Both the position numbers and the translations under genes were made by a program. The notes under the pieces are model-generated. The model saw nothing but the letters and a program-made list of their open reading frames with translations, had not been told where the DNA came from and ran no database searches. DNA of 40,126 nt from a candidate division WOR-3 bacterium. GTDB lineage: Bacteria; SDB-A. This document shows positions 1 to 40,126 of this stretch, piece by piece; within the stretch, counting starts at the first letter, position 1; each line of letters starts with the position of its first letter. Location: NCBI GenBank assembly GCA_016934535.1, contig JAFGSQ010000070.1, forward strand, positions 1 through 40,126, written 5' to 3'.

Positions 1-9
1 GATCCGCAG

Positions 10-462
10 TCAGTCGCGAGAATTGTCTTTATCTGTTCCTTCGGCTTCATCAGACCTCCTTTTCCACCTGCGAAAAAAGCCTTTTTTGGAATTGCTATTT
101 TTGTTCTCTTCTTTTTTTCGTTTTTTTTCTTCTGAATATCTGGCGTCTTCTTCTTCAATGCCCTGTATTAGCTTCTCGACGTTTTCCCTGTCCTCGAAAA
201 ATGACTGCAATTCCGCGTACATTTTTGTAGGAAAAACTATCTGAACTATGGGGTCGAAAAATATCATCGCCTGACTGCCTATGAAAGACAGCGGCTTCAC
301 ACTCTCAAAAAAAACGATGGCGGGAACAGTGAGCTCCCGCCTTACAATTTCTTTTGAAAGTTTTTCGATTATGTTTTTCTTTTTCTCTTCAGAGAGTTCC
401 TTGCCAAGCGCCAGATCTTCGGGCGGATCCGCGAAAATGTTGTCGAAAAACCTTTTCCCCAT
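10..462 (-). CDS. Conserved-looking hypothetical protein
   Basis: I do not recognise a characterised family. The 150-residue product has a charged N-terminal third, a hydrophobic central stretch (about residues 45-80, containing VPAIVFFESVKPLSF and SQAMIFFDP) that looks like a buried or amphipathic core, and a very Lys/Glu/Arg-rich tail from residue 105. It lies about 57 bp downstream of gcvPB on the same strand and is probably cotranscribed with it. The start is the first ATG after an in-frame stop, and no good Shine-Dalgarno sequence precedes it. The gene is complete, with its TGA stop at 10-12, just inside the window edge. Confidence 0.7.
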   Translation of the reverse strand: MGKRFFDNIFADPPEDLALGKELSEEKKKNIIEKLSKEIVRRELTVPAIVFFESVKPLSFIGSQAMIFFDPIVQIVFPTKMYAELQSFFEDRENVEKLIQGIEEEDARYSEEKKRKKEENKNSNSKKGFFRRWKRRSDEAEGTDKDNSRD

Positions 463-519
463 TAATTCAGTGTTTTAGCTTTTCCGGGGCCGATGAAAAG
501 GTTTCGAGTATGTTTGTCA

Positions 520-1950
520 TTATTTTTGATGTCTCACTTTCAATTCTTTCGCCGCTTTTGTCTCGTCGAGTCTTCCGACAGGCGTATTGACGGGACTCTC
601 TATTATTGTCCCGGGATTCTCGCGGGAAATTCCGTCTATCTCAGTCATCATTTCAATAAAATGATCCAGCGTTTTTTTTGACTCGGTCTCTGTCGGCTCT
701 ATCATTATCGCCTCGCTGACTATGAGGGGAAAATAAATCGTCGGCGCGTGGAAACCCCTGTCGAGAATCGCCTTGGCTATGTCTAAAGTTTTTACTCCGT
801 GTTTTTTCTGCCATTCCCCTGAAAATACGGCTTCATGCATGCATGTCTTATCGTACGGCAGTTTGTAATTGTCTTTAAGAGCCACCCTGACATAGTTCGC
901 GTTTATTATCGCCGCCTCCGAAACTTCTCTCAGTCCGTCGATCCCCATCCTCAGAAGATAGCAGTAAGCTCTCAGAATGACGCCGAAATTGCCGTAGAAC
1001 GAATGAACGGGACCGATTGATTTTCCGGCTTCATTATTGAACGACCACTCTTCGCCTTTCTTTTCGACGCGCGGAACAGGCAGAAAGGCGTCGAGTTCTT
1101 TTGTTACAGCTATGCCTCCGCCGCCGGGTCCGCCGCCTCCATGAGGCGAAGAAAAAGTCTTGTGGAGGTTGAAGTGAAGAATGTCGACTCCGAGTTTCGC
1201 GGGTTTTACTATCCCGAGCAAAGCGTTGAGGTTTGCGCCATCCATGTAGACGAGCCCGCCTTTTTCGTGGACTATTTTGCAAATTTTGGCGAGGTTCTTT
1301 TCGTACAGGCCAAGCGTGTTCGGGTTCGTTATCATCACGGCGGCCGTATCATCGTCGAATTTTTCTGCGACGTCCTCCGGGGACAATATACCTTCACTTG
1401 ACGACTTCACCGTGACAACTTCATATCCAGCCAGAGCAGCTGTCGCAGGATTGGTTCCGTGCGCCGTATCGGGCACCATAATCTTCTTTCTCTGCTTTCC
1501 TTTGTCTGCAAAATACGCACGTACGATAAAAATACCCGTAAGTTCACTCTGAGCGCCTGCGACCGGCTGAAGAGTGACTGAATCGAATCCCGTAAGTTTC
1601 GCGAGAAAATCCTGCGTTTCTCCAATCACTCTGATTGCGCCTCCGGCGCATTTCCGGGGCGCATAGGGGTGAAGCGAAGCGAATTGAGGCCAGGAGGCGA
1701 CGTCTTCGTTTATCTTTGGATTGTATTTCATGGTGCACGATCCGAGAGGGTAAAGGTTTTTGTCGACGTGATAGTTCAAATTCGACAAATTGACAAAATG
1801 TCTTACCACTGCCTGCTCTCCGGGGGACGGTAGGTCAAGAGTGGCTTTGCGTCTGTATTTTTCAGGAATTTTAGTTTCTTTGCCGGCGGGAACCGGCGTG
1901 TAGTTTTCCGGTTTTGCTTGTCCTATGTCAAAAAGTACCGGCTCTCTCAT
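520..1950 (-). CDS. gcvPB: Glycine dehydrogenase (decarboxylating) subunit 2
   Basis: This is the C-terminal-half subunit of two-subunit glycine decarboxylase (P protein). With subunit 1 it carries out PLP-dependent glycine decarboxylation and passes the aminomethyl group to lipoyl-GcvH in the cytoplasm. The 476-residue length is typical of GcvPB. The PLP lysine lies in HLHKTFSSPHGGGGPGGG (Lys264), and DTAHGTNPA and PNTLGLYE are further family signatures. An SD sequence (GGAGG, 4 nt before the ATG) supports the start. The expected partner gcvPA is not upstream; instead there is a 309-bp spacer with repeats and then uvrB. A promoter candidate (2029-2057) suggests separate control. Confidence 0.97.
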   Translation of the reverse strand: MREPVLFDIGQAKPENYTPVPAGKETKIPEKYRRKATLDLPSPGEQAVVRHFVNLSNLNYHVDKNLYPLGSCTMKYNPKINEDVASWPQFASLHPYAPRKCAGGAIRVIGETQDFLAKLTGFDSVTLQPVAGAQSELTGIFIVRAYFADKGKQRKKIMVPDTAHGTNPATAALAGYEVVTVKSSSEGILSPEDVAEKFDDDTAAVMITNPNTLGLYEKNLAKICKIVHEKGGLVYMDGANLNALLGIVKPAKLGVDILHFNLHKTFSSPHGGGGPGGGGIAVTKELDAFLPVPRVEKKGEEWSFNNEAGKSIGPVHSFYGNFGVILRAYCYLLRMGIDGLREVSEAAIINANYVRVALKDNYKLPYDKTCMHEAVFSGEWQKKHGVKTLDIAKAILDRGFHAPTIYFPLIVSEAIMIEPTETESKKTLDHFIEMMTEIDGISRENPGTIIESPVNTPVGRLDETKAAKELKVRHQK

Positions 1951-2028
1951 TTAACCTCCGCTGACGATGACTAAAATAGAAAATCAATCATATAAACAAC
2001 GAAATCATATATGAAAAAACAACGTAAA

Positions 2029-2057
2029 ATATTACATCATCGGGTCTAATAACTCAA
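2029..2057 (-). promoter_or_regulatory. Candidate sigma70-type promoter of gcvPB
   Basis: On the minus strand TTGAGT (2057-2052) and TAATAT (2034-2029) are separated by exactly 17 nt and lie 79 bp or more upstream of the gcvPB ATG in AT-rich sequence. Each hexamer matches 4 of 6 consensus bases, so this is a plausible but unproven promoter. I saw no glycine-riboswitch-like structure in the resulting leader. Confidence 0.4.
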
Positions 2058-2118
2058 TTCGATTTTTTATCCCCAAAATTATCGCAAAAGTTATGAAAAA
2101 AATAATTTCTTGTTAAAG

Positions 2119-2227
2119 CTTCGTGGAACCATAACAACAAAACAAGAGATATCCACCACGAAGGAACAATTGACTACAATTGTTCTTCACGAAGGGGAAA
2201 TTGTATACAATTTCCCTACACGAAGGG
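2119..2227. repeat. 31-bp-period hairpin tandem with CTTCGTG heptamers
   Basis: This fills the spacer between uvrB and gcvPB (1951-2259). The octamer CACGAAGG occurs at 2157, 2188 and 2219, an exact 31-bp period, and an inverted copy CTTCGTGG lies at 2119-2126. Between the octamers are two stem-loops in the same register. At 2164-2185 the arms are GAACAATTG and CAATTGTTC around ACTA; at 2195-2216 they are GGGAAATTG and CAATTTCCC around TATA. The three arm positions that differ change on both sides, so pairing is kept. The function is unknown. No T-tract follows on the minus strand, so these are not standard terminators. Confidence 0.85.
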
Positions 2228-2259
2228 TATTTTCGGTATTATTTTGTAAACAAAAAAAA

Positions 2260-4263
2260 CTAACTACGACCGGCGATTATTTCCTTGAGTTTTTTTACTC
2301 TGTCCCTCAAAACAGCCGCCCTTTCGAACTCCAATTCTTCCGCCGCTTTTTTCATCTCTTTTACGAGCCCTTCTATCTTTTCTATTAGATCTATCCTGCT
2401 CATGCCTTCGGTCGGCTCTTCGGGATAGCCGCCCGCAGGTTTTTTCTCTCTGACCTCGGCAATGGACGTCGCCGCCAGTATTTCTTCACGCGTCTTGACT
2501 ATGGATTTCGGGATTATCTTGTGCTCCCTGTTGAAACCTTCCTGTATCTTTCTTCTCCTTTTTGTTTCTGCAAGTGCTCTCGCCATGGAATCCGTTATCT
2601 CGTCGGCGAAAAGAATTACCTTGCCGCAAAGATTTCTCGCGGCTCTTCCCGCGGTCTGAACCAGGGAAGTTTCGCTCCTGAGAAAACCTTCCCTGTCGGC
2701 GTCGAGTATCATGACAAGACCGACCTCGGGGAGATCGAGACCTTCTCTAAGGAGGTTGACGCCGACAATGACGTCGAAATCCCCGAGCCTGAGCGACCTC
2801 AGTATCTCAACCCTGTCGAGTGATTTTATCTCCGAATGAAGATAAGCCACTCTCATGTCTTCCCCCTTAAGAAAATCGGCGAATTCTTCCGCGGATTTTT
2901 TTGTCAGCGTCGTTATTATTACTCTTTCACCTCTGCCGACTGTTTCCTTGGCTTTTTCGAGTATAACGTCTATCTGTCCCTTTGTTGGACATATTTCGAT
3001 AACGGGATCGACGATACCCGTCGGCCGCGCAATCAGTTCGATCGTGTTTTTCGGCCCGGCTCTTTCTCTCTCATAAAGCGCGGGCGTGGCCGACATGTAG
3101 AGAGTCGTCTGAGCAAGCTGTCTGAATTCTTCGAACTTCAAAGGCCTGTTGTCGAGAGCAGAAGGCAGGCGAAAACCGAATTCGATTAGAGTTTCTTTTC
3201 TCGACCTGTCTCCATGCTCCATTGCCCTTATCTGGGGAATGGTCGCGTGCGATTCGTCAATTACTACCAAAAAATCATCGGGAAAGTAATCTATCAGACA
3301 CCAGGGTTTGGATCCGAGAGGTCTTCCGGACAGATGCCTCGAATAGTTTTCTATACCCTGGCAGTATCCGAAGTTCTCTATCATCTCGATGTCCGATAAA
3401 GTCCTCTGCTCGAGTCTTTGCGCTTCAAGGTCTCTTCCTGATTTCTTGAAATATTCCTTCCTCTCGGCCAGCTCAATCCTTATACTTTCGATGGCTTTCG
3501 GTATGCTGTCTTTTTCTATAAGATACTGTTTTGCGGGGAAAATCACCGCTTCATCGGTCTCACCCGCCGTCCTGAAATCCGGATACGAAATGACGTTTAT
3601 TTTGTCTATGCCGTCGCCGAAGAATTCAAATCTCAGGAACTGTTTTGTTTCATAAGCGGGATAGACGTCCATGACGTCGCCTTTTATTCTGAACGTACCC
3701 GGTCCTGTTTCAATTTCGTTTCTCGAGTAATGAATGTCTATCAGCTTCCTCGCGAATTTCTGCGGAGTCAGTTTTTCTCCTTTTTTGAGGACCAGTGTCC
3801 CCGCTTTGAATACTTCAGGGGAGCCGATGTTGTAGATGCAGGAAACCGAAGCCACAACAATCACGTCCCTTCTCGACACAACGGAAGCCGTGGCTTTGAG
3901 GCGCAAACGGTCTATCGCCTCGTTTACGCTGGCGTCTTTGGCTATGTATGTGTCGGTCTGGGGAAGATAGGCTTCGGGCTGATAATAATCGTAGTAGCTT
4001 ATGAAATACTCCACGGCGTTGTCGGGAAAAAAGCACGAGAGTTCTGCGTATATCTGAGCGGCGAGTGTCTTGTTGTGTGATATAACGAGGACAGGTCTTT
4101 GAATATTTTTTATGACGTTTGCGAGGACGAACGTTTTGCCGGATCCTGTCACGCCGAGCAGAACTGCTTCTTTCCTGCCGCTGTCAAAAAGATTTGTGAT
4201 TTCTTCTATCGCTTTCGGCTGGCCTCCGGTCGGTTTCATTTCTGCTGTCAAATTGAATTTCAT
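2260..4263 (-). CDS. uvrB: Excinuclease ABC subunit B
   Basis: UvrB is the damage-verifying helicase-like subunit of nucleotide excision repair; it is loaded by UvrA and recruits UvrC. The product is 667 residues. It has Walker A GVTGSGKT at residues 37-44, the beta-hairpin region around YYDYYQPEAYLPQTD, VIDESHATIPQ (motif II region), a C-terminal helicase domain with VGVNLLREGLDLPEV and QTAGRAARN, and a terminal UVR coiled coil. I chose the ATG at 4263 rather than 4305 because AGGAG precedes it by about 8 nt and MKFNLTAEMKPTGGQ is the usual N-terminus. It begins 4 nt after the stop of the upstream membrane-protein gene, so it is probably the last gene of that operon. Confidence 0.97.
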   Translation of the reverse strand: MKFNLTAEMKPTGGQPKAIEEITNLFDSGRKEAVLLGVTGSGKTFVLANVIKNIQRPVLVISHNKTLAAQIYAELSCFFPDNAVEYFISYYDYYQPEAYLPQTDTYIAKDASVNEAIDRLRLKATASVVSRRDVIVVASVSCIYNIGSPEVFKAGTLVLKKGEKLTPQKFARKLIDIHYSRNEIETGPGTFRIKGDVMDVYPAYETKQFLRFEFFGDGIDKINVISYPDFRTAGETDEAVIFPAKQYLIEKDSIPKAIESIRIELAERKEYFKKSGRDLEAQRLEQRTLSDIEMIENFGYCQGIENYSRHLSGRPLGSKPWCLIDYFPDDFLVVIDESHATIPQIRAMEHGDRSRKETLIEFGFRLPSALDNRPLKFEEFRQLAQTTLYMSATPALYERERAGPKNTIELIARPTGIVDPVIEICPTKGQIDVILEKAKETVGRGERVIITTLTKKSAEEFADFLKGEDMRVAYLHSEIKSLDRVEILRSLRLGDFDVIVGVNLLREGLDLPEVGLVMILDADREGFLRSETSLVQTAGRAARNLCGKVILFADEITDSMARALAETKRRRKIQEGFNREHKIIPKSIVKTREEILAATSIAEVREKKPAGGYPEEPTEGMSRIDLIEKIEGLVKEMKKAAEELEFERAAVLRDRVKKLKEIIAGRS

Positions 4264-4267
4264 CCTG

Positions 4268-6043
4268 TCATCTCCTGATTTTTCTTTCCGCCAAAAACCA
4301 CGCAAATATCGCCGCTGCGCATATCAGCATAGCCACGGGAAAAAAGTCGTGAATAAAAATCTTTTGCACTGATTCCGTTTCAGTGTGACGAAGCGAATTT
4401 GTGAAAGAGTCCAGATCCAAAACGGACGCGTTTATCAACCGCACAGCGAGACTTTCAGGCACAAATCTTTCTTCGACCGTAAATACAGCTGAATCCACAA
4501 GATCGAAGATTCCGGCTTCGATAAGGTGAGTCCCTTCTTTGACGCCCGTCAGAAAATAATGATGAGTTTCGCCGTCTTTTCCCGCAGGAGATACTTCTCT
4601 GCCGTCGATCTTGACCTCCGGCATTTCCGGGGAATCAATCCAGAAATAAACCGCTTCGTCGGTGAAAAAACCTTTTTTTGGCAACGAAATCCTCAGCGAT
4701 TCAAATTGCCTGCTTTGAGTCCAAAGGACTACTGCTTCGAGAAATTCTTTCGCAAAATCTCTCGCCTCTCCTCCGTCAAAATACCATTTTACAAGGCATT
4801 GAGACGGCATCGTCAACAAAAAACAACCTCTCCTGCTCTCCACAGAGAGAATGGCTTCAGTACCGGACCCGATAAGAACGGTTTTGCCTGAACCCGGGTG
4901 AATCGAAGCGTATGCTGTTACTCCGGACAAAACGAGCCTTTCTGTAAGTTCGTGTTTTTTTCCCATATCGGTTAAAAAAATTATCTCTGGTGTAGCGCCG
5001 CCGGGCGTTCGTCTTTCTTTTACGAGCCAAAAGACAACCGAGCCGTTTCTCCAGTTATAGCGGCTTTCGAACGGGTTTTCGCCGGAAATCCACAGGACTA
5101 GCGAGTACTTTTGAGGTTCGAACTCTGTTTTTACGGCTCTTTCCAGGCCGTCTTCAAAAACAAGCGAACCTTCACCGAGACCTTCCGTATAAACCGACAA
5201 ATTCACCCGAAAATTCCCTGCGAGCAATCTTCTCGCCGAAGCCACCGCCGGATCCGGTTCAGAAGCATAAATAACGGCCTGAACTGCGTTTTCTCCGGCG
5301 CAATAATCGAAATGGCCGCTGTCCATGGATGTCGCAAAAACCATTCTGTGATTCCCTTTTGCTCTCTCATAAACAGTGTAAACAAAGCTTTTCGAAGCGA
5401 ATGGCTCAAGTTCTGTCATTATGCTGTCGGTTATAATTCCGTCTCTTGAAACAAAAACAGTCTCCGAACAGAATGGCCCAGCGTTGGATAAGGTGACGAC
5501 AACGCTCACGGTGTCTCCGGGAAGAATTCTTTCCGTACCGCCTGTGACTGACAAGAATGTCCTCTTTTCAGTCTTCAGAAGAAAAACGAGTGATTCTGCC
5601 GAAAGAGCGACATCCGATGAAAAAGCGTCCAGAGGGAACTTATCCGCCAATACAAAAATCTTTCCTCTGAAAATTCCTTCGGCTTTGGAATACACAAAAA
5701 GAGATTTTGGAGTTATCACACCTGAAAAATCCGTTTCCTGTTTAAATTCAGCGAAAGATAAAAAAGTGTCTTCGCCAAAAAAAAATATCCTGTCTTCACC
5801 GAATGCTTTTATTAAAGAATCAGAATATTCGAAAAACAGATCCTTGTTCCGGGCGTCGATGAAAAGAACGGGAAATATTTTTATCTTTTCGGTTTTTTTG
5901 AAAATTTTCCCGGAAAAAATTATAGTTGAAATGACAACAAAATACAAAATCGCCCTGACGGCGAATTCCGGATTAAATTTCCGGTTAACCGCCAATGAAG
6001 CCGCGATTGAAAACAAAAAGGCGGCGGCAAAATAAACGATCAT
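4268..6043 (-). CDS. Large membrane protein with extracytoplasmic beta-rich region
   Basis: The 591-residue protein is of unknown function. Residues 1-20 and about 28-46 form two N-terminal transmembrane helices, and about 566-585 (ending WFLAERKIRR) form a C-terminal one, leaving a large, probably periplasmic, region. Around residues 160-230 a segment (DTVSVVVTLSNAGPF) resembles a CARDB/Ig-like strand domain. The arrangement of paired N-terminal helices, Ig-like part and C-terminal helix resembles BatA/aerotolerance-associated membrane proteins, but no MIDAS or VWA motif is visible. The start ATG overlaps the stop of nothing upstream in frame, while its 5' end overlaps the preceding lipoprotein gene by 4 bp (ATGA). 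uvrB follows after 4 nt. Confidence 0.85.
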   Translation of the reverse strand: MIVYFAAAFLFSIAASLAVNRKFNPEFAVRAILYFVVISTIIFSGKIFKKTEKIKIFPVLFIDARNKDLFFEYSDSLIKAFGEDRIFFFGEDTFLSFAEFKQETDFSGVITPKSLFVYSKAEGIFRGKIFVLADKFPLDAFSSDVALSAESLVFLLKTEKRTFLSVTGGTERILPGDTVSVVVTLSNAGPFCSETVFVSRDGIITDSIMTELEPFASKSFVYTVYERAKGNHRMVFATSMDSGHFDYCAGENAVQAVIYASEPDPAVASARRLLAGNFRVNLSVYTEGLGEGSLVFEDGLERAVKTEFEPQKYSLVLWISGENPFESRYNWRNGSVVFWLVKERRTPGGATPEIIFLTDMGKKHELTERLVLSGVTAYASIHPGSGKTVLIGSGTEAILSVESRRGCFLLTMPSQCLVKWYFDGGEARDFAKEFLEAVVLWTQSRQFESLRISLPKKGFFTDEAVYFWIDSPEMPEVKIDGREVSPAGKDGETHHYFLTGVKEGTHLIEAGIFDLVDSAVFTVEERFVPESLAVRLINASVLDLDSFTNSLRHTETESVQKIFIHDFFPVAMLICAAAIFAWFLAERKIRR

Positions 6044-7068
6044 TTCACTATTCTTAAAATGAATTCTTTCACATCGTAGGTTAACATGGGAATGTCTTCT
6101 TCGTTAAGCTCGACGAAAGTTTCCGGCAGTGACGAATCGGCTGTAAAAAGAGCGGATCCCTCCGTCTTTAAGCTGTCGTAATCTGCGGAAAAGGCGATCG
6201 CCCTGTAATTCCCCTGTTCGAGAAACGGAACGCTGTACCTTCCTCCGCTTGCCGGGACAAAGTCTATCAATTCAAAAGAATCTCCTGTTACGGCAAAAAA
6301 ACCTTCAAAAGATGAATCCGGGAAATATAAAGTAATGTTTCTCGCAAGACCTTTTATACCGCGGACGACCCTGAAATTCCCGAAACCGGCCATTTCGTTT
6401 CCGGCGATGTCGGAAAATCCCGCAAGCATGACAGAATACAATCTCTTCCTGCTCTCAAAAGTGTCCGCCTCGGGTGGAAAAGTGATTTTAAATTGTGTGT
6501 AATCCGTGCTGAATTCGCTTAAAAAGCCCAATTCCGAGTTCCCTGCTATATACAGATGATTTTCGGGCGAAGAAGCGTCTACAGGTTCTGAAAATAAAGC
6601 CACTACTGCAGAATCCAGCGATCCGTTCAGATCGTAGAGCCCCGGTTCGACAGAGACGAGTACGGGAGGAGTCGTGTCGAGAGCCGACGAGCCGATAAAT
6701 GTCTTTTCAACGGGTCTTATGTAATTGCCGGAAGCATCGGCAATGCTTTCACAGGTCAAAATGTATTCGACGGTGTCAGTTTCATGCGTCGTCAGATGCG
6801 CTACAATGTCGTCAGATCCGAGAACGGCCGCTATAACGGGAATTGTCTCTCCGGTCACTGCATCGGTTATCCTGAACTGTGACGCAGAGACAAAGGATTC
6901 TCTTGACATTTTTTCCGAAAAAACACAGTCAACATGGTTCCTGTCTACAGCTGTTACTCCGGCTATTTTCGGAGCCCACCTGTCAGGGCTTGTAGGAAGA
7001 GCTCTCCTTCCGCAAGAGTGAAAAGCGATTACGGCCGACAGGACAAGCAAGAACTTTTTCATTTTCAT
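6040..7068 (-). CDS. Ig-like domain lipoprotein
   Basis: The 342-residue product has a lipoprotein-like signal peptide: MKMKKFLLVLSAVIAFHSCG, with Cys19 as the likely acylated residue, although the lipobox FHSC is imperfect. The body contains SbsA/Big_5-like Ig modules: the pattern 'VFSEKMSRESFVSASQFRI' near residue 50, and a second copy near 150 (VVALFSEPVDASSPEN). Such modules usually occur in surface or periplasmic proteins. It overlaps the M50 protease gene upstream and the membrane-protein gene downstream by 4 bp (ATGA) each. The partner or ligand is unknown. Confidence 0.85.
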   Translation of the reverse strand: MKMKKFLLVLSAVIAFHSCGRRALPTSPDRWAPKIAGVTAVDRNHVDCVFSEKMSRESFVSASQFRITDAVTGETIPVIAAVLGSDDIVAHLTTHETDTVEYILTCESIADASGNYIRPVEKTFIGSSALDTTPPVLVSVEPGLYDLNGSLDSAVVALFSEPVDASSPENHLYIAGNSELGFLSEFSTDYTQFKITFPPEADTFESRKRLYSVMLAGFSDIAGNEMAGFGNFRVVRGIKGLARNITLYFPDSSFEGFFAVTGDSFELIDFVPASGGRYSVPFLEQGNYRAIAFSADYDSLKTEGSALFTADSSLPETFVELNEEDIPMLTYDVKEFILRIVK

Positions 7069-7721
7069 ATACCGAGAATAACCTTCGAAACAAATTCGAC
7101 AGCGACAAAAAACGGTCTTCTCAAAACAATAAAAACAATCATCAGTAAAAATATCCCCGCGAATCCGTTTATGGACAGATATTTTTCCCGCGTTCTGCCT
7201 TTAAGCAAGAAAGCTAAAATTTTAGAACCGTCCAGAGGTGGAATAGGCAAAAGGTTGACGAACGCTAGCATAATATTTATAAGTACGAAAATCTGAAGTA
7301 GCTGAAACGAAATCCTGAAAATATTAGCGTATTGTTCCACGGGGAACTGAAATCGTGATACGGCAAAAAAAAGAGCTCTGAAAAATATACCGGCTACTAC
7401 AGCCATGGCGATATTTGAAGCCGGACCCGCGGCGGCGACCAGAGGCAGGTCCTTTTCGGGGTTTTTCAGGTTGATCGGATTCACAGGAACCGGTTTTGCC
7501 GCGGCGAAAATGAAAGGCGACCTCGTGAACACGAGAAAAAGAGGAAGCAGTATGCTCATGAAAGGGTCTATGTGAGGCAAAGGGTTGAGAGTCAGCCTGC
7601 CGGACTGTTTTGCCGTCGGGTCTCCCCTCCAGAGAGCGGCGAGTCCGTGAAACACTTCATGCACTACGGCTGAAAAAAGAAGAACAATCAACTGCATCAC
7701 CAGCACGGCGGGATCATTCAT
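7065..7721 (-). CDS. Site-2 protease family (M50) membrane metalloprotease
   Basis: This is a 218-residue integral-membrane zinc protease of the M50 family that would cleave membrane-embedded substrates. Counted from the chosen start, the zinc motif HEVFH is at residues 21-25, followed by NPLPHIDP, AAAGPASN and the third-ligand motif NLLPIPPLDGSK. About six hydrophobic helices are visible and there is no PDZ insertion, as in the short YwhC/Rv-type subgroup. I chose the ATG at 7721 because GGGAG lies about 5 nt upstream; it overlaps the stop of the HD-exoribonuclease gene by 8 bp. The substrate is not predictable. Confidence 0.92.
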   Translation of the reverse strand: MNDPAVLVMQLIVLLFSAVVHEVFHGLAALWRGDPTAKQSGRLTLNPLPHIDPFMSILLPLFLVFTRSPFIFAAAKPVPVNPINLKNPEKDLPLVAAAGPASNIAMAVVAGIFFRALFFAVSRFQFPVEQYANIFRISFQLLQIFVLINIMLAFVNLLPIPPLDGSKILAFLLKGRTREKYLSINGFAGIFLLMIVFIVLRRPFFVAVEFVSKVILGI

Positions 7722-8697
7722 CTTTTCTCCCGAGGTTGGCGAGCCTGACATTTTCGAGAGGCCATATTTTCTGCTGGCTCCATTTGCCCGGTTTTATCTT
7801 TTCGATTTCTTCGCTGATTATCTGCATTCTCGACTCGAGATAATCAATAAGATGGACAAGCCAGGCTTCCGCAGTTTTTGGAGGCTGAGGCGAACCGTAT
7901 TCCCTTTTTCCGTGATGAGACAGCACAACGTGCAGAAGATTTTTCATTTGCACTGACAGTTCTGCCGTTTGGTTGTTCAGCGCTTCATTTTGTATCATCG
8001 CGGCGCCCATGTATATGTGGCCGAAAAGTTCTCCCGAATCGGTCACGGCCGGAGTTCCCCCTCTTTTGAGGGAATATTCGCTTATTTTTCCGATGTCGTG
8101 AAGGATTATACCGGCCACTACAACGTCCCTGTCAGTGAAAGTGTACAGTTCTTCCATTCCCTCATGAATCTTGAGCATCCTCCAAAGATGTTCGAGCAGG
8201 CCTCCAAGATAAGGATGGTGTATTTCCACCGAAGCCGGTGAAGATTTAAGTTCGTCAGCGTAGTCCTGAACAAGCTTTAACGTCAATTCCCTGATGTCTT
8301 TGGCCGAAATCGTTTCTGCTCTTTCGACAGCGTAATTGAACATTTCCTCTATGTTCAACGAAGTTGCTTTTATAAGTTTAACCGGATCGTAATCGTCGTC
8401 GGACGATTGAGCCGCCCTGACAGTCATTATTCTCACCTGCATATCTCCCTGATACTCGTTCAGAGATCCTTCTATCCTGATGTGGCTGCCTTCCGGGATT
8501 TTTTCCAATAAGGAGTAAAGCGGGTCATTTCCGTATACCGGTGCGGCGTTTATCTCTCCCGTGCCGTCGCCCAATACCGCCTGAAGCGACTTCCAGGGAT
8601 TCTGCCCCTCGCCCTGTCTGTATTTGAGTTTCCTGAGTACAGCATAGAAAAAAACCTGATCAAGTTTACCCGAGGTTTTTGCGCTTTTTATGTCCAA
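7714..8697 (-). CDS. YhaM-like 3'-5' exoribonuclease (OB fold plus HD domain)
   Basis: The 327-residue protein has the YhaM/CBF1 architecture. An N-terminal OB-fold (about residues 10-95, with GEINAAPVYGND and IRIEGSLNEYQG) is followed by an HD phosphohydrolase domain with H160-H161, LLEHLWRM, the HD pair in ILHDIGK (residues 200-201), HIYMGAAMI and VLSHHGKREYGSPQPPKT. YhaM relatives degrade RNA 3' to 5' using metal ions. The start is a TTG; an in-frame ATG is lacking and GAGG lies about 9 nt upstream. The coding sequence ends in an 8-bp overlap with the M50 gene. The tRNA-Met upstream is on the other strand. Confidence 0.9.
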   Translation of the reverse strand: MDIKSAKTSGKLDQVFFYAVLRKLKYRQGEGQNPWKSLQAVLGDGTGEINAAPVYGNDPLYSLLEKIPEGSHIRIEGSLNEYQGDMQVRIMTVRAAQSSDDDYDPVKLIKATSLNIEEMFNYAVERAETISAKDIRELTLKLVQDYADELKSSPASVEIHHPYLGGLLEHLWRMLKIHEGMEELYTFTDRDVVVAGIILHDIGKISEYSLKRGGTPAVTDSGELFGHIYMGAAMIQNEALNNQTAELSVQMKNLLHVVLSHHGKREYGSPQPPKTAEAWLVHLIDYLESRMQIISEEIEKIKPGKWSQQKIWPLENVRLANLGRKDE

Positions 8698-8709
8698 ATC
8701 AACATCCTC

Positions 8710-8738
8710 TTGACTTGACTTTCAATATTTAGGATAAT
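8710..8738 (+). promoter_or_regulatory. Sigma70-type promoter of tRNA-Met
   Basis: TTGACT at 8710-8715 and GATAAT at 8733-8738 are separated by exactly 17 nt. The predicted start of transcription, about 8745, is only a few bases before the mature tRNA 5' end at 8751. The element overlaps the start region of the divergent exoribonuclease gene. Confidence 0.8.
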
Positions 8739-8750
8739 TCATTTTTTTCC

Positions 8751-8824
8751 GGCGGCATAGCTCAGTAGGTTAGAGCAGTGGAATCATAATCCACGTGTCC
8801 GGGGTTCGACTCCCTGTGCCGCCA
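8751..8824 (+). tRNA. tRNA-Met (CAT anticodon)
   Basis: A full cloverleaf can be drawn. The acceptor stem is GGCGGCA with TGCCGCC, the D arm GCTC/GAGC, the anticodon stem GTGGA/TCCAC with loop ATCATAA (anticodon CAT), and the T arm CGGGG/CCCTG with loop TTCGACT; the discriminator is A. Position 1-72 is a normal G-C pair and the anticodon stem lacks the three G-C pairs of initiators, so it is not tRNA-fMet. Elongator Met and lysidine-modified Ile2 cannot be separated by eye. No CCA is encoded. It lies tail-to-tail with infB, 2 nt away. Confidence 0.93.
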
Positions 8825-8826
8825 CA

Positions 8827-10968
8827 TCACAATTCCCTTGTCAGAAGAAATTTATCGTAACATTCTATTATGTCGCCTTCCTGCGCCTCTCCGAGATCTT
8901 CAATCCCAATGCCGCATTCGAAGTTCGTCTCGACCTTTCTGACGTCGTCTTTGAACCTTTTCAGCGAATTTATTCTGCCCTGATGGATCACTTCTCCTTT
9001 TCTCTTAAGTCTCGCCGAAGTGCCTCTTTTTATTTCGCCGTCGAACACATAGCTTCCGCAAATCACTCCGGATTTTGATATAACGAAGACGTTTCTTATT
9101 TCAGCTTTTCCTATCACTCTTTCTTCGTATTCAGGCTCCAGAAGACCGCTCATAGCTTTTCTGATGGATTCGATAGCTTCGAAAATTATGTTGTAGGATT
9201 TTATGACAATGTTTCTCGCCGTCGCAAGCCTCGCAGCTTCAGTTCTCACAGGGACATTGTATGCTATTATTATCGAACCGGAAGACTGTGCGAGCAGTAC
9301 GTCATTTTCGTTTACGGGTCCCACTGCTTTGTGGACGATTGTGAGGCTTATTTCGTTCTGAGGCAGTCTCGCGAGACCGTCGGCGAGAGCTTCAAGGGAG
9401 CCTCCCACGTCGCATTTGAGTATCAGATTGAGCTTGTTCTGTTCTCCGTTTTCGAGAGCTATCTTCAAGGCTTCAGCCGTGAAAGTTTTCATCCTGCTCT
9501 GCTGTATTTTTTCGACCAAAATTCTCTTTCTTGCTATTTCTCTTGCTTTTCTTTCCTCCTGAACAACCTGAAAAGTGTCTCCGACGTCGGGAAGTTTATC
9601 GAAACCCATTATCTTCACAGGTTTTGAAGGCGATACATCGTTAATTTTTTCGTCGAATTCGTTGAACATGGCTCTTATTCTTCCGGAAGAACTGCCGGCT
9701 ATGAATGGATCTCCTGTCTTTGCGACACCCTCGGTTATCAGTATGTCTGCTATCATGCCTCTTCCTTTTTCAACCGAAGCCTCTATGACAGTTCCTTTTG
9801 CCTTGGTGTCAAAAGAAGTTTTCAGATCGAGCATTTCGGCTTCGATGATGATGGCGTCGAGAAGTTCGTTGATGCCTTCACCTGATTTGGCCGAAATGGG
9901 GACAAACTGCACTTTTCCTCCGTAATCTTCAACCATTATCTTGTGTTCCAGAAGCTGCTGTTTTACTTTTTCTATGTTTCCCCTTCCGAGATCTATCTTG
10001 TTCGCTGCGACTATAATCGGAATACCGGCCGCTTTGACATGATCTATGGCTTCCACTGTTTGGGGCTTGACGCCGTCATTGACCGCGACGACAAGAACGC
10101 AAATATCCGTAAGCTGGGCGCCGCGGGCTCTCATAGCAGTAAAAAGTTCGTGGCCGGGCGTGTCGAGAAAAGTGATTTTTTCTTTGTTGTGCTCCACTTC
10201 GTAAGCGCTGATGTGCTGAGTTATCGAGCCTACTTCCTGTTCGGCGACCCTGCTTCTTCGTATGTAGTCCAAAAGGGACGTTTTCCCGTGGTCGACATGT
10301 CCCATCACTGAAACGATTGGCGCCCTTTTGTTAAGAACGGCTGGTTTTTCCTCTTCGTCGGTCTCCTTTTCGAGGATGTCCTCTCCCCATTCCGGAAGAA
10401 GCTCCACTTCGTAGCCGAATTCGTCCGCCACAGCCGAAATAACATCATTGTCCAGTCTCTGATTCACAGACACGACAAGTCCCAGAGAAAGACAGATGGA
10501 TATTATGTTGTTCGGTTCAGTGTCGAGTCTTTTGGCCAGTTCAGTGACTGACATGAACTCGCTGACCTTTAAAACTTTTTTGTCTTCTTCGACCTGCTCC
10601 GGGGCTGACTTGACGTCAATTTTCTTTTTTCTTCTCTTGTCCCCGCTGCGTATCTGGTGAAGGGTTTGTGTCAGTTTTGAGTCCACTACGACTTTATCAA
10701 CAAATTTCTTGCGTCTTTTTGACTTTTTTCCATCTTTTTTCTTTTCAGCTCCGGTGTCGGATTCACTCATTTTTTTCTTTTTCTCTTCTTCGAGCCTCGC
10801 CGATTCCCTTTCCTGATCAAATCTCTTCTTGACCGCTTCTTCCATTTCCGGAAGCATCGCGCTCATGTGATTCTTGACTTCGTAACCCAAGCCCTGCAGA
10901 AGATTGACCAAAGCTATCGAAGTCAATCCGAATTCTTTGGCGGCCTGATAAATTCTCTTATTCGCCAT
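8827..10968 (-). CDS. infB: Translation initiation factor IF-2
   Basis: IF-2 is the GTPase that delivers initiator fMet-tRNA to the 30S subunit and promotes 50S joining. The 713-residue protein starts with an IF2_N domain (about 1-50), followed by a Lys-rich linker (60-120) and a second IF2_N-like domain (135-190). The G domain has G1 GHVDHGKT at 223-230, G3 DTPGHE and G4 NKID. The C-terminal domains II-IV end in [17 protein letters not shown]. The start ATG gives [14 protein letters not shown], as usual for the family. It follows nusA by 28 bp, the conserved nusA-infB order; rbfA and truB are not downstream. Confidence 0.98.
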
Positions 10969-10996
10969 CTATCCCCCTAAATATTATTCTCACTTT

Positions 10997-12253
10997 TTAC
11001 ATCTCCGATATTTCGCTTATTTCGTCGATAGCCTTTCGTATTGCGGGGATGTCTTTTTCCTCTACACCCTTGAGTTCCAGTATTTCTTCGTCCGTTGCGG
11101 TGTTGAGCGCGAGCAGGTCCTCGTAATTTTTTGACAGGGCTTTAATCACTTTTTTTGTAAGTGTCGTCAGTTTGTCGGGAGTGGTTTTTTTCAAAAAATC
11201 GCTTCTTCTCGTCTCTTTAACCGAAGTAATGTTTGAAATGTCTATTTTCCATCCGGTGAGCTTGCTCGCCAGTCTTGCGTTCTGCCCGTTTTTCCCTATC
11301 GCGAGAAGATACTGATCGTCCGCCACGACGACGAAAGCTTTTTTCTCCTGTTCGTCAAGTTTAATCTTTTCTATTGTTGCCGGAGCAAGTGCTCTGCTTA
11401 TGAAAACTTCCGGTTCGGAAGACCACAATACTATGTCGATTTTTTCTCCGCTCAGTTCCTTGACTATTGATTGGACTCTCGATCCTTTCATCCCGACGCA
11501 CGCACCTACGGGATCTATCCTTTCATCTTTCGAAGACACCGAGATTTTGGCTCTTTCGCCAGGATCTCTGGCGACCGACATTATCTTGATTATACCTTCG
11601 TATATTTCCGGAACTTCGTTTATGAAAAGTTTGATAAGAAAATCGTTGCTTGTCCTGGAAAGAACGACGTACGGGCTTTTTTGTTTTTCCTGGATGTCCA
11701 TGATGAGTGCTTTTATTCTCTGGCCCTGATGCCATCTTTCTTTGAGTATCTGATCTTTTCCCGACAGCATCCCTTCGGATTTTCCGAGGTCGACAATAAT
11801 CGAATTCTTTCCGACCTGCTGAACCTGACCGCTGACTATTTCCCCTATCTTTACCTTGAACTCACTCAAAACTCTTTCTTTCTCGGCTTCCTTGATTTTT
11901 TGACCGAGCAGGGTCCTGATATTCAGAATGTTCCCCTTGCTAAGTTCTTTGAGGCTGAGGGCTTTTTTGACTTTGTCACCCAAAACGGCAGTCGGCACAA
12001 TTTCCCCGGCTTCAGCAAGGGAAATCTCGAGGTCGGGCTCTTCGACATTCTCGACTACTTCAAGTTCTATGAAAGCTTCAATTCCGCCTTTTTCGTTTAT
12101 ATTGACTTCTATACCGTCAACTCTGCCGTGAAGCTTTTTGAAAGCTGAAACGAGCGTGTCTTCGAGGGCTTTTTGCAGAACGGACTCATCCAGATCTTTG
12201 TCCATTGAAATCTCTTTTATAGTGTCAATTATTTCGTCCCCGGCATTGATCAC
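10997..12253 (-). CDS. nusA: Transcription termination/antitermination factor NusA
   Basis: NusA binds RNA polymerase and modulates pausing, termination and rRNA antitermination. The 418-residue protein has the N-terminal polymerase-binding domain (1-125), an S1 domain (about 135-200, GEIVSGQVQQVGKNSIIVDLG), two KH domains with GACVGMKGSRVQSI and IGKNGQNARLASKLTG, and a short C-terminal helix-hairpin-helix segment near 375-415. The start is GTG (12251-12253) with AGGAGG 4 nt upstream; an ATG just upstream is immediately followed by TGA. rimP, often first in this operon, is missing. The leader has two hairpins (12269-12310). Confidence 0.97.
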   Translation of the reverse strand: MINAGDEIIDTIKEISMDKDLDESVLQKALEDTLVSAFKKLHGRVDGIEVNINEKGGIEAFIELEVVENVEEPDLEISLAEAGEIVPTAVLGDKVKKALSLKELSKGNILNIRTLLGQKIKEAEKERVLSEFKVKIGEIVSGQVQQVGKNSIIVDLGKSEGMLSGKDQILKERWHQGQRIKALIMDIQEKQKSPYVVLSRTSNDFLIKLFINEVPEIYEGIIKIMSVARDPGERAKISVSSKDERIDPVGACVGMKGSRVQSIVKELSGEKIDIVLWSSEPEVFISRALAPATIEKIKLDEQEKKAFVVVADDQYLLAIGKNGQNARLASKLTGWKIDISNITSVKETRRSDFLKKTTPDKLTTLTKKVIKALSKNYEDLLALNTATDEEILELKGVEEKDIPAIRKAIDEISEISEM

Positions 12254-12268
12254 ATGACCTCCTCGACT

Positions 12269-12310
12269 AAAAAAAAAGCGTAGACCGCTTAATTCAAGTT
12301 TTCTTGAATT
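12269..12310 (-). promoter_or_regulatory. Two leader hairpins upstream of nusA, one terminator-like
   Basis: Read on the minus strand, the leader first forms a hairpin with arms AATTCAAG and CTTGAATT around AAAA (12310-12291). A short hairpin follows, AAGCG and CGCTT around GTCTA, running directly into nine T residues (12290-12269). The T-tract ends 5 nt before the AGGAGG of nusA. The second hairpin has the layout of a weak intrinsic terminator. It could be an attenuator through which NusA controls its own operon, which is inference. Confidence 0.5.
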
Positions 12311-12394
12311 TTTATTGACTCAGTATTTTCGCTAAAAAGTAAATTTACCATTTAATTACCTGTTTTACAACTTTCATTTCTTATTTTTTTGTTG

Positions 12395-12423
12395 TTGACA
12401 AAGCTTTTAAATGCTGTTATAAA
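12395..12423 (+). promoter_or_regulatory. Strong sigma70-type promoter of the DUF4878-like lipoprotein gene
   Basis: TTGACA (12395-12400), a perfect -35, is followed after exactly 17 nt by TATAAA (12418-12423). The predicted transcript starts near 12430, about 30 nt before the ATG, and includes an AGGAGG ribosome-binding site at 12449-12454. Confidence 0.85.
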
Positions 12424-12460
12424 CTTTCTCGTTGTTTTTCAAAACAAAAGGAGGAAATCT

Positions 12461-12937
12461 ATGACGAGAAAGATAGCGATTAGCGTTGTATTAGGTTTGG
12501 CTCTGATAGCTGCTTTCGGTTGCTTCAAAAAGAGCTCGGGACCTTCAGATGTAGTCAATCAATTCGCCGCCGCAATGAAAGCCGGAGAATATGAAAAAGC
12601 CGTCGGTTTCATGTCTGAAAAATCAATCAACAAAGCTTCCGAAGCTTTTGACATGATCTTTTCCATAGCCGAATCAGATCCCGACATGAAAGCCGAATTC
12701 GAAAAAGAACTCGGCGTTTCTTTGGACGAATTCAAAGCCATGAATCCCAGCCAGAGACTTGCCAAAATCCTGTCCATGTCACCCGATGAAAATCCTTTCA
12801 AGGACATCGAATACACGGTTTTATCAGAGACTATAGACGGTGAAAAAGCCACTGTCAAAGTTAAAACAGGCGACGAAGAAGATGAGATAACGCTCATTAA
12901 AGAAAACGGCGCTTGGAAAATAGACATGGAGATGTAA
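12461..12937 (+). CDS. DUF4878-like lipoprotein
   Basis: The 158-residue product has a lipoprotein signal peptide (MTRKIAISVVLGLALIAAFGC, acylated Cys21). The NTF2-like body begins SDVVNQFAAAMKAGEYEKAVGFMS and ends GDEEDEITLIKENGAWKIDMEM, the usual start and end of DUF4878/lumazine-binding-like domains. The function is unknown; it is probably a periplasmic or membrane-anchored binding protein. The ATG at 12461 has AGGAGG 6 nt upstream, whereas the longer open frame from 12389 lies over the promoter. It is the only plus-strand gene in its area and has its own promoter and terminator, so it is monocistronic and probably well expressed. Confidence 0.9.
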   Translation: MTRKIAISVVLGLALIAAFGCFKKSSGPSDVVNQFAAAMKAGEYEKAVGFMSEKSINKASEAFDMIFSIAESDPDMKAEFEKELGVSLDEFKAMNPSQRLAKILSMSPDENPFKDIEYTVLSETIDGEKATVKVKTGDEEDEITLIKENGAWKIDMEM

Positions 12938-12956
12938 GTTTCCGACAATATATTTG

Positions 12957-12990
12957 TCAAAAAGGCGGAACATGTTCCGCCTTTTTTTTT
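12957..12990 (+). terminator. Rho-independent terminator of the lipoprotein gene
   Basis: A near-perfect palindrome, arms AAGGCGGAA and TTCCGCCTT around CATG, runs into ten T residues (12981-12990). It sits 20 nt after the stop codon of the plus-strand lipoprotein gene. An almost identical copy follows at 13067-13094. Confidence 0.95.
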
Positions 12991-13009
12991 GATTCCTATT
13001 CTTTTTCTA

Positions 13010-13060
13010 TTATTCTTCTATGAGTTTTATAAAGTACAGATTCTTGTTTTTCTCATTTTT
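13010..13060 (-). pseudogene. Degenerate copy of the 3' end of the 2H phosphoesterase gene
   Basis: Translated on the minus strand this segment reads NEKNKNLYFIKLIEE and then a TAA stop (13010-13012). The real gene just to the right ends NDGKFKELDFIKL. The DNA match is clear at TTTATAAAGT-A/C-CAG (13026-13039 against 13117-13130). No start codon or upstream frame is present, so this is a remnant of a local duplication rather than a gene. Confidence 0.5.
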
Positions 13061-13066
13061 TTTTAT

Positions 13067-13094
13067 AAGGCGGAACAGTTCCGCCTTTTTTTTT
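13067..13094 (+). terminator. Second copy of the lipoprotein terminator
   Basis: AAGGCGGAA and TTCCGCCTT pair around a CAG loop and are followed by a run of T residues, so the orientation is plus strand, as for the first copy 105 bp to the left. No gene on the plus strand lies between them. On the minus strand only TTAT follows, so it would not terminate the convergent 2H phosphoesterase gene well. It may act as a fail-safe terminator, or simply be a by-product of the local duplication. Confidence 0.85.
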
Positions 13095-13109
13095 CTCAAA
13101 ATTTTCAGT

Positions 13110-13634
13110 TCAGAGCTTTATAAAGTCCAGCTCTTTGAATTTTCCGTCATTTTCTATAATCATGTATGAAATTCTGTCAACCGTGAATTCAATCTCACTC
13201 AAGCCGTCGTCAACATAACTTTTAGCTCTTATAAATTTATCATCATCTTCGAAATACCCTATGGTTACGTGCTTTTTAAAATCGAAAGAAGTGTTGAAAT
13301 AAAACGGGCATTCAAGACTCAGCTTTTTTCTCATCAAGTCAATGACTCCCGCGTCGTGCGGTTCGAGCCAAAGTATTTTCAATCCGTTTGAAAAAGATCC
13401 GGTTTTGCCCAATATAACCTTAAACGGTTCAAAAATCCGGACGGCTTCTTTTATCCTGTCTCTTTTTTTGAACCACCCTTCTCTATCGATAAACGGAATG
13501 TCCGATATGGTTATGTGCGGAGGCAGGATGCCGAAAAAGCGGTCGAAATCGGCTCTCCAAATATCTATTGTCTCGGCGGCTTTTCCGGTTATTATAATGC
13601 CAAGTTCGCTGTCGCCCGGATCAAGAGTTTTCAT
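13110..13634 (-). CDS. 2'-5' RNA ligase family (2H phosphoesterase) protein
   Basis: The 174-residue protein carries the two HxT motifs of the 2H superfamily: PPHITI (His40) and KKHVTIGYF (His122). Relatives hydrolyse or ligate 2'-5' or cyclic phosphodiester bonds in RNA or nucleotides; the actual substrate here is unknown. It is distinct from the ThpR homologue at 27422-27958. The start overlaps the stop of the Nudix remnant by 4 bp (ATGA), so it is probably the last gene of the polysaccharide transcription unit. It is convergent with the DUF4878-like lipoprotein gene. Confidence 0.85.
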   Translation of the reverse strand: MKTLDPGDSELGIIITGKAAETIDIWRADFDRFFGILPPHITISDIPFIDREGWFKKRDRIKEAVRIFEPFKVILGKTGSFSNGLKILWLEPHDAGVIDLMRKKLSLECPFYFNTSFDFKKHVTIGYFEDDDKFIRAKSYVDDGLSEIEFTVDRISYMIIENDGKFKELDFIKL

Positions 13635-13843
13635 TTTCTGTTTTTTCCGACAAACTCGTCAATTGCATCTCTGTTGCACCTGAAAGGAATTTTTGGCATA
13701 TCGTCGAAGGTGAAAAACGCGGCGTCCTGAGCGTCGTCTCCGGGACTGATTTCACCTTGTATGACTGAGGCCAAAAACACGGCGACCAGAACGTCACCAT
13801 AGTATTTTTTTCTTTTTATTACGATAGCGGCCGAGGCCGGCAT
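13631..13843 (-). pseudogene. Truncated Nudix hydrolase remnant
   Basis: The 70-residue frame contains only the C-terminal part of a Nudix fold: GDVLVAVFLASV, then EISPGDDAQDAAFFTFDDMP and IPFRCNRDAIDEF, matching the strand and helix that follow the Nudix box in ADP-ribose/NADH-pyrophosphatase-type members. The catalytic box (GX5EX7REUXEEXGU) is absent. Upstream, the frame stays open for only 11 more codons before a TGA inside the end of the glycosyltransferase gene, and there is no ribosome-binding site. It is either a remnant or a domain-only protein. It overlaps the 2H phosphoesterase start by 4 bp. Confidence 0.6.
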
Positions 13844-13863
13844 TCGAACATGCTGGGCAAAAG

Positions 13864-14976
13864 TTATATTCTGTCATCAGTCTCCCCCTGCCGGAAAAAC
13901 GAAACGTACAACTCTTGAAGTCTCTTTTTCTCACTTTCCCAGGAATATTCGCTTTTTTTTAGCATCAGGTTTTCAAGTATCGCGCCTCTTGTTTTTTCGT
14001 CGAACAGGATTTTATTTACAGCCGTAACTATGCTTTCCGTATCTCTCTCGTCAGCGCAAAGACCGATGCCCTTTTTTTCTATCAAGTCGCGCATGACAGG
14101 GTGGCTCGATCCGACCTGCGGTATGCTCAGGCAAGCGTAATCGAATATTTTGTTTGCTGAAGAAAGTCTGTTGTTGATGCAATTACCGGATATAAGCGAC
14201 AGTCCTGCATCAGCCTCGGCGAGTCCCTCGGCAAGTTTTTCCCCCTCCGCCCATCCGGCAAAGACTACGTCAGCTCCGGTTTTTCCGGCAATTTTTTTGA
14301 ATTCGCTTTCGCTGTTCCCGCTGCCGAAGACTGTCAATTGAACTCCATCCAAACGGCTGACAGCTTCAAGGATTTTCTCAAACCCTCTGCCGGGCACAAG
14401 CGCGCTGTGATAAACGATCCTCTTTTTGCCAGCCTTTTTTTTATCGTATTTTACAGAGCCTATCAAGTCGCTCGCATTCATGACTACGGCAGGATCGAAC
14501 TGCAGTTTTCTGTACCTTCTGAGCATTCTCGACAGGTGCCTGTTTACGGTTATCACAGCGTCGGCTTTTCCCGCAAAATAAATTTCTGTCATAGCCCACA
14601 GACACCTTTTGAAGCGTTTGTTCCTGAGTTCTTTCACTCCAGTCGCGAATTCGTGGCTGTCGTAAATAAATTTACACCGGTTGATTCTCGACAGGCAATA
14701 GCCTGCCGGCAATGTGTTGGCGTCGTGACAATGAACAGCGGCGGGATATGGGTGATTTCCGGCAAAGATCGCGCACAGCCAGAAAACGGCAAACCGCAGC
14801 GGGGTTCTTGTCCACGGGCCTGTTTTAACCGGCACGAAAATCACTTTTCCGATTTTCGTCTTTTTTTTGTTTTTTTCGGAAGGATAGAGAACGGTGACGC
14901 CGAATCCGATTTCACAAAGAGCTTTCGCTTCCTTTAAAATCCTTCTGTCGGAAGTCGCTTCTGAAAACACGAGCAT
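13864..14976 (-). CDS. Glycosyltransferase family 4 protein
   Basis: The 370-residue GT-B glycosyltransferase would transfer a sugar from a nucleotide donor during surface-polysaccharide assembly. The N-terminal Rossmann half shows MLVFSEATSDRRILKEAKAL, AVHCHDANTLPAGY and YDSHEF. The C-terminal half has IVYHSALVPGRGFEKILEAV and the donor-binding region around SSANKIFDYACLSIPQVGS. The ATG at 14976 is the first start after an in-frame TAA and has no clear SD; the family N-terminus begins about here. It follows the deacetylase-like gene by 25 bp in a polysaccharide operon. Donor and acceptor cannot be named. Confidence 0.92.
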   Translation of the reverse strand: MLVFSEATSDRRILKEAKALCEIGFGVTVLYPSEKNKKKTKIGKVIFVPVKTGPWTRTPLRFAVFWLCAIFAGNHPYPAAVHCHDANTLPAGYCLSRINRCKFIYDSHEFATGVKELRNKRFKRCLWAMTEIYFAGKADAVITVNRHLSRMLRRYRKLQFDPAVVMNASDLIGSVKYDKKKAGKKRIVYHSALVPGRGFEKILEAVSRLDGVQLTVFGSGNSESEFKKIAGKTGADVVFAGWAEGEKLAEGLAEADAGLSLISGNCINNRLSSANKIFDYACLSIPQVGSSHPVMRDLIEKKGIGLCADERDTESIVTAVNKILFDEKTRGAILENLMLKKSEYSWESEKKRLQELYVSFFRQGETDDRI

Positions 14977-15001
14977 TAAAATTTCGGTTCTTTCAGTTTT
15001 T

Positions 15002-16336
15002 TTAATTTAAAACCACCTCGTCACCGCAAAAAAGCGAAACTTTGAATTCTGAAGGACCGATCTTTTCAATCTTTCCATTTCCTCGGATTTCCGGGAAACA
15101 TCTTTTATCCATAAAGGATAAAACAGCGTTTTTAAGATCGGAACCCGCTCTGAGAATATTTTTACCATTGACCGGCCTAAGTCTTTTTTTTGCGTCAATA
15201 TATTCCTCTATTTCTGAAAGAGGGGCTATCCATGCGCTTTCTTTCTTCGCTTCAGTGAGGATGCTCTCGTAAATTTCGCTGAAACGGCCGTCAAACATTT
15301 CCGAAAACATCCTCTGATGCCACAACAGGTTGAGGATGCCTTTTCTTTTTTTTATGGAATCTGCATAATCAGGAGAATATTCCTGACCCGCAATTAAAGC
15401 CATGTCGGTTAAAGTAATCGGGAATTCCGTGATTTTCAGTCTTCTTGAAATTTCTTTGTGCCAGGGTGCGTAATAAGAGCAGGAAGGCCTGACAAACTCC
15501 CATTTTCTGGGATGGGCGACAGACGAGTCGTAAGCGAACCCGGCAAGCTCCGCATCGTAAAGAGCTTCTTCGCTTTCAAGCAGGTAATGATATCTCAGAC
15601 CTGTGACATTCTTTTCCGAAGCCCTTTCGATTTTACTTTTCTCTTTCTTCAGCCTTCCGGGATTCTTTTTCGATTGAATGCTCGCATGAAGAGCTATTTC
15701 CCACCCTCCGACAGCTAAATCTTTAAGTACCGTCTTCATTTTCTCTGCGTCGTATCTTCTGCCGTGAGCGTCTCTTTTTACAGCGAGAAAAAAAAACGTC
15801 GATTTTACGCCTATCTTCCCCTCGAAATCCCTGAGTTTTTCAATGCAATAATAAGGATCCTCTTTCGGGTTGAAAAGAAATTTCAAAGATTCACGAAAAG
15901 AATACGAGTGGTTTTTTTTCAGAAGATTGCGTGTAAAATTCGTCGGTGAAAAAAATCTGGTCCTGTCGACGTCGTGAGTCGGAGAAACCGCGTAAGGCGC
16001 TCCATTAGGCCAGCGTGAAACAAAACAAGCTCTGTCTGAAAATTTTTCTGCGGTTTTCGAATAAACGGTCCAGGCAAAATCCTCCAAAAAGAATTCGTTT
16101 GCAGCTCTCTTTTCAGCGAAAGCCTCTGACAGTTGAGCCAAATCATCCGTATGAATTTCCAATCGCACGTTAAACCTGCCGGAGTCTTTTCTATCTCTGA
16201 ACACTATATCGCAGGGAAGCCTGTCTACGACAAAATGTACGAGACCCGACATTTCCAAAGCGGTCTTTATCCAACTGCAATACTCGCTCTTGTTCCTGAG
16301 AGATATTTTTGGGTCAAGGACCTTTATTATCTGCAA
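15002..16336 (-). CDS. Polysaccharide deacetylase-like protein
   Basis: The 444-residue protein has a NodB-type carbohydrate esterase core. THDVD (residues 120-124) supplies the paired Asp, VKSTFFFLAV is the strand after the first motif, and GGWEIALHAS with His217 matches the second metal motif. An N-terminal domain of about 110 residues precedes it, as in proteins annotated as polysaccharide deacetylase with a DUF7033-like front. It probably removes acetyl groups from a surface glycan or its lipid-linked precursor. The start appears to be TTG (16334-16336), overlapping the GNAT-like gene by 10 bp. Confidence 0.82.
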   Translation of the reverse strand: MQIIKVLDPKISLRNKSEYCSWIKTALEMSGLVHFVVDRLPCDIVFRDRKDSGRFNVRLEIHTDDLAQLSEAFAEKRAANEFFLEDFAWTVYSKTAEKFSDRACFVSRWPNGAPYAVSPTHDVDRTRFFSPTNFTRNLLKKNHSYSFRESLKFLFNPKEDPYYCIEKLRDFEGKIGVKSTFFFLAVKRDAHGRRYDAEKMKTVLKDLAVGGWEIALHASIQSKKNPGRLKKEKSKIERASEKNVTGLRYHYLLESEEALYDAELAGFAYDSSVAHPRKWEFVRPSCSYYAPWHKEISRRLKITEFPITLTDMALIAGQEYSPDYADSIKKRKGILNLLWHQRMFSEMFDGRFSEIYESILTEAKKESAWIAPLSEIEEYIDAKKRLRPVNGKNILRAGSDLKNAVLSFMDKRCFPEIRGNGKIEKIGPSEFKVSLFCGDEVVLN

Positions 16337-17196
16337 AGTCTCGCGTACCTCAGCAGTTTTAGCCCGAATCCGGCTTTAAAGAAAGAGACACTGCGGGTGT
16401 TTGCTCCGCACAGGTCAAAATATTTACCGCGCCCTGTTTCTTCAGAAATTGATCTTTTGAGCAAAAGAGAGTTTGCGCCTTCCGCGTTCCCTTTTTCCGT
16501 TGATCCGGCTATCCAGTCGAAACTCGTCTGATCTCCTTCTATCGTCGCCCTGAACGCGGCAGGAAAACCGTCGGCATCAAAAGCGGTTCTGATTTTGAGA
16601 ATATTCAGTTCGTCTGCTTTTTCAATCATACCCAGGATGTATTTTTTTTCGTAAGGCGGCTTTCTTTTGTGTCTCGAGTAAGATTTAAAAAGCATGTCGG
16701 ACAGCGCGTCGAAGTCACTGCATTCACCGACAGTCAAGTTTCTGCTTTCAGCTTTTTTTATCTGCTTTCTTTCTTCTCTGTCTATTCCGGACTCGTCCCA
16801 TCCCGGAAAGGCCGCGTATGTGTATAATACCTCAGCCTTGAATCCGCACCAGATAAAAGGTCTGACGTCAGCGTTTTCAGGAGAGGCGAGAATGACTGAA
16901 TTTTTCGGCAGGATTTTGGAGATTTCCTCCACGATGGAAAGCATGTGTCTTTCGAAACTTTTACCTTCGTTCTTCTTTTCGATTTTTACGATACAGGAAT
17001 ATGGAAGAGACGGCACCGGAACCATTTTATTTTTTTTCGAAAACGAATAAAACAGAATATTCACCTTGTCTGTTCGGGCTCCGAAAAAGCTGGCTTTATA
17101 TCCCGTCAGTTCCGCCGCTTTTTTTATGAGATCCGGATGAAAAATACCGTCAGGGTAAAAATCTCCGGAAATATCAGAAAACAAGTCAACTTTCAT
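16327..17196 (-). CDS. GNAT/FemAB-like acyltransferase
   Basis: The 289-residue protein resembles the Acetyltransf_6/FemAB-like group often found in exopolysaccharide clusters. It has an N-terminal half with weak GNAT features and a C-terminal GNAT fold: AAFRATIEGDQTSFDWIAGS, then GANSLLLKRSISEETGRGKYFDLCGAN and FKAGFGLKLL. It may acylate a sugar or amino sugar, or transfer an amino acid; this is inferred from context. The ATG at 17194-17196 sits about 11 bp from a palindromic -10 element, so the transcript may be leaderless. It heads the minus-strand polysaccharide unit. Confidence 0.78.
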   Translation of the reverse strand: MKVDLFSDISGDFYPDGIFHPDLIKKAAELTGYKASFFGARTDKVNILFYSFSKKNKMVPVPSLPYSCIVKIEKKNEGKSFERHMLSIVEEISKILPKNSVILASPENADVRPFIWCGFKAEVLYTYAAFPGWDESGIDREERKQIKKAESRNLTVGECSDFDALSDMLFKSYSRHKRKPPYEKKYILGMIEKADELNILKIRTAFDADGFPAAFRATIEGDQTSFDWIAGSTEKGNAEGANSLLLKRSISEETGRGKYFDLCGANTRSVSFFKAGFGLKLLRYARLCR

Positions 17197-17205
17197 TGTA
17201 TTTGC

Positions 17206-17215
17206 AATTATAATT
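17206..17215. promoter_or_regulatory. Palindromic -10 element of a divergent promoter
   Basis: The spacer between two divergent genes is only about 17-26 bp. AATTATAATT (17206-17215) is its own reverse complement, so it offers TATAAT on both strands (plus 17209-17214, minus 17212-17207). Plus-strand transcription would start near 17221, at or just before ATG 17223; minus-strand transcription would start near 17200, just before ATG 17196. A -35-like TTTTCA (4 of 6) exists for the minus strand at 17235-17230. The plus strand has only a weak one. Confidence 0.55.
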
Positions 17216-17222
17216 GATGCCG

Positions 17223-18656
17223 ATGAATCTGAAAACGCTTCTTAAACATATATTCATATATTCTGCCGGCGCAGTATTTTACCAGCTCATCAATATCATT
17301 GCGACCAAAACATATACAAACGTATTTTCGGTCGAAGATTTCGGCATGATATCGTACGTACTCACTTTTACGGCTCTCCTTTCGACTGCTTTGAGCGGCA
17401 TACAGATTTCCAGCGCTCTTGGACGCTTTTACACAGACAAACAGTTTGCCGGGCAAAAAAATACGGTGTTCGCGACCTGCTTTTTTACTCTTTTGTTTTT
17501 CTCTACTGTGACTTTCTTTTTATCAGGAACGCTTTCCTTTCCACTGAGGCATGTTCTTTTCCCGAAAATTCAGAATTCTGCAGTGTTTATTCTTATTTTT
17601 GTTTTCTGTTTTGTAAGTACACAGGAAAAATTTCTGGCTCTTTTTTTCAAGTGGGACCTCAAACCAAACGTCTACATAATATTTTACAATTTGTCGCCTT
17701 TGGCCTCGCTGTTGCTTGTCATCATTATGTCATCTTTCCTGTCAAGCGCCGTGGCCGGATTCATGTCCGGAATAACCGGCGGCTCCCTTCTAATAGTCTT
17801 CCTTCTGATGTTTCTTTTAATAAAACGTCTGTCGTTGGTCTTCGACAAAGACTGGGCGAGAAAAGTAATCAGGTTTTCTCTCCCTTTGATACCGTATACG
17901 AGCACGCTTCTCGTACTCACTTTCGTGGACAGATTTCTAATAAGGTTGTTCATCGGTTACGAAGCGGTAGCTGTGTATTCGATTGGAGCAAAGATATCAG
18001 CTGTTATTTCAGCGGTCTCCGCCGGTTTCAGAAACGCATGGGGTCCGTACTTTTACACGACATATTCAGACGAAAATTCCGGGTATAATTTTGCCAGGGT
18101 ATTCGACCTTTTTAATTTTTTCGCGATCGGCACAATGCTCGTCATAACTCTGTTTTCCAGGCAGTTTATACTTCTTATATCATCGGAAAAATATCTGGGA
18201 GCCATCCAGATAGTGCCTTTTCTTGTCGTCAGCAATATTGTGTTTAACCTTCAGTACTTTCTTTTGGGAATATACATCAAAAACAAGACTATTTATCTCA
18301 CTTATACCGCGTTGACGGGGATAGCGGTGAACATTGTTCTGGACATTTTTCTCATACCCCGATATCAGCTCCTGGGCGCGGCTTTCGCGACCATGCTGTC
18401 TTTTTCGGTTATGTTTTTTATAAACCTGCTTTTGTCCCAAAAACTTCATAAAATACCCTACAGAATCAAATTTAACCTCCTGTCTTTTCTTCCCTGGATA
18501 GCTTTTTGCCTGATGTGGAACCGATTGATTATTTTCGATTCACTTGCGCTGAAAATCGTTTTAATTTTTCTGTACGTTTTCGTGAATAATATGACCGGAG
18601 TTTTCAGTTTCAGGTACGCTCAACGAAAGATACGGGACTACATCAAGCAGAAGTAG
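17223..18656 (+). CDS. Oligosaccharide flippase (Wzx/MOP family)
   Basis: The roughly 478-residue, very hydrophobic protein has about 12-14 transmembrane helices and the layout of Wzx/polysaccharide-biosynthesis MOP transporters. These flip undecaprenyl-linked glycan units across the inner membrane. The family start is seen in HIFIYSAGAVFYQLINII and TYTNVFSVEDFGMISYVLT, and YTALTGIAVNIVLDIFLIPRY is the typical second-half motif. Starts at TTG 17214, ATG 17217 or ATG 17223 are all possible; I chose 17223 because the -10 box overlaps the first two and there is no SD. It ends 1 nt before the tsaB stop on the other strand. Confidence 0.92.
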   Translation: MNLKTLLKHIFIYSAGAVFYQLINIIATKTYTNVFSVEDFGMISYVLTFTALLSTALSGIQISSALGRFYTDKQFAGQKNTVFATCFFTLLFFSTVTFFLSGTLSFPLRHVLFPKIQNSAVFILIFVFCFVSTQEKFLALFFKWDLKPNVYIIFYNLSPLASLLLVIIMSSFLSSAVAGFMSGITGGSLLIVFLLMFLLIKRLSLVFDKDWARKVIRFSLPLIPYTSTLLVLTFVDRFLIRLFIGYEAVAVYSIGAKISAVISAVSAGFRNAWGPYFYTTYSDENSGYNFARVFDLFNFFAIGTMLVITLFSRQFILLISSEKYLGAIQIVPFLVVSNIVFNLQYFLLGIYIKNKTIYLTYTALTGIAVNIVLDIFLIPRYQLLGAAFATMLSFSVMFFINLLLSQKLHKIPYRIKFNLLSFLPWIAFCLMWNRLIIFDSLALKIVLIFLYVFVNNMTGVFSFRYAQRKIRDYIKQK

Positions 18657-18657
18657 A

Positions 18658-19323
18658 TCAAATTCCCGCAGGAGACAGTTTGAAATATTCAGGAACAGCT
18701 GTCGAAAGGTCCAGTATTTTTGAATGAGGATCGTCCCAGAGCTCAGCCAGACAGGAAGAAACAGGCTCGTTAGTCCTGATTCCGCACATATCGCAACTTA
18801 CGCCCTTTTTCGATAAAATTTCGCCAACTCGTTTACGACCTTCACCGACTATTAAAGTTTCCCGTATCCGGGATCCAAGCTCTATTGAATCTAATTTTAC
18901 TGTTTTGGTCATGAACACAGGTTTCAATCCGTTTTTTTCGGATTTGAAAAGACCGCAATAATAATCATTGTTTCTGGCATCTCTCACCGACAATATGTAT
19001 TCAGACAAATTTCTGTATTTCCACGCCATAGCGTAAAGCGCGTTCACTCCCTTCAATTCCGAGCGGGTTGCCTCCACCAGACCTTTCGCGAAAGCCATTC
19101 CTATTCTCAACCCCGTAAACGATCCCGGTCCGGTGACCAAGGCGGTTTTTCCCACTTCTGTAGATTTTAATGACAGAGCTTCGAGAGCCCGTTTGAAAAC
19201 AGCCACAATGTCTTCTCCTCCCGGTTTGCGGGTAAAACACGAAATCTCAAATTTTCTTCCGGCAGGTGTTTTGAGAAAAAGTGAAACGCCTGAATATGAT
19301 GTGTCCACTCCCAGGAATAACAT
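18658..19323 (-). CDS. tsaB: tRNA t6A biosynthesis protein TsaB
   Basis: TsaB is the inactive ASKHA-fold partner of TsaD in the TsaBDE complex, which puts threonylcarbamoyl on A37 of ANN-decoding tRNAs. The 221-residue protein has LGVDTSYSGVSLFL at its start and TGPGSFTGLRIGMAFAKGL around residue 65-85, the TsaB signature, and then YILSVRDARNNDYYCGLF. It follows tsaE by 1 nt and is the last gene of the long minus-strand directon. Its stop is 1 nt from that of the convergent flippase gene, so no terminator fits between them. Confidence 0.96.
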   Translation of the reverse strand: MLFLGVDTSYSGVSLFLKTPAGRKFEISCFTRKPGGEDIVAVFKRALEALSLKSTEVGKTALVTGPGSFTGLRIGMAFAKGLVEATRSELKGVNALYAMAWKYRNLSEYILSVRDARNNDYYCGLFKSEKNGLKPVFMTKTVKLDSIELGSRIRETLIVGEGRKRVGEILSKKGVSCDMCGIRTNEPVSSCLAELWDDPHSKILDLSTAVPEYFKLSPAGI

Positions 19324-19324
19324 T

Positions 19325-19786
19325 TTACTTTTCCATTACACGTCTTATCGCGGCTTCTCTTCCGCCGCCTTTAGCGATCCTTAGAAAGATATCCCATCTC
19401 GGATACGGAAGATAATCCGTTTCAAGTCTGTCCGCCCATTCGACGAGTTTGAGAGCATCTGACCCGATTATGTCGTCCCAAGCCAAAAAAGACAATTCTC
19501 CGTAGTTTTTCAACCTGTACAGGTCAACGTGGTATATCCCTATATCACCTTCGTAAAAATTTACAAAATTGAAAGAAGGACTGGTGACTCGTTCTGTGAC
19601 GTTAAAAAAACGGCATATAGTCTGTACGGTGAAAGTCTTCCCCGCTCCCAGTGATCCGTACAGGGCGACGAAATCATCTGAGTAAAGTTTCGGACAAAAC
19701 TTCTCGATCTCTTTTTTCATTGAATGCTGATCAGCAGCGAAGAAAACACGTTCAGGTCGAAGCAACGGCAATGCCTTCCATAACAA
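19325..19786 (-). CDS. tsaE: tRNA t6A biosynthesis ATPase TsaE
   Basis: TsaE is the P-loop ATPase that resets the TsaBD complex during t6A37 formation. The Walker A motif GSLGAGKT is at about residues 44-51, followed by TSPSFNFVNFYEG, IYHVDLYRLKNYGELSFLAWDD and the LVEWADRLE signature. The frame begins with an ATG inside coaX. A TTG at 19765 (residue 8), with GGAAGG 8 nt upstream and a 14-bp overlap with coaX, is an equally good or better start. It is tightly coupled between coaX and tsaB; tsaD and tsaC are elsewhere. Confidence 0.95.
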   Translation of the reverse strand: MLWKALPLLRPERVFFAADQHSMKKEIEKFCPKLYSDDFVALYGSLGAGKTFTVQTICRFFNVTERVTSPSFNFVNFYEGDIGIYHVDLYRLKNYGELSFLAWDDIIGSDALKLVEWADRLETDYLPYPRWDIFLRIAKGGGREAAIRRVMEK

Positions 19787-20474
19787 GATATGGGAAGTAT
19801 TCTCCTTTTTCGATCCAGTTTTTGATTGTTTCGCCCGCGCCGCCTGTTATTATGACGTTCGGGGCCGATCCGGTGTCGGCGGCGATTTTATCCAGTGCCA
19901 AATCTATCGCGCCTTTTACGGAAAAATATATCCCGTTTGACACCGATTGATTCGTGGTGGAACCTGATGGAAGCTTGATTTCCAGTTTCTTGTAATCAAT
20001 TCTTCCGATGCCCGGACAAGCCGAAAGAGATTCAGCCATCATTTGTATCCCGGGCATGATGAAACCGCCTTTGAAAACACCGTCTCTGTCTACAAAATTG
20101 AAAGTCATGGCGCTGCCTCCGTCTATGAGGACGAAAGGCGGCTGTTTTCTCACCATGGCTCCGATTATACCTAGAATTCTGTCAAGTCCGACTTTTTCAG
20201 AATCCGGTCCTTCAATCGGAACGTTTCTTATTATTTTTCTGTCCAGTACCTTGATGTTGTCCGTCTTAATAAATTCCGACAACAGCCTTATCCATTGAAA
20301 AGTCTTGTCCGGAACGACTGACGCTATCGCTATGCTGTCAAATCCCTGCGGAAGAGGAGGTATACTCTTTGGGATTTCCGTGAAATTTCTGCAGAGCTTG
20401 ACTCTCGGAGGCGTTCCGGTGAGCAGGGCGAGTTTATGATTGCTGTTTCCTATATCCAGAGCAATGAGGTTCAA
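19752..20474 (-). CDS. coaX: Type III pantothenate kinase
   Basis: CoaX phosphorylates pantothenate, the first committed step of coenzyme A synthesis. The roughly 240-residue product has the ASKHA phosphate-binding motif LIALDIGNSNHKLAL, the GPDSEKVGLDRI motif, VLIDGGSAMTFNFVD and FKGGFIMPGIQMM. I placed the start at TTG 20472-20474: MNLIALDIGNSN is the standard N-terminus, GGAAGGGG lies just upstream, and the TTG overlaps the rplI stop as TTGA. Type I/II CoaA genes are not in the window. It is translationally coupled to rplI and tsaE. Confidence 0.95.
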   Translation of the reverse strand: MNLIALDIGNSNHKLALLTGTPPRVKLCRNFTEIPKSIPPLPQGFDSIAIASVVPDKTFQWIRLLSEFIKTDNIKVLDRKIIRNVPIEGPDSEKVGLDRILGIIGAMVRKQPPFVLIDGGSAMTFNFVDRDGVFKGGFIMPGIQMMAESLSACPGIGRIDYKKLEIKLPSGSTTNQSVSNGIYFSVKGAIDLALDKIAADTGSAPNVIITGGAGETIKNWIEKGEYFPYLVMEGIAVAST

Positions 20475-20929
20475 TTTACCCCTTCCTGCCTTATGACCCA
20501 AACCGGCAGATTTACTTCTGTCTCGGCATGAAGTACTATCTTAACCGAATGACTGCCGAGTTTTTTTATGTGCTCGTTCATGAACACGTTGTGACGGTCA
20601 ATAACAATTCCGTGCTGTTCTTCGAGAAGCTTCGCCACGTCTCTTTCAGTGACGGACCCGTAAAGCTTCTCCATCGGTGATGCCTTGGCTTTTATGGTTA
20701 TGCTTTTACCTTCTATCAAACGGGCTATCTCTTCGGCTTCGCTTTTTCCTTTCATGGCCTTCTTCAGTCTCTGTTGTCTTATACTCTCGACCATTTTCAA
20801 AGCGCCGGGCGTTGCCAAGACGGCAAGTTTTTTCGGCAAAAGGTAATTTCTCGCATAACCTTTTTTGACGTTTACCGTGTCGCCGGTTTTGCCGAGTTTA
20901 TCCACTATGTCTGTCAAAACGACTTTCAC
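20471..20929 (-). CDS. rplI: 50S ribosomal protein L9
   Basis: This is the two-domain L9 of the large subunit. The 152-residue sequence begins MKVVLTDIVDKLGKTGDTVNVKKGYARNY in the canonical way (N-terminal rRNA-binding domain, KGYARNYLLPKKLA), followed by a long connecting helix and a C-terminal domain ending LHAETEVNLPVWVI. It follows rpsR after 9 bp, in the conserved rpsF-ssb-rpsR-rplI order. Its TGA is overlapped by the TTG start of coaX. Confidence 0.98.
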   Translation of the reverse strand: MKVVLTDIVDKLGKTGDTVNVKKGYARNYLLPKKLAVLATPGALKMVESIRQQRLKKAMKGKSEAEEIARLIEGKSITIKAKASPMEKLYGSVTERDVAKLLEEQHGIVIDRHNVFMNEHIKKLGSHSVKIVLHAETEVNLPVWVIRQEGVN

Positions 20930-20938
20930 TTATCCTCC

Positions 20939-21148
20939 TCACCTGTAATACTCGATGACACTCGGCATCAGACCAGAATTTTTGCACGTTTTCACGGCTT
21001 TACTTACTTTTCTCTGATGAAGAGAGCACAAGCCGGTTATCCTTCTCGGAAGGATTTTTCCGCTCTCCATTATGAAATTTTCCAGTTTTTCGACGTCTTT
21101 ATAGTCTATGGTGTCGATCTTTTCTTTACACAATAGGCAAACTTTCAT
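20939..21148 (-). CDS. rpsR: 30S ribosomal protein S18
   Basis: S18 sits on the platform of the 30S subunit next to S6. The short 69-residue protein has LPRRITGLCSLHQRKVSKAVK, the S18 core. Cys4 and Cys7 in CLLCKEK plus Cys41 and His44 (CSLH) suggest the zinc-binding 'C+' form, inferred from cysteine spacing only. It lies 18 bp after ssb and 9 bp before rplI. Confidence 0.97.
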   Translation of the reverse strand: MKVCLLCKEKIDTIDYKDVEKLENFIMESGKILPRRITGLCSLHQRKVSKAVKTCKNSGLMPSVIEYYR

Positions 21149-21166
21149 ACACTCAACCTCCTCATG

Positions 21167-21613
21167 TTAAAACGGTATATCGTCGTCTTCGTTTTGAGCC
21201 GTCCCATTGTAAGAATAATCCGAGGCTTCCTGCGGCTGTGTCTCAATTGATGAAGCGGCAAAAAGAAGAGGATATATTCTGCTGGCAGTGACGTCAAAAG
21301 CTTTTATGTTTTCTTTTTCGGGTGTGCTGTACTTATAACCCCTCAGTCTGCCTTCGACGACAACCGGTGAACCCTTTTGCAGGTTCGCTTGAACTTTATC
21401 GGCGAGGAAATCAAACGCCGTTACTTTTATGAAAAAAGTGTCCGGCTCCGCCCATCCTTCTCCGGATTTCGCCCTTTTCGGCGTGCTTACCGCAATGGAG
21501 AATGAAGCGAATTGTTTCCCGCTTTGAGTGAACTTCACTTCGGGATCAGAAGCTACCCGTCCTGAAAGTATAAGAAAATTGATATTCGGCACCCTTATTT
21601 TTCCGTCAGGCAT
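21167..21613 (-). CDS. ssb: Single-stranded DNA-binding protein
   Basis: SSB coats single-stranded DNA during replication and repair. The 148-residue protein has an N-terminal OB fold (about 8-115: NFLILSGRVASDPEVKFTQSG, FFIKVTAFDFLADKVQANL, VVEGRLRGYKY), a Gln/Ser linker and the acidic partner-binding tip DDDIPF. A start overlapping the rpsF stop by 8 bp couples it to rpsF, as in the common rpsF-ssb-rpsR operon. The N-terminal extension of about 10 residues is slightly longer than usual. Confidence 0.97.
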   Translation of the reverse strand: MPDGKIRVPNINFLILSGRVASDPEVKFTQSGKQFASFSIAVSTPKRAKSGEGWAEPDTFFIKVTAFDFLADKVQANLQKGSPVVVEGRLRGYKYSTPEKENIKAFDVTASRIYPLLFAASSIETQPQEASDYSYNGTAQNEDDDIPF

Positions 21614-21917
21614 TGCCTTTCTCCTCTTCCTCGTCTTTCATTCGTATTACGAAATGTCTCAGTATTTCCGGACGCATGTTCAGAAACTTTTTATATCCCT
21701 CAATAAATCCCGGAGAAGATTTGAAATAATTGAATACATAATTTCCGGGGACCTTTCTGTTATTTTTCATTATGAGGTCCTTTTTTCCGGCTTCCTTCTG
21801 CGAAACGACTTCGCCTTTGTTAGCAGCTATGTATTCTGATATCTCGGCAAGGATTTCTCTCAATTTTTCTTCGCCGGTCCTCGCGTCGAGAATCAGAAGA
21901 TTTTCGTATTTATTCAT
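21606..21917 (-). CDS. rpsF: 30S ribosomal protein S6
   Basis: S6 pairs with S18 on the small subunit. The 103-residue protein begins NKYENLLILDARTGEEKLREIL and contains KKDLIMKNNRKVPGNYVFNYF and FLNMRPEILRHFVIRM, standard S6 features. The start overlaps the pth stop by 4 bp (ATGA) and the 3' end overlaps ssb by 8 bp. Confidence 0.97.
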   Translation of the reverse strand: MNKYENLLILDARTGEEKLREILAEISEYIAANKGEVVSQKEAGKKDLIMKNNRKVPGNYVFNYFKSSPGFIEGYKKFLNMRPEILRHFVIRMKDEEEEKGNA

Positions 21918-22498
21918 CTTCGGTCTTCCTCCTTTGAGCAGTATTGTCTGTTGTATTTATTCATTGCGTAATCTATACCTTTTAAGGCCCAGTCTATGAT
22001 AGCCTCGAAAGATTTTTCGAGCACCTCTGAAAGCTGATCCTCCTGCGATGCTTCGAATGAGCTCAAGACAAATTCAGCAGGATCTTCGCCTTCCGGGAGA
22101 GGTCCTATACCGATTTTCAGCCTCTGAAACTTTTTCCCGGTGTAACTTTCAACGGAAGAAAAACCTTTGTGCCCCCCGCTGCTGCCCGCTCTTCTGAATC
22201 TCAAAGCGCCGAGTTTCAGTTCAAAATCGTCCGCTACGAAAAGAGATTCCCCGATTTCCTCGTCCGTAAGACCCATTATTGCAAGCACATCTCCGCTGTT
22301 GTTCATAAACCTTTTCGGTTTGACAAGCTCGAGTTCCGTTCCGTCGATTTTTGTCAGAAAACTGTCATAGTCTTTCCGCTTTATCCACTTCCCTCCGCAA
22401 TTGCGGGCAAGTCCGTCCAGAACGATCATTCCTGCGTTATGCCTCGTCATTTCATACTTCTTTCCCGGATTGCCAAGTCCGAAAACGTGTAATCTCAT
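21914..22498 (-). CDS. pth: Peptidyl-tRNA hydrolase
   Basis: Pth releases tRNA from prematurely dropped peptidyl-tRNA. The 194-residue protein begins HVFGLGNPGKKYEMTRHNAG with active-site Asn10 and catalytic His20; LVKPKRFMNNSGD and FVADDFELKLG (catalytic Asp) follow, with SSGGHKGFSSVESYTG as the substrate-binding loop. The start overlaps rplY by 4 bp (ATGA), the common rplY-pth pairing, and its own stop overlaps rpsF by 4 bp. Confidence 0.98.
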   Translation of the reverse strand: MRLHVFGLGNPGKKYEMTRHNAGMIVLDGLARNCGGKWIKRKDYDSFLTKIDGTELELVKPKRFMNNSGDVLAIMGLTDEEIGESLFVADDFELKLGALRFRRAGSSGGHKGFSSVESYTGKKFQRLKIGIGPLPEGEDPAEFVLSSFEASQEDQLSEVLEKSFEAIIDWALKGIDYAMNKYNRQYCSKEEDRR

Positions 22499-23130
22499 TC
22501 CTCTTTTTCTTCAGCTGTTTCTGTTTCGGCGCCTTCGGCGGGTTCGACCTCAGGTTTTTCCTCACCGGCTTTGACAGCCTTCGGCGCTATCACTGCGGCT
22601 ATGAGCTGGTGAATATCGTTGAGGCAACGCGCCTCTTTGAAATCTACATCGCTTACGTGAATTTTGTCCCCCAACTTCAGTTGGCTGACGTCTATTTCGA
22701 TGTGTTCGGGAAGCTTGTCAGGGAGAGCTTCTATGAGGAGCTCTCTCATCGGAATCTCAAGTATTCCTCCGGTCTTTACTCCCTCGGGAGTTCCCTGCGT
22801 TATGACGGGAACTGTGACTTTCAAGAGCTCGTTGGCGTGAACGAGCTGAAGGTCCAGATGGAGAAGTCTGTCGGTCATCGGGTCTTTTTGATATTCCTTA
22901 ATGACCGCGAGCACATTTTCTCCGCCCGAAAATTTCAAGTCGATGAGAGCCGGTTCGCCTTTAAGTTTTCTCATAACGGGAACAATCTTGTCTCTGTGAA
23001 CCGTGAAATGCTTGTTTTCTTCTTTGTGTCCATAGATCACACCGGGAATAAAACCGCTGTTTCTTGTAGCTCTGGCGCTGTTTTTTCCCAATCCTTCCCT
23101 TTTTTCCACTTCAAGACTGATCTTATGCAT
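22495..23130 (-). CDS. rplY: 50S ribosomal protein L25/general stress protein Ctc
   Basis: L25 binds 5S rRNA. The 211-residue length is that of the two-domain CTC type: an N-terminal L25 domain (KREGLGKNSARATRNSGFIPGVIYG) and a TL5 C-terminal beta domain (VPVITQGTPEGVKTGGILEI, LPEHIEIDVSQLKLGD), with a Glu-rich tail. It is placed between prs (20 bp upstream) and pth, a widespread prs-rplY-pth order. Confidence 0.97.
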   Translation of the reverse strand: MHKISLEVEKREGLGKNSARATRNSGFIPGVIYGHKEENKHFTVHRDKIVPVMRKLKGEPALIDLKFSGGENVLAVIKEYQKDPMTDRLLHLDLQLVHANELLKVTVPVITQGTPEGVKTGGILEIPMRELLIEALPDKLPEHIEIDVSQLKLGDKIHVSDVDFKEARCLNDIHQLIAAVIAPKAVKAGEEKPEVEPAEGAETETAEEKEE

Positions 23131-23150
23131 ATCCTACTCCTTTTTTTCAT

Positions 23151-24074
23151 TTATAAAAAAAGTGAACTCAGAGAAGCTTCCTCGTGAATCCTGAGAATTG
23201 CCTCGCCGATTATCGAAGAAACTGATATTTCCCTGAAAAAATTCCTCATTTTATCCTTTTTGACGGGGATAGTGTCCGAATATACGAATTGTTCAATAGG
23301 CAGGCTTTCCATTTTTTCAACCGAATTCTGTGAAAGAAGTGGGTGAGCACAATAGACGTAAATTTTTGCGGCGCCTTTTTCGACAGCGGTTTTAACCGCA
23401 TTTTCTATCGTTTTTCCCGTGTCTATTATGTCGTCTATTACGAGAACATTTTTTCCGCTTACATCCCCTATCAGATTGAACTTGCGCCCGATTCCTGTTT
23501 TGCCTCTTTTGTCGATGACGGCCAGAGGCAGGTCTCCCAATTGTTTAGCAAAAAACCTCGCTTTTGAAATGCGTCCGAGATTCGGAGACAAAACTGTCAG
23601 ATCAGGAATATTCTGATCGGCAAAATAGCCGACCGCATTGTACGAACTGTATAGGTGATCAAATGGTATGTTGAAAAATCCTGAAAGTTGTTCGGTGTGA
23701 AGGTCCATTGTCACTATTCTGTCGGCTCCGGCTTTGGAGATGACATCTGCCATAAGCTTGGCCGATATCGGTACTCTCGGTTCGTCTTTTTTATCCTGTC
23801 TCGAATACCCGAAATAAGGGATTATAGAGGTTATCCTCCTCGCGGAGGCTCTCCTGGAGGCGTCTATCAGCAGGAGAAGCTCAAGAATGTTTTCGGCGGG
23901 CGGAAAAGTCGACTGTACTATAAAAACGTCGTCGCCTCTTATGCTCTCCATTATCCTCACTCTGACTTCCCCGTCAGGATACCTTTCAACGCACGCTTTG
24001 CAGGCGTCTGTTTTAAGATATTCGCAGATTCTGTCCGTTAGGGTCACGTTGCTGTTCCCGCTTAAAATCCTCAT
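23151..24074 (-). CDS. prs: Ribose-phosphate pyrophosphokinase
   Basis: PRPP synthase makes 5-phosphoribosyl-1-pyrophosphate from ribose 5-phosphate and ATP, used for nucleotides, His, Trp and NAD. The 307-residue class I enzyme has ILSGNSNVTLTDRI, the ATP flexible loop YFGYSRQDKKDEPRVPISAKL, the catalytic-site region VTMDLHTEQLSGFF and the PRPP loop VLVIDDIIDTGKT. It follows tRNA-Gln by 19 bp, within the same transcription unit. PRPP is also the substrate of the DPPR-synthase-like gene at 29092. Confidence 0.97.
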   Translation of the reverse strand: MRILSGNSNVTLTDRICEYLKTDACKACVERYPDGEVRVRIMESIRGDDVFIVQSTFPPAENILELLLLIDASRRASARRITSIIPYFGYSRQDKKDEPRVPISAKLMADVISKAGADRIVTMDLHTEQLSGFFNIPFDHLYSSYNAVGYFADQNIPDLTVLSPNLGRISKARFFAKQLGDLPLAVIDKRGKTGIGRKFNLIGDVSGKNVLVIDDIIDTGKTIENAVKTAVEKGAAKIYVYCAHPLLSQNSVEKMESLPIEQFVYSDTIPVKKDKMRNFFREISVSSIIGEAILRIHEEASLSSLFL

Positions 24075-24093
24075 TTTTTCTCTTCGACCTTTT

Positions 24094-24165
24094 CTGGGGC
24101 GGGTGGATTCGAACCACCGAATGCGGGATCCAAAATCCCGTGTCTTGCCGCTTGACGACGCCCCA
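24094..24165 (-). tRNA. tRNA-Gln (TTG anticodon)
   Basis: On the minus strand the acceptor stem TGGGGCG pairs with CGCCCCA, the anticodon stem CGGGA/TCCCG encloses TTTTGGA (anticodon TTG), and the T arm is GGTGG/CCACC around TTCGAAT; the discriminator is G. No CCA is encoded. The mature 5' end is the base directly after the TGA of ispE and prs begins 19 bp downstream, so it must be processed from an mRNA-tRNA transcript unless it has a promoter inside ispE. Confidence 0.95.
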
Positions 24166-25035
24166 TCATATTTCGAGGTCCCCGGCAGAACTCCATCCTG
24201 CTTTCGGGTCCGACGAAAATATTTTTACGTCTTCTCCTTTCAACCTTTTATCCAAATACATCATGGCGTTTTCGTAACCAGCGTTTTCACCGAAAAACCC
24301 GTATATTGACGAACCTGATCCGGACATCAACGCAAAATCAGCGCCCGCATCCAGAAGCGTGTCTCTGTAATATTCCAATTTTGAGTGACTTTTGAAAATC
24401 GTTGCCTCAAAATCGTTGTAAAATTTTTCACTCTTAAACTGAAAAATCATACTTTTATACTTTTCACGCTCATCTGTCAAGTCATAAGATTCGTAAGCTT
24501 CTTTTGTCGATACTCTTATCGAAGGGATAACGACAACAAACCGGCCGCTGACAATCTCATTTTCGAAAGTGAGGATGTCTCCTCTTCCTTCGGCTTTCGC
24601 CTTTCCGCCTCTCAGAAAAAACGGTACGTCACAGCCTAACTTTCTAGCCGTGTCTTCAGTTACTTTTCCCGACGGTGTTTTTCCGATGAAACAGGAGGTG
24701 TAAAGCAAAGTAACGGCGGCGTTTGAAGACCCGGCTCCTAGTCCCGTCCCCGGAGGTGTGCGTTTGAGAAGATTTATGCTGAAAAAGGGGATTCCTTCAT
24801 ATCGCTCCCTCATCAAATCGAGTGCTCTTATAACAAGGTTTTCTTTGCCTGAAGGAGCAGGTTCTCCGCTCACAGCAATCGTGTCTTCATCTTTTTTCTC
24901 TTCAAAACAAATCTCGTCGCCCCAGTCTAGGGACTGGAAAACGGTTTCAATCCCGTGATAGCCGTCTTCTCTTTTTCCTGTAATCCTGAGTGAAAGGTTC
25001 ACTTTCACCGGACAAAGAAAACGCCTCATTTTCAT
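24166..25035 (-). CDS. ispE: 4-diphosphocytidyl-2-C-methyl-D-erythritol kinase
   Basis: IspE phosphorylates CDP-methylerythritol in the MEP isoprenoid pathway. The 289-residue GHMP kinase begins RRFLCPVKVNLSLRITGKRED (K11 and the substrate region). It has the ATP loop PPGTGLGAGSSNAA at about 94-107, GCDVPFFLRGG, and the last motif DFALMSGSGSSIYG. The start overlaps the GGGP synthase gene by 4 bp (ATGA). The stop is immediately followed by tRNA-Gln. Its product feeds the isoprenoids used by GGGP synthase upstream and the UbiA protein. Confidence 0.97.
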   Translation of the reverse strand: MKMRRFLCPVKVNLSLRITGKREDGYHGIETVFQSLDWGDEICFEEKKDEDTIAVSGEPAPSGKENLVIRALDLMRERYEGIPFFSINLLKRTPPGTGLGAGSSNAAVTLLYTSCFIGKTPSGKVTEDTARKLGCDVPFFLRGGKAKAEGRGDILTFENEIVSGRFVVVIPSIRVSTKEAYESYDLTDEREKYKSMIFQFKSEKFYNDFEATIFKSHSKLEYYRDTLLDAGADFALMSGSGSSIYGFFGENAGYENAMMYLDKRLKGEDVKIFSSDPKAGWSSAGDLEI

Positions 25036-25787
25036 TGTTTTTTGGAAAAAGAACCGTGCGCGGCGGCAGTCATTTCTTTCAGAAACGAAATATCTTTCTC
25101 AAGCGCAGTTCCGACGACTATTACGTCCGCTCCGGAAATCATCTTTTCCTCGACCTGCTCGGGTTTTTTCAATCCTCCGCCCACTATCACGGCTCCCGAG
25201 CAGTTTTGTCCGGCGCAAATCACGTAATCACATGGCACAGGATCCAAAGCTCCGCTACCCGCTTCGAGATAGACGTTTTTCATTCCCATACATTCGGCCG
25301 CCATCACGTGAGCGGCTAAAATGTCCTTTTTGTCCCGCGGGATGGGATTAGTGTTACTGACGAATTCGACCGCTGTTTTGCGGCCCGACTCGACCAGCAG
25401 ATAAGCAACGGGTATGTTTTCCAGAAAGTATTTTTTCACGAACACGGCATTCTCGAGCTGTTCTTCTATCAGCCATCGCGGGTTCCGGCCTGAAATGAGA
25501 GTGAGAAAAAATACAGCGTCGGCTTCAGGGACAATGAATTTAGAGCTTCCTGGAAAAATTATCACGGGAAGTCCGGAACCCTTCTTGAGTTTGACTATGA
25601 ATTCTCGCAGTGAATCCGTAAAAAGAGTCGAACCGCCTACGAGAACAGCGTCACACTCCGATTCAGCAATTTCTTCCGAAATGCGGGGGAGTTTCTCTAG
25701 CCCAATTTTATCCGGATCGAGCAAAGGAAAAAGCAGGGCTTTTTTCCCTCTCTCCGCTTTACAGATAAGGGTTTTCCAAATTTCCAT
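25032..25787 (-). CDS. Geranylgeranylglyceryl/heptaprenylglyceryl phosphate synthase
   Basis: The 251-residue TIM-barrel prenyltransferase would join a polyprenyl diphosphate to sn-glycerol 1-phosphate through an ether bond. Signatures run in order: LLDPDK (23-27), AVLVGGSTLF, VIIFPGSSKFI, ADAVFFLTLISGRNP, AYLLVESGR, MKNVYLEAGSGA, VIVGGGLKKPEQ and GADVIVVGTALEKD. The length and motifs fit the group II-type enzymes, which occur in archaea and in some FCB-type bacteria, better than the shorter heptaprenyl-specific PcrB of Bacillus. Chain length and the presence of ether lipids are not shown. It overlaps recX by 29 bp and ispE by 4 bp. Confidence 0.9.
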   Translation of the reverse strand: MEIWKTLICKAERGKKALLFPLLDPDKIGLEKLPRISEEIAESECDAVLVGGSTLFTDSLREFIVKLKKGSGLPVIIFPGSSKFIVPEADAVFFLTLISGRNPRWLIEEQLENAVFVKKYFLENIPVAYLLVESGRKTAVEFVSNTNPIPRDKKDILAAHVMAAECMGMKNVYLEAGSGALDPVPCDYVICAGQNCSGAVIVGGGLKKPEQVEEKMISGADVIVVGTALEKDISFLKEMTAAAHGSFSKKQ

Positions 25788-26373
25788 TCTCTTCCTCTTT
25801 CAATGCCGCCGCGGCTTTTCGGGCTATTTCAAAAGAAAAACCCCTGTTTACAAGAACCGCGATAATATTCTTTTTTTTCCTTTTCTTTTCAGCCAGGTTG
25901 ACAGCGAGGGAAAGTTCATCTCTCGACGCCGCTTTATCGGAATAAAGGCGCACCAAATCTTCACGTATCCCTCTAGCGCGCATTTTCTTTTCTATGTAAA
26001 AGCTTCCCGAGGGTTTGATGTCAGAATACTTTTTCAGCATACCTTCGGCGATTGCTTCCTCATCAATAAAACCCTTTGCAGAGAGAATTCTCAGAACTCT
26101 TTTCACGACCAAACGGGAGAACGAACGCGAACTCAGTTTGTCTTCAAGCTCTTTTACTGTCAAGTCTCCGTAAGACAGTAAAACGAGGGCTTTTTCGTAA
26201 GCCTTCAGGCTTTCGTCTTTCGTCCGCAGGAAAAACAGATCTCTCCCTGAAACGCAGGTTCCTTCTTTCCATTTGGGAAACACGACGTCGGACGAATATT
26301 GCGAGCCGTCATCAAGTTTAATGCTCCAGCCTTTTTTTCCGAGTTCTACTGATAAAATTGATTTTTCGGTCAA
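25759..26373 (-). CDS. recX: Regulatory protein RecX
   Basis: RecX modulates RecA filaments. The 204-residue protein has three-helix RecX repeats: KAYEKALVLLSYGDLTVKEL, SRLVVKRVLRILSAKGFIDEE, and a C-terminal repeat ending FSFEIARKAAAALKEEE. The initiation codon is TTG (26371-26373), with GGAGG 11 nt upstream inside the end of recA. It follows recA after 6 bp, the usual recA-recX pairing. Confidence 0.94.
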   Translation of the reverse strand: MTEKSILSVELGKKGWSIKLDDGSQYSSDVVFPKWKEGTCVSGRDLFFLRTKDESLKAYEKALVLLSYGDLTVKELEDKLSSRSFSRLVVKRVLRILSAKGFIDEEAIAEGMLKKYSDIKPSGSFYIEKKMRARGIREDLVRLYSDKAASRDELSLAVNLAEKKRKKKNIIAVLVNRGFSFEIARKAAAALKEEENGNLENPYL

Positions 26374-26379
26374 TAATGC

Positions 26380-27429
26380 TTACGCCTCCGCAACCACAGA
26401 GACCGGAAGACCGAGTGCTTTTCTAATCTCGGTTTCCAGTTTGTCGGATAACTCGGGATGTTCTTTCAGGTAAATTCTCGTGTTTTCCTTGCCTTGACCT
26501 ATATTTTCATCCTGATAAGAATACCAGGTTCCCGATCTTTTAATCAAATTAAGCTCAAGGGCTTTGTCGATGATCTCTCCGTGTTTTGATATTCCTTCGT
26601 TGAACAGAATATCGAAAGAGCCTTCCCGGAAAGGAGGCGCGACTTTATTCTTTACAACCTTCACTATAATCTCATTGCCCACGGCCTGATCACCGATTTT
26701 TAAAGTGCCTATCCTTTTTATTTCGAGCCTGCACGACGAATGGAATTTCAATGCTAGCCCTCCCGGAGTCGTCGTCGGATTGCCCATCATTATCCCGATT
26801 TTGTATCTGACCTGATTTATGAAAACAGCTGCCGTTCCGCTTCTCGAGACTCCTCCAGTGAGTTTTCTCATTGCTTTTGACATCAGTCTTGCCTGAAGTC
26901 CTATTTGAGAGTCGCCCATTTCTCCGTTCAGTTCGTCTGAAGGCACCAGAGCTGCAACGGAATCTACTACCAGGATGTCGAGTCCTCCCGATCTCACCAA
27001 AAGATCCGAAATCTCCAGCGCCTGCTCGCCGGTGTCTGGCTGGGACACTATGAGGTCTTCAATGTTGACGCCGAGTTTTGTCGCGTAAGTCGGATCCAAA
27101 GCATGTTCGGCGTCAATGTAAGCGGCTTTTCCGCCCGCTTTTTGGGCGTTAGCTACTATGTGAAGCGCAAGAGTCGTCTTTCCCGAAGCCTCCTGACCGA
27201 AAATCTCCGTTATCCTGCCCCTCGGTATTCCTCCAACTCCGAGGGCGGCGTCGAGAGTAATCGATCCGGTTGAGATTGCCGGAATATCGACTTTTGTGTC
27301 GTCTCCAAGCCTCATTATGGACCCTTTTCCGAATTGTTTTTCAATTATTTTCATAGCGCTTTCTATGGCTTTGTCTTTATCCTGATCCATGTCCCTCCCG
27401 ATCATTTCTTTACCTGTCGTTTTAGCCAT
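26380..27429 (-). CDS. recA: Recombinase RecA
   Basis: RecA promotes strand exchange and SOS induction. The 349-residue protein has the N-terminal helix region [20 protein letters not shown], Walker [10 protein letters not shown] at 78-86, [10 protein letters not shown], the Walker B region [13 protein letters not shown], the L1/L2 loops through [13 protein letters not shown] and [17 protein letters not shown], and a short C-terminal domain. The start overlaps the thpR stop by 8 bp. No LexA-like operator was seen, and the gene lies deep inside a directon without a nearby gap for its own promoter. Confidence 0.99.
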
Positions 27430-27958
27430 TTTTATCTCCTTTCAGGGGAAAACATTCAATTTCTGAATAAATCGCGCCTTTCGGCGTCAGTTCGCTTTTA
27501 TACAGTTTGAAAGACTCGATAAAAAAAGAGCTCGTCGAAGGAATTGATGATTCCGGCTTTACAGGTTTTCCTTTGAAGCGAACCAGTGTCACGTGTGGAT
27601 AATATCTTCTTTTCTCTTTTTCGTAGCCGATATTATCAAGCTCTTCTTCGAGTTTTTCCCAAACACGCAGGAAATAACTCTCCCCGGAAACTGCTTCGGT
27701 GCAACCGATTCTGTTTCCGATAAGCTTATAAGGACCCAGCTTTGTTTCGAAGGGAGGGGCTGAAAACGTAGCCTTTTCTGCTTTTTCACGCAGTTTCGAA
27801 AACCCGTTCTCTCTTACTTCCCCTAAAAATTTCAAAGTCACGTGAATGTTATCAGGGGCGACAATTTTCGACGACCTGTCCTGAAAATTTTCCATGGAAT
27901 ACCTCCACAGGGCCAATCTCACATCCTCCGGTACATCGAAAGCAAAAAAAAGCCTCAT
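27422..27958 (-). CDS. thpR: RNA 2',3'-cyclic phosphodiesterase
   Basis: The 178-residue ThpR/LigT-type 2H phosphoesterase opens 2',3'-cyclic phosphates of RNA. It starts [17 protein letters not shown], with HVTL at His39 and PHVTLVRF at His122. The gene precedes recA and recX, a recurrent thpR-recA-recX arrangement (cinA is absent). It starts 22 bp after pilT and overlaps recA by 8 bp. It is a separate family member from the 2H gene at 13110. Confidence 0.95.
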
Positions 27959-27980
27959 CTATCTTAAAGTCGTTTCGCAT

Positions 27981-29081
27981 TCACGCGGTGAAATCTTCCC
28001 AACCCCTGTCTGATGTGCTTTGAATGCCTCTGAGCCTGAGTTTGAATTCGTCCGGATTGCTTACATTTTCTATCGCGTCTTCGTAAGAAACTATTCCTTT
28101 TTCGTAGAAATTCATTATGGATTGATCGAAACTCTGCATCTGATACTGAGAGCCCTCGACAATAGCCTGAGGTATTTTGAGAGTTTCCAAAGGGTCAAGT
28201 ATGTATTCCCTTATCGTGGGAGTGTTTATCATTACTTCCGAAGCCGGAACCCGCCCTCTGCCGTCAGCCCTGGGTATCAGCCTGAGCGATATAACGGCTA
28301 CCAGAGTCGTCGAGAGAAGAACCCTGATGTGCTGCTGCTGATGAGGCGGATAAAAAGATATAACTCTGTTTATGGTCTCAGCGGCGTTGAGAGTGTGCAG
28401 GGTCGACATCACGAGGTGGCCTGTGTCGGCGGCTTTTAACGCCGTGTCTATCGTATCCATGTCTCTTATTTCACCGACGAGAATGGTGTCGGGATCCTGC
28501 CTCATCGCTTGTCTGAGTGCGAGTGCGAATGAATTGGTATCCGTTCCGATTTCTCTCTGGCTTATTACGCTTTTTTTGTCAGTGAACAGAAACTCGATAG
28601 GATCTTCGATAGTTATGATGTTCTTTGAGACGTGTTCGTTTATGTAATCTATCATGGCCGCGAGAGTGGTCGATTTACCGCTTCCCGTCGTTCCGGTGCA
28701 GAGTATCATTCCCCTGGGTTTCATGCACAGGTCTTTGAGCACGGCGGGCAGATTCAGTTCTTCCAGAGGCCTGACATGCATCGGTATCGTTCTCAGGGCC
28801 AGCGCTATGCTTGATCTTTGAAGGTAAGCGTTTACCCTGAACCTCGCGAGTCCCGGAACACCTACGCCGAAGTCGAGTTCCTTGTCTCTCGCGAATTTTT
28901 TCTGCTGTTCCGGAGTCATGAGCTGGACAATCACTGTTTTAAGTTCTTCCGGAGAAAGAGGCGGATGTTTCATCAGGTTGAGTTTTCCTGAAATCCTTAG
29001 GATCGGAGGGCTTCCCGCTTTCAGATGAAGGTCCGAAGCCTCTTTTTCGACCATCTGTTTCAAAACTGCCTTCAAATTCAT
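27981..29081 (-). CDS. pilT: Type IV pilus retraction ATPase PilT
   Basis: PilT depolymerises type IV pili and powers twitching. The 366-residue ATPase has the N-terminal PAS-like domain (ASDLHLKAGSPPILRISGKL), Walker A GTTGSGKS at 130-137, the Asp box (ITIEDPIEFLF), Walker B (DTILVGEIRDMDTIDTALKA), the His box GHLVMSTLHTLNAAETINRV and the AIVEGSQYQMQSFDQSI tail. No other pil genes are in the window. It starts 10 bp after the UbiA-family gene. Confidence 0.97.
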   Translation of the reverse strand: MNLKAVLKQMVEKEASDLHLKAGSPPILRISGKLNLMKHPPLSPEELKTVIVQLMTPEQQKKFARDKELDFGVGVPGLARFRVNAYLQRSSIALALRTIPMHVRPLEELNLPAVLKDLCMKPRGMILCTGTTGSGKSTTLAAMIDYINEHVSKNIITIEDPIEFLFTDKKSVISQREIGTDTNSFALALRQAMRQDPDTILVGEIRDMDTIDTALKAADTGHLVMSTLHTLNAAETINRVISFYPPHQQQHIRVLLSTTLVAVISLRLIPRADGRGRVPASEVMINTPTIREYILDPLETLKIPQAIVEGSQYQMQSFDQSIMNFYEKGIVSYEDAIENVSNPDEFKLRLRGIQSTSDRGWEDFTA

Positions 29082-29091
29082 ATAAGTCTCC

Positions 29092-29985
29092 TCACTTGAA
29101 AACTTCGGGATCCAATATCACTGTCAACAACACGAACGCGCTGTACATCACCAAATTTATAAGAAAAGGCCTGTCCGAATAAATAACTTTCTCCGGCATT
29201 TCACCTTCCTTTTGAAGATGCACCACGAACAGATATCTTAATATACCATATATCACAAAAATAGTGGAATAGGGCAATAAAATCGCTCCTTTTTTTTCAG
29301 CGGTGTAAATTGCGTAAGTGACTATAGTGGATGACGCCACTACTATTATCATCTGATCGAGAAGGTCTTTGGTGTAATGCTTCAAAACCTCTCTGTGGGA
29401 TTCGTTCCTTTCCATGAAAACTTCCTGCCTTCTCTTTACGAGAGCGAGAAAAAGAGAGAGAAGAAGCACCGTTATCAAAAACCAGGAAGATATGGGAACG
29501 TCTATTGCGAGTGCTCCTCCGACCGCCCGCAGGACAAAACCGAGAGCTATTATCATGACGTCGATAATCACCACTTTTTTCAGCCAAAAAGAATATGAAA
29601 GGTTCATCAGAAGATATACGAGAACGACTAAGGGAAACTTCCATATCCCTGAAATGGAATCTTTTGCAAGCAGGAACCAGGGTATTTGTGTCAGTACAAG
29701 AAACACAAAAGCAAAGACGAGCGCTGACGGCGCTTTAATCTTTCCCGAAGCCAGAGGTCTTTTTGATTTTTCGGGATGAAGTCTGTCTTTCCTGAGATCA
29801 ACTATGTCATTTATAACGTAAACGAAGCTTGATGCGCCGACAAAACTCAGGAACGCAAAAACCGAAAGCAAGGCCGGCTGAGCCAAAGTGAATTTCCTCG
29901 CAAAAACGACGGCGGCAAAAACAAAAACGTTTTTGATCCATTGTTTGGGTCTCACTTCTTCAATTATTGCCGAAACCGTGTTCAT
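29092..29985 (-). CDS. UbiA-family protein, DPPR-synthase-like
   Basis: The roughly 297-residue polytopic membrane prenyltransferase resembles decaprenyl-phosphate phosphoribosyltransferase (Rv3806c type), which joins PRPP to polyprenyl phosphate on the way to decaprenylphosphoryl-arabinose. Diagnostic stretches are RPKQWIKNVFVFAA at residue 12, NDIVDLRKDRLHPEKSKRPL (59-78) with the first Asp-rich motif, and RAVGGALAIDVPISSWFLI. I used ATG 29985 rather than TTG 30039 because the family begins about 10 residues before RPKQW. The 5' end overlaps the upstream lipoprotein by 26 bp. DGGGP synthase is unlikely, as its signatures are not matched. Confidence 0.85.
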   Translation of the reverse strand: MNTVSAIIEEVRPKQWIKNVFVFAAVVFARKFTLAQPALLSVFAFLSFVGASSFVYVINDIVDLRKDRLHPEKSKRPLASGKIKAPSALVFAFVFLVLTQIPWFLLAKDSISGIWKFPLVVLVYLLMNLSYSFWLKKVVIIDVMIIALGFVLRAVGGALAIDVPISSWFLITVLLLSLFLALVKRRQEVFMERNESHREVLKHYTKDLLDQMIIVVASSTIVTYAIYTAEKKGAILLPYSTIFVIYGILRYLFVVHLQKEGEMPEKVIYSDRPFLINLVMYSAFVLLTVILDPEVFK

Positions 29986-30508
29986 AAATGTCTTTTCTTT
30001 GTTTTGTCCAAGTCGGTTCTTTTCCTCCGAGATCTTCAATCTTTACAATGCTCCAAACTCCGGAAAAGTCCGCTGTCAGGAAAAATAAAACAAGTCCTTC
30101 CGCTTGAGAATCGCCGAAAAATTCGTAATTGTAATAGAATATGGCGGATGAGTCCGTCGAATCCCTTTGTACCGGAGAAAGCACGATGAACGGTGACTGT
30201 ACTCTCGAAAAAAGAATCCCCGCATATTCGCTTTCTTTCTGTTTTCCCCAGTCTTCAAACAAACCGCCGCTTCCGAAAGTGTCAGGAAAATAAGGTGTGT
30301 AAACGAAACCTTCATCCAGACTCCTCGCGTAATTTGCCGCGCTTTTGTTTTCGACACTATTTACGAAGTTCATGACCGAAACTCCGGGAGAAAACGGTTC
30401 CACCCAAAAATCCGAGCCCGCCGGCGGTTCTGCTTCTCTTGGGGAGAATAGAGTGCACGAACATACAGAGATCAGAACAAGAACAGAAGATAGAAATTTG
30501 CTTCCCAC
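29960..30508 (-). CDS. Lipoprotein of unknown function
   Basis: The 182-residue product has a lipoprotein signal (MGSKFLSSVLVLISVCSC, acylated Cys18), then FSPREAEPPAG and a body with the pattern 'SPGVSVMNFVNSVENKSAANYARSLDEGFVY'. The same order of parts (Pro-rich linker, one helix pair, YxxxLD, aromatic beta core) occurs in the lipoprotein at 38926-39471, so the two may be paralogues. The start is GTG, with GGAGAAG about 5 nt upstream, and it overlaps the beta-barrel gene by 37 bp. It might be an accessory of that barrel, which is a context-only guess. Confidence 0.8.
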   Translation of the reverse strand: MGSKFLSSVLVLISVCSCTLFSPREAEPPAGSDFWVEPFSPGVSVMNFVNSVENKSAANYARSLDEGFVYTPYFPDTFGSGGLFEDWGKQKESEYAGILFSRVQSPFIVLSPVQRDSTDSSAIFYYNYEFFGDSQAEGLVLFFLTADFSGVWSIVKIEDLGGKEPTWTKQRKDIYEHGFGNN

Positions 30509-32136
30509 TGATCTTCTCCTTTATCGTCAATTATACCGCGCAAGTCGAAAACCGCCTGTCCTTTTGAAACCGAAAACTCCAAACCCAAACCCGCGTAGCT
30601 TTTCAAAGAATATGATTCCATGTTTCCAAGTTCGTTTCCCTCGGCCATGAAAACGGCTTTTTCCTCAATACCGCCGTACGGTTTGGAAAATCCCCAGGGC
30701 GTCGCGAGCTTTACACCGGTCAATACGTCAAACGATCTCACGTGCCTGTTTCTCAAAAAATACCATTTCCCGCCGGTAATTTCATCAATTTTTTTGTATC
30801 CGCCCCTGTCCTGAATGGAAAAAGAACCGTTAACAAACATTTGTATTTTTGGAAATACATCTGTATTGATCTCGAGTTTATTCTCGTATTTTCTGAAAAG
30901 GACGTTTCTGTCGCTGGAATATATGAAAAAAGTATAGTCTGTTTTGATCGATGAATTCTGTCTTATTGACAGCCAGTCAAAAGGCTTGAGAAATGCTCCG
31001 GCGGAAAAACTGTAAGTCCTGTGCCAGGTGTTGCTTTCCGAATAATTTTCAGAGAGGTAAACGGTTCTATTTTCCCTGTAAAAAAAAGAAACATCGGCGT
31101 TGATTCTGTCGGTCAAAATAGCCGCCAAATTCAACCCTGCGCCTCTGTCGGACACGTCGTAATCGCCGTAGGAGGCTGTTCTGTCCTGGAAAAAACGGTA
31201 TATTGACATGTACGCGTCCGCTCTTGCAGAAAATTTTGTGTTTGCATACGACGCGTCGCACAGCAACCTAGAAGTCATTATGTCTTCGTCTCCAACTGCC
31301 TGTCTGGAATGAAAACCGAAGCCCTGAGAGTAGTCAATCTTGAAAGCAGAACCATACAAATAAAGATCGACAAAGCATCCCGCTTCGGCAAAAAAATCCT
31401 CGTTTGAAAAATAATCGCTCTCCGGATACCGTTTTGACAGATATTTAGTGTTCCAATATGTCTCGGCGAAAATTTTTCCCGCTCCAAAAAAATTCCATTT
31501 TCCGTTCATCAGTATTTCGTATCTGTTGAATTTCGTCCTGTCTCCCGTCATCGGATAAGTTTCCGCGTCAATCCTGCCTGAAATCCGGTTCTGTAACGTA
31601 CGAAGCGAAAGGGAGACTTCTCCCTTTCCCGTGTATTTTTTCGTCAGTTTCTTTATTTCAGCTGCAACGCCGGCTGTGATGTCTGCGAAAGACAAATACC
31701 TCCCGGCGTCAAGCTCGAAAGTCAATCCCGGATTTACGGCTTCGATCTGAGTGTCCGTTCTGCTGGAGTACACTTCCAGTGACGGTGAAATGGATGTACG
31801 GAATAAATAATCTCCGATGCTGGTTTCTCTTCCTGCGGTCAGTTTTAGAGTCTGCGTTTTAGTCGTGATCGAAAAATTCTCCACTTTTGAAAAATCCGCC
31901 GACAATCTTAAGTCGTTTTTTCCAAATCTCGAAAGAATGCCGAAATTGTATTTCTCGTCCAAAGACCCGGAAATCAGGTTTTTTTTGCCGCTCCATCCCG
32001 CTTCCTGGTACAAATTAAAACGTCCGTAACTGAAAAAATTCCTCGCGTAAAGGCTTGACGACAAAATGCTGTTCCTGTAAACAGTGGAACTTTCGACGTT
32101 GAACGAAAATGCCGTGATCATAAAAAACAGCGTCAT
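30472..32136 (-). CDS. Predicted outer-membrane beta-barrel protein
   Basis: The 554-residue protein is of unknown function. It begins with a hydrophobic signal segment (MTLFFMITAFSFNVESS) followed by strongly alternating aromatic/polar sequence in many predicted amphipathic strands, and it ends in YLLFLF with a terminal aromatic residue, as in beta-barrels recognised by BamA. About 20 or more strands are likely. It overlaps rsmA upstream by 4 bp (ATGA) and the following lipoprotein by 37 bp. The substrate is unknown. Confidence 0.78.
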   Translation of the reverse strand: MTLFFMITAFSFNVESSTVYRNSILSSSLYARNFFSYGRFNLYQEAGWSGKKNLISGSLDEKYNFGILSRFGKNDLRLSADFSKVENFSITTKTQTLKLTAGRETSIGDYLFRTSISPSLEVYSSRTDTQIEAVNPGLTFELDAGRYLSFADITAGVAAEIKKLTKKYTGKGEVSLSLRTLQNRISGRIDAETYPMTGDRTKFNRYEILMNGKWNFFGAGKIFAETYWNTKYLSKRYPESDYFSNEDFFAEAGCFVDLYLYGSAFKIDYSQGFGFHSRQAVGDEDIMTSRLLCDASYANTKFSARADAYMSIYRFFQDRTASYGDYDVSDRGAGLNLAAILTDRINADVSFFYRENRTVYLSENYSESNTWHRTYSFSAGAFLKPFDWLSIRQNSSIKTDYTFFIYSSDRNVLFRKYENKLEINTDVFPKIQMFVNGSFSIQDRGGYKKIDEITGGKWYFLRNRHVRSFDVLTGVKLATPWGFSKPYGGIEEKAVFMAEGNELGNMESYSLKSYAGLGLEFSVSKGQAVFDLRGIIDDKGEDQWEANFYLLFLF

Positions 32137-32963
32137 TTTTCCATGATCCTTGACATCATCTCGGCGAAATCTGCAGGACTTAGTTCCTGCGGTCTTTTGC
32201 GGCAGAACTCTCTTATTTTTTCAATGTCTTCCCGGCGGTATACACCCCTGAGATTGTTCAGGAGAACTTTTCGCCTCTGTCTGAACGAATTTCTTACAAG
32301 TTTTTCGAAATCATCGTCGGAAAACTCCGCTTCCGTCTGATTTTCGTTGAAAAGTATGCTGACTGAAGCAGAATAAACTTCCGGTTTCGGGAAAAAGCAC
32401 TCCGGACTTATTTTCGCGACAATTTTTGTTTTTGAGCAGAACCCGAAAAGAACGGACAAAATACCGTAATTCGGATATGAAGGGAGGGCGGTGAGTTTTT
32501 CGGCCACCTCTTTTTGAAAAGTGAAAACACAACCCGTCAGGCGGCTTCTTATACTAAAAGTCTTTCTTAGTATCCTTTTACTTATGTTGTACGGAAGGTT
32601 TCCTACAAGAAAATTACCGCCGGTTTTAGCACAGGCTTTACCGCGGTTTTCGCTTTTTAGAAATAAATCCGGATCGAGCTTCAAAAAATCATCCGCGATG
32701 ACGGAGGCTTTGTCTTTGAAATGTTTTTTCAGATACGATGCCAGCGCGGCGTCTTTTTCAACGAGAATCAGATCGTCCGTCTTTTCGGCAAGAATTTCAG
32801 TCAAAACTCCCGTCCCGGGACCTATCTCCACAATACGGAGATCTTCTCCGCCGGGTACCGCGTCGCATATTTTCCGTGCGATATTTTTGTCCATGAGAAA
32901 ATTCTGACCGAGGGATTTTTTCGGTCTCGCGCCGATTGCTTCGAGAATTTCTGTGATTTCCAT
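32133..32963 (-). CDS. rsmA: 16S rRNA dimethyladenosine transferase
   Basis: RsmA (KsgA) dimethylates the two adjacent adenines in helix 45 of 16S rRNA. The 276-residue protein starts ITEILEAIGARPKKSLGQNFL, has the SAM loop EIGPGTG (about 46-52) and the catalytic motif NLPYNIS (about 122-128), and a C-terminal domain with QRRKVLLNNLRG. The ATG at 32963 has GGGTGA upstream and gives the canonical N-terminus; it begins 4 nt after tatD. The stop overlaps the beta-barrel gene (ATGA). Confidence 0.97.
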   Translation of the reverse strand: MEITEILEAIGARPKKSLGQNFLMDKNIARKICDAVPGGEDLRIVEIGPGTGVLTEILAEKTDDLILVEKDAALASYLKKHFKDKASVIADDFLKLDPDLFLKSENRGKACAKTGGNFLVGNLPYNISKRILRKTFSIRSRLTGCVFTFQKEVAEKLTALPSYPNYGILSVLFGFCSKTKIVAKISPECFFPKPEVYSASVSILFNENQTEAEFSDDDFEKLVRNSFRQRRKVLLNNLRGVYRREDIEKIREFCRKRPQELSPADFAEMMSRIMEK

Positions 32964-32967
32964 GCGC

Positions 32968-33741
32968 TCACCCGAATGAAAACAGGCGGGAAACGTTTTT
33001 TTCAATTATTTGAGACGCTTTTTCCCGGTCTGTTCCGAGATACTCCGCTACGAAATCAAGTATTTTTATCAGATGGCAAGGTTCATTCACTTTGCCTCGG
33101 TAAGGAACAGGGGCCAGGTAAGGACAATCAGTTTCGAGAACAACATTTTCGAATCCGACGCATTTCAGGATGTCAGCCCTGTCTGAATTTTTAAAAGTCA
33201 GAATTCCGTTGAATGAAAGGAAATAATCCATGTCCAGACATTTCTTCGCTTGTTCGCAGGTTCCCTCGAAAGAATGGAGCACGGTTTTCAAACCCGAAAA
33301 ACCTTTCAGCACTTCCATCGTTTTTTCCATAGCATTCCTTGAATGAACCACAACCGGCAGGCAGTTTGACACGGCAAAAGAGAGTTGTTCTTCGAACACT
33401 TTTATCTGGTCGCCGATATCTGAAAATCCGTAATGCATGTCTATTCCCGTTTCTCCGATTGCGACAAGTTTTTCCTTTCCGAATCTGTTTATAATTCTGT
33501 GTTCTATCCAGTCTGCCGTCTTGTCTTTGTGGGTTCCCGCGTAATGAGGATGACAACCTGCGGTGAAATAAAGGTTTTCTTTTCCGAGGGCAATTCCGGC
33601 AGCTGTTTCACTGGATTGTTCGTCGTACGAGACGACAACAATTTTTTCAACAAAGGATGACGCCGCTCTTTCCAGAACACCGCCGATGTCTTTTATAAGT
33701 CTCGGGTCTTGCAGGTGAGCATGCGTGTCGGTTAAAGTCAT
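32968..33741 (-). CDS. tatD: TatD family metal-dependent deoxyribonuclease
   Basis: The 257-residue TIM-barrel hydrolase has the TatD metal ligands in order: DTHAHLQ (His7, His9), GETGIDMHY (Glu97), VVHSRNA (His133), HSFEGT (His156) and LETDCPYLAP (Asp205). Family members are exonucleases acting on DNA or RNA. It overlaps the VanZ-like gene upstream by 4 bp and precedes rsmA, a pairing seen in many bacteria. Confidence 0.96.
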   Translation of the reverse strand: MTLTDTHAHLQDPRLIKDIGGVLERAASSFVEKIVVVSYDEQSSETAAGIALGKENLYFTAGCHPHYAGTHKDKTADWIEHRIINRFGKEKLVAIGETGIDMHYGFSDIGDQIKVFEEQLSFAVSNCLPVVVHSRNAMEKTMEVLKGFSGLKTVLHSFEGTCEQAKKCLDMDYFLSFNGILTFKNSDRADILKCVGFENVVLETDCPYLAPVPYRGKVNEPCHLIKILDFVAEYLGTDREKASQIIEKNVSRLFSFG

Positions 33742-34589
33742 TGCAGTCGTATCCTTCTTATGTGAATTTCAGTAAGGCTTTCGGGCTTGCTTAGAAATAT
33801 CGACACACCCTTAACTTTATACGAACTCTCAAAAACCGTCTCGCCGTTTTTAAATTCGAAAAATTGTATGCCGTGCTCTTCATAAAAAGTATCGGGCCAG
33901 AACTCGCCGTAATAATTCCCTTTGTCGGTTCTCACCTGTATCCCGCATTTGACTCGTCTGAAAGATCTCGCTTCTATAGAAAATACTTCGTGCCCGCGCC
34001 AGTCTTCCGGTAAAATGTTCGATTCTATGTTCGACCATTTTTGGTTTGGAAAAGAGGTGAATACAATTTCGTCTTCCGCTCGCTGAAGGGCGGCGTTTAT
34101 TCTCGGTTTCCAGGCTTTGGTGTAAAAAGGCGCGCCTACATCGTCAAGAACAGGGAATCTGGCTTCCATTACGCCCTGCCTTATAATCAGGCTGGTTACG
34201 TCGTAAGAAACGGCGTAGACGAACAAAATTGAGAACACGGAACCCAAAACGAAACTTCTTCTGCCCTTTAATAAAATTACGGCGCAAACGCTTCCGAGAA
34301 AACTTCTGACGACATCGTCTATTCCGGAGTTTCTGTCCGGATAAGCCAGTTGTATCAATTCCACAAGGATCGCGGCCATTACGGGGACGGCTAATGAAAA
34401 AATCGTTTTTCTGGAACCTGGATTTCTGCCTGCAATCAACAACGTGACGGCTCCGGCCAGGAAAAAGTGAGCCGAATTGAAAACGGCTCCGAGATATATA
34501 TTCCTGCCCTGACCTGACGGCAGAAGAGGAAGCAGCAGCAGGACAGGCACAAGCGCCCATCGCGATCTGTACAAAAATCGTTTCGTCAA
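33738..34589 (-). CDS. VanZ-like membrane protein with a C-terminal extracytoplasmic domain
   Basis: The 283-residue protein has 4-5 N-terminal transmembrane helices with VanZ signatures (NSAHFFLAGAVTLLIAG, VELIQLAYPDRNSGIDDVV). A C-terminal region of about 140 residues follows, mostly beta, containing WSNIESNILPEDWRGHEVFSIE and VRTDKGNYYGEFWPD. VanZ-like proteins in general have no firm function. The start is TTG (34587-34589), overlapping the queE stop as TTGA, with a G-rich SD region. Confidence 0.82.
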   Translation of the reverse strand: MTKRFLYRSRWALVPVLLLLPLLPSGQGRNIYLGAVFNSAHFFLAGAVTLLIAGRNPGSRKTIFSLAVPVMAAILVELIQLAYPDRNSGIDDVVRSFLGSVCAVILLKGRRSFVLGSVFSILFVYAVSYDVTSLIIRQGVMEARFPVLDDVGAPFYTKAWKPRINAALQRAEDEIVFTSFPNQKWSNIESNILPEDWRGHEVFSIEARSFRRVKCGIQVRTDKGNYYGEFWPDTFYEEHGIQFFEFKNGETVFESSYKVKGVSIFLSKPESLTEIHIRRIRLQ

Positions 34590-35224
34590 ACCCCCCTCAT
34601 CCCACTTTTCCAGATTATCTTGTGCAGCTGGATATGAAACCTGGCGTCCAAACGCGAAGACATGAGCCAGTCTGCAAGTTCGGCAAGTTTTACCTTTCCG
34701 AAAACCGGAGAAAAAAGAAGATTGGCTTTCCCCTCCAGACCCTGCTCTTTCGTAATCTTTAGTGCGTACTCAAAATCTGATCTTCCGGCGACGACAAACT
34801 TAATATCGTCGGTTTTTTTTATTTTCTCGAAATTTGAAATCAGCATGCGGTCGTGCATTCCCGAAAGCGGTAATTTAAAATCCATGACGACATGAATTTC
34901 TTCTCGCAGCCTTCCAATGTCTAGGCTTCCGTTAGTTTCAACAGCGACAAAATACCCTCTTTCGACAAGCTCTTTTGAAAAGCCGAAAGTCTCTTCCTGC
35001 AAGAGAGGTTCGCCTCCGGTCAAAAGCATTCTTTTAATCCCGAAGGTCTCGATTTTCGATATTATTTCATGCGTGCGCATTTCTGAACCCTCTGAAAAAG
35101 CGTATCTGGTGTCACACCAGGAACACTCGAGATTGCATCCGGAAATCCTCACTACGACGAATGGATAGCCTGCCATTGATGACTCTCCGAGAATGGACGC
35201 ATATATCTCACAAATTTTAAGCAT
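34586..35224 (-). CDS. queE: 7-carboxy-7-deazaguanine synthase
   Basis: QueE is a radical-SAM enzyme that converts 6-carboxytetrahydropterin to 7-carboxy-7-deazaguanine in queuosine synthesis. The 212-residue protein begins LKICEIYASILGESSMAG and has the cluster motif CNLECSWC (Cys30, 34, 37), then LLTGGEPLLQ and VVMDFKLP. I chose ATG 35224 because it overlaps the queC stop by 8 bp and gives the usual N-terminus. queD and queF are not in the window. Confidence 0.96.
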   Translation of the reverse strand: MLKICEIYASILGESSMAGYPFVVVRISGCNLECSWCDTRYAFSEGSEMRTHEIISKIETFGIKRMLLTGGEPLLQEETFGFSKELVERGYFVAVETNGSLDIGRLREEIHVVMDFKLPLSGMHDRMLISNFEKIKKTDDIKFVVAGRSDFEYALKITKEQGLEGKANLLFSPVFGKVKLAELADWLMSSRLDARFHIQLHKIIWKSGMRGV

Positions 35225-35906
35225 AACGCGTCGGATCTTTGACCCGAGCCTCAATAAAGGCTTTTTTTCTTATTTTACAGCTGTCACATTTTCCGCAGGC
35301 CGTGCCGTTTTCAGAAGGATCGTAACAGGAGTGAGTCAGAGAGAAATCAACTTGAAGTTCTTTCCCCAAAAGGATTATCTCGTGTTTTCTCATTTCTGAA
35401 AAAGGAGCTCTGATTTTCAGTTTGTTTTCCTTAAAATAATATCCTGTCCCGAGGTTGGCGGTTTTTTCAAAAGATGTCGTAAATTCTGGCCTGCAGTCCG
35501 GATAACCCGAATAATCTATAGCGTTCGCTCCGTAAAAAACCGATTCGGCTCCCGACACCTCTGCCCACGCAGTGGAAATCGAAAGAAAAATGAGATTTCT
35601 CGCTGGCACGTAAGTGATGGGCAGAATTTTTCCTATATCGTCCCCGTCGTTCTCCGGCACATCAATGGAAAGATCGGTCAAGCTGGAGCCTTTTATAGAA
35701 GCAAGGTCTATTCGAAAAAGATTTAATTTTTCACATCCGAGTGAAAAGGCCACTTTTTTTGCCGATTCGATCTCGACCGAGTGTCTCTGACCGTAGTCAA
35801 AGACTATGGGAAGGGGCGCCAATTTTTTCTTTTTTATGACATAGGCGAGAAGCACGGAAGAATCAATTCCTCCGGAAAGAAGAACGACGGCTTTGTTTTC
35901 AGTCAA
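35217..35906 (-). CDS. queC: 7-cyano-7-deazaguanine synthase
   Basis: QueC makes preQ0 from 7-carboxy-7-deazaguanine using ATP and ammonia. From the TTG start the 229-residue protein has VVLLSGGIDSSVLLAYV (PP-loop, residues 8-24), RNLIFLSISTAWA, NAIDYSGYPDCRPEF and a four-cysteine zinc site (CxxC/CxxC; CYDP and ACGKCDSC, residues 194, 204, 207, 210). The start is placed at TTG 35904-35906, which overlaps the previous stop as TTGA and gives the family N-terminus. ATG 35942 (a 40-bp overlap, no SD) is the alternative. Confidence 0.94.
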   Translation of the reverse strand: MTENKAVVLLSGGIDSSVLLAYVIKKKKLAPLPIVFDYGQRHSVEIESAKKVAFSLGCEKLNLFRIDLASIKGSSLTDLSIDVPENDGDDIGKILPITYVPARNLIFLSISTAWAEVSGAESVFYGANAIDYSGYPDCRPEFTTSFEKTANLGTGYYFKENKLKIRAPFSEMRKHEIILLGKELQVDFSLTHSCYDPSENGTACGKCDSCKIRKKAFIEARVKDPTRYA

Positions 35907-37072
35907 ATCCTCATGAACCTCGTCTTCGTGAGCACTCTGCATGATTTTTCAGTGACGAGGACGTCGTCCTCGAGCCTGCAACCGCCGTGTTTTGTGTGAT
36001 AAACGCCGGGTTCGACGGTAAAAACCATCCCCGGTTCGAGTTTCAGGGGTTTGAATTTCTTGAGCATTTTTTTATCTGAAGGCTTCGAAGCTATTCTTCC
36101 GGGATCGTGGACGTCGAGTCCAATACCGTGGCCGAGAGAATGAGGCATGAACAGATCCGCGTCTTTTATGACTTTGTCGGCAGCCGCCGCAATTTCGTGT
36201 GCGAAAACGCCTGGCTTTATGAGTTTTACGGCCTCGATTTTAGCTTTCTCGACGGTGTCACGCATTTTTTCCTGCTCTTTCGTAAGTTTTCCAAGCGCGA
36301 ACGAAACCGTGACATCGCTTTTGTAACCCTGATATGTCACACCGAAATCGACGAGAGAAAGCCCCGGCTTGGCCAGTTTTCCTTTTCCCGCGCGCGGATG
36401 AGTGTGAATGGACCAAGACCGGTCAGGATTGGCGACTATGGTCTCGAAAGAGACGGCGTCTCCTCCGTATTCGAGAGCTTTTCTCTCGACGAAAAGAGAA
36501 ACGTCTATTTCCCTGAAATCGGGATTTTTTCTGTTTTTTTTCAGAAAAATCTCCAGATCGTTTATTATTTTGTTCGTTATATTGCACGCCTTTTCGAGAA
36601 GTTTGATTTCTCCGGGGGATTTTTGCCTTCTCAGTCTGTAAATAAAGTGATCTCCGGAGTTCTCAGGCTTGTCAAAGACTGTCACTTTGGCAGGTTTTAT
36701 GTAGTTTTTAAGGTGCTTGTACTCAAAATACCCGACGGAACTTTGAAGTTCAAGAGTGAATCTGTCTCCGAGATTTTCCTTCAGGATCGAAGAAAGCGCC
36801 GCATAATAGGACCCGCCTTTTTTATTCAAATCCACTATCTCTTCGACCTCGGAAACTTTTGCGGCCATTATTACATCCCACGGTATGAGTATCCGTTTGC
36901 CGGAAGACAGAATTACCAGCATGGCGTCTTCGGGGTGCCCTGAAAAAAACCTCAGGGATGAGTTGCGGCTGTTTTCAAAATCACCGATTAGATAAGCGTC
37001 AACTTTTTTACTTCTGAGGTGTTCGCAGAATTCAGAGAATTTTTCATCAGTTATTGGAACAAACTTTTTCAT
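35903..37072 (-). CDS. Xaa-Pro aminopeptidase (M24 family)
   Basis: The 389-residue protein has the creatinase N-terminal domain (about 1-150) followed by the pita-bread M24 metallopeptidase domain. Metal-site signatures are SLVDFGVTYQGYKSDVT (two Asp), FMPHSLGHGIGLDVHD (His), MVFTVEPGVY (Glu) and CRLEDDVLV (Glu). It would cleave N-terminal residues before proline. It begins 14 bp after the small outer-membrane protein gene and overlaps queC by 4 bp. Confidence 0.94.
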   Translation of the reverse strand: MKKFVPITDEKFSEFCEHLRSKKVDAYLIGDFENSRNSSLRFFSGHPEDAMLVILSSGKRILIPWDVIMAAKVSEVEEIVDLNKKGGSYYAALSSILKENLGDRFTLELQSSVGYFEYKHLKNYIKPAKVTVFDKPENSGDHFIYRLRRQKSPGEIKLLEKACNITNKIINDLEIFLKKNRKNPDFREIDVSLFVERKALEYGGDAVSFETIVANPDRSWSIHTHPRAGKGKLAKPGLSLVDFGVTYQGYKSDVTVSFALGKLTKEQEKMRDTVEKAKIEAVKLIKPGVFAHEIAAAADKVIKDADLFMPHSLGHGIGLDVHDPGRIASKPSDKKMLKKFKPLKLEPGMVFTVEPGVYHTKHGGCRLEDDVLVTEKSCRVLTKTRFMRI

Positions 37073-37086
37073 TTTTTCTCCGTTTT

Positions 37087-37602
37087 TCAGATTATGAACC
37101 TGACACCAATCTTTCCGTAAACGCCAACGTGCGTTTCGTCTTCGCTGTCGAGCGTGTATGAAGAACCCTGAGCGCCAAGCTCCAGGAACACAGAACTCGT
37201 TCTTGAAAGAGTGTAGTCAAATCCCGCAAGTATCTGCGCTCCGTAAGCGCTCGAAATGTCTCTTCTGTCGTCTTTTATGCACACCCCCATGTGTCCTCCA
37301 AAACCGCCGTAGAATCTCAGGGAAGTCCTATCATTTCCGTAAGCTCTCAACAGAAGGTCAAAAGAAGGATAAAACCAGGCAAATTTTTCGTCGTCTTTAG
37401 CCGTCAGATAAACGGCGGGTCTCAGATAGAAATTCCCCAGAGGGAACAGCATTTCCGCGCCAAATGCCGGAGCGTTTTCGATTACTCCTCCTGAAAAGCC
37501 AAGCGATATCCTGGAGGGCTGTTCCCAGTAATAATCAAGTTCGGGAACAGGTTCGGCAAAAACAGCCAATGGGATGAAAATCGCAAATAATAAAAGTTTC
37601 AT
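37087..37602 (-). CDS. Small predicted outer-membrane beta-barrel protein
   Basis: The 171-residue product begins with a signal peptide (MKLLLFAIFIPLAVFAEP) and consists mostly of alternating aromatic/Gly-rich strands (SRISLGFSGGVIENAPAFGA, GNFYLRPAVYLTAK, YGKIGVRFII). It ends in hydrophobic residues, like small 8-strand porin-type barrels. No family is named. ATG 37602 has AGGAGG 6 nt upstream; a GTG 3 nt earlier is less likely. It follows pyrC by about 50 bp, the widest gap of the directon. Confidence 0.78.
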   Translation of the reverse strand: MKLLLFAIFIPLAVFAEPVPELDYYWEQPSRISLGFSGGVIENAPAFGAEMLFPLGNFYLRPAVYLTAKDDEKFAWFYPSFDLLLRAYGNDRTSLRFYGGFGGHMGVCIKDDRRDISSAYGAQILAGFDYTLSRTSSVFLELGAQGSSYTLDSEDETHVGVYGKIGVRFII

Positions 37603-37652
37603 CACTGCCTCCTTTTTAGTTTCCCATATAATATATCAGAATAAATCCTATA

Positions 37653-38933
37653 TTACGAAATTCTTTCGGCGTCGAAGACGATTTTTCCGCCGACAAAAAC
37701 TTTTAAGACGCAAACGGGCAAAATAATTCCTTCGAAGGGAGTGTTTTTCGGTTTTCCCTCCAGTTTGTCTTTTTGAATCCTGTTTTTTTTAAAGTTCCAC
37801 ACAGATACGTCCGCCGGCATTCCAGGCAAAAGCCTTCCGAGTTTAAGTCCGAATCTGTCCGCAGGCTTTGTGGTTACAAGCGAGACTGCCTTTTCAAAAC
37901 CGGTTTCGGACGCGACCTTTCCAAAAATAACTCCGCCCAAAGTCTGAAATCCTATGACTCCTTTCGGGACTTCGCTGAGCTCGCGTTTTTTTTCCTCTTC
38001 GGAATGGCCGGCGTGATCTGTTGCGATCATGTCAATGGTTCCGTCTGCGAGACCGGCGAGAATCTCTCTGCGGTCTCTTTCGTTCCTAAGAGGCGGATTC
38101 ATAACTGCGTCGCCCAGGCTTTTCCCAAGCCTCGAACAGGTAAAGTATATGTGATGCGGAGTGGCGTCGGCGCTGACTCGCAGTCCTTTTGCCTTGGCTT
38201 TTCTTATAAGTTCCACTGAAATTTTCGAAGAGACGTGCGTGAAATGAATGCCGGACAAAGTGTTTTCAAGCGCGGCAATGTTTCTTTCTATACATCGCGC
38301 TTCGCTGTTCGGATCTATTCCCTGCACCCGGAAACGCCGGGACCAGAATCCTTCGAGTACGATCCCCGTTCCGGCTGTTCTTTCGTCTTCCGGATGCTGT
38401 ATCAGAACGCGTCCGGCTCCGCATATCCTTTCAGCGGCTTTTCTTATCATGTGGTCTCTGACGGGCATTCCGTCGTCGCTGAAAGCTATCGCTCCAGCTT
38501 CAGACATAGTCTCTATGTCCGTCAGTGTTTTTCCTTTCAGTCCTTTGCTAACGGCACCGACAGGAAAGACCCTGCAGTGAGCTTTTTTATAGATGAGCTC
38601 TTCCAGTTTTCTCAGCCTATCAGGCGTGTCCGTAACGGGTTTCGTGTTCGCCATGGCAAAAGCCGAGGTTATGCCGCCGGAAACCGCCGCCCAAGTAGCA
38701 AAGCGAATGTCGTCTTTGTATGTATATCCAGGCTCCCTCAAATGGGCGTGGACGTCAATGAAACCGGGAGTGACGATACACCCTTCTACTCCTATCACTA
38801 TCGACCCTTTCGCCTTCTTGTACGGCAGAATGTCGGCTATCTTGTCTTTATGTATTACGAGGTCCGAAAGAAATCCGCAGTGGGGAGGGTCGGGGATAAT
38901 AAATCCTCCGGAAAGGACAGTCGTGTCAGCCAT
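37653..38933 (-). CDS. pyrC: Dihydroorotase
   Basis: Dihydroorotase closes carbamoyl aspartate to dihydroorotate in pyrimidine synthesis. The 426-residue class I-type amidohydrolase has VTPGFIDVHAHLREPGYTYK (zinc His62, His64), AFAMANTKPVTD, GIHFTHVSSKISVELIRKAK, SADATPHHIYFT and MIATDHAGHSEEEK; the usual TDHAPH reads TDHAGH here. It ends with ADVSVWNFKKNRIQ. I chose ATG 38933, which overlaps the lipoprotein stop by 8 bp and starts the family sequence; the longer frame to 39011 lies within that gene. Confidence 0.93.
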   Translation of the reverse strand: MADTTVLSGGFIIPDPPHCGFLSDLVIHKDKIADILPYKKAKGSIVIGVEGCIVTPGFIDVHAHLREPGYTYKDDIRFATWAAVSGGITSAFAMANTKPVTDTPDRLRKLEELIYKKAHCRVFPVGAVSKGLKGKTLTDIETMSEAGAIAFSDDGMPVRDHMIRKAAERICGAGRVLIQHPEDERTAGTGIVLEGFWSRRFRVQGIDPNSEARCIERNIAALENTLSGIHFTHVSSKISVELIRKAKAKGLRVSADATPHHIYFTCSRLGKSLGDAVMNPPLRNERDRREILAGLADGTIDMIATDHAGHSEEEKKRELSEVPKGVIGFQTLGGVIFGKVASETGFEKAVSLVTTKPADRFGLKLGRLLPGMPADVSVWNFKKNRIQKDKLEGKPKNTPFEGIILPVCVLKVFVGGKIVFDAERIS

Positions 38934-39471
38934 TGACCATGTCTCTCCAAGCCGTGATTTTCCAAACTGACCCTGACTTGGAAAGATAAAAGACAACTTT
39001 TCCTCTGACAAGTTCTCCGTGAATCACCGGTGGATCAAAAGTATATTCTCTCATGATGACGGCATTAAAAGAATCCGTGTAATAAACTCCCGAACCTATG
39101 AACACAGGCACGACGCTTTCTCCCGTCTCTTTCATTGAAATAAAAATTGCCTCCGTCGAAGTTTTTTCTTCTTCGTATCCCCACTGGTACTGATAGATTC
39201 CCAGGGCCGCAAGATACTGATTGATTCCTTCATCGTCCGGATCAAAATAGAACACGAAATCAGCCGAATCGAGGCAGGAAAGATACAGGTCCAGATCAAG
39301 TATCCTGTAAGAGAGAGTGAGGTTTTGAAGGACCTTTTCAGGAGTGTCCGGATTCACCGGGTCGTCGATTCCTCCAGGCGGCGCCATGAGCGGAGAAAAG
39401 GGATTTACGCATCCATGGGAAAAACACGCCGTCAAAAAAACCGGGAAATAACATGAGATTTTTCTAATCAT
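38926..39471 (-). CDS. Lipoprotein of unknown function
   Basis: The 181-residue product has a lipoprotein signal (MIRKISCYFPVFLTACFSHGC, acylated Cys21). It continues VNPFSPLMAPPGGIDDPVNPDTPEKVLQNLTLSYRILDLDLYL with the same Pro-rich linker, helix and aromatic core plan as the gene at 29960-30508. It is the first gene of the long minus-strand directon, with a promoter candidate at 39490-39517, and overlaps pyrC by 8 bp. Confidence 0.8.
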   Translation of the reverse strand: MIRKISCYFPVFLTACFSHGCVNPFSPLMAPPGGIDDPVNPDTPEKVLQNLTLSYRILDLDLYLSCLDSADFVFYFDPDDEGINQYLAALGIYQYQWGYEEEKTSTEAIFISMKETGESVVPVFIGSGVYYTDSFNAVIMREYTFDPPVIHGELVRGKVVFYLSKSGSVWKITAWRDMVNG

Positions 39472-39489
39472 TTAAATCACGGTAGGAAT

Positions 39490-39517
39490 TTTATATTTCC
39501 GTCCACAGAAAAGGCAA
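39490..39517 (-). promoter_or_regulatory. Candidate promoter of the long minus-strand directon
   Basis: On the minus strand TTGCCT (39517-39512) and TATAAA (39495-39490) are 16 nt apart, ending about 19 bp before the lipoprotein ATG. The -10 fits well and the -35 matches 4 of 6 consensus bases. It is back-to-back with the rRNA promoter. Confidence 0.45.
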
Positions 39518-39560
39518 GTTGTTTTTTATTTGCTTTTTCCATATATATAGGGAATTATAA

Positions 39561-39581
39561 CTGTCAGAACAATTCTGACGG
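39561..39581. promoter_or_regulatory. Small hairpin between divergent promoters
   Basis: CTGTCAGAA and TTCTGACGG pair (one G-T) around CAA. It lies 27 bp upstream of the rRNA -35 box and may be a protein-binding site or a terminator-like stem. Its role is unknown. Confidence 0.4.
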
Positions 39582-39587
39582 CTTCTT

Positions 39588-39636
39588 GAAAAAACATTTT
39601 TTTGCCCTTGACAAAAATATCTTTTTTACCTATATT
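39588..39636 (+). promoter_or_regulatory. rRNA operon promoter with an AT-rich upstream element
   Basis: TTGACA (39608-39613, perfect) and TATATT (39631-39636) are 17 nt apart. Directly upstream is an A/T block (AAAAAACATTTTTTT, 39588-39603) like a UP element. Transcription would start near 39643, roughly 97 nt before the 16S 5' end. Confidence 0.85.
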
Positions 39637-39650
39637 CTCTTTTGTCTTTT

Positions 39651-39664
39651 TGATCTTTGACAAT
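39651..39664 (+). promoter_or_regulatory. boxA-like antitermination site in the rRNA leader
   Basis: TGATCTTTGACAAT matches the E. coli rrn boxA region TGCTCTTTAACAAT at 12 of 14 positions and lies just after the promoter, where rRNA leaders carry it. GTGTGTGCG a few bases later resembles boxC. NusA, NusB, NusE and NusG would bind here. Confidence 0.7.
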
Positions 39665-39739
39665 AGAATAGTGTGTGCGTGGGAATTCCTATACTTAAAT
39701 TTTCTTTTGCAAGACAAATTCTCTGATTATTGTTTTTTT

Positions 39740-40126
39740 TCTTCGGAGGGTTTGATCCTGGCTCAGGACTAACGCTGGCGGCGTGTCTTAGCCATGCAAG
39801 TCGAACGGAAACCAATCTTGACGCAAGGATGGATTGGTTTTAGTGGCGTAAGGGTGAGTAACACGTGAGTAAACTACCCCCAGGAAGCGGGATAAGCCGG
39901 GGAAACCCGGTCTAATACCCTATGACAACTCTTGAAGGCATCTTCGAGAGTTTAAAGATGGCCTCTGCTTGCAAGCTATCACCTGAGGATGTGCTCGCGC
40001 CCCATTAGCTAGTTGGCGAGGTAACGGCTCACCAAGGCAATGATGGGTAGCCGGCCTGAGAGGGTGAACGGCCACACTGGCACTGAGACACGGGCCAGAC
40101 TCCTACGGGAGGCAGCAGGCTAGAAA
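39740..40126 (+). rRNA. rrs: 16S ribosomal RNA, 5' part
   Basis: GGGTTTGATCCTGGCTCAG, the universal 27F region, begins at 39748. The 16S landmarks ACACGTGAGTAAACTACCCC, GGGGAAACCCGG and CTCCTACGGGAGGCAGCAG (338 region) follow, and the gene runs off the right edge after about 387 nt. The 5' end at about 39740 is set by homology and is approximate. The sequence can be used for phylogenetic placement. Confidence 0.98.

What the first reader, a model, noticed from the sequence alone, without database searches (positions are those of the whole stretch)
2119..2227. 31-bp tandem of covarying hairpins bounded by CTTCGTG heptamers
CACGAAGG repeats at exact 31-bp steps (2157, 2188, 2219). The two stem-loops between the copies have different arms (GAACAATTG/CAATTGTTC versus GGGAAATTG/CAATTTCCC) but identical register. 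All three differing arm positions changed on both sides, so pairing was preserved. That suggests selection for structure in RNA or cruciform DNA rather than simple sequence duplication. An inverted heptamer closes the array. It sits in the 3' spacer of uvrB and 5' of gcvPB.
Basis: seen in the sequence. Interest (0 to 1): 0.62.

Follow-up and report, generated by a model that had tools for sequence, protein, structure and literature searches.

The report
Dispersed intergenic hairpin repeat array
The three CTTCGTG copies with two matched hairpins are one copy of a scattered, probably mobile DNA repeat found only in this little-known bacterial genus, and similar but simpler repeats flank a poorly understood nuclease-like gene in many unrelated bacteria.

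Summary
Read on the minus strand, window 2225-2141 is CTTCGTG-TAG-hairpin-CTTCGTG-AAG-hairpin-CTTCGTG-GTGGATATCTCTT. It is not a local duplication. It belongs to a family found in many intergenic places of this genome and of two congeners, and not convincingly in other genomes. Across 18 distinct 31-nt units the 9-bp stem is 97% paired and 6 of 9 pairs show double changes (double-change cells: 0/500 shuffles as high). Both congeners keep uvrB-gcvPB synteny but lack the array; two more spacers are empty in one congener, and two are occupied by different arrays. Elements are modular: left arm (AATTTCTACCACGAAG...), a short palindromic centre, right arm (...CTTCGTGGTKGATATCTC), with interchangeable hairpins bounded by CTTCGTG. 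In one congener a GxxExxY (PD-(D/E)XK) gene sits where the centre should be. In unrelated genomes GxxExxY genes are likewise flanked by inverted 8-10-nt tandem arrays, often ending GTGGTNAA. Best explanation: a solo right arm of a miniature, non-autonomous, REP/BIME-like mobile element whose hairpins act in DNA. Mobility, the enzyme and any RNA role are inferred, not shown. It is a new variant of a known kind; the GxxExxY link is the most interesting lead.

The parts
2219..2225 (-). first CTTCGTG anchor (5' in array direction), followed by TAG
2195..2216 (-). hairpin 1: 9-bp stem GGGAAATTG/CAATTTCCC, 4-nt loop TATA
2188..2194 (-). second CTTCGTG anchor, followed by AAG
2164..2185 (-). hairpin 2: 9-bp stem GAACAATTG/CAATTGTTC, 4-nt loop
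2141..2163 (-). third CTTCGTG anchor with the family's right-arm end CTTCGTGGTGGATATCTCTTGTT
   Evidence: about 20 similar ends in G000 at <=1 mismatch; list
2119..2125 (+). inverted heptamer 31 nt beyond the third anchor; may be chance or a degenerate left-arm start
   Evidence: single occurrence within chance; not preceded by the usual left end ATTTCTAC
2260..4305 (-). uvrB, transcribed toward the array
   Evidence: syntenic in L082 and L083
520..1950 (-). gcvPB, downstream of the array

Best explanation
The array is the solo right arm of a miniature, non-autonomous, intergenic mobile-DNA family specific to this genus. A full element has a left arm (AATTTCTACCACGAAG, then hairpins each closed by CACGAAG), a short palindromic centre (TATAAAATTTG..CAAATTTTATA) and a right arm (hairpins each closed by CTTCGTG, ending GGTKGATATCTC). 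Shown: a dispersed modular family, kept pairing, presence/absence at orthologous spacers, and one element whose centre is a GxxExxY gene. Inferred: the hairpin plus CTTCGTG is a DNA-level recognition unit, folded when single-stranded, for a trans-acting enzyme that copies or inserts it; arrays grow or shuffle unit by unit; copies without cargo are the MITE-like partners of gene-bearing elements.
For: Family of 31-nt and 30-43-nt hairpin units with constant anchors in G000, G001 and G002. Covariation and 95% Watson-Crick pairing in 52 distinct hairpins. Empty orthologous spacers: uvrB-gcvPB in G001 and G002, C56 and C52/C55 in G001; C10 and C19 occupied in both genomes but with different content. 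87 nt identical between G000 and G001 element copies while uvrB/gcvPB orthologues are 72-75% identical at DNA level. GxxExxY gene between left and right arms in L071. GxxExxY flanks elsewhere: inverted repeats in 21/25 against 4/22 far-flank controls, 8-10-nt tandem period in 21/50 flanks against 0/48, GTGG-type tail in 16/26 against 1/26.
Against: No mobilising enzyme is identified; G000 has no TIGR04256 or IVP gene now. No exact target duplication was found. The 87-nt identity is at contig ends of draft assemblies, so a shared assembly node or mis-binning cannot be excluded. Loss in relatives is as possible as gain in G000. Only one GxxExxY-in-element case was seen in this genus.
Confidence: 0.6

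Rival explanations
1. An RNA element: transcribed hairpins at the 3' end of uvrB mRNA act as a processing site, stabiliser or weak terminator.
For: Array is co-directional with uvrB and gcvPB; strong fold z = -4.4; slight G-T over A-C excess on the CTTCGTG strand, 13:6.
Against: No intrinsic terminator at the array. Congeners lack it at this locus. Arrays at C10, C19 and C73 lie beyond terminator-like hairpins with T-runs. Full elements contain both orientations.
Confidence: 0.15
2. Selfish or neutral palindromes kept perfect by replication-fork template switching (quasipalindrome correction) and multiplied by slippage and recombination, with no enzyme and no selection on structure.
For: Covariation alone cannot tell selection from correction. 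A chimeric unit at G000:C61:3586 carries the left arm of one hairpin and the right arm of another, showing module exchange at the loop.
Against: Does not explain dispersed intergenic placement with shared ends, the constant anchor outside the stem, or the exchange of the centre for a gene.
Confidence: 0.15
3. A GTAG-class REP/BIME family mobilised by a RAYT (Y1 HuH transposase).
For: The first unit reads GTAG directly 5' of a 9-bp stem; units lie in inverted and tandem clusters between genes; one Y1/RAYT-like gene is in the genome.
Against: The tag is GTAG in only about half the units (otherwise GAAG or GCAG). The RAYT-like gene at C32:4798-5118 has no array beside it and the C63 piece of G001 holding its homologue has none. 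Head-to-tail arrays are rare in REPs (PMC3733652).
Confidence: 0.1

Closest known systems
GTAG-tagged REPs, BIMEs and REPINs with RAYT transposases (PMC3733652, PMC3116915)
   Same: short intergenic palindromes with compensatory stem variants, tetranucleotide beside the stem, clustered and inverted arrangement
   Different: invariant 7-nt CTTCGTG anchor between units, head-to-tail 31-nt tandem units, GHAG tag, long AT-rich ends, no RAYT next to arrays
Bacterial MITEs
   Same: small, AT-rich, inverted ends, dispersed, no coding capacity
   Different: ends only partly alike, no target duplication seen, variable number of hairpin modules, no partner transposase found
23S rRNA intervening sequences with S23/four-helix-bundle protein (PMC4990558)
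   Same: gene flanked by inverted repeats, suspected selfish element; IVP genes in the genomes sampled here are also flanked by inverted short tandem arrays
   Different: IVP arrays have a 7-nt period and other sequences; the window array is not in rRNA and has no IVP gene
Integron cassette arrays
   Same: structured repeats between small toxin/antitoxin-like cargo genes (MNT-HepT, Fic, GxxExxY in L071 and L074)
   Different: no integron integrase or attC site was sought here; anchors are 7 nt and hairpins stand alone

Membership tests
GTAG REP / RAYT | unpaired GTAG tag at one end of the stem | tested here: inconclusive
   of 23 units about 10 are GTAG, 11 GAAG, 2 GCAG, and the last G pairs; PMC3733652 allows degenerate tags
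GTAG REP / RAYT | RAYT gene flanked by the repeats | tested here: not met
   only Y1/RAYT-like gene in G000 (C32:4798-5118) has no array nearby; G001 C63 piece has none
GTAG REP / RAYT | intergenic, clustered, in opposite orientations | tested here: met
MITE | terminal inverted repeats | tested here: inconclusive
   left AAATTTCTACCACGAAG and right CTTCGTGGTTGATAT are only partly complementary; window copy has the right arm only
MITE | insertion polymorphism at orthologous sites | tested here: met
   empty spacers in G001/G002
MITE | target site duplication | tested here: inconclusive
   no duplication seen by eye, but flanks are diverged and boundaries not exact
Known RNA family (Rfam) | match above gathering score | tested here: not met
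Intrinsic terminator | G+C hairpin followed directly by a T run | tested here: not met

The most novel reading that the evidence does not exclude
Inverted arrays of short anchors around GxxExxY (and, with another period, IVP/four-helix-bundle) genes are the ends of an unrecognised class of mobile element spread over many bacterial lineages. The window array is a gene-less, hairpin-enriched derivative of that class, and the Cas4-like PD-(D/E)XK protein acts on the arrays.
Probability: 0.3. Interest if true: 0.8.

Novelty: new variant of a known kind. Interest (0 to 1): 0.52.

Why it matters
If the link holds, two very common gene families of unknown function (GxxExxY and four-helix-bundle/IVP) would gain a testable role as parts of, or passengers on, mobile elements with tandem-repeat ends, and many unexplained short repeats in environmental genomes would have an origin. 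The genus studied here is useful because its arrays carry sequence-variable, structure-constant hairpins, which separates recognition of shape from recognition of sequence.

Tried and rejected
Local chance duplication: rejected. A feature specific to uvrB/gcvPB: rejected. Occurrence of the 31-nt form in other phyla: 5 genome-collection hits, about the chance number by my own estimate, four without a hairpin and one (L088, Desulfoluna) with a hairpin-like stretch; 12 viral hits without the family's layout, most in coding-like sequence; no plasmid match and one weak 24-nt phage match. RAYT partner: not supported. IVP gene in own genome: none. Prior description: ten text searches, four of them by sequence or family name, found none; only open-licence papers are held. 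Solved structure of GxxExxY: none by sequence.

Full report
The array is as described. CACGAAG occurs at 2157, 2188 and 2219 with two 9-bp hairpins between the copies. Read on the minus strand, the direction of uvrB and gcvPB, it is CTTCGTG TAG [hairpin] CTTCGTG AAG [hairpin] CTTCGTG GTGGATATCTCTTG. In 3000 dinucleotide-preserving shuffles of the spacer, evenly spaced triples of any heptamer arose four times and never with stems in both gaps. The single inverted heptamer at 2119 is within chance.

It is a member of a family. CTTCGTG-N24-CTTCGTG with at most one mismatch occurs 11 times in the own genome (76 contigs), 8 times in G001, 4 times in G002, both of the same genus; the reversed control pattern gives 0, 0 and 1. 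Right ends CTTCGTGGTNNANAT occur about 20 times in the own genome at <=1 mismatch. The full catalogue shows a grammar: CTTCGTG anchors separated by interchangeable hairpins giving steps of 30-34, 38-39 or 41-43 nt, or by 4-nt spacers (10-nt step, TTCGCGTTCATTCGTGTCAATTCGTGGTTAA), ending in GGTKGATATCTC or GGTAGAAATTGTATT. Many copies carry a left arm in reverse orientation, a centre TATAAAATTTG..CAAATTTTATA and a right arm. The window copy is a right arm alone.

Pairing is kept. On 18 distinct 31-nt units the stem is 96.9% paired, six of nine pairs have double changes, and 30 cells are double-changed against 9.3 in shuffles (0/500) and 2-5 with slid partners. Over 52 distinct hairpins of all classes the stems hold 512 Watson-Crick, 13 G-T, 6 A-C and 7 other cells. 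A chimeric unit in G000:C61 joins arms of two hairpin types. These data show that pairing is maintained; they do not separate selection from hairpin-templated correction.

Presence is polymorphic. uvrB and gcvPB are adjacent in G001 and G002 too, but their spacers lack any array. With 1.33 Mb of G001 fetched, two further own-genome sites (C56:57.3 kb; the junction of C52 and C55) match short empty spacers in G001, while C10 and C19 are occupied in both genomes by different arrays. Copies at the ends of C37 and C52 are identical over 87 nt to the start of G001:C28, although uvrB and gcvPB are 72-75% identical at DNA level. These are contig ends of draft assemblies, so a shared assembly node is possible.

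Cargo. In G001:C28 (L071) a GxxExxY gene (TIGR04256, E 5e-45; PF13366) lies between a left arm and a right arm, in the place of the centre. It has weak similarity to Cas4. In G002:C12 (L074) a MNT/HepT pair and a Fic gene lie between or beside arrays. I then asked whether GxxExxY genes in unrelated genomes have such flanks. Of 25 loci, 21 share 9-mers between the downstream flank and the reverse complement of the upstream flank, against 4 of 22 far-flank controls and 29% of cross-locus pairings. Tandem periods of 8-10 nt occur in 21 of 50 flanks against 0 of 48, and a GTGG-type tail in 16 of 26 against 1 of 26. IVP genes (TIGR02436) show the same layout with a 7-nt period: inverted repeats 24/29 against 8/29, period 7 in 23/59 against 3/59. 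The pattern for the tail was chosen after looking at these flanks, so its ratio is descriptive; the inverted-repeat and period tests are less exposed to that.

Mechanism. I favour a DNA-level mobile element whose hairpin-plus-anchor units are recognised by a trans-acting enzyme, with gene-less copies as MITE-like derivatives. The RNA reading is weaker: no terminator at the array, arrays at other sites beyond terminator-like hairpins, both orientations within one element, and no conservation at this locus. RAYT mobilisation is not supported, because the one RAYT-like gene has no arrays next to it.

Comparison with known kinds. The closest are GTAG REPs and BIMEs (PMC3733652) and MITEs; the defining RAYT association fails, so I do not file it as a RAYT-REP. 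Relation to 23S rRNA intervening sequences (PMC4990558) is by analogy only. I found no earlier description of these arrays, but the library holds only open-licence papers. My recollection that TTCGTG/CTCTGTG-type repeats are common in environmental genomes is a lead; the measured figure for one exact form is 5 of 241 sampled genomes, three of them from the window genome's own family, with 0 for the control pattern.

Noticed in passing
L121-L180 (GxxExxY and IVP loci in unrelated genomes): Both gene families are flanked by outward-facing inverted short tandem repeats, with periods of 8-10 nt for GxxExxY and 7 nt for IVP; the sequence differs by genome, the layout does not.
   Followed up: partly
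L105-L120, handle G185: Ten solo arrays of the type TTCGTGNAAATTCGTGTTAATTCGTGGTTAA in one unrelated genome; the G185 loci L114, L116, L117 and L119 also show CTCTGTG..GTGGT-type tails nearby.
   Followed up: partly
G000:C61:3586 (minus strand): Chimeric hairpin unit: left arm ATGGATTG with right arm CATTTTTT, loop TTTA shared by both parent types.
   Followed up: partly
L057 937-1863, minus strand: 308-aa Y1 transposase with a RAYT-like domain (54.8 bits, below the NCBIfam cut-off of 80) and a weak DnaA C-terminal-like stretch; not flanked by repeats.
   Followed up: partly
L074 1212-1830: MntA-like/HepT-like gene pair between two complete hairpin elements.
   Followed up: partly
window 12959-12986 and 13067-13087: Two nearby perfect inverted repeats sharing AAGGCGGAAC/GTTCCGCCTT; not examined.
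   Followed up: no
window 39740-40126: The contig ends inside a 16S rRNA gene.
   Followed up: no
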